Below, one piece after another: positions 1 to 64,000 of a stretch of 64,000 nt of DNA. A program made the position numbers and the translations under genes. Location: the NCBI RefSeq assembly GCF_000455125.1, contig NZ_AUWR01000012.1:62001-126000 (forward strand), read 5' to 3'. Position 1 is the stretch's first letter. Each line of letters starts with the position of its first letter. This DNA comes from Mycobacterium sp. UM_WGJ. GTDB lineage: Bacteria; Actinomycetota; Actinomycetes; Mycobacteriales; Mycobacteriaceae. Below the pieces are notes generated by a model that saw only the letters and a list, made by a program, of their open reading frames with translations, was not told the DNA's origin and did not search any database.

Positions 1-777
1 AGACAACTCGACCAGACGCGCGCCCGGGACCTTGGACAGGAAATCCGCGACACCCTCGGCGCTGACCACGTCGGACAGCTTGCCGCGGATCAGCAGGATC
101 GGGATCTGCAGTCCCATGGCGGCGGTCTCGATCTTCTCGGTGCGCAACGCCGGATCGTCGCCGGGTTTGGTCATCAGCGCCGGATCCCAGTGCCAGTACC
201 AGCGCCCGTCGCGGAACCGCAGATTCTTCTTCAACCCCTCGGGACTGCGGGGCTTGGCCCGGTGCGGCAGATATGCGGCCACCGCGTCGGCGGCCTGCTC
301 CAGGGAGTCGAAGCCATCGATGTGGCTGAACATGAAGTCGCGGATCCGGGCGCTGCCGTCCTTCTCGTAACGCGGCACCACGTCGACCAACACCAGCTTG
401 GTCACCCGCTGCGGGCCGGCCTCATCGGCCACCAGAATGCCGGTCAGCCCGCCCATGCTGGCCCCGATCAGGGCCACCGGCCGGCCGATCGCGTCGATCA
501 CCGCGACGGCGTCGGCGGTGAGCGTCTCGATGGCGTAGTCGGCATTGGGTGCGCGGTCGCTGTCGCCGTGGCCGCGGGTGTCCAGTGCGACGACGTGATA
601 GCCGCGGTCGGCCAGGATCTGGCCGGTCTTGTGCCAGGAGTGCCGATTCTGTCCACCGCCGTGCAGCATCACGATCGTCGGATGTTCGGCGGCTTCGGTG
701 GCGCCCCGGTTCCATTCGTCGGCGACCAGTGTTACTCCGCCGACGCCGTCGTACGCGACGGTCTGGGCTGTGCGCAT
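1..777 (-). CDS. bpoB: alpha/beta hydrolase, BpoB-like (3' end cut by window edge)
   Basis: The reading frame is open from an ATG at 775-777 to the left edge, giving 259 residues without a stop. It has an oxyanion-type LHGGG motif near residue 40 and a nucleophile elbow G-A-S-M-G-G with the catalytic Ser at about residue 107. This is the alpha/beta-hydrolase arrangement annotated in M. tuberculosis as non-haem peroxidase BpoB (Rv1123c, about 300 aa), so roughly 40 C-terminal residues are missing. The substrate is unknown, and the haloperoxidase label is historical rather than functional evidence. It is divergent from the epoxide-hydrolase gene 71 bp away, as in the M. tuberculosis bpoB-ephC pair. 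Confidence 0.82.
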   Translation of the reverse strand, partial: MRTAQTVAYDGVGGVTLVADEWNRGATEAAEHPTIVMLHGGGQNRHSWHKTGQILADRGYHVVALDTRGHGDSDRAPNADYAIETLTADAVAVIDAIGRPVALIGASMGGLTGILVADEAGPQRVTKLVLVDVVPRYEKDGSARIRDFMFSHIDGFDSLEQAADAVAAYLPHRAKPRSPEGLKKNLRFRDGRWYWHWDPALMTKPGDDPALRTEKIETAAMGLQIPILLIRGKLSDVVSAEGVADFLSKVPGARLVELS

Positions 778-848
778 CTCAAGATGGTAGATAGTTTGGA
801 CGACAGGGCGGACAGAAACGCCTGCTTGGCCCGGCCTGGGGGTGTGTG

Positions 849-1739
849 ATGAGTGAACCGCGGTGGATCGACGTGGCTACGCCCGGGGTCGCGCTCAAGG
901 CATTGAGTTGGGGCACACCGGGTGACCCGGTGGCGTTGTGTCTGCACGGGTTTCCCGACACCGCCTACGGATGGCGCCGCCTGGCGCCGCAGTTGGTGTC
1001 GGCCGGCTGGCATGTGGTGGCGCCGTTCATGCGCGGTTACGCGCCGTCGTCGATCCCCTCCGACGGCAGCTACCACATCGGCGCTCTGATGGACGACGCG
1101 CTGCGGGTGTACGCCGCCGTCGGCGGGACCGGTCGCGACGTGGTGATCGGTCATGACTGGGGCGCGATGGTCGCCACCGGCCTGGCCGCGTTGCCGGACA
1201 GTCCGTTCACCAAGGCGGTGATCATGTCGGTGCCGCCGCCGGCATCGCTGCGCGCGGTCCGCGGGACAGACCGGTTCACCCTGGCCGGCCTCCTGCCGGC
1301 GCAACTGGTGCGCAGCTGGTACATCAGCTACTTCCAGTTGCCGTGGCTGCCCGACCGGTCCGCGTCCTGGGTGCTGCCGTTGTTGTGGCGGCGGTGGTCG
1401 CCCGGGTATGCGGCCGAGGAGGATCTGCGCCACGTCGACGCGGCCATCGGAACGCCGGAGGGCTGGCGTGCCGCGCTCGGGCCCTACCGGGCGCTGCGCA
1501 GCCTGCGGGTTCCCGACCGCTATGCCGACCTGCACCGGCACTGGCTGCAACTGCCACTGTTGCAGACGCTGTACCTGCACGGGCGCACCGATGGCTGCAT
1601 GTCGCCGGCGTTCACGCGGTGGGTGCAGCCGGCGTTGCCCCCGGGCAGTGACGCCGCCGTCGTCGAAAACGCCGGCCACTTCCTGCAACTCGAGCAGCCA
1701 GACGAGATCGCCGATCGGGTGCTGCGATTTTTGACCTGA
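849..1739 (+). CDS. ephC: epoxide hydrolase-like alpha/beta hydrolase EphC
   Basis: About 296 aa. The HGFP motif near residue 35 supplies the oxyanion hole. GHDWGA near residues 101-106 carries the nucleophilic Asp, the arrangement typical of epoxide hydrolases and dehalogenases rather than Ser esterases. The C-terminal NAGHFLQLEQP supplies the catalytic His. The expected role is cytosolic hydration of an epoxide to a diol; the substrate cannot be told. A GTG sits one codon upstream (846), so the exact start is uncertain by one residue. The position next to bpoB and ahead of the Rv1125-like gene matches M. tuberculosis order (Rv1124). Confidence 0.85.
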   Translation: MSEPRWIDVATPGVALKALSWGTPGDPVALCLHGFPDTAYGWRRLAPQLVSAGWHVVAPFMRGYAPSSIPSDGSYHIGALMDDALRVYAAVGGTGRDVVIGHDWGAMVATGLAALPDSPFTKAVIMSVPPPASLRAVRGTDRFTLAGLLPAQLVRSWYISYFQLPWLPDRSASWVLPLLWRRWSPGYAAEEDLRHVDAAIGTPEGWRAALGPYRALRSLRVPDRYADLHRHWLQLPLLQTLYLHGRTDGCMSPAFTRWVQPALPPGSDAAVVENAGHFLQLEQPDEIADRVLRFLT

Positions 1740-1753
1740 CGCGCGGCGAGCGG

Positions 1754-2980
1754 ATGACCGCGATCGACGCGCAGTTCTACTGGATGTCCGCGAAGATCCC
1801 CAGCGACCAATTCCTGCTGTACGCCTTCGCCGGGGTGCCCGCCGACCTCGACGACGCGATCGCAGACGTGCTCGACCGAGCCCGAATGATCCCGGACCTG
1901 AACATCCGGGTCGCCGATGCCGGGGCGCTGCGCTACCCGCGGTGGGTGCCATGCACCGAGCCCAGCGAGGAGGTAGCCGCGATCCGGGCCCCCGGTGACA
2001 GCTGGGACGGTTGCCTAGCTGCGGTGGCGCGCCTGACCGACGATCAGCTTGATGTCCGGGTGGCGCCCTGGCGGTTGCACGTGTTCGCGCCGGTCCACGA
2101 CATTCCCGGGCACCGCGGCGCGGCCACGGTAGCGGTGTTGCAGGTGGCGCATGCCCTCGCCGACGGGGGGCGGGCTTCTGCGTTGGCCGCCTGGCTGTTC
2201 GGCCGGACCGCACCGGTGGGCGAGGTGCGGCCACCGGGCCGTGGTTTCCTGCCGTGGCGTGCGGTTGTCGCGGCGCGCACCCACCGCAGCCGAGTCGATG
2301 ACACTGCGGCGGGACTCTTGCCGCCCCCGGTCGGTGACCGCCCCCCGTTGGCCACCAATAACCGGCCGGCCGGTGGCCGGACACTGCGCACCCTGGTGCG
2401 GCAGCGCACCGAACTGCGCGGACCGACCGTCACCGTGGCGGTGCTGTCAGCGGTCTCAGCGGCGCTGTCGGAGTATCTCGACGAACCGTGCGACGAACTG
2501 GGTGCTGAGGTTCCGATGGCCAAATCCGGTGAGCGCCAAGCGCACAACCACTTCGGCAATATTCCGGTCGGGCTCTACCCACTGCTGGGCCATGATGCAC
2601 GCTGCGAACGGATCGCCGCCGACATCGCCGGGGGCCGGTTGCGCGGCCGCCACCCGGCGGCGGCCGCGGCCGATCGGGCCTTCGCCGCGACACCCGCGGC
2701 GCTGCTGCGCTGGGGTATCGACCATTTCGACCCCGACGCCCGGCCGGCGCGGGTGACCGGCAACACCGTGGTCTCCAGCGTGCACCGGGGCGCCGCGGAC
2801 CTGCGTTTCGGTGCGGTGCCGGTACTGCTCACTGCGGGGTTCCCGGCGCTGTCCCAGGCGATGGGGTTGACCCATGGGGTGCACGGCATCGGCGACACGG
2901 TGGTCGTCAGCGTGCATTCCGCCGAGTCGGCGGTCAGGGATATCGAGGTATATCTGCGATTGCTGGACGCCGCGTTGTAG
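1754..2980 (+). CDS. WS/DGAT-like (condensation-fold) protein, Rv1125 homologue
   Basis: 408 aa, starting at ATG 14 bp after the ephC stop, so probably co-transcribed. Near residues 130-140 a segment VAHALADGG resembles the degenerate HHxxxDG active-site motif of wax-ester synthase/diacylglycerol acyltransferase and condensation-fold enzymes, here with a single His. The second half (pattern VPMAKSGE, then HNHFGN and TGNTVVSSV) also follows the WS/DGAT layout. Length matches the M. tuberculosis Rv1125 product. Catalytic competence is uncertain because the first His of the motif is not conserved. No signal peptide is seen. Confidence 0.7.
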   Translation: MTAIDAQFYWMSAKIPSDQFLLYAFAGVPADLDDAIADVLDRARMIPDLNIRVADAGALRYPRWVPCTEPSEEVAAIRAPGDSWDGCLAAVARLTDDQLDVRVAPWRLHVFAPVHDIPGHRGAATVAVLQVAHALADGGRASALAAWLFGRTAPVGEVRPPGRGFLPWRAVVAARTHRSRVDDTAAGLLPPPVGDRPPLATNNRPAGGRTLRTLVRQRTELRGPTVTVAVLSAVSAALSEYLDEPCDELGAEVPMAKSGERQAHNHFGNIPVGLYPLLGHDARCERIAADIAGGRLRGRHPAAAAADRAFAATPAALLRWGIDHFDPDARPARVTGNTVVSSVHRGAADLRFGAVPVLLTAGFPALSQAMGLTHGVHGIGDTVVVSVHSAESAVRDIEVYLRLLDAAL

Positions 2981-2989
2981 TTTGAGCAG

Positions 2990-3508
2990 ATGGTCACTGC
3001 TGCTGATGTCGCATTGCTGCTCCTGCGCCTGGTTCTCGGACTGACCATGGCGGCGCACGGGTTCAACAAGTTCTTCGGTGGAGGCCGAATCCCCGGCACC
3101 GCGGGATGGTTCGAGAGCATCGGCATGAAGTACGGCAAGCTCCAGGCGGTGACGGCGGCAACCGCCGAGATCGCTGCCGGGCTGGGGCTGGCGGTGGGCC
3201 TGCTGACCCCGATCGCCGCCGCCGGATTCGTGGCCCTGATGGCGGTGGCGGTGTGGACCGTGCACCGCACGAACGGCTTCTTCGTGCTGACCAACGGCTG
3301 GGAGTACAACCTGGTGCTGGCCACCGGCGCCGTCGTGGTGGCGATGCTCGGGCCGGGCTACCTCAGCGCGGACCACCAGATCTTCTGCCACTGCTGGAAG
3401 AACGGCTGGCCGGGCCTGTGGATCTCGGTTGGCCTCGGGCTGGCGGGCGCCATCGGCCAGCTGGCACTGTTCTACCGTCCGGGCGGAACCAACGCGACCG
3501 GCGAGTAG
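2990..3508 (+). CDS. DoxX family membrane protein
   Basis: 172 aa integral membrane protein with about four hydrophobic segments (residues roughly 5-25, 50-80, 85-110 and 135-160). The early pattern LRLVLGLTMAAHGFNKFFGGG is typical of DoxX/DoxD-like proteins. In mycobacteria DoxX members have been linked to redox and thiol homeostasis complexes; the partner of this copy is unknown. It lies 9 bp after the Rv1125-like gene on the same strand. The last 37 bp overlap the 3' end of the convergent prpR gene, so the two C-termini share DNA on opposite strands. Confidence 0.8.
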   Translation: MVTAADVALLLLRLVLGLTMAAHGFNKFFGGGRIPGTAGWFESIGMKYGKLQAVTAATAEIAAGLGLAVGLLTPIAAAGFVALMAVAVWTVHRTNGFFVLTNGWEYNLVLATGAVVVAMLGPGYLSADHQIFCHCWKNGWPGLWISVGLGLAGAIGQLALFYRPGGTNATGE

Positions 3509-4917
3509 GGCAACCCGCTGCCGGCGTTCTCGTCGACGACCACCCGCCGGCCCAGAAACGGAAACGCCCGCTGCGGGCACGCTTCGCGTTCGCAGATCTT
3601 GCAACCCGCACCGATCGGTACCACGGTGTCCGCGTCGCCCAGGGCGACGCCGGTGGAGTACACCAGCTTGTCGGCATGCGCCAGATCGCAACCCAACCCG
3701 ACGGCGAAAGTCTTGTGCTGGCCCAGATAGCCGCGCCCCTCGGGCGGCGTCGTGGTGGCGATCCAGAAGTACTTGCGGCCGTCGGGCATCTGCGCCACCT
3801 GAGTGACGATCCGGCCAGGTTGGCTGAACGCGTCGTGCACCACCCAAAGCGGACAACTACCCCCCACCCGGCTGAAGTGAAACGCGGTAGCTGACTGGCG
3901 CTTCGAGATGTTGCCCGCCTTATCGGTGCGCACGAAGATGAACGGCACCCCGCGACGTCCGGGCTGCTGCAGGGTCGACAGGCGATGGCACACCGTCTCG
4001 AAGCCGACCTCGAAGCGGCGTCCCAGCAGGTCGATGTCGTAGCGCAGATCGGTGGCGGAACGCTGGAATTGCCGATACGGCAACAGGAACGCTCCGGCGA
4101 AGTAGTTGGCCAACCCGATCTTGGCCACCCCGCGGGACTCCGGGCTCAACGACTGGTCTTGCGCCACGATGTCCGACATCAACTCCTGCTGGGTCAGCAG
4201 TGCCAGTTGGGTGGCGATTTGGAAGGCCCGCTGGCCGGCCAGCAACCAATGCGCGATTCGCAGCACCCGAGTCGTCGGGTCGAAGACCCGTTTGGTTCCC
4301 GCGGGCAGGTCGTCGACGATCGCCACAGTGATGTCGAACCGGTCGGCCATCAGCGCCGACAGCTGAATATCCAAGCCGCCGAAGCGCATCCCCGTCTCGA
4401 CGAACAGTCGCTCTGCGGCGTTGTCGAGTTCGCCGATGTAGTTGTTGCGGTCGTAGAAGAAGTCACGGACCTCCTCGAACGGCATCGGCCGCGCCACGGT
4501 CTGCGTCGAGTCGCCCGAGATCTGTGACCGGTAGGACTCCAATTCCTCGGTGGCCCCGCGTAGTTGGCGATGCATGGTCAGCAGACTGTTGCCGATATCG
4601 GGCATCCGCGCGACGAGTTCCTCGATCTGACTGTCGCTGGCGGCGTGTTCGCCGGCCGTGGCGGTGAACATGTCGCGCAGGTCGGCCACCAGCCGGGCAT
4701 CGGCGTCCCCGGAGAAGTACTGCGCGGGCAGGCTGAACCGGTCGGTGAGCGCCAGCAGCACCGGTACGGTGATCGGCCGCTGGTCGTTCTCGAGCTGGTT
4801 GACATAGCTGGTCGACAGGTTCAGGGCGCGTGCCAGGGCCACTTGGGTCAGGCCGCGATCCTCACGCAGGCGTCGCAGCCGGGCCCCGGCGAAGGTCCGG
4901 GTTGTGGTGGGTGCCAT
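3472..4917 (-). CDS. prpR: short-chain fatty acyl-CoA regulator PrpR (RamB type)
   Basis: 481 aa from the ATG at 4915-4917; an upstream in-frame extension to 4998 would run through the promoter and is unlikely. The N-terminus has an HTH_3/XRE helix-turn-helix (residues about 8-63). An IrrE/DUF955-like middle domain follows, then the C-terminal short-chain fatty acyl-CoA regulator domain with a Cys cluster CKICEREAC near residues 448-456. The M. tuberculosis homologue (Rv1129c) binds propionyl-CoA and activates prpDC; an Fe-S role has been reported for the family. It is transcribed divergently from prpD across a 120-bp region that contains a matching palindromic operator. Confidence 0.93.
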   Translation of the reverse strand: MAPTTTRTFAGARLRRLREDRGLTQVALARALNLSTSYVNQLENDQRPITVPVLLALTDRFSLPAQYFSGDADARLVADLRDMFTATAGEHAASDSQIEELVARMPDIGNSLLTMHRQLRGATEELESYRSQISGDSTQTVARPMPFEEVRDFFYDRNNYIGELDNAAERLFVETGMRFGGLDIQLSALMADRFDITVAIVDDLPAGTKRVFDPTTRVLRIAHWLLAGQRAFQIATQLALLTQQELMSDIVAQDQSLSPESRGVAKIGLANYFAGAFLLPYRQFQRSATDLRYDIDLLGRRFEVGFETVCHRLSTLQQPGRRGVPFIFVRTDKAGNISKRQSATAFHFSRVGGSCPLWVVHDAFSQPGRIVTQVAQMPDGRKYFWIATTTPPEGRGYLGQHKTFAVGLGCDLAHADKLVYSTGVALGDADTVVPIGAGCKICEREACPQRAFPFLGRRVVVDENAGSGLPYSPVALVPPGR

Positions 4918-4934
4918 GTCGTGCAGCGTAACCC

Positions 4935-4959
4935 GCGAATGCATTCGCAAGGTTCGCAA
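4935..4959. promoter_or_regulatory. PrpR/RamB-type operator between prpR and prpD
   Basis: A perfect 14-bp palindrome GCGAATGCATTCGC (4935-4948) overlaps two direct copies of TTCGCAA (4944-4950 and 4953-4959). TTCGCAA/TTTGCAA tandem or inverted half-sites are the known binding pattern of RamB/PrpR regulators. Lying between divergent prpR and prpD, it is the expected site for control of both promoters by propionyl-CoA-loaded PrpR. Confidence 0.75.
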
Positions 4960-5037
4960 TTCTGGCCAACTTAGGACGCAGTAATACGCATTTCCCATGC
5001 ATATCGGTGTTTACCGGTCGTGCGTAGGGTGTGGAAC

Positions 5038-6543
5038 ATGCAGCTACATGACGTGAAGACCCGCCGCAGTGCCGATGACTTTCCCCGCTCCGAGCATCTC
5101 GCCTGGAAGATCGCACAGGTGGCCGCCGACCCGGTGGCCGTTCCCGATGACACCGCGGCAATGGTCATCAACCGGATCATCGACAACGCCGCCGTCAGCG
5201 CTGCCTCGGTGCTGCGCCGGCCGGTGACGGTGGCTCGCCGGCAGGCTCAGGCGCACCCGTCGAAGCCGGGCGCTGCGGTCTTCGGTATCGAGGGCACCTA
5301 TTCCGCCGAGTGGGCGGCCTGGGCCAACGGCACCGCGGTGCGCGAACTGGACTTCCACGACACCTTCCTGGCTGCGGAGTACTCGCACCCCGGCGACAAC
5401 GTCCCACCGCTGGTGGCGGTCGCCCAGCAGCTCGGCCTGTCCGGCGCCGACCTGATCCGCGGCCTGGCCACGGCCTACGAGATCCAGGTCGACCTGGTCA
5501 AGGGCATCTGCCTGCACGAGCACAAGATCGACCACGTCGCGCACCTCGGCCCGTCGGTGGCCGCCGGCATCGGCACCATGCTCAAGCTCGACCCCGAGGT
5601 GATCTACTCCGCGGTCGGCCAGGCGCTGCACCTGACCACGGCCACCCGCCAGTCCCGCAAGGGGTCGATCTCCAGCTGGAAGGCCTTCGCGCCGGCATGG
5701 GCCGGCAAGGTCGGCATCGAGGCCGTCGACCGGGCGATGCGCGGTGAGGGTGCTCCGGCCCCAATCTGGGAGGGCGAGGACGGCGTCATCGCCTGGATGC
5801 TGTCGGGCAAAGACCACACCTACCAGGTGCCGCTGCCCGGCCCCGGCGAGGCCAAGCGCGCAATCCTGGACACCTACACCAAGGAGTACTCCGCGGAGTA
5901 CCAGAGCCAGGCGCTGATCGACCTGGCCAAGCGGCTCCGGGAGCGGATCGGCGACCTGAGCCAGGTGGCCACCATCAAGCTGCACACCAGCCACCACACC
6001 CACTACGTGATCGGTACCGGTTCGGGTGATCCGCAGAAGTTCGACCCGGACGCGTCGCGGGAAACCCTGGACCACTCGGTGATGTACATCTTCGCCGTCG
6101 CCCTGGAGGACGGCAGCTGGCACCACATGCGGTCGTACTCCCCGGAGCGCGCCCACCTTCCCGACACCATCGCGTTGTGGCACAAGATCTCCACCGTCGA
6201 GGACCCGGAGTGGACCCGGCGCTACCACTCGACCGACCCGAATGAGAAGGCCTTCGGGGCGCGCGCCGAGGTGACGCTGGCCAGCGGGGAAGTGATCACC
6301 GACGAGTTGGCGATCGCTGATGCGCACCCGCTGGGGGCCCGGCCGTTCGAGCGCAAGCAGTACATCGGCAAGTTCACCGAGCTCGCCGAGGGCATCGCCA
6401 CCACCGCTGAACAGGAGCGGTTCCTGGCCGCCGCAGAAGGTCTAGCGGGGTTGGCGGGTTCTGAACTCCGCGGACTCAACATCGTCGTCGAGCCCGCGGT
6501 GCTGGACCAGGCGCCGGCGACTCCCAACGGGATTTTCCGGTGA
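5038..6543 (+). CDS. prpD: 2-methylcitrate dehydratase PrpD
   Basis: 501 aa. The ATG at 5038 is chosen over a GTG at 5020 because the protein then begins [11 protein letters not shown], the start of mycobacterial PrpD. It dehydrates 2-methylcitrate to 2-methyl-cis-aconitate in the methylcitrate cycle that consumes propionyl-CoA from odd-chain, branched and sterol lipids. The MmgE/PrpD fold is recognisable throughout (WAAWANG, LDFHDTF near residues 90-110, and [10 protein letters not shown] near residue 208). It is the first gene of prpD-prpB-prpC and overlaps prpB by 4 bp (GTGA). Confidence 0.95.
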
Positions 6544-7457
6544 GTGGGCTGCTCGGGGCGGCCGCGGCCCCGTCGGACAAGCGGGTGGCGTTTCGCTCGG
6601 GTCTGAATTCTGGTCAGCTGCAACGGTTCCCGGGCGCGTTCTCGCCGCTGGTCGCCAAGCTGGTGGCCGAGATCGGATTCGAGGGCGTCTACGTCTCCGG
6701 CGCGGCGCTCTCGGCCGACCTGGGGCTGCCGGACATCGGGCTGACCACGCTGACCGAGGTGGCCGGACGCGGCGCCCAGATCGCGTCCGCCACCAGCCTG
6801 CCCACCTTCATCGACGCCGACACCGGCTTCGGTGAACCCATGAGTGCTGCCCGCACCATCACCGTGCTCGAAGATACCGGGCTGGCCGGATGCCACCTCG
6901 AAGACCAGGTCAACCCCAAGCGGTGCGGACACCTCGACGGCAAGGCCGTGGTGCCCACCAGCGAGATGATCAAACGGCTGCGGGCCGCGATCACCGCGCG
7001 CCGGGACCCGAACTTCGTCATCTGCGCCCGCACCGATGCCGCCGGCATCGAAGGGCTTCCCGCCGCGATCGAGCGTGCAAAGGCCTACGCAGACGCCGGT
7101 GCCGACCTCATCTTCACCGAAGCGCTACAGGGCCCGGATGATTTCGAAAAGTTCCGTGCCGCAGTCGATGTGCCGCTGCTGGCCAACATGACCGAGTTCG
7201 GCAAGTCGGAACTGCTCACTACCACGCAACTGTCCGACCTCGGCTACAACGCAGTGATCTACCCGGTGACCACGCTGCGGCTGGCGATGTTCGCCGTCGA
7301 AGTGGGCCTGCGCGAGATCGACTCGGCTGGAACGCAAGCCGGACTGCTCGACCAGATGCAGCACCGCAGTCGGCTCTACGAGCTGCTGCGGTACGCCGAG
7401 TACAACCAGTTCGACGATGACATCTTCAACTTCACCATTCAAGGAGGCAGACGGTGA
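6540..7457 (+). CDS. prpB: methylisocitrate lyase PrpB
   Basis: 305 aa, GTG start within the prpD stop (GTGA overlap), so translationally coupled. It cleaves 2-methylisocitrate to pyruvate and succinate. The isocitrate-lyase-superfamily signature K-R-C-G-H occurs near residue 123, and the Mg-binding pattern DADTGFG near residues 92-98. The ~300-aa length fits dedicated PrpB rather than the ~430-aa isocitrate lyase. M. tuberculosis lacks prpB between its prpD and prpC and relies on Icl1 for this step, whereas M. smegmatis has it. This genome therefore carries the complete cycle in one operon. Confidence 0.94.
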
Positions 7458-8572
7458 CCACCGCGGATATTCACAAGGGCCTCGCCGGCGTCGTCGTCGA
7501 CACCACCGCCATCTCCAAGGTCGTGCCGGAGACCAACTCGCTGACCTACCGCGGCTATCCCGTGCAGGACCTGGCGGCGCGTGTGAGCTTTGAGCAGGTC
7601 GCCTACCTGCTCTGGCACGGTGAGCTGCCCACCGACGCCGAGTCGGCGTTGTTCTGCCAACGGGAGCGGGCGGCCCGGCGAGCGGACCGGTCGCTGCTGT
7701 CGCTGGTGGACAAGCTCCCGGAGAACTGCCACCCCATGGATGTGGTGCGCACCGCGATCAGCTACCTGGGTGCCGAGGACGCGGAAGAGGACGATCCCTC
7801 CGAGTCCGCGAACTTCGCCAAGGCGCTGCGGATGTTCGCGGTGCTGCCGACGATCGTCGCGGCCGACATGCGCCGCCGGCGCGGCCTGGACCCGATCGCA
7901 CCGCACAGCCACCTCGGCTATTCCGAGAACTTCCTGCGGATGTGCTTCGGTGAGGTGCCCGAGTCGGTCATTGTGGAGGCCTTCGAGCAGTCCATGATCC
8001 TCTACGCGGAGCACAGCTTCAACGCGTCCACCTTCGCCGCTCGGGTGGTCACCTCCACCCAGTCCGACATCTACAGTGCTGTCACCGCGGCCATCGGCGC
8101 ACTCAAGGGCTCGCTGCACGGTGGGGCCAACGAGGCGGTCATGCACGACATGATCGAGATCGGTGAGCCGGAGAAGGCCGCAGAGTGGCTGCACGGCAAG
8201 CTGTCTCGCAAGGACAAGGTGATGGGGTTCGGCCACCGGGTGTACAAGCACGGGGACTCTCGGGTGCCGACCATGAAGGCGGCGCTGGAACGGGTGGTGG
8301 CGGCCCGCGGCGGCCAGCGCTGGTTGGACATCTATCGCATCCTGGAGGCCGAGATGTTCGCCGCCACAGGGATTTTGCCCAACCTGGACTTCCCGACCGG
8401 GCCGGCCTACTACCTGATGGGCTTCGACATCCCGATGTTCACCCCGCTGTTCGTGATGAGCCGAATCACCGGATGGACCGCGCACATCATCGAGCAGACC
8501 GCGTCCAACGCGCTGATCCGTCCGCTGAGTGCCTATTCGGGAAGTCCCCAGCGCGTCGTCGGCGCACGTTGA
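7454..8572 (+). CDS. prpC: 2-methylcitrate synthase PrpC
   Basis: 372 aa, GTG start in a 4-bp overlap with prpB. Citrate-synthase fold with the signature GFGHRVYKHGDSR (residues about 257-269) and HGGANEAV near residue 221. Length and operon context identify the short Gram-positive-type enzyme that condenses propionyl-CoA with oxaloacetate (M. tuberculosis Rv1131/GltA1); it may also have citrate synthase activity. It is the last gene of the operon and is convergent with the P450 gene, with 4 bp between the stops. Confidence 0.94.
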   Translation: MTTADIHKGLAGVVVDTTAISKVVPETNSLTYRGYPVQDLAARVSFEQVAYLLWHGELPTDAESALFCQRERAARRADRSLLSLVDKLPENCHPMDVVRTAISYLGAEDAEEDDPSESANFAKALRMFAVLPTIVAADMRRRRGLDPIAPHSHLGYSENFLRMCFGEVPESVIVEAFEQSMILYAEHSFNASTFAARVVTSTQSDIYSAVTAAIGALKGSLHGGANEAVMHDMIEIGEPEKAAEWLHGKLSRKDKVMGFGHRVYKHGDSRVPTMKAALERVVAARGGQRWLDIYRILEAEMFAATGILPNLDFPTGPAYYLMGFDIPMFTPLFVMSRITGWTAHIIEQTASNALIRPLSAYSGSPQRVVGAR

Positions 8573-8576
8573 GGCA

Positions 8577-9797
8577 TCAGCCGAGCGCGGTGAGCTCCAG
8601 GCGCTCGAGGCGGCGCACCAGCAGGCTGGGCAGCCAGCGGCCGGCCTCGGCGATGCCGAACTGCGATGTGCGTGCCAGCAGTTCACCGATCACGATCCTG
8701 GCCTCCAGCCGCGCCAGGGCGGCGCCGACGCAGAAGTGCGCGCCCTTTCCGAATGCCAGGTGACTCTGCGCAGGGCGGTCCACCTGGAACTCGTTCGGCG
8801 CGGCAAACCGCGACGGGTCCCGGTTGGCCGCGCCCCACAGCAACAGCAGCCGTGATCCAGCCGGCAGATTCACCCCGCCGAGGCTGGTGTCGCGCCGGAC
8901 ATGGCGGTAGTGACCGCGGAACGGCGACTCGCACCGCAACACCTCTTCGAGGAACGGGCCCAACAGCTCCGGTGCGTCGCGAACCCGACGCTGAACCTGC
9001 GGGCGCGTCGCCAAAATCCAGGCGGCCGAACCGATCAGCGATGCCGTCGACTCACCGCCGGCGCTGAACAGGGTAATCATCATGACCTGGGCGGTGAGGT
9101 TGTCGAGTGCGCCGGAGGCGCATGCGGTGGCCAAGTCGCCGAGCAGGTTGTCGCGCGGATCGAGAGCGGCCCGCGCGAAGTGGTCGTTGATGTAACCCGC
9201 GAGCTCCATCACGGCGATACCCGCGCGGGCCAGTTGGTCAGCGTCGACCAGCCCCTCCACCACTTGGGTGCCGGCGTAACCCCATGCCGCCAGCTGATCC
9301 ACGTCCTCGTCGGGCACACCGATCAGCCGCGCCACGATCATCATCGGCAGCCGGTTGGCGACGGCGCTCATCCACTCGATGCGTCCATCGCGGACGCCGT
9401 CGTGCCACAGCTGGTCCATCGTCTCGGAGATGAACGGCTCCAAAGCGCGAATCCGTTTGGCCGCCAGCTGTGGCACCAGCATCTTGCGGTGCGCGGCATG
9501 AGCCGGGTCGTCGGCGGTGGCCAGCACATGGGTGGGGTCTTCGAGTCCGGGCATCGGGAAGGTGGCCACCGTGCCGTCGGGTTGATAGAGCATGGTCCCG
9601 GTCAGGTTTGAGGAGAAGTCCTGCACTCGCGCCACCGCCTCGATGACCGCATCCCAGCCGCACACCGCATAGAACCCGGAATCACCGATCGGGTGCACCG
9701 GGGCGTGCGCCAGCATCCGCTCGTACAACGGGTACGGGTCCTGAATGCACGCGTCGTCGAACAGGCGCAGGCCCATCTGGTCTGTCTCTACTGGCAT
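8577..9797 (-). CDS. cytochrome P450
   Basis: 406 aa from the ATG at 9795-9797; an in-frame TTG at 9833 would add 12 residues. The haem-binding loop F-G-K-G-A-H-F-C-V-G has the proximal Cys at about residue 356, the ExxR motif reads E-E-V-L-R, and a PERF-like segment is present. The I-helix reads A-G-G-E-S-T, so the usual acid-alcohol pair (D/E-T) appears as Glu-Ser before Thr. It is soluble with no membrane anchor and needs a ferredoxin partner; no ferredoxin gene is adjacent. The CYP family number and substrate cannot be assigned by eye. It is divergent from the TetR gene. Confidence 0.9.
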   Translation of the reverse strand: MPVETDQMGLRLFDDACIQDPYPLYERMLAHAPVHPIGDSGFYAVCGWDAVIEAVARVQDFSSNLTGTMLYQPDGTVATFPMPGLEDPTHVLATADDPAHAAHRKMLVPQLAAKRIRALEPFISETMDQLWHDGVRDGRIEWMSAVANRLPMMIVARLIGVPDEDVDQLAAWGYAGTQVVEGLVDADQLARAGIAVMELAGYINDHFARAALDPRDNLLGDLATACASGALDNLTAQVMMITLFSAGGESTASLIGSAAWILATRPQVQRRVRDAPELLGPFLEEVLRCESPFRGHYRHVRRDTSLGGVNLPAGSRLLLLWGAANRDPSRFAAPNEFQVDRPAQSHLAFGKGAHFCVGAALARLEARIVIGELLARTSQFGIAEAGRWLPSLLVRRLERLELTALG

Positions 9798-9934
9798 GGC
9801 TCTAGGCTGCTCAAGGTGCGCTACCTGCGTCAATGCGCTGCCCGAAGTTGAAAGCCGCGGTCGGAGCCGGTGGCCGGGGATCGTCTCAGAGCGCGCCGCG
9901 GACCTGCAGACACGGTGAGAATTCTGTCCATTTA

Positions 9935-9951
9935 TGTCTCACACTGAGATA
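9935..9951. promoter_or_regulatory. TetR-type operator overlapping a -10 element
   Basis: The inverted repeat TCTCA-CAC-TGAGA (9937-9949) extends by further paired T/A at the ends. It lies 27 bp before the tetR ATG and runs into a GATAAAGT sequence that could be the -10 element. It sits between the divergent P450 and tetR genes, so autorepression and co-regulation of the P450 are the simplest reading. Confidence 0.55.
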
Positions 9952-9977
9952 AAGTTTGCAGGCGGAAGGAGTCTGCG

Positions 9978-10550
9978 ATGACGGGGCATGACTGGCTGGT
10001 GGGAGAGGACCGCCGTGCCGCCGGCGCCGAACGCATCTACGCCGCCGCCATGGATCTGGTGATTCGCGAGGGGATCGATGCCCTCGACATCGACGTCTTG
10101 GCTGCCCGGGTGCACTGCTCGCGCGCCACCATCTATCGGCATGCCGGCGGCAAGGCCGAGATTCGCGATGCCGTCCTGGCGCGGGCGGCCGCCCGCATTG
10201 TGGACACTGTGCGGCAGGCGGTCGCCGGACGCAGCGGGGCCGATCGGGTGGTGGCCGCGATGGCGGCGGCACTGCAGCGGATCCGCTCGGACCCACTCGT
10301 CCAACCGATGGTCGGCTCGGTGCGGGGCGCGCAGGAGATGACCCGACTGGCCGCATCGCCCATGGTCGCCGGTTTCGCCCGCGATCTCAGCGGCCTGAGC
10401 GAGGACGATCGGCTGGCCGCGCAGTGGGTCGTGCGGGTGCTGCTTTCGCTGTTGTGCTGGCCCATCGAGGACGCCGCGGCCGAGCAGCAGATTCTGGAGC
10501 GCTTCGTCGCCCCGGCCTTCGCCGGGGACGGTTTCGCCGCGCAGACCTAG
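9978..10550 (+). CDS. TetR family transcriptional regulator
   Basis: 190 aa. The N-terminal HTH (residues about 12-55) has the TetR recognition pattern with CSRATIYRHAGGKAEIRDAV. The C-terminal ligand domain is divergent and gives no ligand clue. The start is supported by a strong purine-rich ribosome site (GGAAGGAG) 8 bp upstream of the ATG. It is divergent from the P450 gene, with a palindromic site between them, and is followed 22 bp later by the DUF3556 gene, which has its own promoter. The ligand is unknown. Confidence 0.85.
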   Translation: MTGHDWLVGEDRRAAGAERIYAAAMDLVIREGIDALDIDVLAARVHCSRATIYRHAGGKAEIRDAVLARAAARIVDTVRQAVAGRSGADRVVAAMAAALQRIRSDPLVQPMVGSVRGAQEMTRLAASPMVAGFARDLSGLSEDDRLAAQWVVRVLLSLLCWPIEDAAAEQQILERFVAPAFAGDGFAAQT

Positions 10551-10565
10551 AACACGTTCTAGTCT
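10547..10565. promoter_or_regulatory. KstR-type box overlapping a -10 element
   Basis: The perfect palindrome CTAGAAC-AC-GTTCTAG (10547-10562) contains TAGAACACGTTCTA, an exact fit to the KstR consensus TnnAACnnGTTnnA. A hexamer TAGTCT (10560-10565) overlaps its right edge and lies 7 nt before the ATG of the DUF3556 gene, as expected for a leaderless promoter. KstR bound here would occlude the promoter. Confidence 0.75.
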
Positions 10566-10572
10566 GGCCGTC

Positions 10573-12306
10573 ATGGGATTTCTCAAACCTGAACTGCCCG
10601 TTGTCGACTTCGCCGAATGGAGCAAGGGCACGCGCAGCGAGAAGATCCGGCCGATGGCCCGGCACTGGGCAGAGGTGGGTTTCGGCACGCCGGTGGTGCT
10701 GCACCTGTTCTATGTGCTCAAGATCGGCCTCTACATCCTGGGCGCCTGGCTGTTTGCGCTGAGCACCGCTGGGGTCGACGGATTCACCGAGGTACGGCAG
10801 TGGTGGAGCGAACCGATCGTCTTCGAGAAGGTCGTGCTCTACACGATGTTGTTCGAGGTGATCGGCCTGGGCTGCGGCTTCGGCCCGCTCAACAACCGGT
10901 TCTTCCCGCCGATGGGATCGATTCTGTACTGGTTGCGGCCGGGCACCATCCGGCTGCCACCATGGCCGCGGCGCATCCCGCTGACCGCCGGCACCAACCG
11001 CACGCCGGTGGACGCCGCCCTGTATGCGGCGCTGCTGGTGATGCTGGTGGTCGCGCTGGTCTCCGACGGAACCGGCCCCATCGCCGCGCTGCACACGAAC
11101 GTCGGGGTGTTGCCGCACTGGCAGATCCTGACGATTCTGGGGATCCTGGCCACGATCGGGTTGCGCGACAAGGTGATCTTCCTGGCGGCCCGCGGCGAGG
11201 TCTACGCCCCGCTGGCGGCGGCATTCCTGTTCACCGGGGTCGACATGATCATTGCGGCCAAAGCGATCTTCATGGTGATCTGGATGGGCGCGGCGACTTC
11301 AAAACTCAACCACCATTTCCCATTCGTCATCTCGACGATGATGAGCAACAACCCGCTGATCCGGCCGAAGCCGCTCAAGCGCGCCTTCTTCAAGAACTTC
11401 CCCGAAGACCTGCGCCCCGGCGGTCCATCCAAGGCGCTGGCGCATGTGAGCACGGCGATCGAGATGCTCGTGCCACTGGCACTGTTCTTCTGCCACGGTG
11501 GCCTGCCCACCGCGATCGCGGCCTTTGTCATGGTCTGTTTCCACCTGGGGATCCTGGCGGCGATCCCGATGGGCGTGCCGTTGGAGTGGAACGTCTTCAT
11601 GATCTTCGGGGTGCTGTCGTTGTTCGTCGCACACGCCGATCTCGGGTTGTCCGACCTCAACAACCCGCTGGCGGTGGCGCTGCTGTTCGCCATCAGCGCG
11701 GGCACGGTGGTGGCGGGCAACCTGTTCCCGCACAATGTTTCCTTCCTGCCCGGCATGCGGTACTACGCCGGAAACTGGGACACCACCCTGTGGTGCCTGA
11801 AGCCGTCGGCGGAAGAGAAGATGGCGCGCGGGATTGTCGCGATCGCCAGTATGCCCGCCGCGCAGTTGGAACGGTTCTACGGAAGTGCCGAGGCCGCTCA
11901 GATCCCGATCTACATGGGGTATGCGTTCCGCGGCTTCAACACCCACGGCCGGGCGCTGTTCAGCCTGGCGCACCGGGCGATGGCTGACGGTGACGAGAGC
12001 GACTACGCGCTGACCGACGGCGAGCGGATCTGTTCGACGGCCATCGGCTGGAACTTCGGCGACGGCCACATGACCAATGAGCAGCTGATCGAGGCCTTGC
12101 AGCAGCGCTGTGGATTCGAGCCGGGGGAGGTGCGGGTGGTGATTCTCGATGCGCAGCCGATCCATCGGCAGACCCAGGCTTACCGGCTGGTGGACGCCGC
12201 CACCGGGGAGTTCGAGCGCGGCCACGTCAAGGTGGCCGACATGCTGGAGCGCCAGCCATGGCAGGACGATCTGCCGATTTACGTCGACGGCGCCGCCTCG
12301 GTGTGA
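10573..12306 (+). CDS. DUF3556 multi-pass membrane protein (Rv1132 homologue)
   Basis: 577 aa, close to the 576 aa of M. tuberculosis Rv1132, which also follows the prp genes. The N-terminal two-thirds has about eight to ten hydrophobic segments (residues about 40-65, 80-105, 145-170, 185-235, 290-325 and 345-395). A soluble C-terminal part of about 170 residues follows. DUF3556 is an actinobacterial membrane family of unknown function. The KstR-type box over its promoter ties its expression to sterol catabolism, a context-based inference. A FadR-type operator begins 7 bp after its stop codon, belonging to the next gene. Confidence 0.8.
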   Translation: MGFLKPELPVVDFAEWSKGTRSEKIRPMARHWAEVGFGTPVVLHLFYVLKIGLYILGAWLFALSTAGVDGFTEVRQWWSEPIVFEKVVLYTMLFEVIGLGCGFGPLNNRFFPPMGSILYWLRPGTIRLPPWPRRIPLTAGTNRTPVDAALYAALLVMLVVALVSDGTGPIAALHTNVGVLPHWQILTILGILATIGLRDKVIFLAARGEVYAPLAAAFLFTGVDMIIAAKAIFMVIWMGAATSKLNHHFPFVISTMMSNNPLIRPKPLKRAFFKNFPEDLRPGGPSKALAHVSTAIEMLVPLALFFCHGGLPTAIAAFVMVCFHLGILAAIPMGVPLEWNVFMIFGVLSLFVAHADLGLSDLNNPLAVALLFAISAGTVVAGNLFPHNVSFLPGMRYYAGNWDTTLWCLKPSAEEKMARGIVAIASMPAAQLERFYGSAEAAQIPIYMGYAFRGFNTHGRALFSLAHRAMADGDESDYALTDGERICSTAIGWNFGDGHMTNEQLIEALQQRCGFEPGEVRVVILDAQPIHRQTQAYRLVDAATGEFERGHVKVADMLERQPWQDDLPIYVDGAASV

Positions 12307-12313
12307 CCTAGAT

Positions 12314-12330
12314 AACTGGTCCAACCAGTT
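12314..12330. promoter_or_regulatory. FadR-like palindromic operator
   Basis: AACTGGT-CCA-ACCAGTT is a perfect 7-3-7 inverted repeat 25 bp upstream of the GntR-family start codon. The TGGTnnnACCA core is the FadR/GntR half-site pattern and is close to E. coli FadR operators. Autoregulation of the downstream gntR-hydroxylase pair is likely. Confidence 0.75.
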
Positions 12331-12355
12331 GACCAGTGGGGGTGGGCGCCTGACC

Positions 12356-13081
12356 ATGGAGACCATGGATCTGGCGCCCATCTCCCGCACCGCGCTCTCC
12401 GACACGATCTTCGTGCGGCTCGTCGAAGAGATCCTGACCGGACGCTTGCCTGCCGGCGGGCCGCTTCCGTCCGAACGCGAACTGGCGCTGACCCTGCAGG
12501 TCAACCGGCACGCGGTGCGCGAAGCGCTCAAGCGGCTGCAGCAGGCGGGACTGGTCCGGATCAGCCACGGCGGAAAGACCCGGGTGCTGGACTGGCGGCA
12601 AAGCGCCGGCCTGGACGCGCTGACCGGATTGGCGGTCGCCGGGGCGATTCCGGCGCGCCAGATCATCGGCGACGTCGCGGTGATGCGCCGCTCGATCGCC
12701 GCGGACGCCGCACGACTCTGCGCGCGGAACGCCTCGGCCGAACAGCGGGCCGCGATCACCGCGGCCGCCGCGGACTACCCGATCTCCGGGGACCTTGCGG
12801 CGGTCAGCGACGCCGACCTGGCGTTCTGGATCGCCGTAATTGACGCATCCGGCAATATTGCCTACCGGCTGGCGCTCAACACCTTGGTCGCCGCCTACGA
12901 CGAGATCGGCCGCGACGCCATCTATGCGTTGGGAGCCGCCGAGTTCGCCGACCGCAGCTCCCACATCGACCTTGCCGCCGCGATCGCAGCCGCCGACGAG
13001 GACGCGGCGTACCGCCTCGCCGACGAACTGCTGACCCGGTTCGTCACGGCCTGCCAGGCCGGCACCGAGGGAGAGGAGTAG
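12356..13081 (+). CDS. GntR family regulator, FadR subfamily
   Basis: 241 aa from ATG 12356; another in-frame ATG lies at 12362, three codons before the family start pattern. The N-terminal winged helix (residues about 12-80) has the GntR pattern GRLPAGGPLPSERELA followed by VNRHAVREALKRLQQAGLV. The C-terminal all-helical domain (about 90-235) carries His/Asp residues in the places expected for FadR/FCD-type ligand domains. FadR-type regulators often sense acyl-CoA or small carboxylates. The gene is preceded by a perfect palindromic operator and followed after 4 bp by the hydroxylase gene, which is probably its target and operon partner. Confidence 0.86.
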   Translation: METMDLAPISRTALSDTIFVRLVEEILTGRLPAGGPLPSERELALTLQVNRHAVREALKRLQQAGLVRISHGGKTRVLDWRQSAGLDALTGLAVAGAIPARQIIGDVAVMRRSIAADAARLCARNASAEQRAAITAAAADYPISGDLAAVSDADLAFWIAVIDASGNIAYRLALNTLVAAYDEIGRDAIYALGAAEFADRSSHIDLAAAIAAADEDAAYRLADELLTRFVTACQAGTEGEE

Positions 13082-13085
13082 CCGT

Positions 13086-13913
13086 ATGTTCGACCTCATC
13101 GCGCACGCCATCCCGGTCTTCGTGCTCTGCCTGCTGCTGGAAGCCGTGTCGTTCGCCGTGCGGCCCGACGACGACGAGCGCGGCTACGAACTCCGCGATA
13201 CCGGCACCAGCCTGACGATGGGCATCGGCAACGTCATCATCAACATCGGCTGGAAGCTGGTGGTGCTGGCGATCTTCAGCGGGGCCTATCTGCTGGCACC
13301 GGTTCACCTGCCGGCCAGCAACCCACTGACCTGGATCGCACTGTTCGTCGCCGACGACATCGCCTACTACTGGTACCACCGCACGCACCACACCATCCGG
13401 GTGTTCTGGGCCAGCCACGTGGTGCACCACTCCAGTCAGCACTACAACCTGTCCACCGCGCTGCGCCAGACCTGGACACCGTTCACCGCGGTGCCGTTCT
13501 GGATACTGTTGGCGTTCGCCGGATTCGCCCCGTGGATGATCCTGCTGCAGCAGTCGGTCAGCCTGCTCTACCAGTTCTTCATCCACACCGAGCGGGTCGG
13601 AAAACTTTGGCGGCCAATCGAATTCATCTTCAACACCCCGTCGCACCACCGGGTGCACCACGGGGCGAACGCCCAATACCTTGACAAGAACTACGGGGGA
13701 ATCCTCATCGTCTGGGACCGGCTGTTCGGCACCTTCCAGCCCGAGGACGAGCGCGTCGTCTACGGCTTGACCAAGAACATCGACACCTTCAATCCGGTGC
13801 GAGTGGCCACCCACGAATACGTGGCCATCTGGCGCGACATCCGTGCGGCTCGCAGTTGGCGTGCGGTGTGGGGCCACCTCTTTCGCGGCCCGGGATGGCA
13901 ACCGGCAGCTTAG
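13086..13913 (+). CDS. sterol desaturase / fatty acid hydroxylase family membrane protein
   Basis: 275 aa. The di-iron His motifs are complete: HRTHH near residues 100-104, HVVHHSSQH near 114-122 and HHRVHH near 187-192. Three to four hydrophobic segments (about 5-25, 40-75, 85-100 and 135-165) place it in the membrane with the active site in the cytoplasm. Family members introduce a hydroxyl or double bond into sterols, carotenoids or lipids; the substrate is unknown. It follows the FadR-type regulator by 4 bp. Its TAG stop shares the tetranucleotide TTAG with the TAA stop of the convergent crotonase gene. Confidence 0.85.
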   Translation: MFDLIAHAIPVFVLCLLLEAVSFAVRPDDDERGYELRDTGTSLTMGIGNVIINIGWKLVVLAIFSGAYLLAPVHLPASNPLTWIALFVADDIAYYWYHRTHHTIRVFWASHVVHHSSQHYNLSTALRQTWTPFTAVPFWILLAFAGFAPWMILLQQSVSLLYQFFIHTERVGKLWRPIEFIFNTPSHHRVHHGANAQYLDKNYGGILIVWDRLFGTFQPEDERVVYGLTKNIDTFNPVRVATHEYVAIWRDIRAARSWRAVWGHLFRGPGWQPAA

Positions 13914-14791
13914 GCGCCGGGCGTGACCCACTCGTCGTAGAACGGCGGCATCTGCGAGGCCCGGCCGGTGAACTGGGCGTCGCGCTTCTCCAAAAACGCC
14001 CGCACCCCGTCGGCCCCGTCGCCGATGCTGGTGTAGAACATCGCCAGTGAATCGACCCGGTGCGCCTCCACCGGGTCCGGTTGCGCGGAGTTGCGGTAGA
14101 GCATCTGACGGATCAGCGCGAACGACACCGGCGAGCGGCCCTTGGTCCAGGCATCGGCCAGCGCCCGCGCGTCAGCCAACAGTGCTTCGGGCTCGTGTAG
14201 CGACCCCGCGATCCCGCAGCCGAGTGCCCCCTCGGCATCGAGGATGTCGGCGCGGTAGAGCAGATCCAGGGCGGTCGGCATGCCGACGATCCGGGGCAGA
14301 AACCACGTCGAGCACGCCTCGGGAGTGATACCCAGCTTGCCGAAGACCAGACCGAAACGCGCCTTGGTGGAGAACAGCCGGGCGTCCATGGCCAGCATCA
14401 TGGTGGCCCCGATCCCGACCGCGGGCCCGTTGACCGCGGCGATCACGGGCTTACGGCAGTTGTAGATCGCCAAGGTCACCCGACCGCCGGTGTCGCGCAC
14501 CCGGGCCAGCTCGGGGTCGTCGAGGTCGGCCATGTCGGCCAGCGATGGCGACTTGGACTCATCCAGGCCGAACACGTTGCCGGAGCTGGACAGGTCCATG
14601 CCCGCGCAGAAGGCGCGCCCGGAGCCGGTGACGATCACCGCGCGGACGGCGTCGTCGTTATTGACGTCGACGAAAGTTCGCTCCAGCTCCTCGGCCATCT
14701 CGACGGTGAAGGCGTTGAGATTGTCCGGCCGGTTCAAATACACGGTGAGAATGCCGTCTTCGACCTCATGGCGCAGCGTGGTGAACTCCAT
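13910..14791 (-). CDS. enoyl-CoA hydratase/isomerase (crotonase) family protein
   Basis: 293 aa. The crotonase fold shows LNRPDNLNAFT near residue 20, the first oxyanion segment GRAFCAGMDLSS (about 58-69) and the second VNGPAVGIGATMMLA (about 120-134). It is longer than the usual ~260 aa because of an insertion after the first oxyanion loop (SSSGNVFGLDESKS). The acid residues usual in hydratases are not obvious, so an isomerase or hydrolase role is possible. It overlaps the hydroxylase gene by 4 bp at the 3' end and lies 10 bp upstream of the end of ctpI on the same strand. Confidence 0.85.
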   Translation of the reverse strand: MEFTTLRHEVEDGILTVYLNRPDNLNAFTVEMAEELERTFVDVNNDDAVRAVIVTGSGRAFCAGMDLSSSGNVFGLDESKSPSLADMADLDDPELARVRDTGGRVTLAIYNCRKPVIAAVNGPAVGIGATMMLAMDARLFSTKARFGLVFGKLGITPEACSTWFLPRIVGMPTALDLLYRADILDAEGALGCGIAGSLHEPEALLADARALADAWTKGRSPVSFALIRQMLYRNSAQPDPVEAHRVDSLAMFYTSIGDGADGVRAFLEKRDAQFTGRASQMPPFYDEWVTPGA

Positions 14792-14801
14792 CGCCCCGAG
14801 G

Positions 14802-17800
14802 CTAGTGGGCCTCGGCGCGCGACAAGAAGCGGGGCACGATGGCCGCCCCGGCGATGGCGGCCGCCGTCGACCCCAACGCCTGACCCCAGCCGATCGGGCC
14901 CAGCGGCGTGCAACCCATGAACTGACTGATCCCCGGGATGCTGATCAGCAGGGCCAGCGCCGCGAACGACCCGCCGGCTGTGGCCAGCACCATCGGCGAG
15001 CGTGACTCCAGCAGGGTCTGCGCCAACTGGGTGCTCACCAAGGCGACCAGTGCCACCGTGGACGCGCGCCGTGGCAAACCGGTGAGCCGACCCATGAACC
15101 ACGCCGCGAGGGTGGCGCTGGCCGTGGTGGTGCCCCGTAGGGTCACCGCGCGCAGCAGCGCCTTCTCATCGGGCCCGCGTCCCCCGAACGGCATGGGACG
15201 CCGAGGCTGGCTGATCGCCAGCGCGGTGGCCGGGAACGCGTCGGTCACGATATTGACCAGCAGCAGCTGGCGGGTGGTCAACGGTGCCTGACCGGTCAGC
15301 GCGCTGCCGATGATCGCGAACAACGCGCCGCTGGCGTTGCCGCCCAGCAGCACCGCCACCGCGGCCTGCACCCGCTGCCACAGCTGGCTGCCCTCGTTGA
15401 GGGCGTCCAGCAGGGTCTCGATCTTCCCGTCGAGCAGCACCACGTCGGCGGCCGTGTGGGCGGCGTCGCTGCCCTGCGCGACGATACCGATCCCGACGGT
15501 GGCGGCCCGGATGGCGGCGGCGTCGTTGGCGCCGTCACCGACCATGGCCGAGACCTTGCCGCTGCGCTCGAGTGCCTGAACCACCTGCACCTTGTTCGCC
15601 GGCGACATACGGGCGAACACCACCCGCTCGGACACCGCGCGTTCCTGCTCCGTGCCCGACAGCGCCTCCCACTCCGTGCCGGTGATCACCTGATCGGCGG
15701 ACAGCTGCACGCCCATCTTGCGGGCGATCGCACGGCCGGTGGTCGGGTGATCGCCGGTGATCATCCGAATGGGCACCTGCCGGCGGTCCAGCTCGGCCAG
15801 CAGCCCCGCCGACCCGGCGCGTGGCGTGTCGGCGATACCGACGAACCCGACCAGCGTCAAACCGTCGGCGCACTGCTGCGCCAGCGTCGCGAGCTGGGCT
15901 TCGGGATCGTCCGGATCTGCCGAAAGCGACTGCACCTGAGCGGAACTGAGCTCGCGTCGTGCTACCGCGAGCACCCGCAGGCCCTCGTCGGCCAGCTGCT
16001 CCACCACATCGTGGATGTCGGCCGGGACGTCACCGCAGGCGGCCAACACCACCTCCGGTGCACCCTTGATGGTCAACTCGGCGCCGAACACCGACGCCGC
16101 GAACGGCCGCCCGGAGCGAAACGGCAGATGGGCATCGGCTGTCCCCGAAGCGACGGCTCCGGGCACCTGGGCTGCCGCCGCCACGATCGCCGCATCGGTC
16201 GCGTCGACATGGCTCTGCCCCTTGGCCGACGCCGTCGCACGCTCCGCGCACCGCAGTACCTCGTCACGGGAATGATCGGCCGCCGTACGCACCTCGGTGA
16301 CCCGCAACCGGTTCTCGCTCAGGGTGCCGGTCTTGTCGAAACACACCACGTCGACGCGGCCCAGGGCCTCCACGGAGCGGGGCACCCGCACCAGCACACC
16401 GGATTTGGTGAGACGCTGGGCCGAGGCGTGCTGAGCCAGCGTCGCCACCACCGGCATGCCCTCGGGGACAGCGGCCACCGCCACCGACACTCCGTTGGCC
16501 ACCGCCTGCTGCAGCCGGGTGGCCCGCAACACGCCAAGCACGCTGACCAGACCGCCGGCCATCAGGCTCAGCGGCCAAGTCCGGGTGGTGATCTGTCCGA
16601 GCTGATGGGTCAGCCCGATATCCCCGTGCCGGCTGGTGACCAGGTCAGCGGCGCGCCGCACCTCGGTGTCGGGGCCCACCGCGGTCACCAGCGCCAGACC
16701 GCTCCCGGAGGCCACGGTGGTGGCCGCGAACAGCATGCAGCGACGCTCGGCCAGCTCGGCGCCCGGGGTGGCATCGATCTGCTTGGCCACCGGCAACGAC
16801 TCACCGGTGAGCGAGGACTCGTCGACCTCCAGCTTCTCCAGCTCGACCAACCGGGCGTCGGCGGGCACCACATCGTCGGGACCCACCTCGATCAGGTCGC
16901 CACGCTGCAGCTGCTCGGGAAGCACCTGGACGCGGTCGCGGGTGCCATCGGGCCGGATCGTCACCTTCCAGGCGGGCGGGATCTGCTCGGCCAGAAGCCG
17001 ATCCAGCCGCAGTTCGGCGCTCAACCGTTGACCGGCCGCCAGGACCGCATTGCTGACCAGGACAGAGCCGACCATGAGCGCGTCGAGGGGTGCGCCCAGC
17101 AGCGCGGTGGCAGCGGCGCCCAGTCCCAGGACGGGTGTCAGTGGATCGGACAGTTCATCACGCACCGCGTCCAGGAACTGCCAGACCACGTGCCGCCCGG
17201 CGATGCCGGTGTCCGGCGCGACGTCGGGCCGCGACAGCGAGCTCAGGGCGGCACGCGCCTGCTCGACCGACATGGCATGCCACTCCTCGACGGGGACCGG
17301 CCGGGGCAGCGGCGCCGTGATCACCCGGCGGGCCGTCCAGTAGCCCGACACCAGACCCACGGCCGCGCCCAGCGCCACCGGCTCAGGACCGCGTCCTCGC
17401 ACCGTGGGTATGAGCAGCATCGAACCCAATGCCGAAGCGCCGGTGGACAAGGCGATACCCAGACGGGTGGCCTCCTGGGCTGCGGGCAGGGCATGCAATA
17501 CCCGCCAGACCCCGGACAGGTCATCGACGATCAGGTCCGCCACCGGCGGCTCGCCGTCGTCGGGCAGGATGCCGATCCCGAGGTCGGCCGCCGACAGCGC
17601 CTGGGCGGCCGCAGAGGAGACCACCGCCACGGTGTGGCCGTCCTGCTGGTAGTCGCGCACCGCATGAAGCAGCGTGACGTCGATCGAATCGCCCGTCAGG
17701 GGAGCGATTTCGTCGAATGCGGGCCGCAGCACTCCCAGGCCGGTGGAGTCGTCCACGGTCACCGTGCGCACCTGGGCGCGCTGTGTCTCGGCGAGCGTCG

Positions 17801-18746
17801 CGGCCGCCAGGGGATGCGGCGACGGAGCAACCAGTGCCTCGGTGCCGGGGCGGCCGGGGACGGGATGCCACCCTGGCCGCAGGTCACCTGCCGCGAGCAT
17901 CTCCCGGGCGCTTTCCCAGGCGGTCAGATCCTTCTCGTCGGTGCCGCGCAGTCCCGCCAGGCGCAGCGCTGCGGTCCGCAGCACGCGCGGATCGAGGATC
18001 ACCACGTCGATGCGGTCCAGTCGACGCAGGCTATCCGGGTCGACCTGCAGTGCTTCGTCCCGGTTGGCCAGCCCGCGGCCCAATGTGGCGGCGAATGATT
18101 CGTGCGTGGCCCGGGTGGCTTTGGGCACCGCGACCAACGCGGCATTGCCGGCCAGTTCCGGGTCGCGGCTGGTCGCGGCGACGACGGCGGCGCCGATCGC
18201 CTGAATCCAGGTCCCGCGCTGGAGGTTGTGGTCGACCGAGCTCTCCGGGGATTCGGTCGTGCGCTGGGCCGGCCGGGCAGCCGGGCGGGCCAGTTCCGGC
18301 TCGCGCCGCGCCCAGGCCCGGGTGTCCGCGCGCGCTTCGGCGGCCCTGATGGTGTTGATCGCCAGGTCCACTGCCAGCATCGACGGCGCCGCGGCCAGGG
18401 CGTTGACGGCGGTGGTCGCCATCCCCAACGCGGTGGCGGTGGCGCGCTTGCCGATTCGTTCCTCCAGCATGCGGCGCAGTTGCGGCTGGTGGTCCAGGGT
18501 GATCACCGCGCCCTGGAGGCTGGAGGGCAACCGGCGAAACCGCAGCACGCGACTGGCAACTGCCAGACCCAGGCCGACGGCATTGATGCCGGCCATCGCG
18601 GCGCTGCTGACCGCGATCAGACCATCGCCGGGTTCGGGGGCCGGGCGAAGGTGTCGGGGTGGGCGGTCGGCCTCCGCCGGTGGGTCGGCAACCACCTCAT
18701 AGTCCGGCTCGACATCGTCGGCCAAGGCAGCTATCGAGGGGGGCAT
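14802..18746 (-). CDS. ctpI: very large P-type ATPase CtpI
   Basis: 1314 aa from the ATG at 18744-18746, which has an ideal ribosome site (GAAGGAGA) 5 bp upstream. The C-terminal 700 residues form a complete P-type ATPase: TGES actuator loop (about residue 650), phosphorylation site DKTGTL with Asp at about 804, and hinge GDGANDAAAIRAA (about 1070-1080). Six C-terminal membrane segments follow. The N-terminal ~550 residues hold a second, degenerate ATPase-like half: an HAD-like segment without DKTG, then two hydrophobic helices. CtpI of M. tuberculosis (Rv0107c) is about 1630 aa, so this form is some 300 residues shorter at the N-terminus. The transported ion is not established. Confidence 0.88.
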   Translation of the reverse strand: MPPSIAALADDVEPDYEVVADPPAEADRPPRHLRPAPEPGDGLIAVSSAAMAGINAVGLGLAVASRVLRFRRLPSSLQGAVITLDHQPQLRRMLEERIGKRATATALGMATTAVNALAAAPSMLAVDLAINTIRAAEARADTRAWARREPELARPAARPAQRTTESPESSVDHNLQRGTWIQAIGAAVVAATSRDPELAGNAALVAVPKATRATHESFAATLGRGLANRDEALQVDPDSLRRLDRIDVVILDPRVLRTAALRLAGLRGTDEKDLTAWESAREMLAAGDLRPGWHPVPGRPGTEALVAPSPHPLAAATLAETQRAQVRTVTVDDSTGLGVLRPAFDEIAPLTGDSIDVTLLHAVRDYQQDGHTVAVVSSAAAQALSAADLGIGILPDDGEPPVADLIVDDLSGVWRVLHALPAAQEATRLGIALSTGASALGSMLLIPTVRGRGPEPVALGAAVGLVSGYWTARRVITAPLPRPVPVEEWHAMSVEQARAALSSLSRPDVAPDTGIAGRHVVWQFLDAVRDELSDPLTPVLGLGAAATALLGAPLDALMVGSVLVSNAVLAAGQRLSAELRLDRLLAEQIPPAWKVTIRPDGTRDRVQVLPEQLQRGDLIEVGPDDVVPADARLVELEKLEVDESSLTGESLPVAKQIDATPGAELAERRCMLFAATTVASGSGLALVTAVGPDTEVRRAADLVTSRHGDIGLTHQLGQITTRTWPLSLMAGGLVSVLGVLRATRLQQAVANGVSVAVAAVPEGMPVVATLAQHASAQRLTKSGVLVRVPRSVEALGRVDVVCFDKTGTLSENRLRVTEVRTAADHSRDEVLRCAERATASAKGQSHVDATDAAIVAAAAQVPGAVASGTADAHLPFRSGRPFAASVFGAELTIKGAPEVVLAACGDVPADIHDVVEQLADEGLRVLAVARRELSSAQVQSLSADPDDPEAQLATLAQQCADGLTLVGFVGIADTPRAGSAGLLAELDRRQVPIRMITGDHPTTGRAIARKMGVQLSADQVITGTEWEALSGTEQERAVSERVVFARMSPANKVQVVQALERSGKVSAMVGDGANDAAAIRAATVGIGIVAQGSDAAHTAADVVLLDGKIETLLDALNEGSQLWQRVQAAVAVLLGGNASGALFAIIGSALTGQAPLTTRQLLLVNIVTDAFPATALAISQPRRPMPFGGRGPDEKALLRAVTLRGTTTASATLAAWFMGRLTGLPRRASTVALVALVSTQLAQTLLESRSPMVLATAGGSFAALALLISIPGISQFMGCTPLGPIGWGQALGSTAAAIAGAAIVPRFLSRAEAH

Positions 18747-19045
18747 CGGTCTCCTTCGCTCGGCGACCGAAGCCGTGGAGACAGCCCGCGGAACCTTCGG
18801 TCGACATGATTGATCGTCCGAAGGTCTCGCTCGCGAAAGTCCAGGTCCGCTGAATGACCGGGCGGGTGCAACCGCCGTATTGACGACCATTCACATCCAC
18901 CACCGGTGTGGCGGGTAGGAACTACTCCCCTTCGCGTCCGAGGCTAGGGCCGGTAAGCAGCTGTCGGCTGAACGCCGCCGAGACTCGACCTGAAGTGTCG
19001 GTGAATTACTGCCCCTTCCAACCGATCTGGGCCGCCTCCTCCGGT
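18747..19045 (-). other. 299-bp gene-free region: ctpI promoter and leader
   Basis: It lies between ctpI and the MTHFR gene, both on the minus strand. It contains the inverted repeat ACCTTCGG (18793-18800) / CCGAAGGT (18818-18825) with a 17-nt loop, 47-79 bp upstream of the ctpI ATG, plausibly a leader hairpin. I compared it with the Mg-sensing M-box and saw no match. No protein-coding pattern was seen. Confidence 0.4.
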
Positions 19046-19936
19046 TTATGCCGGCGGCGACCAGTAGGCGAGCATCTCGGCGAAGGTGTCGAAAGCCGGC
19101 TTCGAAGTACCGTAGGGAGCCTCGAAGTGCAGGCTCAACGGGAACCCCAATTCGGCCACGCCATCGATCACCCGCTTGTAGAGATCGAGCAACTGGCGGC
19201 GTTTGGCGTCGGGTTCGCCCGCGGCCAGAGTCCGCACGAAGTCCTGTTCGGCGGCGACGGCCTCATTGCCCGGGTCCTGGATCAGCCAGTCGATCAGCCC
19301 GACCTTGGACTCCATCTTGGGCACGAAGCCGAACGACAACAGGACCTCGGGCCGGTGGTCGCTGGCCTGGGCGAAGTCGCGCAGGAATCCCGCGATGGCA
19401 TCCGAGTAGAGCAGCTGCGTCATCCCGAACGTGGCGCCCCGCTCGCATTTGAAGGCGAAGCGATCCTGTTCGGCGTCTCGGGTCGGGATGAGGATGACTC
19501 CCCGGTTGTCCACGAGATCGTCGAACTTGGACAGGGCGTCGGTGGGTGCGACGCCGCCGCCCTCTCCGTCGTTGAGCGTGCGGGGGACACCGACGAAGAT
19601 GATTCCGTCGAACCCGGCCTGGCGCAGCCCCGACAGTCGTGTGCGCAGCGCGGACTCATCGAGGAAGGCGGTGACCTGCGTGCACAGTCCGCGCACTCCG
19701 GGCAGTTCGGGACCGATGACCGACCAGAAGTCGCTCACGTCGAGTTTGGGGTGCATCTCGACCGGCCGATCGTCGTCTTCGGGGATCAACCCGGGGATCA
19801 TGACGTGACCGATCCGGCCCGCGATGCCCGCTTGGGCGGATAACTGCAGGACCTTGTGGGCCTCTTCGCGGGCCTGCTTGACCCCGCGGTCGGTGTTGGG
19901 CGGCACCAACTCCAGTGCAATGGTGTTCAGCGGCAC
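19046..19936 (-). CDS. non-canonical (flavin-free type) methylenetetrahydrofolate reductase
   Basis: 296 aa, GTG start with a CGGAG ribosome site 8 bp upstream. It closely resembles the M. tuberculosis Rv2172c/M. smegmatis MSMEG_6649 proteins, reported as monomeric NADH-dependent MTHFRs lacking FAD. Family landmarks are the start LNTIALELVPPN, VGVPRTLNDGEG near residue 116 and the C-terminal EMLAYWSPP. It makes 5-methyl-THF, the methyl donor for methionine synthesis. It lies directly downstream of metE on the same strand (77 bp apart), so substrate supply and consumption are encoded together; an 18-bp hairpin separates the two genes. The EC assignment rests on family knowledge, not on motifs alone. 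Confidence 0.8.
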   Translation of the reverse strand: MPLNTIALELVPPNTDRGVKQAREEAHKVLQLSAQAGIAGRIGHVMIPGLIPEDDDRPVEMHPKLDVSDFWSVIGPELPGVRGLCTQVTAFLDESALRTRLSGLRQAGFDGIIFVGVPRTLNDGEGGGVAPTDALSKFDDLVDNRGVILIPTRDAEQDRFAFKCERGATFGMTQLLYSDAIAGFLRDFAQASDHRPEVLLSFGFVPKMESKVGLIDWLIQDPGNEAVAAEQDFVRTLAAGEPDAKRRQLLDLYKRVIDGVAELGFPLSLHFEAPYGTSKPAFDTFAEMLAYWSPPA

Positions 19937-19966
19937 CAGGGAACTCCGTATCTCAAGAGGGGAACG

Positions 19967-20007
19967 GACATGTTGCGCCCCAGAAAAGCTCTGGGGCGCA
20001 ACATGTC
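19967..20007 (-). terminator. perfect 18-bp hairpin between metE and the MTHFR gene
   Basis: Arms 19967-19984 (starting GACATGTTGCGCCCC) and 19990-20007 are exact reverse complements with a 5-nt loop. It begins 6 bp after the metE stop. It lacks a long T-run, so it may be a non-canonical mycobacterial terminator, an attenuator or an mRNA-processing hairpin that lowers MTHFR expression relative to MetE. Confidence 0.75.
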
Positions 20008-20013
20008 AGACGG

Positions 20014-22284
20014 TCACAGGCCGGCGCGGGCTTCCTTCGCTGCAGCGACCAGGTTGGCCAGGGACGCGGTGACCTCGTCAGTCTTGCGGGTCTTCAGGCC
20101 GCAATCCGGGTTGACCCAGAGGCGTTGCGCGGGAACGGCACTCAGTGCCTCGCGTAGCGACGACGCCATCTCGTCGGTGCTGGGAACACGCGGCGAGTGG
20201 ATGTCGTAGACGCCCGGCCCGACACCGTTGGAGAACCCGATCGCGTTGAGGTCGTCGAGCACCTCCATGTGCGAGCGGGCCGCCTCGATCGAGGTGACGT
20301 CGGCGTCCAGGTCCGCGATCGCACCGATCACCTCACCGAACTCCGAGTAGCACAGGTGCGTGTGGATCTGCGTCGCGTTGGACACGCCGGAGGTGGACAG
20401 CCGGAACGAGCCGACCGCCCACTCCAGGTAGGCCGCCTTGTCGGCGTCGCGCACCGGCAGCAGCTCACGCAGGGCCGGCTCGTCGACCTGGATCACCGCG
20501 ATGCCGGCAGCTTCCAGGTCCACCGTCTCCTCGCGAATCGCCAGCGCCACCTGATAGGCGGTGTCGGCCAGCGGCTGGTCGTCACGGACGAATGACCAGG
20601 CCAGGATGGTGACCGGCCCGGTGAGCATGCCCTTGACCGGCTTGTCGGTCAGCGACTGGGCGTAGGTGGCCCACTCGACCGTCATCGGCGTGGGGCGTGT
20701 GACGTCACCGAACAGCACCGGCGGACGCACGCAGCGGCTGCCGTAGGACTGCACCCAGCCGTTGCTGGGGGCGAAGAAGCCCTCCAGCTGCTCGGCGAAG
20801 TACTGCACCATGTCGTTGCGTTCGGGCTCGCCGTGCACCAGCACGTCCAGGCCGAGCTCCTCCTGCAGCTTGATGACGGCGGCCACTTCGGCCTTCATCC
20901 GGTTGGTGTACTCGGCGTCGTCGATCTCCCCGGCAACCAGGGCGGCGCGCGCCTTGCGGATCTCCACCGTCTGCGGGAACGAACCGATGGTGGTGGTCGG
21001 CAGCGGCGGCAGGTGCAGCCGCTCGTCCTGGGCGGCGCGACGCTCCTGAGCCGAGCCGCGCTGGACGCCGGCCGAGGTGATCTCGGCGATCTGCGCGCGC
21101 AGTGCCGCGTTGTTCAGCCGCGGGTCGGTCCTGCGGGAGGCGACCGCGGCGTTGGATGCGGCGATCTGTTCGGCGACGGCTTCGCGGCCGTCGCGCAGGG
21201 CACGGGCCAGCGTGGCGACCTCGGTCACCTTCTCGGCGCCGAACGCCAGCCAGCTGCGCAGTGCGTCGTCCAGGCCGGTCTCGGGCTCCAGCGAGTAGGG
21301 CACGTGCAACGTTGAGCACGACGTAGAGACAGCCACCGCCCCGGCGGGGCCCAGCAGTGACGCCAGCTTGGCCAGCGCGGCCTGCAGGTCGGTGCGCCAG
21401 ATGTTGCGGCCGTCGACCACACCGGCAACCAGCATCTTGGAGGCCAGCTCCGGCACCGACGCGATCTTGGCGTCCGCGCCGTAGACCAGGTCGACGCCGA
21501 TCGCCTCGACCGGAGTGCGGGCCAGGGCGGGCAGCCCGGCGCCGGGGTCACCGAAGTAGGTGGCCACGAAGATCGCCGGCCGCTTGCTCAGCCCGCCGAG
21601 ACGGTTGTAGACCCGCTCGGCCAACGCGGGGGCGTCCGCCGAGATGTCGGTCACCAGCACCGGCTCGTCGATCTGCACCCACTGTGCGCCGGCGTCGGCC
21701 AGCTTGCCCAGCAACTCGGCGTAGATGTCGCTCAGCTCATCGAGGCGGGCGATCGGTGCGTCCGCACCGTCGACGGCCTTGCTCAGCAGCAGGAAGGTGA
21801 CCGGCCCGATGATCACCGGACGAGCGTTGATGCCCTGCTCCTGGGCCTCGGCGAGCTCGGAGAGCACCTTGGCCGGGTTCAGCGAGAACTTCGTGTCCGG
21901 GCCGATCTCGGGAACGATGTAGTGGTAGTTGGTGTCGAACCACTTCGTCATCTCCAGCGGAGCGATCTCGGCGTTGCCCCGGGCGGCGGCGAAGTAGCGG
22001 TCCAGCTCATCGGCGACGCCGGCCACCCGGGCCGGCAGTGCGCCCAGCAGTACCGCGGTGTCGAGCATCTGGTCGTAGTAGGAGAACGTGTTCACCGGTA
22101 CCGAGTCGAGCCCCGCGGCGGCCAGCTGTGCCCAGGTGTCCCGGCGCAGGCCGGCGGCCACCTTCTTCAGTTCGTCCTGGCCGATCCGTCCGGCCCAGTA
22201 GCTTTCGGTGGCGCGCTTGAGTTCGCGTCGCGGCCCGATTCGCGGTGAGCCGAGAACGGTGGCGGTAAAAGGTTGAACGGTCAC
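20014..22284 (-). CDS. metE: cobalamin-independent methionine synthase MetE
   Basis: 756 aa from GTG 22282-22284, chosen because GAAGGATC lies 7 bp upstream and the protein then begins [18 protein letters not shown] as in the family. It transfers the methyl group of 5-methyl-THF-Glu3 to homocysteine using a catalytic zinc. Zinc ligands are visible in THLCYSEF and NPDCGLKTR near the C-terminus. Both duplicated (beta-alpha)8 barrels are present, so it is full length. It is controlled by the cobalamin riboswitch in its leader: with B12 available, expression is shut down in favour of MetH. Confidence 0.96.
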
Positions 22285-22345
22285 GATTTGATCCTTCGAT
22301 CGACGAGGGTGGGTCAACGCCAGCAGCCGCCCAGCTGATCCGGTC

Positions 22346-22370
22346 CCGTGCCTATATATAAAGCACTATA
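22346..22370 (-). promoter_or_regulatory. AT-rich element between riboswitch and metE (possible second promoter)
   Basis: On the minus strand this 25-bp stretch contains TATAGT and TTTATATATA in an otherwise GC-rich leader. It lies downstream of the riboswitch terminator and about 65 bp before the metE start. It could be a -10 region giving riboswitch-independent transcription, or a spacer that keeps the ribosome site unstructured. Confidence 0.3.
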
Positions 22371-22374
22371 ACCC

Positions 22375-22404
22375 TCAAAACCAGACGCCTATTCCGCGAG
22401 GCGT
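22375..22404 (-). terminator. intrinsic terminator of the metE riboswitch (expression platform)
   Basis: In the minus-strand RNA, ACGCCU (22404-22399) pairs with AGGCGU (22390-22385) around an 8-nt loop and is followed by CUGGUUUUG. A hairpin with a U-run just after the aptamer suggests transcription-termination control, or a stem that competes with it. The stem is short, so translation control remains possible. Confidence 0.5.
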
Positions 22405-22431
22405 TGATCCGCCGGGCGCGGCGCGCCCAGC

Positions 22432-22612
22432 ACAACGGGCAGGTATTCGGACTCGCAGGCACGCACCGAGGTGCTCCTAATGGCCGTCGCTTCCCAGTCG
22501 GTGGGCGAACCCGTGACCAGTGCTTATGACGGCGGTCGTTCCTGCATACCGCTGCGGGACAGTCCCGGATTCTCACCGGGTTCCCTCTTGCGCTCCACGG
22601 AAAACTGCGTAA
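22432..22612 (-). ncRNA. cobalamin riboswitch upstream of metE
   Basis: The minus strand carries the hallmark elements in order. CCGGTGAGAATCCGG is at 22579-22565, followed by GGGACTG and CCCGCAGC. Next come a GGGAAGCGACGGCC-type core near 22493-22480 and the B12 box AGTCCGAATACCTGCC at 22453-22438. This is the adenosylcobalamin aptamer known upstream of mycobacterial metE. Ligand binding should repress metE and perhaps the downstream MTHFR gene. Confidence 0.93.
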
Positions 22613-22678
22613 ACCGCGGTGCGCTCGATGCCGAGGCCGCCTGGCGGCGACAACGGCAAACCAGTTGCGTGATCGAGG

Positions 22679-23338
22679 TTACTCGGCTCGGCCGGCCGCG
22701 AGTGCCTCCGGGATCGGGCTCTGGCCGTCGTTGAATTCGATGGTGCGGCCGATGGTCGAGTTGTCGGCCAGGCAGGCTGCGATCGCCAACGCGACGTTGC
22801 CGCGGGAGACCTGCCCTTTGCCGGGGTCGGGGCCGACGGCGATCCGGCCGGTCGCCGGCTCAAGGGTCAGCCGGCTGGGTCCCAGCACCGTCCAGTCCAG
22901 GTCGGTGGCGCGCAGGTGGGCGTCGGCGGCGGCCTTGGCCTGAGCGTACGGATAGAACGGGTCGCCCTCGGCCACACCGTGATCGGGGCCGGCGCCGAAG
23001 TAGGACACCATGACGAAGCGCCGCACGCCGGCCTGCGCGGCGGCGTCGATGGTGCGGATGGCGGCATCGCGGTCGACGGCGTAGGTACGGGCGGGGTTCC
23101 CGCCACCGGCGCCGGCGGAGAACACCACCGCGTCGTGATCGGCCACCAGCCGCGCCAGGCCGTCGGTGTCGAGCTGCTCGATGTCGGCCACCACCGGGAC
23201 CGCGCCGGTGACCGCGACCTCCTCGGCGTGGTCGGGGTTGCGGAACACCGAACTGACCTGGTTGCGGGTTTGGGAAAGAATCGGGGCGAGCAGCAGGGCG
23301 ACCTTGCCGTGGCCACCAATGATCACAATGCGTGCCAT
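22679..23338 (-). CDS. NAD(P)-binding atypical SDR (NmrA/YwnB-like)
   Basis: 219 aa from the ATG at 23336-23338. The N-terminal Rossmann motif is G-G-H-G-K-V-A (atypical SDR form GxxGxxG), within a start reading MARIVIIGGHGKVA. SAGAGGGNP near residue 80 and the segment SYFGAGPDHG, then YPYAQAKAAAD, place the Tyr/Lys pair of atypical SDRs near 129-135. Such proteins are NAD(P)-dependent sugar, flavin or quinone reductases, or redox-sensing proteins; the role here is unknown. It is divergent from the thiolase gene (105 bp). Confidence 0.8.
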   Translation of the reverse strand: MARIVIIGGHGKVALLLAPILSQTRNQVSSVFRNPDHAEEVAVTGAVPVVADIEQLDTDGLARLVADHDAVVFSAGAGGGNPARTYAVDRDAAIRTIDAAAQAGVRRFVMVSYFGAGPDHGVAEGDPFYPYAQAKAAADAHLRATDLDWTVLGPSRLTLEPATGRIAVGPDPGKGQVSRGNVALAIAACLADNSTIGRTIEFNDGQSPIPEALAAGRAE

Positions 23339-23443
23339 GGAATCGACGGTACGCGGGAGCCCGGAGTGACCCCCGCTGACACCGGCCGGGCGCGCCCGTC
23401 GACAATCGAGGCAACAAGACCCCGAACGAACTAAGGAGCACCC

Positions 23444-24589
23444 ATGGCTGAAGCCGTCATCGTCGAAGCGGTGCGCGCGCCGATCGGCAAGCGCAACGGC
23501 GGACTGTCCGGGGTACACCCGGCCGAACTGTCCGCCCAGGTGCTCAACGGGCTGGTCAACCGGGCCGGCGTGGACCCGGCGCTGGTCGACGACGTGATCT
23601 GGGGCTGTGTCATGCAGGCCGGTGAGCAGGCCCTGGACATCGGCCGCACCGCGGTGCTGAGCGCGGGCTGGCCGGAGACGGTGCCCGCGGTGACCGTGGA
23701 CCGCCAGTGTGGATCCAGCCAGCAGTCGGTGCACTTCGCCGCGGCCGGTGTGGTCGCCGGGCACTACGACGTCGTGGTGGCCGGGGGCGTCGAGTCGATG
23801 TCACGGACCCCGATGGGTTCGTCGCTGGCCAACGGCGGGCGCCCCTACGGCGACTCCTTCAAGGCGCGCTACAGCCAGACCCCCAACCAGGGCATCGGTG
23901 CGGAGATGATGGCCACCAAGTGGGGCCTGAGCCGCACCGCGCTCGACGAGTTCGCGCTGGCGTCGCACGACAAGGCCGGCGCCGCACAGGACGCCGGCGC
24001 CTTCAAGGACGAGATCGTCTCGATCACCGACCCCGAGGGCAACGTCATCAGTGCGGACGAGGGCATCCGCCGGGGGACTACCCTGGAGAAGATGGCGCAG
24101 CTCAAGCCTGCTTTCAAGGAGGACGGCGTGATTCACGCCGGTAACTCCAGCCAGATCTCCGACGGTTCGGCCGCGCTGCTGTTCATGTCGGCGGAGAAGG
24201 CCAAGGAACTGGGCCTGACCCCGCTGGCACGGGTGCACACCGCGACACTGGCCGGTGCCGACCCGGTGATGATGCTGTCCGCGCCGATCCCGGCCACCCA
24301 GAAGGCGCTGCAGCGCTCCGGCCTCAGCGTCGACGACATCGGGGTGTTCGAGGTCAACGAGGCGTTCGCCCCGGTGCCGATGGCGTGGCTGGCCGAGATC
24401 GGTGCCGACCCGAAGAAGCTCAACCCCAACGGCGGGGCGATCGCACTGGGTCACCCGCTCGGCGGCTCCGGCGCCCGGATCATGACCACCATGCTCTACC
24501 ACATGCGCGCCAACGGGATTCGCTACGGACTGCAGACCATGTGCGAAGGCGGCGGCCAGGCCAACGCCACCATCTTGGAGCTGCTGTGA
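23444..24589 (+). CDS. acetyl-CoA acetyltransferase (thiolase)
   Basis: 381 aa with all thiolase catalytic residues: nucleophile Cys at residue 89 in DRQCGSSQQ, His at 337 in GHPLGGSGA and second Cys at 367 in MCEGGGQANA. It performs thiolytic cleavage or Claisen condensation of acyl-CoA. A strong ribosome site (AAGGAG) precedes the ATG. It overlaps the following crotonase gene by 4 bp (GTGA), so both are co-translated. In M. tuberculosis the corresponding position (Rv1135A) holds only a short thiolase remnant, whereas here the gene is intact. Chain-length preference is unknown. Confidence 0.92.
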   Translation: MAEAVIVEAVRAPIGKRNGGLSGVHPAELSAQVLNGLVNRAGVDPALVDDVIWGCVMQAGEQALDIGRTAVLSAGWPETVPAVTVDRQCGSSQQSVHFAAAGVVAGHYDVVVAGGVESMSRTPMGSSLANGGRPYGDSFKARYSQTPNQGIGAEMMATKWGLSRTALDEFALASHDKAGAAQDAGAFKDEIVSITDPEGNVISADEGIRRGTTLEKMAQLKPAFKEDGVIHAGNSSQISDGSAALLFMSAEKAKELGLTPLARVHTATLAGADPVMMLSAPIPATQKALQRSGLSVDDIGVFEVNEAFAPVPMAWLAEIGADPKKLNPNGGAIALGHPLGGSGARIMTTMLYHMRANGIRYGLQTMCEGGGQANATILELL

Positions 24590-25395
24590 GTGCGGAAGCC
24601 GCTGTGAGTGAAGAGGCCGTTCTGGTAGAACGGCGCGACGGCGGCGTACTGGTGGTCACGATCAACCGGCCCGACGCCCGCAACGCGATCAACGGCGCCG
24701 TCAGTGCCGGCATCGGTGACGCCTTGGCGCAGGCTCAAGACGACGACGAGGTACGCGCGGTCGTGCTCACCGGCGCCGGCGACAAGTCGTTCAGTGCCGG
24801 AGCCGACCTCAAGGCGATCGCCAACCGGGAGAACATCTACCACCCGGAGCACCCGGAGTGGGGTTTCGCCGGCTTCGTGCAGCACTTCATCGACAAGCCC
24901 GTCATCGCGGCGGTCAACGGCACCGCGCTGGGCGGCGGCACCGAGATCGCGCTGGCCAGCGACCTGGTGATCGCCGAGCAGCGCGCCCAGTTCGGGCTGC
25001 CCGAGGTCAAGCGTGGCCTGATCGCCGGTGCCGGCGGGGTGTTCCGCATCGTCGACCAATTGCCCCGCAAGATCGCGCTGGAACTGCTCTACACCGGGGA
25101 GCCCATCTCGGCGGCCGACGCGGCCCGCTGGGGACTGGTCAACCGGGTGGTCGAGGACGGCGGGGCGCTGCAGGCAGCACTCGAGCTGGCCGAACGGATC
25201 ACCAGCAACGCGCCGCTGTCGGTGCGGGCCAGCAAGCGGATCGCCTACGGCGTCGATGACGGCGCCATCCCCGGCGAAGTCGACGGTTGGGCTCGCACCG
25301 GCCGGGAGTTCTCCGCCGTGCTGCGGTCCGAGGACGCCAAGGAGGGACCCCGGGCGTTCGCCGAGAAGCGTGCACCAGTGTGGAAGGCGCGTTGA
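24586..25395 (+). CDS. enoyl-CoA hydratase/isomerase (crotonase)
   Basis: 269 aa from the GTG in the GTGA overlap with the thiolase stop; a second in-frame GTG lies at 24604. Crotonase features: INRPDARNAI, first oxyanion loop DKSFSAGADLKAI, second loop VNGTALGGGTEIALA, followed by FGLPEVKRGL with a Glu in the position of a hydratase/isomerase acid. It is likely to work with the adjacent thiolase in a beta-oxidation or ring-degradation step (Rv1136 position in M. tuberculosis). It is followed with a 5-bp gap by a gamma-carbonic-anhydrase-like gene. Confidence 0.9.
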   Translation: MSAEAAVSEEAVLVERRDGGVLVVTINRPDARNAINGAVSAGIGDALAQAQDDDEVRAVVLTGAGDKSFSAGADLKAIANRENIYHPEHPEWGFAGFVQHFIDKPVIAAVNGTALGGGTEIALASDLVIAEQRAQFGLPEVKRGLIAGAGGVFRIVDQLPRKIALELLYTGEPISAADAARWGLVNRVVEDGGALQAALELAERITSNAPLSVRASKRIAYGVDDGAIPGEVDGWARTGREFSAVLRSEDAKEGPRAFAEKRAPVWKAR

Positions 25396-25400
25396 GCGGC

Positions 25401-25919
25401 GTGCCCGAGCCGCTTCTCATCTCCATCCGCGGGCGCGCCCCGCAGCTACACCCGGAGTCCTGGGTGGCGCCCAACGCCAGCCTGATCGGCCAGGTCAGCC
25501 TGGCCGCCCGGGCCAGCGTCTGGTACTCGGCGACCCTGCGTGCCGAGGTCGAACCGATCGAGATCGGCATCGACACCAACATCCAGGACGGCGTGACCAT
25601 CCACGTCGACAAGGAGTTCCCCTGTCGGGTGGGGGCGCACGTCAGCGTCGGGCACAACGCGGTGCTGCACGGTTGCACCATTGAGGACGACTGCCTGATC
25701 GGCATGGGAGCGATCGTCCTCAATGGCGCCGTGGTGGGGGAGGGCTCGCTGGTCGCGGCCGGTGCCGTCATCCCGCAGGGGATGGTGGTGCCGCCGCGGT
25801 CACTGGTGTCGGGGGTTCCGGGCCGGGTGCGGCGCGACCTGAGCGAGGCCGAGGTCCGCAACAATCGGCACAATGCCGCGGCATACCGGCGACTGATCGA
25901 AGTCCATCGAGCGAACTAA
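25401..25919 (+). CDS. gamma-carbonic anhydrase-like hexapeptide-repeat protein
   Basis: 172 aa from GTG 25401; a TTG at 25392, overlapping the crotonase stop as TTGA, would add three residues. Left-handed beta-helix hexapeptide repeats run from residue 20 to about 130 (patterns such as IGQVSL, IEIGID, IQDGVT, VGHNAV, IGMGAI and LVAAGA). The His positions of gamma-carbonic anhydrases are visible in THIHVDK-like and VGHNAVLHG segments. Members bind Zn/Fe and may hydrate CO2 or act as acyltransferase-like scaffolds; activity of this copy is unproven. It is the third gene of the thiolase-crotonase unit. Confidence 0.82.
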   Translation: MPEPLLISIRGRAPQLHPESWVAPNASLIGQVSLAARASVWYSATLRAEVEPIEIGIDTNIQDGVTIHVDKEFPCRVGAHVSVGHNAVLHGCTIEDDCLIGMGAIVLNGAVVGEGSLVAAGAVIPQGMVVPPRSLVSGVPGRVRRDLSEAEVRNNRHNAAAYRRLIEVHRAN

Positions 25920-25999
25920 CGCATTTGGGCCACCGGCCGCCGTTTCGCCGCTACGTTTTAGGGACGTTGCTCAACCCGCCGCTGAGGGGACGTCCTCCT

Positions 26000-26719
26000 A
26001 TGACCCAGATCAGTCCAACTCGCCCCGGCCTGCTGCGTGAGATCACCGACATCATGAGCCGGGTCGCCCCGCCCTATCACGAACCACGGGCAGTGGTGCA
26101 GCGGCGGCGCGCCGTGGTCGGAGTGGTCGTGCTGATCGGCGCAGCGGTACTGGTCGCCATGCACAGCAAGCTTCCCGGCGACCCGTCGTTCTACTGGCTC
26201 TCGCTGGTCTTGGCCGCGGTCTGGACGGTGGGGGCGGTGGTGGCCGGACCGCTGCACCTGGGCGTGTTGCGGTTCCGTGGACGCAACGAGCGGCCGGTAT
26301 TCACCGGCACCGGCGTCGGCCTGGTACTGGGCGGCGTGTTCCTGCTGGGCGGGCTTGCGGTGCAAGGCATTCCGCCGCTGGCCGATCAGGTGGTCGCGAT
26401 CCTGGCCTACACCACCGAAGCTTCGTGGCGGCTGGTAGTACTGATCGCACTTGTCAACGCGATCGCCGAGGAGCTGTTCTTCCGCGGCGCACTGTTCAGC
26501 GCCTTCGGTCGTCGCTCCCCGCTGGTGTTCTCCACCCTGCTCTACGTCGCGGCGATGATGGCCGCGGGCAACCTCATGGTCGGGTTGGCCGCGCTGATAC
26601 TCGGTACCGTCTGTGCCTTCGAGCGCCGCGCTACCGGTGGCGTGCTGGCTCCGGTGCTGACCCACCTGGTGTGGGGGCTGATGATGGTGCTGGCGCTGCC
26701 CCCGGTCTTCGGGATGTAG
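26000..26719 (+). CDS. CPBP family intramembrane glutamic endopeptidase
   Basis: 239 aa from ATG 26000, preceded by a GAGGGGA-type ribosome site; an upstream in-frame start at 25925 is less likely. About six to seven transmembrane segments. The CPBP (Abi/CAAX protease) motif E-E-x3-R is at residues 157-162 (EELFFR), and a conserved His lies near 222 (THLVWG). Family members cleave prenylated proteins or peptides in the membrane, or serve in bacteriocin self-immunity; the substrate here is unknown. It lies 80 bp after the carbonic-anhydrase-like gene and converges on echA11. Confidence 0.83.
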   Translation: MTQISPTRPGLLREITDIMSRVAPPYHEPRAVVQRRRAVVGVVVLIGAAVLVAMHSKLPGDPSFYWLSLVLAAVWTVGAVVAGPLHLGVLRFRGRNERPVFTGTGVGLVLGGVFLLGGLAVQGIPPLADQVVAILAYTTEASWRLVVLIALVNAIAEELFFRGALFSAFGRRSPLVFSTLLYVAAMMAAGNLMVGLAALILGTVCAFERRATGGVLAPVLTHLVWGLMMVLALPPVFGM

Positions 26720-26728
26720 GCACCGATC

Positions 26729-27538
26729 TCAGGAGTCGGTGAAATTGGCCGAACGGCGCTCCTGAAAAGCGCGGGTTCCCTCACGGAAGTCGTGGGCGTT
26801 CAACAGGATTGACTGCCCGACGTATTCGCGGTCCAGGGTGGCGTCCAGCTCGGTCAGGGTCGCGGTGTTGATGGCGTGCTTGGTCTTGGCGAACGCTGCG
26901 GCGGGTCCGGCCAGCAAGCCGGCCAGCAGCTTGTCCACCTCGGCGTCGAACTCCTCGGCCGGGTACACCGCGCTGATCAGACCCCAATCCAGGGCGTCGG
27001 CCGCGGACAGTCGTTCGGCCAGCAGCGCCAGCCGCATGGCGCGGGTCCGGCCCACGGCCGCGGCCACCAACGCGGAGGCGCCACCGTCGGGCATCAGCCC
27101 GATCTTGGTGAACGCCAACAGGAAAAAGGCCTTGTCCGAGGCCACCACCAAGTCGCAGGCCAGGGCCAGTGACACGCCGATACCGGCACACGGACCCTGC
27201 ACCACGGCCACCACCGGCCGCGGCAACGCGACCATCGCACGGATTGCGCGGTTGGCCTCGACGATGATCTCGGTGGGAACGCCGTCGGTAGCGTCCTCGG
27301 CGCTGATCCCCGCTCCCGAGCAGAAACCGCGTCCCGCGCCGCCGAGCCGCACCGCGCGCACCCGGGGGTCACGCGCAGCGGCTTCCATGGCGTCGGCGAT
27401 ACCGGCCAGCACTCCGGTGGTCACCGAGTTGAGGCTGTCGGGTCGGTCGATGGTCACCGAGAGCACCCCATCGGCCAAGGTGACGGAAAGTCCGGCCACG
27501 GGGGCCACAGAGTCGATGCCGGAGTCGATTGCAGTCAT
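26729..27538 (-). CDS. echA11: enoyl-CoA hydratase EchA11-like
   Basis: 269 aa, ATG at 27536-27538. The crotonase fold has [11 protein letters not shown], oxyanion loop [14 protein letters not shown] (about 70-83) and [14 protein letters not shown] (about 115-128). The usual catalytic Glu of hydratases is replaced around residue 150 by [11 protein letters not shown], an isomerase-like Asp pattern. Position beside mcr and an SDR matches Rv1141c-Rv1143-Rv1144 of M. tuberculosis, but the echA10 neighbour is absent. It is divergent from mcr with 51 bp between start codons, implying a shared promoter region. Confidence 0.86.
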
Positions 27539-27589
27539 GGCCCTCACCCTAGGATGCACATCACACAGGCACACGACGAGGAGGCAGAT

Positions 27590-28675
27590 ATGGCGGGACC
27601 ACTGGCGGGGCTGCGGGTCATCGAACTGGCCGGGATCGGGCCGGGTCCGCACGCAGCGATGATCCTCGGCGACCTGGGCGCTGATGTGGTCCGCGTCGAG
27701 CGGCCACCGAAATTCGGCGGCGGTCCCAGCAAGGACACCATGCTGCGCAACCGGCGCTCGGTGACCGCTGACCTGAAGTCGCAGGAAGGCCGCGACCTGG
27801 TGCTGCAGCTGGTCGCCAAGGCCGATGTGCTGATCGAGGGCTTCCGGCCCGGCGTCACCGAGCGACTCGGCCTCGGCCCGGAGGACTGCGCCAAGGTCAA
27901 CGAGCGGCTGATCTACGGCCGGATGACCGGCTGGGGACAGACCGGCCCCCGTGCTCAGCAGGCCGGCCACGACATCAACTACATCTCGCTGAACGGCACC
28001 TTGCACTCCATCGGTCGCAAGGGGGAGCGCCCCGTGCCGCCGCTGAACCTGACCGGTGACTTCGGCGGTGGGTCGATGTTCCTGCTGGTCGGCATCCTGT
28101 CCGCGCTGTGGGAGCTGCAGCGTTCCGGCAAGGGGCAGGTGATCGATGCGGCGATGGTCGACGGGGCCAGTGTGCTCTCGGCGATGATGTGGAGCTTCCG
28201 CTCGCAGGGCCTGTGGAGCGACGAGCGTGGCGTCAACATGCTCGACACCGGTGCGCCCTACTACGACACCTACGAATGTGCCGACGGGAAGTACGTCTCG
28301 GTCGGCTCGATCGAGCCGCAGTTCTACGCCGAACTGCTGGCCAAGCTGGAGCTGGACCCCGCCGAGTTGCCGGCGCAGAACGACGTCAGCGGTTGGCCAG
28401 TGCTGCGGGAGAAGCTGACCGCGGCGTTCGCCGCCCACGACCGCGACCACTGGGCCAAGGTGTTCGCCACCTCCGATGCCTGTGTGGCGCCGGTGTTGGC
28501 GTTCAACGAGGTGCAGGCCGATTCGCACATCACCGAGCGCGACACCTTCTACGACGTCGACGGTTACCTGCAGCCGATGCCGGCGCCGCGGTTCTCCCGC
28601 AGCGTTCCCGATGTCCCGACCCCGCCGGCCGTTCTGGGAGCCGACAACGAGTCCATCCGGAGCGACTGGGTATAG
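27590..28675 (+). CDS. mcr: alpha-methylacyl-CoA racemase Mcr
   Basis: 361 aa, ATG with a GAGGAGG ribosome site 7 bp upstream. It is a CoA-transferase family III protein. The M. tuberculosis enzyme (Rv1143, 360 aa) epimerises 2-methylacyl-CoA so that branched-chain and sterol side chains can enter beta-oxidation. The active-site His lies in AGHDINYIS (about residue 127, equal to His126), with the expected Asp/Glu positions downstream in the conserved [10 protein letters not shown] and [14 protein letters not shown] segments. Substrate CoA binding is supported by [10 protein letters not shown]. The following SDR gene has its own promoter starting inside the mcr stop region. Confidence 0.93.
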
Positions 28676-28697
28676 TCCCGACCAACCAGACGGTTGG
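28671..28697 (+). promoter_or_regulatory. promoter with inverted repeat ahead of the Rv1144-like SDR gene
   Basis: A -10-like TATAGT (28671-28676) overlaps the mcr stop. It is followed by CCAACC-AGAC-GGTTGG (28682-28697), a perfect 6-4-6 inverted repeat at the expected transcription start. A TetR-type repressor bound here would block initiation. No regulator gene is adjacent. Confidence 0.5.
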
Positions 28698-28717
28698 GAT
28701 CGAGAGGGGCCAAGAGA

Positions 28718-29470
28718 GTGCAGATCAAGGACGCGGTAGCCGTTGTCACCGGCGGTGCCTCCGGGTTGGGATTGGCGACGGCAAAACGCCTGCTGGACGC
28801 CGGCGGCCAGGTGGTGGTGATCGACCTCAAGGGCGAGGACGTGGTCAATGAGCTCGGTGACCGGGCTCGCTTCGTGGAGGCCAACGTGGCCGACCCCGAG
28901 GCGGTCAGCGCGGCCCTGGACGTCGCGGAATCTCTTGGCCCGGTGCGGATCAACGTCAACTGCGCGGGAATCGGCAACGCGATCAAGACGCTGAGCAAGG
29001 ACGGCGCCTTCCCGCTGGATGCCTTCAGCAAGATCATCCAGGTCAACCTGATCGGCACCTTCAACGTGCTGCGGCTCTCGGCCGAGCGGATCGCCAAGAC
29101 CGAGCCGATCAACGGCGAGCGTGGCGTCATCATCAACACCGCCTCGGTCGCGGCGTTCGAGGGCCAGATCGGGCAGGCCGCCTACTCGGCGTCCAAGGGC
29201 GGCGTGGTCGGTATGACGCTGCCGATCGCCCGTGACCTGTCGCGTGAACTGATCCGGGTCTGCACCATCGCTCCGGGCCTGTTCAAGACGCCGCTGCTGG
29301 GCTCGCTGCCCGAGGAGGCGCAGAAGTCGCTGGGTGCGCAGGTGCCGCACCCGTCGCGGCTCGGTGACCCCGACGAGTACGGCGCCCTGGCCGAGCACAT
29401 CATCAACAACCCGATGCTCAACGGCGAGGTCATCCGCCTCGACGGTGCCATCCGGATGGCACCCCGATGA
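28718..29470 (+). CDS. short-chain dehydrogenase/reductase (Rv1144 homologue)
   Basis: 250 aa from GTG 28718, equal in length to M. tuberculosis Rv1144. Classical SDR: cofactor motif TGGASGLG (residues about 12-19), NCAG near 84, catalytic Ser in [10 protein letters not shown] and YSASKGG supplying Tyr and Lys (about 158-162). The sequence resembles type-10 17-beta-hydroxysteroid/3-hydroxyacyl-CoA dehydrogenases (HSD10), including GLFKTPLL near residue 190. That fits a role beside mcr and crotonases in branched or sterol acyl-CoA oxidation. NAD(H) use is inferred from the Asp in VVVIDLKG. Confidence 0.9.
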
Positions 29471-29492
29471 GTTCCTGCGCGAAGAGCATTAA

Positions 29493-30509
<1,017 letters not shown>

Positions 30510-30533
30510 CGAGGGCGGCTGAGGGCTTAACGA

Positions 30534-30594
30534 CGCCGAACGTGCGATCAGGCCGGAAATCCGCAGATTTTCCGGCCTGATTACACGTTCGGCG
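30534..30594. terminator. strong two-part hairpin terminator
   Basis: The outer arms CGCCGAACGTG (30534-30544) / CACGTTCGGCG (30584-30594) and inner arms ATCAGGCCGGAAA (30547-30559) / TTTCCGGCCTGAT (30569-30581) pair perfectly apart from a 2-nt bulge on each side. It follows the NMO-like gene and also faces the leftward small gene, so it can act in both directions. Confidence 0.85.
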
Positions 30595-30710
30595 TTGTCC
30601 GTTTACGGCACGGCCGAACCGAGTCTGAATGTCAGAGAAATGGGATGACTCAAAGAGGGCGGCCCGCTTACAGGGGGCGGCCATCGCCACGCAACAGCGT
30701 GACCGTGAAA

Positions 30711-30730
30711 GGCGCCGCTGTCGCGGCGCC
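30711..30730 (-). terminator. hairpin just after the 41-aa small ORF
   Basis: GGCGCCG (30711-30717) and CGGCGCC (30724-30730) form a 7-bp stem with a 6-nt loop, followed on the minus strand by TTTC. It lies 6 bp beyond the stop of the small leftward ORF and supports the idea that this ORF is transcribed as its own unit. Confidence 0.5.
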
Positions 30731-30736
30731 GATCAA

Positions 30737-30862
30737 TCAGCTGGCCAGCGAATGCAAGCCTTCGACCTGCTCCGAGGTGTCGCCCTCGACGAGGAAATCG
30801 CCGTGGTACAGGGCCTCGAAGTCGACCTTGATGACGTCGGCACTTGAGTCGTCGATCCACAT
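30737..30862 (-). CDS. small acidic protein, 41 aa (unrecognised)
   Basis: ATG at 30860-30862, stop at 30737-30739. The product begins MWIDDSSADVIKVDF and ends VEGLHSLAS. It is strongly acidic, has no signal peptide and no membrane segment. Nearly all codons end in G or C, as in real genes of this genome, and a hairpin follows the stop. I recognise no family. The ribosome site is weak (CAGGGTC). It is divergent from the methyltransferase gene. Confidence 0.5.
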   Translation of the reverse strand: MWIDDSSADVIKVDFEALYHGDFLVEGDTSEQVEGLHSLAS

Positions 30863-31007
30863 GACCCTGAGCCTATGGGCCGCTATTAAGGAATCATTGA
30901 GTCACGTTTCGGGAAATGGTGGCAATATTACTGGCCGGTAGCGTTTGGTGCGGCCGGCGCTGCAGGAGCTGTGTGCGCCTCCGCTGCGCCCGGCTAGGGT
31001 GGCTGCC

Positions 31008-31646
31008 ATGAGCGCATCGGACACCCTGGACAACCCGCTGTTCGCCCGGATCTGGACCTTCATGTCCAGCCGCGAGACCGACTGGTTGCGGGACCGCCGC
31101 CGGGAGAACCTGGAAGGTCTGTCCGGGCGTGTGCTGGAGGTGGGAGCCGGCACTGGGAGCAACTTCGGCTTCTACCCCGACACCGTGACCGAGGTGGTGG
31201 CCCCCGAACCGGAGTCACGGCTGCGGGATGCCGCCGTGTCTGCCGCGGCGGCGGCGCCGGTGCCGATCACCGTGCTGGCGAGCACCGTCGAGGCCCTGGA
31301 CTCCGGGGAGCGGTTCGACGCGATCGTGTGCTCGCTGGTCTTGTGCTCGGTCGACCGTCCCGAGGAAGTGCTGCGTCAGCTGTTCGCATTGCTGAAGCCC
31401 GGCGGCGAGCTGCGCTACTTCGAGCATGTCGCCAGCGCCGGGGTGCGCGGCGGGCTGCAACGGCTGGCCGACGCCACCTTCTGGCCCCGACTGTTCGGCA
31501 ACTGCCACACCCACCGCGAGACCGAGCAGATGATCACCGCTGCCGGCTTCGTCGTCGACCGGGCGCGGCGCGGGCATCAATTCCCGGCATGGGCCCCGGT
31601 GCCGGTATCGGAGTTCGCCCTGGGCTCGGCCAGCCGCCCGGCCTGA
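31008..31646 (+). CDS. class I SAM-dependent methyltransferase
   Basis: 212 aa from ATG 31008. Motif I reads VLEVGAGTGSNFGFYP (residues about 45-60), followed by an acidic residue after strand beta-2 (APEPESRLR) and the motif-IV region FDAIVCSLVLCSV. This is the METTL7/UbiE-like group of small-molecule methyltransferases. The substrate is unknown. A TAGGGT hexamer lies 7 nt before the ATG, so the transcript is probably leaderless. It is convergent with the sirtuin gene, 7 bp apart. Confidence 0.85.
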   Translation: MSASDTLDNPLFARIWTFMSSRETDWLRDRRRENLEGLSGRVLEVGAGTGSNFGFYPDTVTEVVAPEPESRLRDAAVSAAAAAPVPITVLASTVEALDSGERFDAIVCSLVLCSVDRPEEVLRQLFALLKPGGELRYFEHVASAGVRGGLQRLADATFWPRLFGNCHTHRETEQMITAAGFVVDRARRGHQFPAWAPVPVSEFALGSASRPA

Positions 31647-31653
31647 ATCAGCG

Positions 31654-32367
31654 TCAGCCCAACAGGAACGGCAGCCGCTGTGCCATTCCCGGCAGTGCTG
31701 CCGAGGCGGTGGTTTGCAGAAACACCGTGGCCCGCTCCGACAGCGGCGTCGGCTCCGGGTTCACCTGGATGACGGTCTTGCCCAGTTCCAGCGCTCGTTC
31801 GGGCAGGCTGGCCGCCGGGTAGACCACGCCGGATGTGCCGACCACGATCAGCGCATCGGCGGCGTCGACAGCCTCGACCGCTGCGTTCCACGGCTCGTCG
31901 GGTAGCTGTTCGCCGAACCACACCACGTCCGGGCGGATCAAGCCGCCGCACTCGCACTGCGGGGGCATGATTTCGAGTACCGGCTCTGCCAGCTCCGGCA
32001 GCTGCGTGTCGTGCGGTTGCTCGCAGTCCGAGCAGCGGAAGGTGAACATCCGGCCGTGCAGATGGTGAACCGAGGAACTGCCGCCGCGCTCGTGCAGATT
32101 GTCAACGTTCTGGGTGATGACCTGGACGTCGGCGTGCTGTTCCCAATCCGCGATCGCGGTGTGGCCCAGGTTCGGCTCATAGCGGCGGGCCAGCTGGCAG
32201 CGCCACACATACCAGCCCCAGACCAGCTCTGGCTGTCGATTCCAGCCGTCGATGCTGGAGACCTCGTAAGGGTCGTACTGCGACCAGAGGCCCTTCTCGT
32301 CGTCACGGAAGGTAGGTATCCCGCTCTCTGCTGAGATCCCTGCGCCACTGAACACCACCACCCGCAC
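31654..32367 (-). CDS. cobB: NAD-dependent protein deacylase, sirtuin class III
   Basis: 237 aa from GTG 32365-32367, the same length as M. tuberculosis Rv1151c. NAD site [15 protein letters not shown] (residues 8-22), [12 protein letters not shown] (about 91-102) and catalytic His in HLHGRMF. Zn-binding Cys pairs appear in CSDC and CEC. Tyr and Arg in the segment [14 protein letters not shown] suggest class III (deacetylase/desuccinylase). It acts in the cytosol on acyl-lysines, including those of acyl-CoA synthetases. It is divergent from a GntR regulator only 28 bp away. Confidence 0.92.
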
Positions 32368-32395
32368 GCCACCAAGATAGCGGGATACTGGCCAA

Positions 32396-32779
32396 ATGGA
32401 CTTTGCCGACCTGCTGGTAACCGACGTGCATGCCGACGTGCCGCTGTTCGAGCAGATCAGGGTTGCGCTGATCGAGGCGGTCCGGGCCGGATCACTGCCC
32501 GCGGGAACCCGGCTGCCGACGGTGCGCGAACTGGCGAAGCAACTGGGCTTGGCGGTCAACACCGTCGCACGCGCCTACCGCGAGCTGGAGGCCGGTGGCG
32601 TCGTCGAAACGCGAGGCCGATTCGGCACCTTCGTGGCAAGCAGCGACCCGGCCGAGGCGGCCATGACCCAGGCGGCGGCCGCTTTCGTGGCCACGGCCCG
32701 CGCGGTCGGTTTAGGCAAGGCCGATGCGCTGCGCTACCTCGACACGGCCTTCGACAGCGCCGGAAGCGGTGCTTCTTAG
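32396..32779 (+). CDS. short GntR regulator, YtrA subfamily
   Basis: 127 aa. Winged helix at residues about 12-75 with [52 protein letters not shown], then only about 45 C-terminal residues, the size of YtrA-type regulators (Rv1152 is about 121 aa). These often control adjacent ABC or stress genes; no transporter is next to this one, so the divergent sirtuin gene is a candidate target. GATACT 6 nt before the ATG suggests a leaderless transcript. Its TAG stop overlaps the TAA stop of the convergent methyltransferase as TTAG. Confidence 0.87.
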
Positions 32780-33597
32780 CCGAATTCGAGCAGGGTCAGG
32801 GACGGACGGACCGGATCCAGGACGCGCAGCCGGTAGGCGCTCGAGAGCAGGGTGTTGAACAGCCAACCGCGCCCGGCCGGCAACGGCAGATCTCGAACGG
32901 CCCGGATGCCGGGCATGGTGTTCACCAGATCAGCAGCCTCGCTCACCGAGAGGTTGAACGGCATCGGCGGCGCCTTGTACCGCAGCGAGGTCCACACCCC
33001 GCGGCGGATCAGCATCGCCATCAACGGCGGCGGCACATCGAAGAGCAGCCGCCCGCCCGGGAAGCGGCGGGCACACTCGGCGATCAGCCCGAGCGACTGC
33101 TCAGGCTGCAGGTACATCAGCAGGCCCTCGGCGCTGATGAACACGCCCTTGTCCGGATCGACCTGGTCCATCCAGCTGTAGTCCAACGCGGATTGGGCGC
33201 ACACCGAGATCTGCGGCGACGCCGGCAGCAGCCGGGCGCGGATGTCGATGATCGGCGGGAGATCGACGGTGAGCCAGCGGAACGCGGCGTCGGGCACGCT
33301 CGCGCTCACCCGCCAGAAGCTGGTCTGCAAACCCTCGGCCAGGGCCACCACGGTGCCCGACGGGTGCTGGCGCAGAAATTGGCGGGTCTGCTCATCGAAG
33401 GCCAAGGCGCGCAGCGCGATGTCCTGGCGCGTCGGCCCGAATTTCGCGAAGTCGAAGTCGATCGACTCGGCCAGGCTGATCGCCATCGGGTCTTCGATGA
33501 TCCCGTCGGGACGGCGGGCCTCTCTGGCCCGAGCGTTCAAGGTCAGCAACGCGGTTTCGGAGACCCCGGTCAGGGTGACTTTGTGTGCCTGGCTCAC
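32776..33597 (-). CDS. SAM-dependent methyltransferase, PPM1/Omt-like (Rv1153c type)
   Basis: 273 aa, GTG start at 33595-33597. It belongs to the leucine carboxyl methyltransferase-like group common in mycobacteria: LNARAREARRPDGI at residues about 20-33, VVALAEGLQTSFWR near 84 replacing the usual motif I, VDLPPIIDIR near 110, and ISAEGLLMYLQPEQ near 150. M. tuberculosis Rv1153c (Omt) is of the same size. The natural substrate is unknown. It converges on the GntR gene with a 4-bp overlap and is followed upstream by the DUF1697 gene on the same strand (25 bp). Confidence 0.85.
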   Translation of the reverse strand: MSQAHKVTLTGVSETALLTLNARAREARRPDGIIEDPMAISLAESIDFDFAKFGPTRQDIALRALAFDEQTRQFLRQHPSGTVVALAEGLQTSFWRVSASVPDAAFRWLTVDLPPIIDIRARLLPASPQISVCAQSALDYSWMDQVDPDKGVFISAEGLLMYLQPEQSLGLIAECARRFPGGRLLFDVPPPLMAMLIRRGVWTSLRYKAPPMPFNLSVSEAADLVNTMPGIRAVRDLPLPAGRGWLFNTLLSSAYRLRVLDPVRPSLTLLEFG

Positions 33598-33622
33598 GCC
33601 TGCGACCTTACCGGTGTGCGGC

Positions 33623-34138
33623 TCAGCGCAGCATTTTGTTCAGCGTGCGCAGGTTGCGGGTGGTGGTGGCGGATTTGTACCGCTTGTTGCTCATCGTCTT
33701 GCCCACAGCGCTGGTCAGGGTGTCGCCCTTGGGGATCTGCCAGTACATCACCCCGCCACCGGGGGCGATCTTGTCGTCGGCATCTGCTGCCAGTTTCGCC
33801 AATTCGGTCAGCGCCGCGTCGTCGGCGACGAACGTGACATAGGAGTGCACGCCTGCGACCTCAGGTTCGAAGGGATACGCCGCCACGATGTCGCGCACGG
33901 TGTTTACGTCGTAGACCAGCACCCAGGCCTCATAGCCGAAGCGCTTCCGCAACGCTGCCTCGGCGGTCGCGCGCACCGCCGCGGCATCGGCGGGCGAGTC
34001 CAGCAGCACGTTGCCGCTGGCCAGCAGGGTGCGGACCTCGGAGAATCCGGCAGCGGTCAGCGCGGCAGCGACCTCGGCCATCTTGAGGTTGACCCCGCCG
34101 ACATTCACGCCGCGCAGAAACAGGGCATACCGGGTCAT
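33623..34138 (-). CDS. DUF1697 family protein
   Basis: 171 aa from ATG 34136-34138, beginning MTRYALFLRGVNVGGVNLKM, the diagnostic start of DUF1697 proteins. Continuing landmarks are LLASGNVLLDSP near residue 38 and the C-terminal MSNKRYKSATTTRNLRTL. Function unknown; the fold is a ferredoxin-like duplicated unit in solved members. It sits between the methyltransferase and the divergent F420-binding-type protein and is a cytosolic product. It is not found at this place in M. tuberculosis as far as I recall. Confidence 0.88.
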   Translation of the reverse strand: MTRYALFLRGVNVGGVNLKMAEVAAALTAAGFSEVRTLLASGNVLLDSPADAAAVRATAEAALRKRFGYEAWVLVYDVNTVRDIVAAYPFEPEVAGVHSYVTFVADDAALTELAKLAADADDKIAPGGGVMYWQIPKGDTLTSAVGKTMSNKRYKSATTTRNLRTLNKMLR

Positions 34139-34192
34139 GAGACGGCCTCCAATCGGTGGAACAACGCTGGCAATAAGCGGACACGTCGGTAG

Positions 34193-34645
<453 letters not shown>

Positions 34646-34689
34646 ACATCTCCCACCGGTATGCCCGGCGCTGAGCTAGGCTCCCGGGT

Positions 34690-34863
34690 ATGCCCGAATC
34701 AGATTCCGCCGCAGACGAGAACAAGCGCAAGTTCCGGGAGGCGCTGGAGCGTAAGAAGGCGAAGGCGGCGGGCGGCTCCGACCATAAGGACGGCGGCGCC
34801 AAGCAGTCGCGGTCGCACGGACCGGTGGAGAGCCGCCGGGAGTTCCGCCGCAAGAGCGGCTAG
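34690..34863 (+). CDS. DUF5302 small basic protein
   Basis: 57 aa, ATG 34690 to TAG 34863. The product begins MPESDSAADENKRKFREALE and ends REFRRKSG; Lys/Arg-rich, hydrophilic and without a signal peptide, it matches the short actinobacterial DUF5302 family. Function unknown. A TAGGCT hexamer lies 7 nt before the ATG, indicating a leaderless message independent of the upstream F420-binding-protein gene. Confidence 0.8.
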   Translation: MPESDSAADENKRKFREALERKKAKAAGGSDHKDGGAKQSRSHGPVESRREFRRKSG

Positions 34864-34872
34864 TTCGGGCAG

Positions 34873-35169
34873 TTACTGCACCGGGCAGGCGTATTTGCGG
34901 GCCACGTCCATCAGCCGCTGGTCCGCTCCGGGCCCGACGACTCCTTGTGCCATGAGTTCCCACCCGATGAAGCCGGGAAGTCCGCCTTCGCACGCCTGAT
35001 GCGCTACGCGCCAGGCGGTGTCGGGATTGAGGTTGAACCCGTTGCGCTCCAGGCCTTGCATGTACGTGTCGAACTCCGGGGTGCCCTGCTCCGGTATCGC
35101 CCCGGCCGTGGCGGCCAGGGCTACGGCGGAAACCACCGCGGTGAACAGTGCTGCCGCTACACGTCTCAT
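34873..35169 (-). CDS. secreted DUF732 family protein
   Basis: 98 aa from ATG 35167-35169, with GGAGAAGGACC as ribosome site. A Sec signal peptide (residues 1-24, cleavage after TAGA) precedes a ~73-residue mature domain with paired Cys (HQACEGG and YACPV). The spacing and the Asn-Pro-Asp-Thr/Ala-His pattern fit the mycobacterial DUF732 family of small exported proteins. Function unknown. It is convergent with the DUF5302 gene, 9 bp away, and lies in a block absent between Rv1155 and Rv1156 of M. tuberculosis. Confidence 0.8.
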   Translation of the reverse strand: MRRVAAALFTAVVSAVALAATAGAIPEQGTPEFDTYMQGLERNGFNLNPDTAWRVAHQACEGGLPGFIGWELMAQGVVGPGADQRLMDVARKYACPVQ

Positions 35170-35366
35170 GGTCCTTCTCCTGCAGGGGTGCGTTCGCTGG
35201 ATATGGCCTCTACCGTTGCACACGCCACTGACACAGACCACCGGAACGTTTTGGTCGGCTGGGGTGGACCCCACGGGTCGACCAGGCCTCGACAGGTAAG
35301 GGCCGGGCCGCCGGCGACAGGTCAGTTCGCGGGGCCCGGGGCAGTTCTTATCGCTGCGGACGGTCT

Positions 35367-35630
35367 TCACCAGCGGTGACGTTCTCGGTCGATGTCATCT
35401 TGTCGACGCGTCCAGGTGTCGTCGGTGTCCTTGGAGCCCCCGTCGGTGCTGCACGTCGGACGCTCACCGAGTAGGACGTGCCGTCGCGAGTCGGCGTCGG
35501 TGTTTCCGTTGGCGTGCTGGGTGACGTGCTGCCTGCCTCGGTGCAGGCAGGGTACGGCTTCAGCGTGCGGTGCCGGCAGCAGTGTCAGCCCTGCGGCGGT
35601 AAGGACTAGGGCGGCAATAGCTCTGAGCAT
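35367..35630 (-). CDS. putative small secreted protein, 87 aa (uncertain)
   Basis: ATG 35628-35630 (or 35652-35654). Residues 1-25 form a clean signal peptide ending P-A-P-H-A-E-A. The mature part is polar, rich in His, Arg, Asp and Thr, with two Cys, and resembles no family I know. Shifted by +1, the mature part would read as a Ser/Thr/Pro-rich sequence (ACTEAGSTSPSTPTETP), so an ancient frameshift is possible. Third-position GC favours the frame given. Confidence 0.4.
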   Translation of the reverse strand: MLRAIAALVLTAAGLTLLPAPHAEAVPCLHRGRQHVTQHANGNTDADSRRHVLLGERPTCSTDGGSKDTDDTWTRRQDDIDRERHRW

Positions 35631-35706
35631 CTGGTGGGCCTCTTTCGCGCTCATGGGGGTGCCCGCGATTGTGAACCTTGGGTCCGACAAGCGTCGGAGG
35701 TCACCC

Positions 35707-35919
35707 ATGCGCGGCAGGGCTCGGGTCGCCAAACGCGATCAGCTAGCAGCCAGGCCGAGTCGAGCTTTGGGGTGGATGATCGAGGAGGCCGGCCAGGTCA
35801 AGCGGGAGGCATGGTTAACCGCATCAGAGGAAAGTCGACGGCAGCTCTGTTTTGATGCAGGGTTGCGGTACCTGCTGGGCCGCGGGGCAGAGCGTGGCTA
35901 CTTCGAAGGATGGGCGTAG
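35707..35919 (+). CDS. hypothetical protein, 70 aa
   Basis: ATG 35707 is chosen because GGAGG lies 6 bp upstream; an in-frame ATG at 35653 would add 18 residues. The product starts basic (RGRARVAKRD), then forms a likely helical stretch (ALGWMIEEAGQVKREAWL and RRQLCFDAGLRYLLGRGAE). No signal peptide, no recognised domain. It ends 6 bp before the next secreted-protein gene on the same strand, so the two are probably one unit. Confidence 0.5.
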   Translation: MRGRARVAKRDQLAARPSRALGWMIEEAGQVKREAWLTASEESRRQLCFDAGLRYLLGRGAERGYFEGWA

Positions 35920-35925
35920 ACGGTT

Positions 35926-36192
35926 ATGAAACGTTTGCTTACCGGGTTGATCCTCACAGCCATGGCCGCTGTCGCCATTACACCGGCTGCGGTCGCCGGC
36001 GCAGATCCGATTGAGCCGTATTGCTTCGATGCCCGGTTGTGCTCTGACGATTTCGGGAGCCGGACCTACTGCCCGGAAAGCGGTAGCTGGGTCGGCCCGT
36101 TCGGGACCTGCGCTTCGCTCAACACCGGCCCGTATGCACCCGGTGGTTTGAGGCCGAACCAGAGCATCTGGGATGACGAAGACCCCGAGTGA
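35926..36192 (+). CDS. small secreted Cys-rich protein, 88 aa
   Basis: Signal peptide at residues 1-25 (MKRLLTGLILTAMAAVA..., cleavage after AVAG/AGA). The mature part of about 62 residues has four Cys (positions about 33, 39, 49 and 62), consistent with two disulphides, and an acidic tail WDDEDPE. It is unrecognised, but the small exported Cys-pair form is common in mycobacteria. It lies 6 bp after the 70-aa gene. Confidence 0.65.
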   Translation: MKRLLTGLILTAMAAVAITPAAVAGADPIEPYCFDARLCSDDFGSRTYCPESGSWVGPFGTCASLNTGPYAPGGLRPNQSIWDDEDPE

Positions 36193-36395
36193 GTGCAGAC
36201 CGGCCATGACCAACTGTGCGCTCCCCCAAGGGGGCTTCAGGTCGAATGCTCCTATCTCCGTGGTTGCGGTCCTGGGGGTGCGGGACCGGTCCGAAAAAGC
36301 GGGACGGCAGTGTCACGCATTCGAGGATGGCTACCATCTCTCTCAGTGGTGTAACGCGGACGTTGGACCGTCCGCTCCTTGTCGAGAGGTGGTTG

Positions 36396-36998
36396 GTGAC
36401 TCCGAAACTCTGCCTCACTCAAGACCCCGAGGCTGACGAGCTGCTCTCGGGAGACCCGTTCGCGCTGCTGGTCGGAATGCTGCTCGATCAGCAGATTCCG
36501 ATGGAGGTCGCGTTCGCCGGCCCGCAGAAGCTCGCGCAACGGATGGGCGGACTGGACCCGCACGACATCGCCGCACGCGACCCGGACGAGTTCGCCGCAG
36601 TGTTCGCTGAAAAGCCTGCGGTGCACCGGTTTCCGGGGTCGATGGCGGGCCGGGTTCAAGCGCTCGCCAAAGCGGTGGTCGAGCAGTACGACGGCGACGC
36701 GACCGCATTGTGGACCGCCGGTGAGCCCGACGGCGCCGAGGTGTTGAAACGCCTCAAGGCACTGCCCGGCTACGGGGAGCAGAAAGCCCGGATCTTTCTG
36801 GCCCTGCTCGGCAAGCAGTACGGCGTGACCCCGTCGGGGTGGCGGGAGGCTGCCGGGGCATACGGTGAGCCTGGAACACACCTGTCGATCGCTGACGTCG
36901 TGGACGCGTCGTCGTTGCAGCAGGTGCGGTCCACCAAGAAGGCCCAGAAATTGGCTGCGAAACAGGCCCAAGTCAGTAAGGGAAAGGCGACGACATGA
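36396..36998 (+). CDS. HhH-GPD family base-excision-type protein (Rv1156 homologue)
   Basis: 200 aa from GTG 36396, with GAGAGG 6 bp upstream; M. tuberculosis Rv1156 has about 195 aa. HhH-GPD-like fold: FALLVGMLLDQQIPMEVAF near the N-terminus corresponds to the first helices (QQ motif as in EndoIII/AlkA proteins), and LKALPGYGEQKARIF (about 128-142) is the helix-hairpin-helix. The catalytic Lys/Asp of true glycosylases is not clear, so DNA binding is supported but enzyme activity is not. It overlaps the DUF1059-like gene by 4 bp (ATGA). Confidence 0.83.
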   Translation: MTPKLCLTQDPEADELLSGDPFALLVGMLLDQQIPMEVAFAGPQKLAQRMGGLDPHDIAARDPDEFAAVFAEKPAVHRFPGSMAGRVQALAKAVVEQYDGDATALWTAGEPDGAEVLKRLKALPGYGEQKARIFLALLGKQYGVTPSGWREAAGAYGEPGTHLSIADVVDASSLQQVRSTKKAQKLAAKQAQVSKGKATT

Positions 36999-37141
36999 AA
37001 ACTCACCTGAACTGTCCGTGTGGCGAGGCGATCGTCGGCAAAGACGAAGACGATCTGGTCGACCTGACCCAGAAGCACCTTGCGGATGCGCATCCCGGCA
37101 TGAACTATGACCGGGACGCCATCTTGTTCATGGCCTACTGA
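36995..37141 (+). CDS. DUF1059-like small protein, 48 aa
   Basis: ATG 36995 overlaps the upstream stop as ATGA, so it is translationally coupled to the HhH-GPD gene. The product reads MKTHLNCPCGEAIVGKDEDD, followed by QKHLADAHPGMNYDRD. CxC at the N-terminus and H-x3-H spacing suggest a small zinc-binding fold, the layout of DUF1059. Its stop region overlaps by 7 bp the end of the convergent DUF4349 gene. Function unknown. Confidence 0.8.
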   Translation: MKTHLNCPCGEAIVGKDEDDLVDLTQKHLADAHPGMNYDRDAILFMAY

Positions 37142-37956
37142 CGCCGACGTCGGGTCCTGCGGCGCAGGACCATCACGACGCCCGCGATCACCACGATCAC
37201 CGGCAGCCAGGGCAGTAGGAAGCCTGCGACCGAGACCAGGCCGTGGGTGAACGACAGCAGGGCATGCCAGCCGTGGCGAACCGACGCGACGAATCCGGGT
37301 GCGGTCGACTCGAACTCGGAGGCCAGCGAAACGGTGAGTGTCGCGTAGCTGATCTGGTCGCCGAGTTGGGTGCGCTGCGCCCGCAGGCTGTCGAGGTCGG
37401 CCTGCCGTGACGTCAGCTCCTTCTCGGCCTGCAGCAGATCGGCCGTGGTGGAGGCGGACTTCATCAGCGAGGTCAACCGGTCCACCGACGCCTGCAAGGC
37501 AGCAACCCGCGCATCGAGGTCGACACGCTGCCCGGTGACGTCGTCGTGCCGCAACGCGATCGACGAGACATCCCCGAGTTGCCTTGCACCGTCGAGGAAC
37601 TCATCGACCTTTGCTGACGGTATGCGCAGGGTGAGCTCGGCGGTGTGGGAACGACCCGGGGCCGTGCTTTCGGTGCGGTCATCGACGCGGCCGCCGAGCC
37701 CGGTGGCCAGATCGATGAGCCGGTCCACCGACCCGCCGACGTCGGTCACCGCGATGTTGAGGCTGCCGGTGGTCACGACATCCCGTTGCACGGTTTGATT
37801 CGGCGGGCTCATCGGCGCCGGCGCGGACACCGCGGCATCCGACGGCGACCGTTCCGCCGAGTTCCGGCCCCCGGCGCAACCGCTCATCGCCAGGACCAAC
37901 ATGGCAGCCAAGCCGATCAACAACGTCCACGTCGCCGACGTGCGGGGGACGGTCAT
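37135..37956 (-). CDS. DUF4349 membrane lipoprotein
   Basis: 273 aa from ATG 37954-37956. The N-terminal signal has a lipobox-like MSGC-A (Cys near residue 27), so a lipid-anchored or membrane-anchored form is likely. The DUF4349 domain (residues about 60-230) includes a GSLNIAV strand, LGGRVDDRTES and a coiled coil of about 70 residues (VAALQASVDRLTSLMK...). It ends in a transmembrane helix (about 245-265) with a basic tail RRRTRRRRQ. Function unknown. It is probably anchored in the membrane with the coiled coil outside. Confidence 0.82.
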   Translation of the reverse strand: MTVPRTSATWTLLIGLAAMLVLAMSGCAGGRNSAERSPSDAAVSAPAPMSPPNQTVQRDVVTTGSLNIAVTDVGGSVDRLIDLATGLGGRVDDRTESTAPGRSHTAELTLRIPSAKVDEFLDGARQLGDVSSIALRHDDVTGQRVDLDARVAALQASVDRLTSLMKSASTTADLLQAEKELTSRQADLDSLRAQRTQLGDQISYATLTVSLASEFESTAPGFVASVRHGWHALLSFTHGLVSVAGFLLPWLPVIVVIAGVVMVLRRRTRRRRQ

Positions 37957-38008
37957 GGCCACAACCTTATCGCCGCTCGGACCGGGGTCGACGCGCAGAA
38001 TCAGCTGG

Positions 38009-39028
38009 TCAGGGCACCACGGTGGAGCCGATGGTGGGCAGGAAGTTGCACTGGTGGTCCTTGGTGCTGACCTGACCGAAGATCGTCGACATGATGCTGC
38101 CCGAACCGGTGTCGACGATCGCCGTCAGCGTCGTCGGCCCCTCGGGGTTGATGTCGGTGCGCGGCTGCAAGGTGGCGCTCCCGGACTTGCCGGTGGTCAG
38201 GTTCACCCACGTGACGTTCAGCGGCAGCTTCTGCGTCTCGGCCGGGCCGGGGGTTCCCATGGCGGTGAACACGTAGGCGGTCTGGCCGGGCTTGGGGCCG
38301 GGGGTCGGAATCGTGGCCGGGCCGGCCACCGACAGCGCAGTGGCGATGACGTTGCCGCCGTCGGCCTGGCAGTTCTGGCCGATGGAGGGGTACATGAAGT
38401 CCTGGGTCGGCGGGGCGTCGGGGCCGAATCCGGGAGTGGCCGCCGTGGCAGCCGTGGCCGCGTCGGGTGCCGGGGCGATGAAGGCGGCTTCGGGGGCTGC
38501 CGGGGCCGCGTCGGGGAGGGCCTCGGCGGGCGCGGGCAGGGCTTCGGGCGCATTCGGTGCGGCCTGCGGCATCGGTCCCACCGATTTGGCCGGGTCGACG
38601 CCGCTGGGCAGGTGGGCCACCAGTCCGGGGGCTGATCCGGCCGTCGGCACGTGATTGCTCGGCAGGGCCTCGGGCGGCGACTGCACGAACTGCGCCACCG
38701 AGTCGGCCACCTGCCGCGCGCCGGCGGGCGTGTTGGAGTTGCCGGTGAACGCGGCGGCCGCGGCCATCAGCAGCGAGGTCGCCCCGGCGGGGTCGGCGGC
38801 GGCCTGCTGGATCACCGGGCTCAACTGCTCGATGGCGGGCAGCCCGGGAAATCCGGCGGTGGGCAACGGAAGCGCCGGCATGGCCGGGTCGGCTGTGGCC
38901 ACACTGGCCACCCCCAGGCTGCCGAAGACCAGCAGGGCCGATGACCCGGCTGCGACGGCCGCTTTGGCGGCGGTGGCACGCTGCGTCGTGAAATGCGTGG
39001 TGGCGAACAGCGTCCGGAGGCGCGACAT
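38009..39028 (-). CDS. secreted Ala/Pro-rich protein (Rv1157c homologue)
   Basis: 339 aa from ATG 39026-39028 with GGGGAAG upstream. An N-terminal signal (ending about residue 47, VASVATA) leads to an Ala/Pro-rich low-complexity region (residues about 120-200, with repeated PEALP, APEA and DAAP). A folded C-terminal domain of about 125 residues with two Cys (NCQADGG and HQCNFLP) follows. M. tuberculosis Rv1157c is 371 aa. Role unknown; exported or cell-wall associated. It is divergent from pimE, 66 bp between the proposed starts. Confidence 0.8.
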   Translation of the reverse strand: MSRLRTLFATTHFTTQRATAAKAAVAAGSSALLVFGSLGVASVATADPAMPALPLPTAGFPGLPAIEQLSPVIQQAAADPAGATSLLMAAAAAFTGNSNTPAGARQVADSVAQFVQSPPEALPSNHVPTAGSAPGLVAHLPSGVDPAKSVGPMPQAAPNAPEALPAPAEALPDAAPAAPEAAFIAPAPDAATAATAATPGFGPDAPPTQDFMYPSIGQNCQADGGNVIATALSVAGPATIPTPGPKPGQTAYVFTAMGTPGPAETQKLPLNVTWVNLTTGKSGSATLQPRTDINPEGPTTLTAIVDTGSGSIMSTIFGQVSTKDHQCNFLPTIGSTVVP

Positions 39029-39094
39029 GACTTCCCCAATCGTCGGCAATGGCTTGCTGAAAACTGAAGCTAGCTTGTTGCTGGTGAGGCTCAA

Positions 39095-40513
39095 GTGACA
39101 CGTGTGTCATTTATAGAACCGTTACGGAGCCGAACCGCGACGGTGATCTGGCGCCCGTTCGCTAATGTTGTGCCGGTAGACACCACCCTCGACACCCCGC
39201 CTGCGCGTTCGCTGACGACTCGCCTGACTGCGTGGGCACCCTTGCTGCTGGTTGTCAGCATCGCGGCGCGACTCGCGTGGACCTACCTCACTCCACACGG
39301 CGCAAACTTCGTCGACCTGCACGTCTACATCAGCGGCGCGGCCGCGCTGACACAGCCCGGCGCGCTGTATGACTACGTCTACGCCGACCAGACCCCGGAC
39401 TTCCCGCTGCCGTTCACCTACCCGCCGTTCGCCGCGGTGGTGTTCTACCCGCTGCATTTCCTGCCGTTCGGGTTGGTCGCGCTCTTGTGGCAGATCGGCA
39501 CGATGGCCGCGCTGTACGGCGTGGTGCGGCTGTGCCAGCGACTGCTCGGCGGGTCGGCCTCGCTGAACCGCGGAATTGATGCGGCGGTTCCAGCTTCGCC
39601 TCTCCTTCGTCGAGCCTCGCTGAACCGCGGAATTGATGCGGCGGTTCCAGCTTCGCCTCTCCTTCGTCGAGCCTCGCTGAACCGCCGGGCCGCGATGTTG
39701 TGGACGGCAGCCGGGATCTGGACCGAACCGTTGCGCAGCACCTTCGACTACGGCCAGATCAACGTGATCCTGGTGCTGGCGGTGCTCTACGCGGTCTACA
39801 GCCGGCGGTGGTGGGTGTCGGGGCTGTTGGTCGGACTGGCCGCCGGGGTCAAGCTGACCCCGGCGATCGCCGGGGTCTATCTGGCCGGAGCGCGGCGCTG
39901 GGCCGCCGCGGTGTTCTCGGCCGTGGTGTTCGCCGGCACCATCGCGGTGTCGGTGTGGGCCACCGGTGATCAGGCCCGCCGCTACTTCACCGAGTTGCTG
40001 GGCGACGCTCACCGGGTAGGCCCGATCGGAACGTCGTTCAACCAGTCCTGGCGGGGCGGGATCTCCCGCATCCTTGGACACGACGCCGGTTACAGCCCGC
40101 CGGTGCTGGTCGCGATCGTCGTCACCGCGGTGCTGGCCGTGCTCGCCTGGCGGGCGCTGAACAGTACTCCCACCGGACCCGACGTCCTGGGCTCGCTGCT
40201 GGTCGTCGAGCTGTTCGGGCTGCTGGCGTCACCGATCTCCTGGACCCATCACTGGGTGTGGCTGCTGCCCCTGATGATCTGGCTGTTCTACGGGCCGTCC
40301 TCGGATCGCCCGGGCGCCCGCACCCTGGGTTGGGTCTGGCTTACGCTCACCCTCATCGGCGTGCCGTGGCTGCTGAGCTTCTTCCAGCCGACGATCTGGC
40401 AGGACGGCCGGCCGTGGTATCTGGCATGGGCCGGCCTGGTTTACATCGTCGGCGCGCTGGTCACCTTGGGCTGGATGGCGACCACGCGGGTCACGCCGCG
40501 AGAACCCGGTTGA
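39095..40513 (+). CDS. pimE: PimE mannosyltransferase with in-frame tandem repeat insertion
   Basis: 472 aa from GTG 39095; GTG 39170 (447 aa) is an alternative. PimE (Rv1159, 431 aa) is a GT-C membrane enzyme that adds an alpha-1,2-mannose from polyprenol-phosphate-mannose to AcPIM4, leading to AcPIM6. About ten transmembrane helices are present. The catalytic Asp of GT-C enzymes is in ANFVDLHVY (about residue 75). FDYGQINV and [11 protein letters not shown] are conserved. Between RLLGG and AAMLWTA, where the M. tuberculosis protein has only a few residues, lies a 19-residue unit repeated twice ([19 protein letters not shown]) plus a third start. Whether the enzyme tolerates it is unknown. 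Confidence 0.9.
39557..39685 (+). repeat. 57-bp tandem repeat (2.3 copies) inside pimE
   Basis: Copies 39557-39613 and 39614-39670 are identical, and a third begins at 39671 and matches for 15 bp. The unit starts GCCTCGCTGAACCGCGG and contains TTGATGCGGCGGTTCCAGC. Being 57 bp (19 codons), it keeps the frame. A related sequence, inverted and shortened, lies at 63722-63755, so this is a dispersed element, not a local slip. Confidence 0.9.
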
Positions 40514-40775
40514 TCTCGCCCGCCATCGCCACATCCTTGTCGGTGATCCCGCCTTCGGAGTGCGTGACCAGCACGAACAGCACAGTTCGCCAGCGGATAT
40601 CGATGTCGGGGTGGTGATCGGCCGCTTCGGCACGTTCGGCGACCCGACGCACCGCGTCGATGCCGGCCAGAAAAGAGCCGAACTTGACCGAGCGCCGCAG
40701 CGTTCCGTCGGCGAGCTCCCAGCCTTCGAGCTCGGGCAGCGCCGCATTCACCTGATCGTCAGTCAACAAAGCCAT
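40491..40775 (-). CDS. phhB: pterin-4a-carbinolamine dehydratase
   Basis: 94 aa. It has the PCD family core: [18 protein letters not shown], then [32 protein letters not shown], with the catalytic HHP near residues 53-55. It dehydrates 4a-hydroxytetrahydrobiopterin in vertebrates; in bacteria without aromatic hydroxylases its role is often uncertain (pterin recycling or moonlighting). The location after pimE matches Rv1159A. It overlaps pimE by 23 bp at the 3' ends, on opposite strands. Confidence 0.9.
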
Positions 40776-40808
40776 ACCCGACGGTAGGACGGTATAGCCT
40801 CACACGCC

Positions 40809-41216
40809 ATGTCGCCTCAGATCGTCGTCGCCGGAGCCGTCCTCGCCGAGACCGCGGCCGGGCGCACGGTGCTGATCGCGCAGCGGCGCCGCCCGCCAGA
40901 GCTGGCCGGTCGCTGGGAACTGCCCGGCGGCAAGGTCATGCCCGGCGAGAGTGAGCCCGCCGCGTTGGCCCGCGAACTCGGCGAAGAGCTGGGGCTGGAC
41001 CCGGGTGCCATCACGGTGGGGGAGCGCCTCGGCGCTGACGTGGTGCTGGACACGGCGATGACCTTGCGCGCCTACCTGGTCAGTCTGATGCGCGGCGAGC
41101 CCCAGCCCCATGACCATCAAGCCCTTCGCTGGGTGACGGCTGTACAACTACCGGACGTTGACTGGGTACCTGCTGATCGAGCTTGGCTGCCGGAGCTGGC
41201 TCGGGCACTCTGGTGA
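40809..41216 (+). CDS. mutT2: Nudix hydrolase MutT2 (CTP pyrophosphohydrolase)
   Basis: 135 aa. The Nudix box G-G-K-V-M-P-G-E-S-E with R-E-L-G-E-E-L-G-L occupies residues about 39-61, matching GX5EX7REUXEEXGU. M. tuberculosis MutT2 (Rv1160, 141 aa) hydrolyses CTP, dCTP and 5-methyl-dCTP and has weak 8-oxo-dGTPase activity. A TATAGCCT sequence 8 nt before the ATG suggests a leaderless transcript. It lies between phhB and narG as in M. tuberculosis. Confidence 0.92.
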   Translation: MSPQIVVAGAVLAETAAGRTVLIAQRRRPPELAGRWELPGGKVMPGESEPAALARELGEELGLDPGAITVGERLGADVVLDTAMTLRAYLVSLMRGEPQPHDHQALRWVTAVQLPDVDWVPADRAWLPELARALW

Positions 41217-41363
41217 AAAGGCTCTGTTAATTCTTGCCGGAGGATTAGGTCGTCGGGCGATATATCCCGCTACGCTGGTGTTTCGGGCTGTTATGGCGTG
41301 CGGCGGCGGCTCCGGCCTCCTGAAATCCGTCGGAGCGCGGCGACCCGCGAAGGAGAATCCGTA

Positions 41364-44300
41364 ATGACACGCGCAGCGCGACCGCCCGGAATCGGTGGCC
41401 CACTCGAGGAACTGCTGGAACGCAGCGGCCGGTTCTTCACCCGGGGCCAGGTCTCGCCGGACCTGCGCACCGTCACCCGCCGGGGCGGACGCGAGGCCGA
41501 TCTGTTCTACCGGGACCGCTGGAGTCACGACAAGGTGGTGCGGTCCACCCACGGCGTCAACTGCACCGGGTCGTGTTCCTGGAAGATCTTCGTCAAGGAC
41601 GGCATCATCACCTGGGAGAACCAGGCCACCGACTACCCCTCGGTGGGCCCGGACCGCCCCGAATATGAGCCCCGCGGCTGCCCGCGAGGCGCTTCGTTCT
41701 CCTGGTACTCCTACTCGCCCACCCGGGTGCGCTACCCCTATGCGCGGGGGGCGCTGGTCGAGATGTTCCGGGAGGCCAAGGCGCGCCTGGGCGATCCGGT
41801 GCTGGCCTGGGCGGACATTCAGGCCGACCCCGAGCGTCGCCGGCGCTACCAGCAGGCCCGCGGTATGGGCGGTCTGGTACGGGTGAGCTGGGCCGAAGCC
41901 ACCGAGATGATCGCTGCCGCCCATGTACACACGATCAAGACCTACGGCCCGGACCGGGTGGCGGGGTTCTCTCCGATTCCGGCGATGTCGATGGTGTCGT
42001 TCGCCGCCGGGTCACGCTTCATCCAGATGCTCGGCGGGGTGATGACGTCTTTCTACGACTGGTACGCCGACCTGCCGGTGGCCTCACCCCAGGTGTTCGG
42101 CGATCAGACCGATGTGCCGGAATCCGGCGACTGGTGGGATGCGGCCTACCTGATGATGTGGGGCTCCAATGTCCCGATCACCCGCACGCCTGACGCGCAC
42201 TGGATGGCCGAGGTCCGTTACCGCGGCACCAAGGTGGTCACCGTCAGCCCGGACTATGCCGACAACACCAAGTTCGCCGACGAGTGGATGCCGTGTGCGG
42301 CCGGCACCGACGGCGCACTGGCCATGGCGATGGGCCACGTCATCCTCACCGAGTGCTACGTCAAGCAGGAGGTGCCGTTCTTCACCGACTACGTGCGTCG
42401 CTACACCGACCTGCCGTTCCTGATCAAGCTGGAAGAGCGTGACGGGCGACTGGTTCCCGGAAAGAACCTGACCGCCGCCGACCTGGGCGGGGAACTGGCG
42501 GACGTCGAGAACGCGGCGTTCAAACCGGCCCTGTTGGATGAGGCCACCGACACCGTGGTGGTACCCCATGGCTCGTTGGGCTTCCGCTGGGGCGACGATG
42601 GCATCGGCAAGTGGAACCTGGACCTGGGCGAGCTGCGGCCGGCATTGACCGTCAAGAACCCGAAGCTCCTCAACGGCGATCAGCCCGCCGCACTGGTCTC
42701 ACTGCCCGGCTTCGACACCGTGACCGGTCACGGCACCGTCGTGCAGCGCGGGGTGCCGGTGCGCCAGGTCGGTGAGCACTTGGTCTGCACGGTGTTCGAC
42801 CTGATGCTGGCCAACTACTCGGTACGACGGCCCTGGCTGCCCGGCGAATGGCCGACCGGCTACGACGACGGCACACAGGTCAACACCCCGGCGTGGCAGG
42901 AGTCGATCACCGGGGTCTCGGCCGCCCAGGCGATCCGGATTGCGCGCGAATTCGCGCGCAACGCAGAAGAATCCGGCGGCCGGTCGATGATCATCATGGG
43001 CAGCGGCATCTGCCAGTGGTTCCACGGCGACGCCACCTACCGGGCGGTACTCGCGCTGCTGATGCTCACCGGCTCGATGGGACGCAACGGCGGCGGCTGG
43101 GCGCACTACGTCGGCCAGGAGAAGGTGCGTCCGCTGACCGGCTGGCAGACGATGGCTGCCGGCAGCGACTGGACGCGCCCGCCGCGTCAGGTGCCGGGCA
43201 CCTCCTACTGGTATGCCCACACCGACCAATGGCGCTATGACGCGTACGGGGCGGAGAAGCTGACCACCCCGCTCGGGCGCGGCCGATTCGACGGACGACA
43301 CACCATGGACATCCTGGCGTCGGCCACCGCGATGGGCTGGAGCCCGTTCTACCCGCAGTTCGACCGCTCCAGTCTGGATGTGGCCGACGAGGCCGACACA
43401 GCAGGACGGGACGCGGGAGAATACGTCGCCGAGCAACTCGCAGCCGGTGATTTGAAGCTGTCGGTCACCGATCCGGACGACCCGGTGAACTGGCCGCGTG
43501 TGCTCACGGTGTGGCGGGCCAACCTCATCGGTGCGTCTGGCAAGGGCGGGGAGTACTTCCTCAAGCACCTGCTGGGCACCGACGCCAGCGTGCTGGGCGA
43601 GGTGCCCGCCGGCGGCGTGAAGCCGCAGGATGTCAACTGGTCCAATGACATCCCCGAGGGCAAGCTCGATCTGCTCATGTCGATCGACTTCCGGATGACA
43701 TCCACCACGCTGATGTCCGACGTCGTGCTGCCGGCCGCCACCTGGTACGAGAAGGCCGACCTGTCGTCGACCGACATGCACCCCTACGTGCACTCGTTCA
43801 GCGCGGCGATAGACCCGCCCTGGGAGACCCGCAGCGACTACGAAGCGTTCGGTGCGATCGCCCGAACGTTCAGCGCATTGGCGGTCAAGCACCTTGGCGT
43901 CCGCAAAGACGTTGTGCTGACGGCCATGCAGCACGACACCGCAGATGCGATGGCCTACCCCGACGGCACCGAGCGTGACTGGCTGCGCAACGGCGAGACG
44001 CCGATTCCCGGCAAGACCATGCCCAAAGTGACTGTGGTGGAGCGTGATTACACCGCCATCGGTGACATGTGGCAGACACTTGGCCCGCTGGTGGACACCC
44101 TGGGGATGACCACCAAGGGCTACACCGTGTTTCCGCACGAAGAGGTCGAGGAATTGGCCGCCAAGTTCGGGGTGATGAAATCCGGCGCCGGCGCCGGGCG
44201 CCCCGCGCTCACCACCGCCACCCGGATGGCCGACACGGTACTGGCGCTGTCGGGCACCACCAACGGCAGAATCGCGACGGAGGGCTTCCGGGAGCTGGAG

Positions 44301-45080
44301 AAACGCACCGGACAGCGACTGGCGCACCTGTCCGAGGGCAGTGAGGAAAAACGGATCACCTACGCCGACACCCAGGCGCGGCCGGTGCCGGTGGTCACCA
44401 GCCCGGAGTGGTCCGGCAGCGAGACCGGGGGACGGCGGTACGCCCCGTTCACGATCAACATCGAATGCCTCAAGCCGTTCCACACCCTGACCGGCCGGAT
44501 GCACTTCTACACCGCGCACGACTGGATCGAGGAACTCGGCGAACATCTGCCGGTCTACCGTCCGCCGCTGGACATGGCGCGGCTCTTCGACGCCCCCGAA
44601 CTCGGCGAGACCGGTGACGGCATCGGGATCACCGTGCGGTACCTGACTCCGCACTCGAAGTGGTCGTTCCACTCCACCTACCAGGACAACCTGTACATGC
44701 TGTCGCTCTCGCGCGGCGGCCCGACCATGTGGATGAGCCCGGGCGACGCCGCGAAAATCGGTGTCAAGGACAACGATTGGATCGAAGCCGTCAACGTCAA
44801 CGGCGTCTTCGTCGGCCGCGCGATCGTCAGTCAGCGGATGCCGGACGGGGTGGTGTTCGTCTACCACGTCCAGGAGCGCACCGTTGACACTCCGCGGGCC
44901 GAGACCAACAACAAACGTGGCGGCACCCACAACTCGTTGACCCGGATCCGGGTCAAGCCCAGCCACTTGGCCGGTGGCTACGGCCAGCACGCGTTCGCAT
45001 TCAACTACCTGGGACCGACCGGCAATCAGCGCGACGAGGTGACGGTGGTGCGGCGCCGCAGCCAGGACGTGAGGTATTAG
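41364..45080 (+). CDS. narG: respiratory nitrate reductase alpha subunit NarG
   Basis: 1238 aa from ATG 41364 with AAGGAGA 8 bp upstream (M. tuberculosis Rv1161 has 1232). Molybdopterin-bis-MGD catalytic subunit. It has the His-Cys Fe-S ligation motif H63-x3-C67-x3-C71 followed by a Cys in PRGCPRG (about residue 106) for the FS0 [4Fe-4S] cluster. The Mo site and cofactor domains are complete to the C-terminal FNYLGPTGNQRDEV. It lacks a Tat signal, fitting the inner-face Nar type. It reduces nitrate to nitrite using quinol electrons from NarI through NarH. It heads narGHJI. Confidence 0.97.
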   Translation: MTRAARPPGIGGPLEELLERSGRFFTRGQVSPDLRTVTRRGGREADLFYRDRWSHDKVVRSTHGVNCTGSCSWKIFVKDGIITWENQATDYPSVGPDRPEYEPRGCPRGASFSWYSYSPTRVRYPYARGALVEMFREAKARLGDPVLAWADIQADPERRRRYQQARGMGGLVRVSWAEATEMIAAAHVHTIKTYGPDRVAGFSPIPAMSMVSFAAGSRFIQMLGGVMTSFYDWYADLPVASPQVFGDQTDVPESGDWWDAAYLMMWGSNVPITRTPDAHWMAEVRYRGTKVVTVSPDYADNTKFADEWMPCAAGTDGALAMAMGHVILTECYVKQEVPFFTDYVRRYTDLPFLIKLEERDGRLVPGKNLTAADLGGELADVENAAFKPALLDEATDTVVVPHGSLGFRWGDDGIGKWNLDLGELRPALTVKNPKLLNGDQPAALVSLPGFDTVTGHGTVVQRGVPVRQVGEHLVCTVFDLMLANYSVRRPWLPGEWPTGYDDGTQVNTPAWQESITGVSAAQAIRIAREFARNAEESGGRSMIIMGSGICQWFHGDATYRAVLALLMLTGSMGRNGGGWAHYVGQEKVRPLTGWQTMAAGSDWTRPPRQVPGTSYWYAHTDQWRYDAYGAEKLTTPLGRGRFDGRHTMDILASATAMGWSPFYPQFDRSSLDVADEADTAGRDAGEYVAEQLAAGDLKLSVTDPDDPVNWPRVLTVWRANLIGASGKGGEYFLKHLLGTDASVLGEVPAGGVKPQDVNWSNDIPEGKLDLLMSIDFRMTSTTLMSDVVLPAATWYEKADLSSTDMHPYVHSFSAAIDPPWETRSDYEAFGAIARTFSALAVKHLGVRKDVVLTAMQHDTADAMAYPDGTERDWLRNGETPIPGKTMPKVTVVERDYTAIGDMWQTLGPLVDTLGMTTKGYTVFPHEEVEELAAKFGVMKSGAGAGRPALTTATRMADTVLALSGTTNGRIATEGFRELEKRTGQRLAHLSEGSEEKRITYADTQARPVPVVTSPEWSGSETGGRRYAPFTINIECLKPFHTLTGRMHFYTAHDWIEELGEHLPVYRPPLDMARLFDAPELGETGDGIGITVRYLTPHSKWSFHSTYQDNLYMLSLSRGGPTMWMSPGDAAKIGVKDNDWIEAVNVNGVFVGRAIVSQRMPDGVVFVYHVQERTVDTPRAETNNKRGGTHNSLTRIRVKPSHLAGGYGQHAFAFNYLGPTGNQRDEVTVVRRRSQDVRY

Positions 45081-45084
45081 CACG

Positions 45085-46689
45085 ATGAAAGTAATGGCGC
45101 AGATGGCCATGGTGATGAACCTGGACAAATGTATTGGCTGCCATACCTGTTCGGTGACCTGCAAACAGGCTTGGACCAACCGTGAGGGCACCGAGTACGT
45201 CTGGTTCAACAACGTCGAAACGCGCCCCGGCGGTGGCTATCCACGGACCTATGAAGACCAGGATCGCTGGAAGGGCGGTTGGACGCTGGACCGCAAAGGC
45301 CGGCTGCATCTGCTGGCCGGCGGCCGGCTCCACAAGCTGTTGAGCATCTTCGCCAACCCCAACCTGCCCGGCTTGAAGGACTACTACGAGCCGTGGACCT
45401 ACGACTACGAGAACCTGACCGCTGCCCCGTTGGGCGACACCATTCCGGTTGCGGCACCGAAGAGTTCGATCACCGGCGAGCCGATGAAGATCCAGTGGGG
45501 ACCCAACTGGGACGACAATCTCGCCGGGGCGCCGGAGACCCTGGTCAACGACCCGATTCTGGCGAAGGTCAGTGACCAGGTCAAAAGCGAGTTCGAAGAG
45601 ACCTTCATGTTCTACCTGCCGCGGATCTGTGAGCATTGCCTGAATCCGTCGTGCGTGGCGTCTTGCCCCACCGGGGCCATCTACAAGCGTGAAGAAGACG
45701 GCATCGTGCTGGTCGACCAGGACCGCTGTCGTGGCTGGCGGCTGTGCGTTTCGGGCTGCCCGTACAAGAAGGTGTATTTCAACCACAAGACCGGCAAGGC
45801 CGAGAAGTGCCATTTCTGCTACCCGCGTATCGAAGTCGGCTTGCCGACGGTGTGCTCGGAGACCTGCGTCGGCCGACTGCGCTACATCGGCTTGGTGCTC
45901 TACGACGTCGACAAGGTGCTCGAGGCGGCTTCGGTCGACAACGACACTGACCTGTATGAGGCGCAGCGCGGCGTGTTCCTGGACCCGACCGACCCGGAGG
46001 TGATCGCGGGCGCACGCGCTGAGGGGATCTCGGACGCCTGGATCGAGGCCGCGCAGCGTTCGCCCATCTACGCGTTGATCAACACTTACAAGGTGGCATT
46101 GCCGTTGCATCCGGAGTACCGGACCATGCCGATGGTCTGGTACATCCCGCCGCTGTCCCCGGTGGTCGATGCCGTCGGCCGCGACGGGCACGACGGCGAA
46201 GACCTGGGCAACCTGTTCGGGGCGCTGTCCGCCTTGCGTATCCCGATGGCCTACCTCGCCGAGCTGTTCACCGCCGGTGACACCGGCGTGATCGAGGGTG
46301 TGCTGCGCCGGCTGGCAGCGATGCGCTCCTACATGCGCGACATCAGTCTGGGCCGCGAGACCCAACCGCACATACCCGCCTCGGTCGGCATGACCGAGGA
46401 AGAGATGTACAACATGTACCGGCTCCTCGCGATCGCCAAATACGAAGAGCGTTACGTCATTCCCACCGCCTACAGCCAGCAGGCGCACGACCTCGAACAC
46501 ATGGGCTGCTCGATCACCGGCGGACCTGAAGGGTATGAGGACCCATTCGTCGGCTCTGATGACGTCGCGAAGACATCGTTCCATCTGGTCGAAAACGGGC
46601 ACGCGCAGCGGCCACCGGGCCGGACCAACCTGCTCAACTGGGGTGGCGGGGAGCGGGCCGTGCCGGAGATGTTCCCGGAGCATCAGTGA
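45085..46689 (+). CDS. narH: nitrate reductase beta subunit NarH
   Basis: 534 aa, starting 4 bp after narG. Iron-sulfur protein with four clusters: C16-x2-C19-x2-C22-x3-C26; CEHCLNPSCVASCP; CRGWRLCVSGCP, where a Trp replaces one Cys, as in all NarH, giving the [3Fe-4S] centre; and CHFCYP with CSETC. It carries electrons between NarI haems and NarG. The N-terminal MxVxAQMAMVMNLDKC is typical. It overlaps narJ by 4 bp (GTGA). Confidence 0.97.
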   Translation: MKVMAQMAMVMNLDKCIGCHTCSVTCKQAWTNREGTEYVWFNNVETRPGGGYPRTYEDQDRWKGGWTLDRKGRLHLLAGGRLHKLLSIFANPNLPGLKDYYEPWTYDYENLTAAPLGDTIPVAAPKSSITGEPMKIQWGPNWDDNLAGAPETLVNDPILAKVSDQVKSEFEETFMFYLPRICEHCLNPSCVASCPTGAIYKREEDGIVLVDQDRCRGWRLCVSGCPYKKVYFNHKTGKAEKCHFCYPRIEVGLPTVCSETCVGRLRYIGLVLYDVDKVLEAASVDNDTDLYEAQRGVFLDPTDPEVIAGARAEGISDAWIEAAQRSPIYALINTYKVALPLHPEYRTMPMVWYIPPLSPVVDAVGRDGHDGEDLGNLFGALSALRIPMAYLAELFTAGDTGVIEGVLRRLAAMRSYMRDISLGRETQPHIPASVGMTEEEMYNMYRLLAIAKYEERYVIPTAYSQQAHDLEHMGCSITGGPEGYEDPFVGSDDVAKTSFHLVENGHAQRPPGRTNLLNWGGGERAVPEMFPEHQ

Positions 46690-47354
46690 AGCGGTTCATT
46701 CATTCCCTACGACGACCGCCCGGTGGACCCGCCGAGCGGGCGGTGTGGCAGGCGGCGTCGCTGCTGCTGTCCTACCCCGACGAGCAGCTGTCCCAGCGGC
46801 TCGACACCGTGGAGGAACTGCTGGCCCACGCCGACTCGTCGACGGCGAATCTGTTGCGGCGCACGGTCGCCGCGCTGCGCGCAGCTGACCCGATGACGGC
46901 CGCAGTCGACTACGTCGAAACCTTCGACATGAGGCGGCGCTCGACGATGTTTCTGACCTACTGGACCGGTGGCGACACCCGCAACCGCGGGATGCAGATG
47001 CTGGCCTTCGCCACCGCCTACCGCCAAGCCGGCGCCGAGCCGCCCGTGGGGGAGGCGCCCGACCACCTGCCGGTGGTCCTGGAGTTCGCCGCGACGGTGG
47101 ATCCGCAGGCCGGCCGTCGGTTGCTGCTGGCGCACCGCACACCGATCGACGTGCTGCACCGTGCGTTGAGTGAAGCGAAGTCGCCGTATGCCTTCGCCGT
47201 GGGCGCAGTCTGCGAGACGCTCCCTTCGGCAACCGATCAGGAGGTGCAGAACGTGAGTCAGCTGATGGCATCCGGGCCGCCCGCGGAAGCTGTTGGGCTT
47301 CAACCCTTCACGGCAGCCGTTTCGCTCGGGATGCCGAAGGTGCCGACCCGATGA
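46686..47354 (+). CDS. narJ: nitrate reductase assembly chaperone NarJ
   Basis: 222 aa, GTG start in the narH stop. TorD/DmsD-like all-helical chaperone: WQAASLLLSYPDEQLSQRL at residues about 18-36, YVETFDMRRRSTMFLTYWTGGDTRNRG near 78-104, and LPVVLEFA near 126, the NarJ pattern. It binds the N-terminus of apo-NarG and directs molybdenum cofactor insertion. It is about 20 residues longer than M. tuberculosis NarJ (201 aa), at the C-terminus. It overlaps narI by 4 bp (ATGA). Confidence 0.95.
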   Translation: MKRFIHSLRRPPGGPAERAVWQAASLLLSYPDEQLSQRLDTVEELLAHADSSTANLLRRTVAALRAADPMTAAVDYVETFDMRRRSTMFLTYWTGGDTRNRGMQMLAFATAYRQAGAEPPVGEAPDHLPVVLEFAATVDPQAGRRLLLAHRTPIDVLHRALSEAKSPYAFAVGAVCETLPSATDQEVQNVSQLMASGPPAEAVGLQPFTAAVSLGMPKVPTR

Positions 47355-48100
47355 CGGACGTCACCCTGATCAACCCCGCCGAGCTGTGGTGGGACATCGT
47401 GCCGTATTTCGTACTGGCCATCGCCGGCGTCGCCACCTGGTGGCGATACAAGTACGACAAGTTCGGGTGGACCACCCGCTCGTCTCAGCTGTATGAGTCC
47501 AAGCTGCTGCGGATCGGCAGCCCGATGTTCCACTTCGGCAGCTTCGTGGTGATCGCAGGACACATCATGGGACTCTTCGTCCCGGAGTCGTGGACCGAGG
47601 CGCTGGGCATGAGCGACCAGCTCTACCATCTGCAGGCGCTGGTCCTGGGCCTGCCCGCCGGCATCGCCACCCTGATCGGGGTCGGGTTGCTGATCTACCG
47701 TCGCCGCACCGAGCGCTCGGTGTTCAAGGCCACCAGCGTCAACGACAAGCTGATGTATGCGGTGCTGGTGTGTGCGCTGGTGGCCGGGATGAGTTGCACC
47801 CTGATGGGCACCACCGCCTACGGCGAGGCGCATGACTACCGCCAGACGGTCTCGGTCTGGTTCCGGTCGATCTTCACGTTCGATCCGCGGGGCGATTTGA
47901 TGCTGCAGGCGCCGCTGTATTTCCAGGTTCACGTCATGATTGCGTTGACATTGTTCGCGCTGTGGCCGTTCACTCGTCTGGTGCACGCATTCAGCGCGCC
48001 GATCGGGTATCTGTTTCGGCCGTACATCGTCTACCGCAGCCGCGACGTCGCTAGGAGGAATCAGCCGATGGGTTCACGACCGCAACGGAGGGGCTGGTGA
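47351..48100 (+). CDS. narI: nitrate reductase gamma subunit NarI
   Basis: 249 aa, ATG overlapping the narJ stop. Di-haem cytochrome b with five transmembrane helices (residues about 10-28, 52-75, 90-115, 128-150 and 185-205). His ligands are visible in FHFGSFVVIAGHIMG, YHLQALVLG and QVHVMIALTL. It oxidises quinol and passes electrons to NarH. The C-terminal tail is basic (RRNQPMGSRPQRRGW). The last 4 bp overlap the start of a DUF732 gene. Confidence 0.96.
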   Translation: MTDVTLINPAELWWDIVPYFVLAIAGVATWWRYKYDKFGWTTRSSQLYESKLLRIGSPMFHFGSFVVIAGHIMGLFVPESWTEALGMSDQLYHLQALVLGLPAGIATLIGVGLLIYRRRTERSVFKATSVNDKLMYAVLVCALVAGMSCTLMGTTAYGEAHDYRQTVSVWFRSIFTFDPRGDLMLQAPLYFQVHVMIALTLFALWPFTRLVHAFSAPIGYLFRPYIVYRSRDVARRNQPMGSRPQRRGW

Positions 48101-48414
48101 GGATCCGCACGGCGTTGCTCGGCACGCTCGGCTGTGTCTGCTTGGCGGCGCCGGCTCAGGCCGATCCCTCCGAGACCGACACCAATTTCCTGGTGTCTTT
48201 GCGGGCGGCCGGCATCACCTACAACAACGCTGACCAGGCCATCGTCACCGCGAAGATGGTGTGCGGTTTGATCGCCGAGGGCCAGCCCAGCCCGCAGGTG
48301 CTCGAGGGCCTCAAGGCCCGGAACCCGGGCCTGACGACCGAGCACGGCTCGCAGTTCGTGGGGATCGCCGCCCAGTTGTACTGCCCCGATCAGTTGGTGC
48401 GCAGCGGCGCCTAG
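48097..48414 (+). CDS. secreted DUF732 protein coupled to narI
   Basis: 105 aa, GTG start within the narI stop (GTGA), so translated with the nar operon. Signal peptide of about 22 residues (cleavage after AQA) and a mature domain with Cys pairs (MVCGL and YCPDQL), the DUF732 layout. It is the second DUF732 gene in this window. Its coupling to nitrate reductase is not part of the M. tuberculosis operon. It could be an exported partner or simply a passenger; nothing in the sequence suggests a redox cofactor. Confidence 0.83.
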   Translation: MRIRTALLGTLGCVCLAAPAQADPSETDTNFLVSLRAAGITYNNADQAIVTAKMVCGLIAEGQPSPQVLEGLKARNPGLTTEHGSQFVGIAAQLYCPDQLVRSGA

Positions 48415-48494
48415 AAACAACGATGAAGTCGTGGTTCCCGAGCAGGCTGAGCTGAGCTGGGCGCGTCGGCGGTGCTCGGCATAAAGTTACAGAC

Positions 48495-48884
48495 GTGCCA
48501 CTGCCTGACGAGGTCTATTCCCGACTGCTTGCGTTCCGCACGCGGTTGCGGCGCTTTGAGCGGTGGAGCGCCGACCAGGCGCAAGCGGCCGGACTCACCC
48601 CCGCGCAGCACCAGCTGCTACTGGCGGTGCGCGGCCACAGCGACTCGCGTGGGCCAACCGTCGGCGACATCGCGGACTACCTGCTGTTGCGCCACCACAG
48701 CGCCGGAGAGCTGATCCAGCGCGCCGAAGCCGCCAGCCTGGTCACCCGGGTCCGCGACAGCGACGACCAGCGGGTGATCCGGCTGCAGCTCACCGAAACG
48801 GCGGCGCAATGTCTGCAGTCGCTGACCGAACTGCACCTCAAGGAGCTCGAGAGGTTCTCCGCGGAGTCCCCTCTGGGGCTGTGA
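48495..48884 (+). CDS. MarR family regulator
   Basis: 129 aa, GTG start. Winged helix at residues about 28-95 with LTPAQHQLLLAVRGH, TVGDIADYLLLRHHSAGELIQRAEAASLVTRVRDSDDQRVIRLQLT, the MarR dimer-HTH arrangement including the acidic wing DSDDQR. TAAAGT lies 7 nt before the GTG, so the message is likely leaderless. It stands alone between the nar operon and typA. Its target and ligand are unknown. Confidence 0.88.
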   Translation: MPLPDEVYSRLLAFRTRLRRFERWSADQAQAAGLTPAQHQLLLAVRGHSDSRGPTVGDIADYLLLRHHSAGELIQRAEAASLVTRVRDSDDQRVIRLQLTETAAQCLQSLTELHLKELERFSAESPLGL

Positions 48885-48945
48885 CCTTCATTGCTCTAGG
48901 CTTCACGTTTTCGCGATTGACAGGGTGCGCTGGCAGAATCGCCCG

Positions 48946-50829
48946 GTGAACTTTCGTAACGTCGCCATCGTCGCGCACGTAGACCACGGCAAGACGACTC
49001 TGGTCGACGCCATGCTCCGCCAGTCGGGCGCCCTGCAGGAACGCGGTGAGGCGCAAGAGCGCGTCATGGACTCGGGGGATCTGGAGCGGGAAAAGGGCAT
49101 CACGATCCTGGCCAAGAACACGGCCGTGCATCGCCACCACCCCGATGGAACCGTCACCGTCATCAACGTGATCGACACCCCGGGTCACGCCGACTTCGGC
49201 GGGGAGGTGGAGCGCGGGCTGTCCATGGTCGACGGCGTGGTCCTGTTGGTCGACGCGTCCGAGGGGCCGTTGCCGCAGACCCGATTCGTGCTGCGCAAGG
49301 CGCTGGCCGCGCACCTGCCGGTGATCCTGGTGGTCAACAAGACCGATCGGCCCGACGCCCGCATCGCCGAGGTGGTCGACGCCAGCCACGACCTGCTGCT
49401 CGACGTGGCCAGTGACCTTGACGACGAGGCGCAGGCCGCTGCCGAACACGCCCTGGGATTGCCTACGCTGTACGCCTCCGGCCGGGCCGGGGTGGCCAGC
49501 ACCACCGCGCCCGCCGACGGCCAGATTCCGGATGCCGACAACCTCGACCCGCTGTTCGACGTGCTGCTCGAGCACGTCCCGCCGCCGTCGGGCGACCCGG
49601 AGGCGCCGCTGCAGGCGTTGGTCACCAACCTCGATGCCTCGCCATTCCTGGGCCGGCTCGCCCTGATCCGGGTCTACAACGGCCGCATCCGCAAAGGCCA
49701 GCAGGTGGCCTGGATGCGTGAGGTCGACGGTGAACCGGTGACCACCACGGCGAAGATCACCGAACTGCTGGTCACCGAGGGTGTCGAACGTACCCCGACG
49801 GAAGAGGCCGGCGCGGGCGACATCGTCGCCGTCGCCGGGATCAGCGACATCATGATCGGCGACACGCTGGCGGATCTGGCCGCTCCGGTCGCACTGCCGC
49901 GCATCACCGTCGACGAGCCGGCGATCTCGGTGACCATCGGCACCAACTCCTCGCCGCTGGCGGGCAAGGTCTCCGGCCACAAGTTGACCGCGCGGATGGT
50001 CAAGTCACGTCTGGACACCGAGCTGATCGGCAACGTGTCGATCCGGGTGGTCGACATCGGTCGCCCCGACGCCTGGGAGGTCCAAGGCCGAGGCGAGTTG
50101 GCGCTGGCCATCCTCGTCGAGCAGATGCGCCGGGAGGGCTTCGAGCTGACCGTCGGTAAGCCTCAGGTGGTGACCCGCAAGATCGACGGCAAGGTGCACG
50201 AGCCGTTCGAGCACCTGACCGTCGACTGCCCCGAGGAGTATGTCGGCGCCATCACCCAGCTGGCGGCGGGCCGTAAGGGCCGGATGACCGAGATGGCCAA
50301 CCACACCACCGGGTGGGTGCGGATGGAGTTCATCATCCCCAGTCGCGGGCTGATCGGTTGGCGCACCGACTTTCTCACCGAGACTCGCGGCACCGGTATC
50401 GCCAATGCGGTGTTCGAGGGTTACCAGCCGTGGGCCGGCGAGATCCGCGCCCGGCACACCGGGTCGCTGGTGTCCGACCGGGCCGGGTCCATCACGCCGT
50501 TCGCGTTGATCCAGTTGGCCGACCGTGGGCAGTTCTTCGTCGAGCCGGGCCAGGACACCTACCAGGGCATGGTGGTGGGGATCAATCCTCGGGCCGAGGA
50601 TCTCGACATCAATGTCACCAAGGAGAAGAAGCTCACCAACATGCGGTCGTCGACGGCCGATGTGATGGAGACGCTGGCCCGTCCGATCGAGCTCGATCTG
50701 GAGCAGGCGATGGAGTTCTGCGCGGCCGACGAGTGCGTCGAAGTCACCCCCGAAGTGGTCCGGGTCCGCAAGGTCGAATTGGACTCCACGCTGCGGGCGC
50801 GCAGCCGCTCCCGGGCCAAGAACCTCTAG
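48946..50829 (+). CDS. typA: ribosome-associated GTPase TypA/BipA
   Basis: 627 aa from GTG 48946 (M. tuberculosis Rv1165 has 628). Translational GTPase: P-loop AHVDHGKTT (residues about 8-16), [15 protein letters not shown] (G3), NKTDRPDAR (G4), followed by domains II, III and V like EF-G and the BipA-specific C-terminal domain. It binds the 70S ribosome and helps late 50S assembly and stress growth. CAGAAT 6 nt upstream of the start suggests a leaderless transcript. It lies upstream of lpqW as in M. tuberculosis. Confidence 0.96.
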
Positions 50830-50900
50830 GGTTGGGCGCGGCTTTGCGCGCTGCTCGACGGTCTGCGCGCCCAAATCGCCGCCCGGATACCCTGGTAGTC

Positions 50901-52808
50901 GTGCCGAGACCAGCCCGCCGCGCCCATGTCACGGCGGGGGCACTGGTTTCGGTGACCATGCTGGTCCTGACGCAGGCGATCTCGTCGTGCACGGTGAACC
51001 CGCCGCCGGCGCCGCAGAGCACCGAGACGCCGAAGGTCACAGCCCCGCCGCCGCCGCGGATCAGCCAGATCATCATGGGCATCGATTCCATCGGGGCCGG
51101 TTTCAACCCCCACCTGCGTTCGGACCTGTCGGCGGTCACCGCGGCGATCAGCGCGCTGGTGCTGCCCAGCGCGTTTCGGCCAGTCCCGGACTCCAGTACC
51201 CCCACCGGTTCGCGGTGGGAGATGGACCCGACGCTGCTGGTGTCGGCCGCCGTGACTTCCGAGGCACCGTTCACGGTGACCTACCGAATCCGGCCCGAGG
51301 CCTCCTGGACCGACAACGCGCCGATCGCCGCCGACGACTTCTGGTACCTGTGGCAGCAGATGGTCACCCAGCCCGGTGTCGTCGACCCGGCGGGTTATGA
51401 CCTGATCACCGGAGTGCATTCCGTCGAAGGCGGCAAGCAGGTGGTGGTCACCTTCGCCAAGCCGTACCCGGCGTGGCGGGAACTGTTCAACAACATCGTT
51501 CCGGCGCACATCGTCAAAGATGTGCCCGGCGGTTTCCCGGCCGGGCTGGCCCGGGCTCTGCCGGTCACCGGTGGCCAGTTCCGGGTGGAGAACATCGATC
51601 CACAGCGCGACGCGATCCTGCTCGCCCGCAACGACCGCTACTGGGGCCCGCCGGCCAAGCCGGACCTGGTCTTGTTCCGCCGCGCCGGGTCAGCGGCAGC
51701 GCTGGCTGACTCGATCCGCAACGGGGACACCCAGGTGGCTCAGGTGCACGGCGGTTCGGCGGCGTTCGCTCAGCTGTCGGTGATCCCCGGCGTGCAGACC
51801 ACCCGGGTGGTCACGCCCCGAATCATGCAGTTCGCGCTGCGGGCAGCGGAACCCAAGCTGGCCGATGTGCGGGTTCGTCGGGCGATTCTGGGACTGCTCG
51901 ACGTCGGCCTGCTGGCCACGGTGGGCGCCGGCAGCGACAACACTGTCACTTTGGACCAGGCCCAGGTTCGCACTCCCAGCGACCCCGGTTATGTGCCCAC
52001 CGCACCGCCGGCGATGGCCGAATCGGCCGCGCTGGCACTGTTGCAGGCGGCCGGCTACCGAGTCGAAAAGGATGCGCCGCCGTCCGCGCTGGTCCCGCCG
52101 GCCGGCTCCGCCACCGGTGCGCCGCACCCGCCGGAGATCACCCGGGGGCGGATCAGCAAGGGCGGCGAGCAGCTGTCGCTGGTGATCGGGGTGGCGGCCA
52201 ACGATCCGACCTCGCTGGCCGTGGCCAACACCGCTGCCGACCAGTTGCGCAACGTCGGGGTTGCCGCCACGGTTCTGGCGCTGGATCCGGTGAAGCTCTA
52301 CCGGGAAGCGCTGGTCACCCATCAGGTCGATGCGATCGTCGGATGGCAGCAGGCCGGCGGCGACCTGGCCACACTGCTGGCTTCGCGTTACGGCTGCGGC
52401 GCATTGGCTCCCGCCACCGTGCCCGTCTCGGCGAGCCCGGTGCCGGGGCCGTCGGCGACTGCGGCCTCCCAGTCCCCGGGGCCCGCGCCCGCGCCGGCCA
52501 CGACGGCCCCGAAGGTACCGCCGCGCTCCGCCGCGCCCGGGGCACTGCTACAAGCTCCGTCGAACATCACCGGCGTCTGCGACCACGCGATCCAGGCCGA
52601 GATCGATGCCGCCCTCGATGGCAGCAAGTCCATCGGCGACGTGATCGCCGCCGTCGAACCCCGGTTGTGGAGTATGGCGACGGTGCTGCCGATCCTGCAG
52701 GACACCACGATCGTGGCTGTCGGTCCGAGCGTGACCAACGTCAGCTTGACCGGGTCGGTACCGGTGGGCATCGTCGGCGGGGCCGGAAACTGGGTCAAGC
52801 TGCCCTAG
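50901..52808 (+). CDS. lpqW: lipoprotein LpqW
   Basis: 635 aa from GTG 50901, the same length as M. tuberculosis Rv1166. The signal has a lipobox-like A-I-S-S-C with Cys near residue 32. The body resembles an extracytoplasmic peptide-binding (SBP family 5) protein. In M. smegmatis, LpqW directs PIM intermediates to LM/LAM synthesis and works together with PimE, also in this window. A Pro/Ala-rich linker of about 40 residues near position 515-550 interrupts the C-terminal lobe. TACCCT 7 nt before the start suggests a leaderless transcript. Confidence 0.93.
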
Positions 52809-52899
52809 CGAAAGCACCCGGGACGTTAAGCTTGGCGAGGTTGGTAGACCACGGGGGAGCAACAGGTGGACGCCAGCTGGAATCGACATTAACGAGGCC

Positions 52900-52927
52900 T
52901 TGCGCACAGGCAATTCTTGGTTAAGAT
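52900..52927 (+). promoter_or_regulatory. sigma-A type promoter for the 295-aa secreted protein gene
   Basis: TTGCGC (52900-52905) and TAAGAT (52922-52927) are separated by 16 bp in an AT-richer stretch and lie about 42 bp before the ATG at 52969, which has a GGAGGGAG ribosome site. This is a conventional leadered promoter. Confidence 0.5.
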
Positions 52928-52968
52928 TAAGCAAACCTGCGCGGGACTCGTCGGAGGGAGATTTGTCA

Positions 52969-53856
52969 ATGGAACACCTCGCTCGCCGCTGCGCCACAGT
53001 GACCGCTGCAGCTCTGGGTGTCGGCAGCCTGGTCGCAGTGCTGACGTCGATGACCCCGGCCCTGCCTGAGGTACAGATCCGCGACATCGACCTGGCCGCC
53101 GCGAACGTCGATGTGACTCCCGGCCTCGACATCATTGAGAATCACGTCCGCCCCGACTTCGTCGGCAGCGGTGGCGCCGACGCCCAGTACATCAACGTGG
53201 GCTCGGTGCTCTTCGGCGACGGCGACGACGCATACGGAGTCGGCTCAACCTTCCACGCAGGCGAGCTGGACGAGAACGTGTTCAACGAGCTGACCGGCGG
53301 CAGCTTCGACCCGCAGAACCTGCCGCTGGGGCTGCCTTCTTTCACACCTGACCTGGCTGGTTTGGAGCTCCCGGGCGTCGGCTCGTTCAGCGGCGGAGCC
53401 GGGCAGGCAGCCAACATCGCCGCGGCCGACGCGGCCGCCGGCTTCAGCCTCATCATGCAGGCGATCCCGGATGCGCAGCAGGCGATGAACGCCGCCATCA
53501 TCGCGATGCAGGCGGAGTTCAACAGTGCACTGGTCGCCGCGCAACAGGACGCCGCCGATCGGCTGGCCGCCGAAAACCCCGAGTTCGGCGACCTGGTGAA
53601 CTGGATCTTCAGCATCAACAACACGGTGCTGGCGCAGAACCAGGCCGCGTTCAACAACATGATGGGCATCGGCTTCAACCCTTACGACAGCCTGCTCGGC
53701 CACTTCGACCCGGCCATCCTCAACGCCGACTGGACAACCCTGCTCGGGTTCAGTCCGGACCAGTTCGACGAGATCGTCAACGCGATTCAGGGCGACAACC
53801 TTGCGTTGCTGTTGGGCGGCATCGACTGGGATGGGTTCTTCGACAGTCTGTTCTGA
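52969..53856 (+). CDS. secreted hypothetical protein, 295 aa
   Basis: ATG 52969 with a strong ribosome site. A signal peptide of about 30-35 residues is followed by RDIDLAAANVDVTPG, a phrase that recurs in exported mycobacterial proteins. The mature protein is acidic, Asn/Asp/Phe-rich (SFDPQNLPLGLP, then NIAAADAAAG). An Ala-rich helical section (about 155-200) rich in Gln and Met follows, then NNTVLAQNQAAFNNMMGIGFNP. I recognise no family. It occupies the interval where M. tuberculosis has Rv1167c, PPE17 and PE11, between lpqW and mshB. Confidence 0.7.
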   Translation: MEHLARRCATVTAAALGVGSLVAVLTSMTPALPEVQIRDIDLAAANVDVTPGLDIIENHVRPDFVGSGGADAQYINVGSVLFGDGDDAYGVGSTFHAGELDENVFNELTGGSFDPQNLPLGLPSFTPDLAGLELPGVGSFSGGAGQAANIAAADAAAGFSLIMQAIPDAQQAMNAAIIAMQAEFNSALVAAQQDAADRLAAENPEFGDLVNWIFSINNTVLAQNQAAFNNMMGIGFNPYDSLLGHFDPAILNADWTTLLGFSPDQFDEIVNAIQGDNLALLLGGIDWDGFFDSLF

Positions 53857-53907
53857 TCCGGTTGAGGGCCGCCGATCCATTCGCCGGTGCGGCGGTAGGG
53901 TTTTGGC

Positions 53908-54825
53908 GTGTCGGATCCGATTCCACGATTGCTGTTCGTCCATGCCCACCCCGATGACGAGACTCTGACGACTGGGGCGACGATCGCCCACTACGCCGCC
54001 CGCGGCGCCGACGTGCGTGTGGTGACCTGCACGCTGGGGGAGGAGGGCGAGGTCATCGGGGACCGTTGGGCGCATCTGACGGTGGACGGCGCCGACCAAC
54101 TGGGCGGGTATCGGATCGGTGAGCTGACCGCGGCGCTGCGGGCGCTGGGAGTCGGCCCCCCGGCGTTTCTCGGCGGCGCGGGACGCTGGCGTGACTCGGG
54201 GATGACCGGCACCCCGGCGCGCCGGCAGCAGCGGTTCATCGACGCCGACGACGCCGACACCGTTGCGGCGCTGGCGGCCATCGTCCGGACGCTGCGCCCG
54301 CACGTGGTCGTCAGCTACGACCCGAACGGCGGGTACGGCCATCCCGACCACGTACACGCCCATCACGTCACCACAGCGGCGCTGGCCGCAGCGGCAGAGG
54401 ATGGCTCCGAGCCGGGGTGGTCCACGCCGAAGTTCTACTGGACGGTGACCGCCGGCAGCGCCCGGCGAGCCGCCCTTGCAGAGCTTGGGGACGCCGATCG
54501 GCTCTCGCATTGGACGGCGGCCGACGCACCGGACGACCCTGCGGTCGGGGACTTCCCCGACGACCGGATCGATGCGGTGATCGAGGCCGCGGAAGCTCGC
54601 GCGGCGAAGGTCGCCGCCATGAGGGCTCATGCCACCCAGATCACCGTCGGGCCGACCGGCCGCGCGTTCGCATTGTCGAACAACGTGGTCCAGCCGATTT
54701 CGGCCGCCGAGCATTACGTCCTGGTCGCCGGTGATCCCGGGCCGCGCGACGGCCGGGGATGGGAAACCGATCTGCTGGCCGGACTTCGCCTCGATGACGG
54801 CGGCCACAGGGTAGGCTCCTGCTGA
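53908..54825 (+). CDS. mshB: GlcNAc-Ins deacetylase MshB (mycothiol biosynthesis)
   Basis: 305 aa from GTG 53908 (Rv1170 has 303). Zn-dependent LmbE/PIG-L fold: HPDDE motif (H14, D17) and HPDHVHAHH near residues 146-154, supplying the third zinc ligand. It removes the acetyl group from GlcNAc-inositol in mycothiol synthesis and has weaker mycothiol-conjugate amidase activity. TAGGGT 6 nt before the GTG suggests a leaderless transcript. It is followed by a 35-aa ORF and the Rv1171-like gene. Confidence 0.96.
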
Positions 54826-54863
54826 GCAGTTTCTGTAGAGGCAATGACTTAGGTGGTTTAGGC

Positions 54864-54971
54864 ATGGATCCCGATCTGGACCCGAACTTGGAGCACTGGC
54901 AGTGGTGGCTCGACAGCTATCAGTGGATGGTCGGTTCGTTGGTCAGCCAGCTGGAGAGCATCCCCACTTGA
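54864..54971 (+). CDS. small Trp-rich protein, 35 aa
   Basis: ATG 54864 to TGA 54971, with codon use like the neighbours. The product is MDPDLDPNLEHWQWWLDSYQW followed by a short amphipathic tail ending ESIPT. Four Trp in 35 residues and an acidic start are unusual. It ends in a TTGA overlap with the start of the Rv1171-like membrane protein, so it may be translated to couple that gene or be a functional micropeptide. It is not in the annotated M. tuberculosis set as far as I know. Confidence 0.5.
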   Translation: MDPDLDPNLEHWQWWLDSYQWMVGSLVSQLESIPT

Positions 54972-55408
54972 GTTCCGTCGCGTCGCTCACCGAGCCCGCG
55001 ATGCCCACCGATACGCCGGCATTCAATTTCGTCGTGCTGGCGCTGCTTGCCCTCGATGGCGCGCTCTGCGCCGTGGCCACCGCGCTGCTGCTACCCGCCC
55101 ACATAGGTGCCATTCCCGTTCCGCTCAGTGCCCTGATCGGGGGCCTGGTCAACGCCGGTCTGGTGTGGGTGGCACAGCGCTGCACCATGTCGCTGCGGTT
55201 GGCGGTGCTGCCGCTGTGGACCTGGTTGTTGGCTATCGCGTTGATGACCCTTGGTGGTCCGGGGGACGACCTGATCTTCGCTGACCGTGGCGTGATGGCC
55301 TATGGCGTGCTGCTGATGATCGTGCTGGGCAGCGCGCCGCCCGCGTGGGTGCTGTGGCGGCGTCGCCAGGCGCTGGCCGTCGGAGACATTTCAGACGGCC
55401 AGGCCTGA
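54968..55408 (+). CDS. conserved membrane protein, Rv1171 homologue
   Basis: 146 aa from TTG 54968, which equals the Rv1171 length and overlaps the upstream small ORF by TTGA; ATG 55001 (135 aa) is the alternative. Four hydrophobic segments (residues about 22-45, 50-70, 77-97 and 105-125) and a short cytoplasmic tail. Family function is unknown. The location between mshB and fbiC is conserved, and co-transcription with mshB is possible. Confidence 0.8.
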   Translation: MSSVASLTEPAMPTDTPAFNFVVLALLALDGALCAVATALLLPAHIGAIPVPLSALIGGLVNAGLVWVAQRCTMSLRLAVLPLWTWLLAIALMTLGGPGDDLIFADRGVMAYGVLLMIVLGSAPPAWVLWRRRQALAVGDISDGQA

Positions 55409-55438
55409 CAGGACGAGGTCCTACGCCGGCGTGCTGGC

Positions 55439-56050
55439 CTAAATGAGCATGTCCAGCAGCGCCGCACCGGCGGCCTGGAACGCGTCGCCGAGGTCGCCCA
55501 CGTCTCCCACTTCCAGTGCGTCGACGCTCAGTGCCGTGTCGGGCAGGCTGAAGTCCGCGAGTCCCGGCAGTTGCGACAGCTCGACGGGCAACCCAGGGTC
55601 GGTGGCCTCGGAAAGGTACGGGTAGTAGGGGTAGTAGGGGTAGTAGATCGTGCCCACAAGGAACGGCCAAATGAGCTGCTCGACTAGGTTGATCGGAGTC
55701 CATATCAGTGATGCCGCCAGCGAACCGACGATCGGAACCCAGCTCAGTGGTGACAGCAGCACGGACACCACGCTGTTGAAGGCGTATATCACCTCTGCAA
55801 AGAAATACCCGAGCCCGAAGAAGCCGGCCGCCGCGTCGCCGGCGACCTCCGACAGCTCGGTTGATCCGAGGGATCCCAGCAGGTCTGGCGCCAGAGATTC
55901 CAGCAGATCGGCGGGCACTACCTCTGCGGTCAAGACCACCGGGTGGAGTTGGACTTCGGCGCGCGGCAGGACCGGGGTGACTGCCGGGCTGGCCGCGAGG
56001 CATGTTGCCGCGACCAGGGGTGCAAACCAAGGCAATGCTGAGGTCTTCAT
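55439..56050 (-). CDS. secreted hypothetical protein with YYP repeats, 203 aa
   Basis: ATG with an ideal GAAGGAG site. Signal peptide at residues 1-30, then PE/PPE-like exported phrasing (EVQLHPVVLTA). Two hydrophobic stretches (about 78-100 and 105-135) flank the motif IYYPYYPYYPY (about 137-147), encoded by a 9-bp tandem repeat near 55625-55650. The C-terminus is acidic and Leu-rich (DALEVGDVGDLGDAF). No known family. It sits where M. tuberculosis has PE12, between Rv1171 and fbiC. Confidence 0.7.
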   Translation of the reverse strand: MKTSALPWFAPLVAATCLAASPAVTPVLPRAEVQLHPVVLTAEVVPADLLESLAPDLLGSLGSTELSEVAGDAAAGFFGLGYFFAEVIYAFNSVVSVLLSPLSWVPIVGSLAASLIWTPINLVEQLIWPFLVGTIYYPYYPYYPYLSEATDPGLPVELSQLPGLADFSLPDTALSVDALEVGDVGDLGDAFQAAGAALLDMLI

Positions 56051-56442
56051 GATAACTCCTTCGCAGTTTGGCCTAGTAAATAACGGTTCTCAATCAGTGT
56101 CAAGAAGTCCGCTTTATCGGATTATTCGACAGGTAATCGGGCGTGGCTCCCATGTGGCGGCTGAATGGGCGGGCTATTTCGGGCCCGTTGTGAGCTGCGG
56201 GGCCGTGATGGCCGTGTTTACCGGCTGTGAAAACCTCAGGTATTGGGCACGGTGGCGTGCGGTGTCCGCGGCGCTGGGCTGTTTACGGATCTTGGCTCCA
56301 CCCGCGTAAGCGCACCTTGGCTGGCGACCTGGATGCCGCTTGCGGGTCTGAAAGGTATTGGCGAACCGGAGGCCGCTTGCGGGGTCTGGAAAGGTATGGG
56401 GGTGTGGGGAATGAACAGCGGACGGTTCCGAGTTGTGGTGAT
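56051..56442 (+). other. 392-bp gene-free region with promoters and a near-tandem repeat
   Basis: The first 100 bp are AT-richer (CTAGTAAATAACGG, TTATCGGATTATTCG) and probably hold the leftward promoter of the YYP-protein gene. The rest reads toward fbiC. Two imperfect copies of GCCGCTTGCGGGTCTGAAAG-GTAT lie at 56335-56361 and 56372-56400. A plus-strand frame ending at 56446 overlaps the fbiC start but lacks coding character, so I do not call it a gene. Confidence 0.5.
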
Positions 56443-59007
56443 GTGACACTTACCCCGGAGCTGCCTGATTCATCGCGCGAAGTGGTCGCGCCGCCAGCAG
56501 GTCGGAGTGCCCTGCGCCGGGTGCTGCGGCGGGCCCGCGACGGCGTGCTCCTCAATGTCGAGGAAACCGCGATCGCCATGAGCGCGCGGGGCAGCGACCT
56601 GGCCGACCTGTGTGCGAGCGCTGCCCGGGTACGAGACGCCGGTCTGGTGTCGGGAGGTCGGCGCGGACCGGGCGGACGGCTGCCGGTCAGCTACTCGCGC
56701 AAGGTGTTCATCCCGGTCACCCACCTGTGCCGCGACACCTGCCACTACTGCACCTTCGTCACCGTGCCCGGCGTGCTGCGAGCGCAGGGCAAGCAGATGT
56801 TCCTGGGTCCCGACGAGATCCTCGATATCGCCCGCCGCGGTGCCGAGATGGGTTGCAAGGAGGCGCTGTTCACGCTGGGCGACCGGCCCGAGGACCGCTG
56901 GTCCGAGGCACGACAGTGGCTCGACGAGCGCGGTTATGACAGCACCCTGGCCTACGTACGGGCGATGGCCATCCGGGTGCTGGAAGAGACCGGCCTGCTG
57001 CCGCACCTGAACCCGGGGGTGATGAGCTGGTCGGAGATGTCGCGGCTCAAGCCGGTGGCGCCGTCGATGGGCATGATGCTTGAGACCACGTCCCGGCGAC
57101 TATTTGAGACCAAAGGCCTGGCGCACTACGGCAGTCCGGACAAAGATCCCGTGGTTCGCCTGCGCACGCTGGCCGACGCGGGCCGACTCTCGATCCCGTT
57201 CACCACCGGCCTGCTGGTCGGCATCGGCGAGACGCTCGCCGAGCGTGCCGACACCTTGCACGCGATCCGCAAGGTGCACAAAGAGTTCGGGCACATCCAG
57301 GAAGTCATCGTGCAGAACTTCCGGGCCAAGGAGCACACCGCGATGGCGGCGGTGCCCGACACCGGTTTCGAGGACTTCTTGGCCACGGTGGCGGTCACCC
57401 GGCTGGTACTGGGCCCCAAGATGCGGGTGCAGGCACCGCCCAACCTGGTCTCTGCCGAGGAATGCCTGGCGCTGATCGGCGCCGGGGTCGACGACTGGGG
57501 CGGGGTTTCCCCGCTGACGCCTGACCACGTCAACCCGGAACGCCCCTGGCCGGCGCTGGACGACCTGGCCGCGATCACGCAGCAAGCCGGCTACGACCTG
57601 GTGCAGCGGCTCACCGCTCAGCCCGACTACGTGCTGGCCGGTGCGGCGTGGATCGACCCGCGGGTGCGCCCGCACGTTGCGGCGCTGGCCGACCCGGACA
57701 GCGGCTGGGCCCGGGACGTCAATCCGGTCGGGCTGGCCTGGCAGGAGCCCGACGAGGTGCAGTCGGCCGGGCGGATCGATCTGCACACCGCGATCGACGT
57801 CGACGGCCGGGCCACCGACACCCGCAGTGATCTGGGCAGCGCATTCGGGGACTGGGAGTCCATCCGTGAGCAGATCAATGACCTGGCAGCCCGTGCCCCA
57901 GAGCGCGTCGACACCGATGTACTGGCCGCGCTGCGCTCGGCCGAACGCGACCCGGCCGGCTGCACCGACGCCGAGTATCTGGCATTGGCCACCGCGGATG
58001 GTCCGGCCATGGATGCTGTTGCCGCACTGGCTGATTCACTGCGGCGCGACGCCGTCGGCGATGACGTGACGTATGTGGTCAACCGCAACATCAACTTCAC
58101 CAACATCTGCTACGTCGGCTGCCGGTTCTGTGCCTTCGCCCAGCGCAAGGGGGACGCGGACGCGTTTTCGCTGTCGAACGCCGAGGTCGGCGAACGTGCC
58201 TACGAGGCTCATCTGGCCGGCGCCACCGAGGTCTGCATGCAGGGCGGTATCGACCCGGAGCTACCGGTCACCGGTTATGCCGATCTGGTCCGCGCGGTCA
58301 AGGCTCGGGTGCCGTCGATGCACGTGCACGCGTTCTCGCCGATGGAGATCACCAATGGGGTGTCCAAGAGCGGCTTGAGCATTCGGGAGTGGCTGATCAG
58401 CCTGCGCGAGGCGGGCCTGGGCAGCATTCCGGGCACCGCCGCCGAAATCCTCGACGACGAGATCCGCTGGGTGCTCACCAAAGGCAAGCTGCCGACCTCG
58501 ATGTGGGTGGAGGTGGTCAGCACCGCGCATGAGGTGGGCCTGCGATCCAGCTCGACCATGATGTACGGCCACATCGACTCCCCGCGGCACTGGGTCGGAC
58601 ACCTGCGGGTGCTGCGCGACATCCAGGACCGCACCGGTGGTTTCACCGAATTTGTGCCGTTGCCATTCGTGCATCAGAGTTCGCCGCTGTACCTGGCCGG
58701 CGGCGCGCGGCCCGGCCCGAGCCATCGCGATAACCGCGCGGTACATGCGTTGGCGCGGATCATGTTGCACGGCCGCATCCCCAACATCCAGACCAGCTGG
58801 GTCAAGTTGGGGGTGGAGCGCACCCAGGTGATGCTCAACGGCGGCGCCAACGACCTGGGCGGCACGCTGATGGAGGAGACCATCTCGCGGATGGCCGGCT
58901 CCGAGCACGGATCGGCCAAGACGATTGCGGAGTTGACGTCGATCGCCGAGGGCATTGGGCGCCCGGCCCGCCAGCGCAGCACCGACTACGCACCGCTGCC
59001 GGCCTGA
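56443..59007 (+). CDS. fbiC: FO synthase FbiC (F420 biosynthesis)
   Basis: 854 aa from GTG 56443 (M. tuberculosis Rv1173 has 856). Two radical-SAM domains (CofG and CofH) are fused. The first has C-x3-C-x2-C as CRDTCHYC (residues about 93-100), the second CYVGCRFC (about 554-561). It makes 7,8-didemethyl-8-hydroxy-5-deazariboflavin from tyrosine and a ribityl-uracil. The domain boundary falls near residue 470-500. It supports F420 enzymes such as the Rv1155 homologue at 34 kb. Confidence 0.97.
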
Positions 59008-59011
59008 CTGC

Positions 59012-59094
59012 CTCCTCCGTGAGATTGCGCTCCTCCGTGACATTGCGGCCAGGGTCGTGCAGTCCGTCCGAATCGCAGCCGTCAGTGCAATCTC
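59012..59094. repeat. tandem and inverted repeats between fbiC and fadH
   Basis: CTCCTCCGTGAGATTGCG (59012-59029) is repeated with one change at 59030-59047. GAGATTGC (59021-59028) has its inverted copy GCAATCTC at 59087-59094. Convergent gene ends and the inverted arms suggest a two-way terminator. Similar GATTGCG/CGCAATC sequences recur between mycobacterial genes, so a dispersed family is possible. Confidence 0.5.
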
Positions 59095-59106
59095 GGCCGG
59101 GGCTGC

Positions 59107-61729
<2,623 letters not shown>

Positions 61730-61736
61730 GACCATC

Positions 61737-61771
61737 CTATGCAACTTGTTGCACAGCAACTGAGTGCATAG
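61737..61771. promoter_or_regulatory. imperfect palindrome upstream of padR
   Basis: The outer arms CTATGCA (61737-61743) and TGCATAG (61765-61771) are exact complements, and inner GCAAC segments extend the symmetry over 35 bp. It lies 8 bp upstream of the padR start and also 135 bp before dapC. It is the likely autoregulatory site of the padR-fadH operon. Confidence 0.6.
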
Positions 61772-61862
61772 GCCCGGTGATCGCAAGCGCGGCGGAGCCG
61801 GCTGCTGCGCGTCGCCGCGGTAGCTGACTGGGCCGTGGTGGTCGCGTCGCCGCACCGGGCTC

Positions 61863-61868
61863 TACTAT
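61863..61868 (+). promoter_or_regulatory. -10 element of dapC (TACTAT)
   Basis: TACTAT ends 8 nt before an ATG at 61877. This spacing predicts transcription starting at or next to that ATG, giving a leaderless message that opens with a 10-codon ORF. Confidence 0.5.
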
Positions 61869-61876
61869 CAGGACCG

Positions 61877-61909
61877 ATGAATCCGCCCTGCGTCGCCGCA
61901 GCCTCGTGA
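61877..61909 (+). CDS. 10-codon leader ORF overlapping dapC (MNPPCVAAAS)
   Basis: ATG 61877 to TGA 61907-61909. The TGA overlaps the GTG of dapC (GTGA). With the -10 just upstream, this ORF would be leaderless, and its translation would deliver ribosomes to the dapC start. It carries one Cys codon; short Cys-containing leader ORFs are known regulators in mycobacteria, though those usually have Cys-Cys clusters. Confidence 0.45.
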   Translation: MNPPCVAAAS

Positions 61910-63012
61910 GTTCCGTGCGCGGCGGCAGATCGGCCGCACTGCCGACATTTCCGTGGGACACCCTGGCCGAGGCGACGGCGCTGGCCAAGGCGCACCCCGG
62001 CGGCATCGTGGACCTGTCCGTCGGCACCCCGGTCGACCCGGTCGCCCCGATCATCCGCGAGGCACTGGCTGCGGCATCCTCGGCGCCCGGGTATCCCACC
62101 ACCGCCGGCACTGCGGCGCTGCGCTCCTCGGCGGTCGCCGCGCTGCAACGGCGCTATGGGATCACCGGCCTGTCCGAGTCGGCGGTGCTACCCGTCATCG
62201 GCACCAAAGAACTCATCGCCTGGCTGCCGAGCCTGCTCGGCCTCGGCGACCAGCACGCGGTCGTGGTCCCCGAACTGGCCTACCCGACCTACGAAGTGGG
62301 CGCCCGGCTGGCCGGGGCCCCATGGGTGCGCAGTGATACCCCGCAACTGCTCGACGGTCCGCCGCCGGCCCTGGTGTACCTGAATTCGCCGAGCAACCCG
62401 ACCGGGGCGATCGCGACCGCCGACGAGCTGCGCGCTGTCGTGGCCTGGGCGCGCGAGCACGACGTCCTGGTGGTCTCCGATGAGTGCTACCTGGGGCTGG
62501 GCTGGGACGCGGAGCCGCGGTCGGTGCTGCATCCGGAGGTGTGCGACGGCGATCACCGCGGCCTGCTGGCGGTGCATTCGCTGTCGAAGACCTCCTCGCT
62601 GGCGGGCTACCGCGCCGGGTTCGTCGCCGGTGACGCCGCGGTGGTGGCCGAACTGCTCGCGGTACGCAAACACGCCGGGATGATGGTGCCCACCCCGATT
62701 CAGGCGGCCATGGTCGCCGCCCTCGACGACGACGCCCACGAGCACGAACAGCGTGATCGCTACGCCCGCCGCCGGGCGACGCTGCTTCCGGCGATGCAGG
62801 CGGCCGGTTTCACCATCGAGTTGTCGCAAGGCGGGCTCTACCTGTGGGCCACCCGCGGCGAGGCGTGCCGCACCACCGTCGACTGGTTGGCTCAGCGCGG
62901 CATCCTGGTGGCGCCGGGCGAGTTCTACGGCCCGGCCGGCGCGCAGCACGTGCGGGTGGCGCTCACCGCCACCGATGAGCGGATCGCCGCGGCGGCGGCC
63001 CGGCTGGGTTAG
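61906..63012 (+). CDS. dapC: N-succinyldiaminopimelate aminotransferase DapC
   Basis: 368 aa from GTG 61906 (Rv1178 has 362). Class I/II PLP aminotransferase: LPTFPWDTLAEA at the start, YLNSPSNPTGA (about 158-168), SDECYLGLGW (about 192-201) and SLSKTSSLAGYRAGF with the PLP-binding Lys near residue 228. It transfers an amino group to N-succinyl-2-amino-6-ketopimelate in lysine and meso-DAP synthesis for the cell wall. It is coupled to a leaderless 10-codon ORF. Its stop overlaps the convergent nuclease gene by TTAG. Confidence 0.93.
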   Translation: MSSVRGGRSAALPTFPWDTLAEATALAKAHPGGIVDLSVGTPVDPVAPIIREALAAASSAPGYPTTAGTAALRSSAVAALQRRYGITGLSESAVLPVIGTKELIAWLPSLLGLGDQHAVVVPELAYPTYEVGARLAGAPWVRSDTPQLLDGPPPALVYLNSPSNPTGAIATADELRAVVAWAREHDVLVVSDECYLGLGWDAEPRSVLHPEVCDGDHRGLLAVHSLSKTSSLAGYRAGFVAGDAAVVAELLAVRKHAGMMVPTPIQAAMVAALDDDAHEHEQRDRYARRRATLLPAMQAAGFTIELSQGGLYLWATRGEACRTTVDWLAQRGILVAPGEFYGPAGAQHVRVALTATDERIAAAAARLG

Positions 63013-63707
63013 CCGCCCGGCGCACCGCATTCGCCGGTGAGGATCCGCTCGATCGCGTCGTGCTCGGCCTGAGTCACCCACAGTCCGTAGCCGGACTTCA
63101 CCGCGACGATCCGCGAGACATAGGCGCAGCGGTAGGCCTTGTTGGGCGGCAGCCAGGTGGCCGCGTCGCCGTCGCCCTTCTGCTCGTTGATCGGCCCGCT
63201 GGTGGCCTGCAGGTTCAGCGGATCATTGGCGAAGTTGCGGCGGGTGAGCTCATCCCACTGCTGGGCGCCTTTCTGCCAGGCATCCGACAACGCCACGACA
63301 TGGTCGATCTGCACCGCCTGGGAGGTGCCCCGACCGCGCTGGAAAGCGATCGCGGTGCCGGTGTAGGGATCATGCAGAACACCGGATGTCACCACGCAGT
63401 CGGTGGTGCCCGGCTTGAACTCGATGTCGACCAGGTCGCGGCGCAGGATGTCGTTGCGGGTGTCGCAGCCGTTGTGCCCGCCGGGCACCGTGACGTCGTC
63501 GCTCCACGCTTGGCCGAACAGGCCGCGCGAGTAGCCGGTCTTGGGCGCGCGCCCCTTGATGGGCAGCGCATCGAGCATGGCCAGCTCGGCTGATCCGTCA
63601 GCCGCCCCGACCGGAACCGGGTCCGCGCTGGCGGCCGGCGCCACGACCAACAGTGCTGTGGCGAACGCGGCAACGCAGGCCGGCCACCTGCGTCGCTGGT
63701 CGACCAT
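63009..63707 (-). CDS. secreted HNH/DUF1524 nuclease-like protein
   Basis: 232 aa. Signal peptide at residues 1-28 (cleavage after ASA), then an HNH-family domain of the DUF1524/GmrSD-C type. I-D-H-V-V-A-L-S-D-A-W near residue 135 gives the first His, N-F-A-N-D-P-L-N-L near 158 the Asn and N-E-Q-K-G-D-G-D the last part. Cys pairs (HNGCDTR, TTDCVV, YRCAYV and GECGAP) suggest two disulphides. It is likely an exported DNase/RNase; substrate and target are not determinable. Confidence 0.85.
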   Translation of the reverse strand: MVDQRRRWPACVAAFATALLVVAPAASADPVPVGAADGSAELAMLDALPIKGRAPKTGYSRGLFGQAWSDDVTVPGGHNGCDTRNDILRRDLVDIEFKPGTTDCVVTSGVLHDPYTGTAIAFQRGRGTSQAVQIDHVVALSDAWQKGAQQWDELTRRNFANDPLNLQATSGPINEQKGDGDAATWLPPNKAYRCAYVSRIVAVKSGYGLWVTQAEHDAIERILTGECGAPGG

Positions 63708-63721
63708 GGCACCTCCACTCC

Positions 63722-63755
63722 CGGCGGTTCAGCGAGGCTGGGACCGCCGCATCAA
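63722..63755 (-). repeat. shortened copy of the pimE repeat element
   Basis: On the minus strand this reads TTGATGCGGCGGTCCCAGC next to CTCGCTGAACCGCCGGG. The same two blocks flank the middle of the 57-bp pimE unit (39557-39689), with about 20 bp missing between them here. It is intergenic, 15 bp upstream of the nuclease start. Confidence 0.6.
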
Positions 63756-63837
63756 CCCCGTGAACAGTCGGGGACGCTACCAAACTGCCCCGACACGATC
63801 GATGCGTGCTCGCCGCCGCGCACCATAGGCTGAGCGG

Positions 63838-64000
63838 ATGCGCATCCATCCCGAGGTCGCGGAGGCGCTGGACGCCGGTCGGGCCGTGGTGGCGCTGGAG
63901 AGCACGATCATCAGCCATGGTCTGCCGCGTCCGGACAACCTGCGCATTGCACGCGCCATCGAGCACGCCGTGCGCTCGGCGGGCGCGGTACCGGCCACCA
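63838..64000 (+). CDS. psuG: pseudouridine-5'-phosphate glycosidase PsuG (5' part only)
   Basis: 54 codons from ATG 63838 run to the window edge. The start [20 protein letters not shown], then [15 protein letters not shown] and AGAVPAT, is the unmistakable N-terminus of PsuG, which cleaves pseudouridine-5'-phosphate to uracil and ribose-5-phosphate. TAGGCT lies 6 nt before the ATG, so the transcript is probably leaderless. About 250 C-terminal residues are outside the window. Confidence 0.9.

Follow-up and report, generated by a model that had tools for sequence, protein, structure and literature searches.

The 57-bp unit repeated in tandem within the pimE gene of Mycobacterium sp. UM_WGJ belongs to a dispersed repeat family of Mycolicibacter and is not private to pimE. 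With good confidence, the pimE unit can be regarded as a copy of a non-autonomous, short interspersed palindromic repeat, similar to the Rickettsia palindromic elements (RPEs), which would have been inserted singly, tolerated in a protein linker and amplified locally. The features identified in the window (the whole analysed stretch of 64,000 nucleotides) are collected in Table 1.

Table 1. Location of pimE, its repeat units and the second element copy within the window
Feature	Position	Strand	Characteristics
pimE	39095..40513	+	polyprenol-phosphomannose-dependent mannosyltransferase (GT87); intact 472-aa ORF including the insertion
Repeat unit 1	39557..39613	+	57 bp, 19 codons
Repeat unit 2	39614..39670	+	identical to unit 1
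Partial third unit	39671..39685	+	15 bp; identical to the start of unit 1; right end of the element
Degenerate second copy	63720..63758	-	middle missing; just upstream of an ATG

The pimE reading frame begins with a GTG codon, and its product matches the GT87 family (2.8e-50). Two features assign this product to PimE; (i) a score of 641.8 bits against the NCBIfam equivalog PRK13375, whose cut-off is 413; (ii) the retained catalytic aspartate, D74, which is the counterpart of D58 in the alignment to M. abscessus PimE (9dm5) and is invariant in 40/40 rows of an alignment composed of the window and 39 of 80 PimE loci. Two identical 57-bp units with a further 15 bp, in frame within pimE, had been proposed in the first-pass annotation, and the proposed in-frame coding minisatellite is present as described: the maximal period-57 run begins at 39557, ends at 39685 and spans 2.26 periods. 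No other perfect period of 12-200 bp occurs in the window when a run of matches of at least one period and at least 20 bases is demanded. The TRF score of this array, 259, is the highest of the seven arrays detected in the window. Other tandem arrays of the window include a 37-bp unit in two copies (56322-56397) and 9-bp units (55616-55646).

The count of two units at pimE was read from a draft assembly of 116 contigs, in which the array lies within a contig. The exact duplication could in principle be an artefact of short-read assembly, as the genome is a draft and the window's contig itself ends inside an element copy, but this is very improbable: the pimE array is internal to its contig, relatives carry the same element at the pimE loop, and arrays of at least two units also occur in the single-contig genome G022 and in the chromosome record of locus L084.

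The distribution of the unit reaches far beyond pimE. In the window's own genome 42 matches to the unit were found, the pimE copy included, with one to four units per place. The nearest named genomes, judged by PimE, belong to Mycolicibacter (M. terrae complex), and 11 of the 12 named relatives searched carry the repeat; all 11 Mycolicibacter are positive, with at least 34-53 matches each, and M. fortunisiensis is the sole relative among the 12 without any match. In the wider genus, 5/60 genomes match (three with at least 10 matches, two with one), and an exact core pattern is present in 24/396 genomes, 22 of them with 6-86 copies and two with 1-2, while the same pattern read backwards as a control gives no match in the 396. 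The window's own genome is part of both draws, and the larger one probably overlaps the named relatives. Arrays in relatives reach seven units, which sets the overall range at 1-7. The end of the window's contig falls within an element copy (L062, 2059-2129), and the family therefore probably fragments draft assemblies. No account of this repeat was found in the openly accessible literature searched.

These results bear directly on the origin of the pimE array. Slippage of native pimE sequence could have created a coding minisatellite restricted to this gene and tuning the activity of the enzyme, as may be suggested by the identity and frame of the two units and by the different loop lengths of related species. 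Such a gene-private origin is rejected, since the unit is present at dozens of other places in the genome and clade, and the native loop of non-carriers is devoid of it; the reading as a whole is accorded hardly any probability. The earlier proposal of a recent duplication at pimE stands as far as local copying is concerned, which is likely, whereas the unit itself is part of a dispersed repeat family at the clade level.

The number of units was compared at 12 pairs of orthologous places recognized by flanking sequence (one of them by a single flank), and it differs in 11 of the 12, being equal in one; these pairs are biased, as the loci of the other species were the best matches to a query of 2.3 units. 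The gene mptA, encoding another mannosyltransferase, contains 1, 3 and 1 units in three genomes (L058, L179 and L274), and L071 and its orthologues contain 1, 3 and 4 units. At the four places shared by G000, the window's own genome, and G022 the ratio of units is 1:1 for L057, L058 and L066, and 1:3 for L071.

At the pimE loop, element sequence is present in 5/16 aligned sequences, always in frame, and lacking in 11/16. The window has 2.3 units and M. engbaekii one unit, and remnants shorter than a unit remain in M. heraklionensis 1211594.5, M. nonchromogenicus and M. longobardus. The alignment check suggested in the first-pass annotation shows that the amount of repeat at this loop varies between species, from none through partial and one unit to 2.3 units. 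In M. engbaekii the added sequence is exactly 57 bp with CGCCGG on both sides, and the native site has one CGCCGG (by eye). The closest named relative, M. heraklionensis 1211594.5, shares 92.9% identity over pimE and has less than one unit, so that a recent local duplication, as had been proposed, is likely, and the unit was probably duplicated recently in the window genome. The insertion into pimE and this later duplication are separate events.

The tree of the pimE region was built from 15 of the 16 aligned sequences (3,671 columns), with L090 in the alignment and absent from the tree. The window groups with L079 and L080 (support 1.0), M. engbaekii adjoins this clade without a support value, and M. 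longobardus, a carrier of a remnant, is nested among non-carriers (0.98). As this remnant lies among non-carriers, the element must have been gained at the pimE loop at least twice, or else gained once and lost again, and a single insertion into pimE is not assured from these sequences.

The insertion corresponds to the stretch between residues 135 and 139 of M. abscessus PimE (9dm5), which indicates a short native loop in that structure. The alignment, taken together with the topology in the available part of PMC12041525, places the loop, by prediction, between transmembrane helices 2 and 3 on the cytoplasmic side. The 43 inserted residues include seven K/R and two D/E, a charge in keeping with a cytoplasmic loop. 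The same available part of PMC12041525 assigns both D58 and the substrate cavity to the periplasmic face. The suggestion that loop length changes PimE activity, and with it the tuning assumed for a gene-private minisatellite, is consequently unsupported, as the predicted loop is cytoplasmic, away from the periplasmic D58 active site. Several species have retained or shortened the unit without loss of frame, and any influence on PimE would most likely be neutral or slight.

The structure of the element was derived from 69 rows, with one unit taken per place. Its core is GGCGGTYCCAGCTTCGSCTCTCCTNCGTCGAGSCTCGCTGAACCGCC with inverted arms, and its middle is strongly conserved. The arms, GGCGGTTC-CAGC and GCTGAACCGCC, are subterminal, and the pair counts are moderate. 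Pairing between them is seen in 90.1% of cells, and the double changes number 10, compared to a shuffled mean of 1.2; they are strongest at one outer arm pair (GC 60, CG 4, AU 2, GU 2). Controls with slid arms gave up to 15 double changes, yet were paired in only 17-43% of cells. RNAalifold did not choose the arm stem and preferred another fold, the RNA folding energy of the single sequence is ordinary, and folding as DNA gave z -1.0 for the plus strand and -2.0 for the minus strand. A strong RNA hairpin is thus unsupported by folding energy and by stem selection; the support for the hairpin is moderate, and the palindrome is graded as likely only. The spacing of units is 57 bp in 10/10 intervals of coding arrays and in 65/74 elsewhere, and the spacer between units is alike within an array and different between arrays (by eye).

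The kept inverted arms, with some double changes, and the strongly conserved middle could also be features of a structured cis-acting RNA or DNA element (REP- or BOX-like, a terminator or a processing hairpin) with an intergenic function, its copies in genes being accidental. Most of the 80 scored places are outside genes, as this explanation would predict. It is nonetheless considered unlikely: no Rfam family reaches the gathering score at the pimE repeat, the RNA folding energy is ordinary (with the mentioned z of -2.0 for the DNA minus strand), the element has no fixed orientation with respect to the adjoining reading frames, and a copy is often absent from the same site in relatives. The only Rfam match in the window is a cobalamin riboswitch (RF00174, 86.8 bits, 22421-22634, minus strand).

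The insertion of a dispersed repeat, the preferred reading, was followed at 12 element loci, each set against the orthologous sites of two to six relatives (60 aligned stretches). At 5/12 loci the element-bearing sequence is longer by exactly 57 bp than at least one element-free relative; these are L056 (five of five relatives), L058 (two of four), L061 (three), L071 (one of two) and L073 (three of three). At the other seven the difference is never 57 bp against a clearly element-free relative (for example 69 for L074, 48-60 for L057), the remaining relatives at the five loci likewise give other lengths, and for all these later trimming or other indels must be assumed. The difference of 57 bp between L054 and G022 was not counted as an empty site, the G022 allele resembling a remnant. 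The intergenic L066 site may be prone to insertions in general, as its element-free orthologues L235 and L238 carry other, unrelated extra sequence.

The left and right flanks of the same copy match each other more than permuted pairs do, chiefly in an interval from about -13 to -9, counted from the core. This comparison covered 59 places, after removal of two degenerate copies and of eleven loci that are orthologues of another row or belong to its array. The excess at this interval has p<=0.0002 in each of G000 (38 places) and G022 (40 places), with the reservation that the interval was picked from the 59-place comparison, partly on the same G000 places; a few single positions outside it also reach z of about 2. 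There is accordingly a short direct repeat at a CCGCCGG-like target, and as it is short, GC-rich and overlaps the element end, target duplication and microhomology are indistinguishable. The fit of L071 is poor, with only about GGTT common to both sides.

A codon-usage classifier recognized in-frame copies within genes at 8/40 places in G000 and 12/40 in G022; for the latter, a single contig, the 40 places are those among the matches listed, beyond which a few more degenerate copies exist. The element copies are depleted in genes, with 20/80 places in genes compared to 339/541 random positions of the same stretches (Fisher p 3.5e-10), although the counts of the two genomes are not independent, as they share some places. 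Pfam adds two G000 copies missed by the classifier, L074 (SRAP) and L073 (in the stretch before a ScpA domain), which changes p to 4.3e-9; L073 is the weakest in-gene case, as the copy precedes the domain and depends on an assumed start. The in-gene count omits L048, an open frame scored as non-coding with a stop in the left flank, and L062 at the contig end.

The hosts in G000 are a carbon-nitrogen hydrolase, acetoacetate decarboxylase, FadD5, MptA, SRAP, ScpA, a UvrD-like helicase with a PD-(D/E)XK nuclease domain and a SIP-ABC transporter, where the copy is located between the two parts of the protein. In other species the hosts include a FAD monooxygenase-like protein, a patatin-like protein and a DEDD exonuclease; the product of L054 has no protein family match. 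The frame is kept in 40/40 allele comparisons at eight coding loci and in 10/16 at three intergenic loci, with L061 left out of both counts for its ambiguous coding status (it would add 4/4 in frame).

Four of the six reading frames of the element consensus are without stop codons, and over these open frames the 20 distinct coding sites in G000 and G022 are distributed 13:5:1:1 (chi-square p=0.00025, hand tally). The frame used by pimE is a rare one, used by pimE alone, and most coding sites use another. The uneven frame use might point to a domesticated peptide module, spread into genes as its main frame encodes a useful linker. This is held to be quite improbable, given that the copies are under-represented in genes, that purging of harmful frames explains the bias equally well, and that pimE itself has a rare frame.

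For the interspersed palindromic repeat, the following sequence of events is proposed. A trans-acting activity would place a single unit into a CCGCCGG-like target, and the junction would then be marked by a short direct repeat. An insertion within a gene could be read through, because a clean insertion comprises 57 bp, i.e., 19 codons, and four of the six consensus frames are open. The copy would survive where the protein has a tolerant linker, and recombination or slippage, for example between the junction repeats, would then multiply the unit in place or trim it. With regard to the trans-acting partner, the window genome gave no match to the Y1_Tnp profile (PF01797), which matches in 5/14 control genomes, and mobilisation by a RAYT is rejected for this genome. 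In G022 no longer element with both ends was found when up to two mismatches were allowed; the halves occur solo, with no pair 0.2-3 kb apart (by eye).

A more far-reaching version is tentative and judged somewhat unlikely. According to it, Mycolicibacter would carry an undescribed mobile coding module of 57 bp, mostly stop-free and palindromic, moved in trans to CCGCCGG-like sites, which would repeatedly write linker peptides into PimE, MptA, FadD5 and others, grow by tandem copying and have a length shaped for frame compatibility. If this were true, the length of protein loops would evolve through a mobile element.

The element is of interest for several reasons. The entry of mobile repeats into proteins would become traceable, with empty sites and about 20 in-gene sites available in two genomes, and related species show several stages of the process: absence, one unit, remnant and array. 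Dispersed copies can resemble gene-specific minisatellites and may break draft assemblies, and the arrays might serve as typing markers in the M. terrae complex.

The described element shares features with several known types of repeats. REP elements are short palindromic dispersed repeats, and the Mycolicibacter element is likewise short and dispersed, and probably palindromic. It departs from the REP/RAYT system in the lack of a Y1_Tnp match in the window genome and in the presence of copies also within genes. With MITEs it has in common the small size, an apparently non-autonomous nature, inverted arms and a short direct repeat at the junction. In contrast to MITEs, no parent with the same ends was found in G022 and the arms are subterminal; the direct repeat, about five positions of excess flank match, overlaps the element end and is not cleanly separable from it, and L071 fits this pattern poorly.

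MIRUs are dispersed and mainly intergenic. The available parts of PMC4213456 and PMC2453075 describe them as mycobacterial tandem units of 77 and 53 bp, variable in number, and the former reports those between senX3 and regX3 as confined to M. leprae and the M. tuberculosis complex. The Mycolicibacter element resembles them as a dispersed tandem unit whose number differs between species, and is set apart, by description, by its 57-bp unit, inverted arms and in-gene copies.

The RPEs are, in the available part of PMC10969869, short palindromic interspersed repeats of about 150 bp, belonging to one bacterial group, that lie in frame inside unrelated protein genes and add a peptide to the product. 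In-frame insertion into unrelated protein genes is likewise found for the Mycolicibacter element, a likeness by description. Unlike the RPEs of Rickettsia, its unit has 57 bp and forms tandem arrays, and kinship between the two is not claimed. By analogy, the Mycolicibacter element would be a second case, in mycobacteria, of in-frame coding repeats best known from Rickettsia, as portrayed in the same part of PMC10969869.
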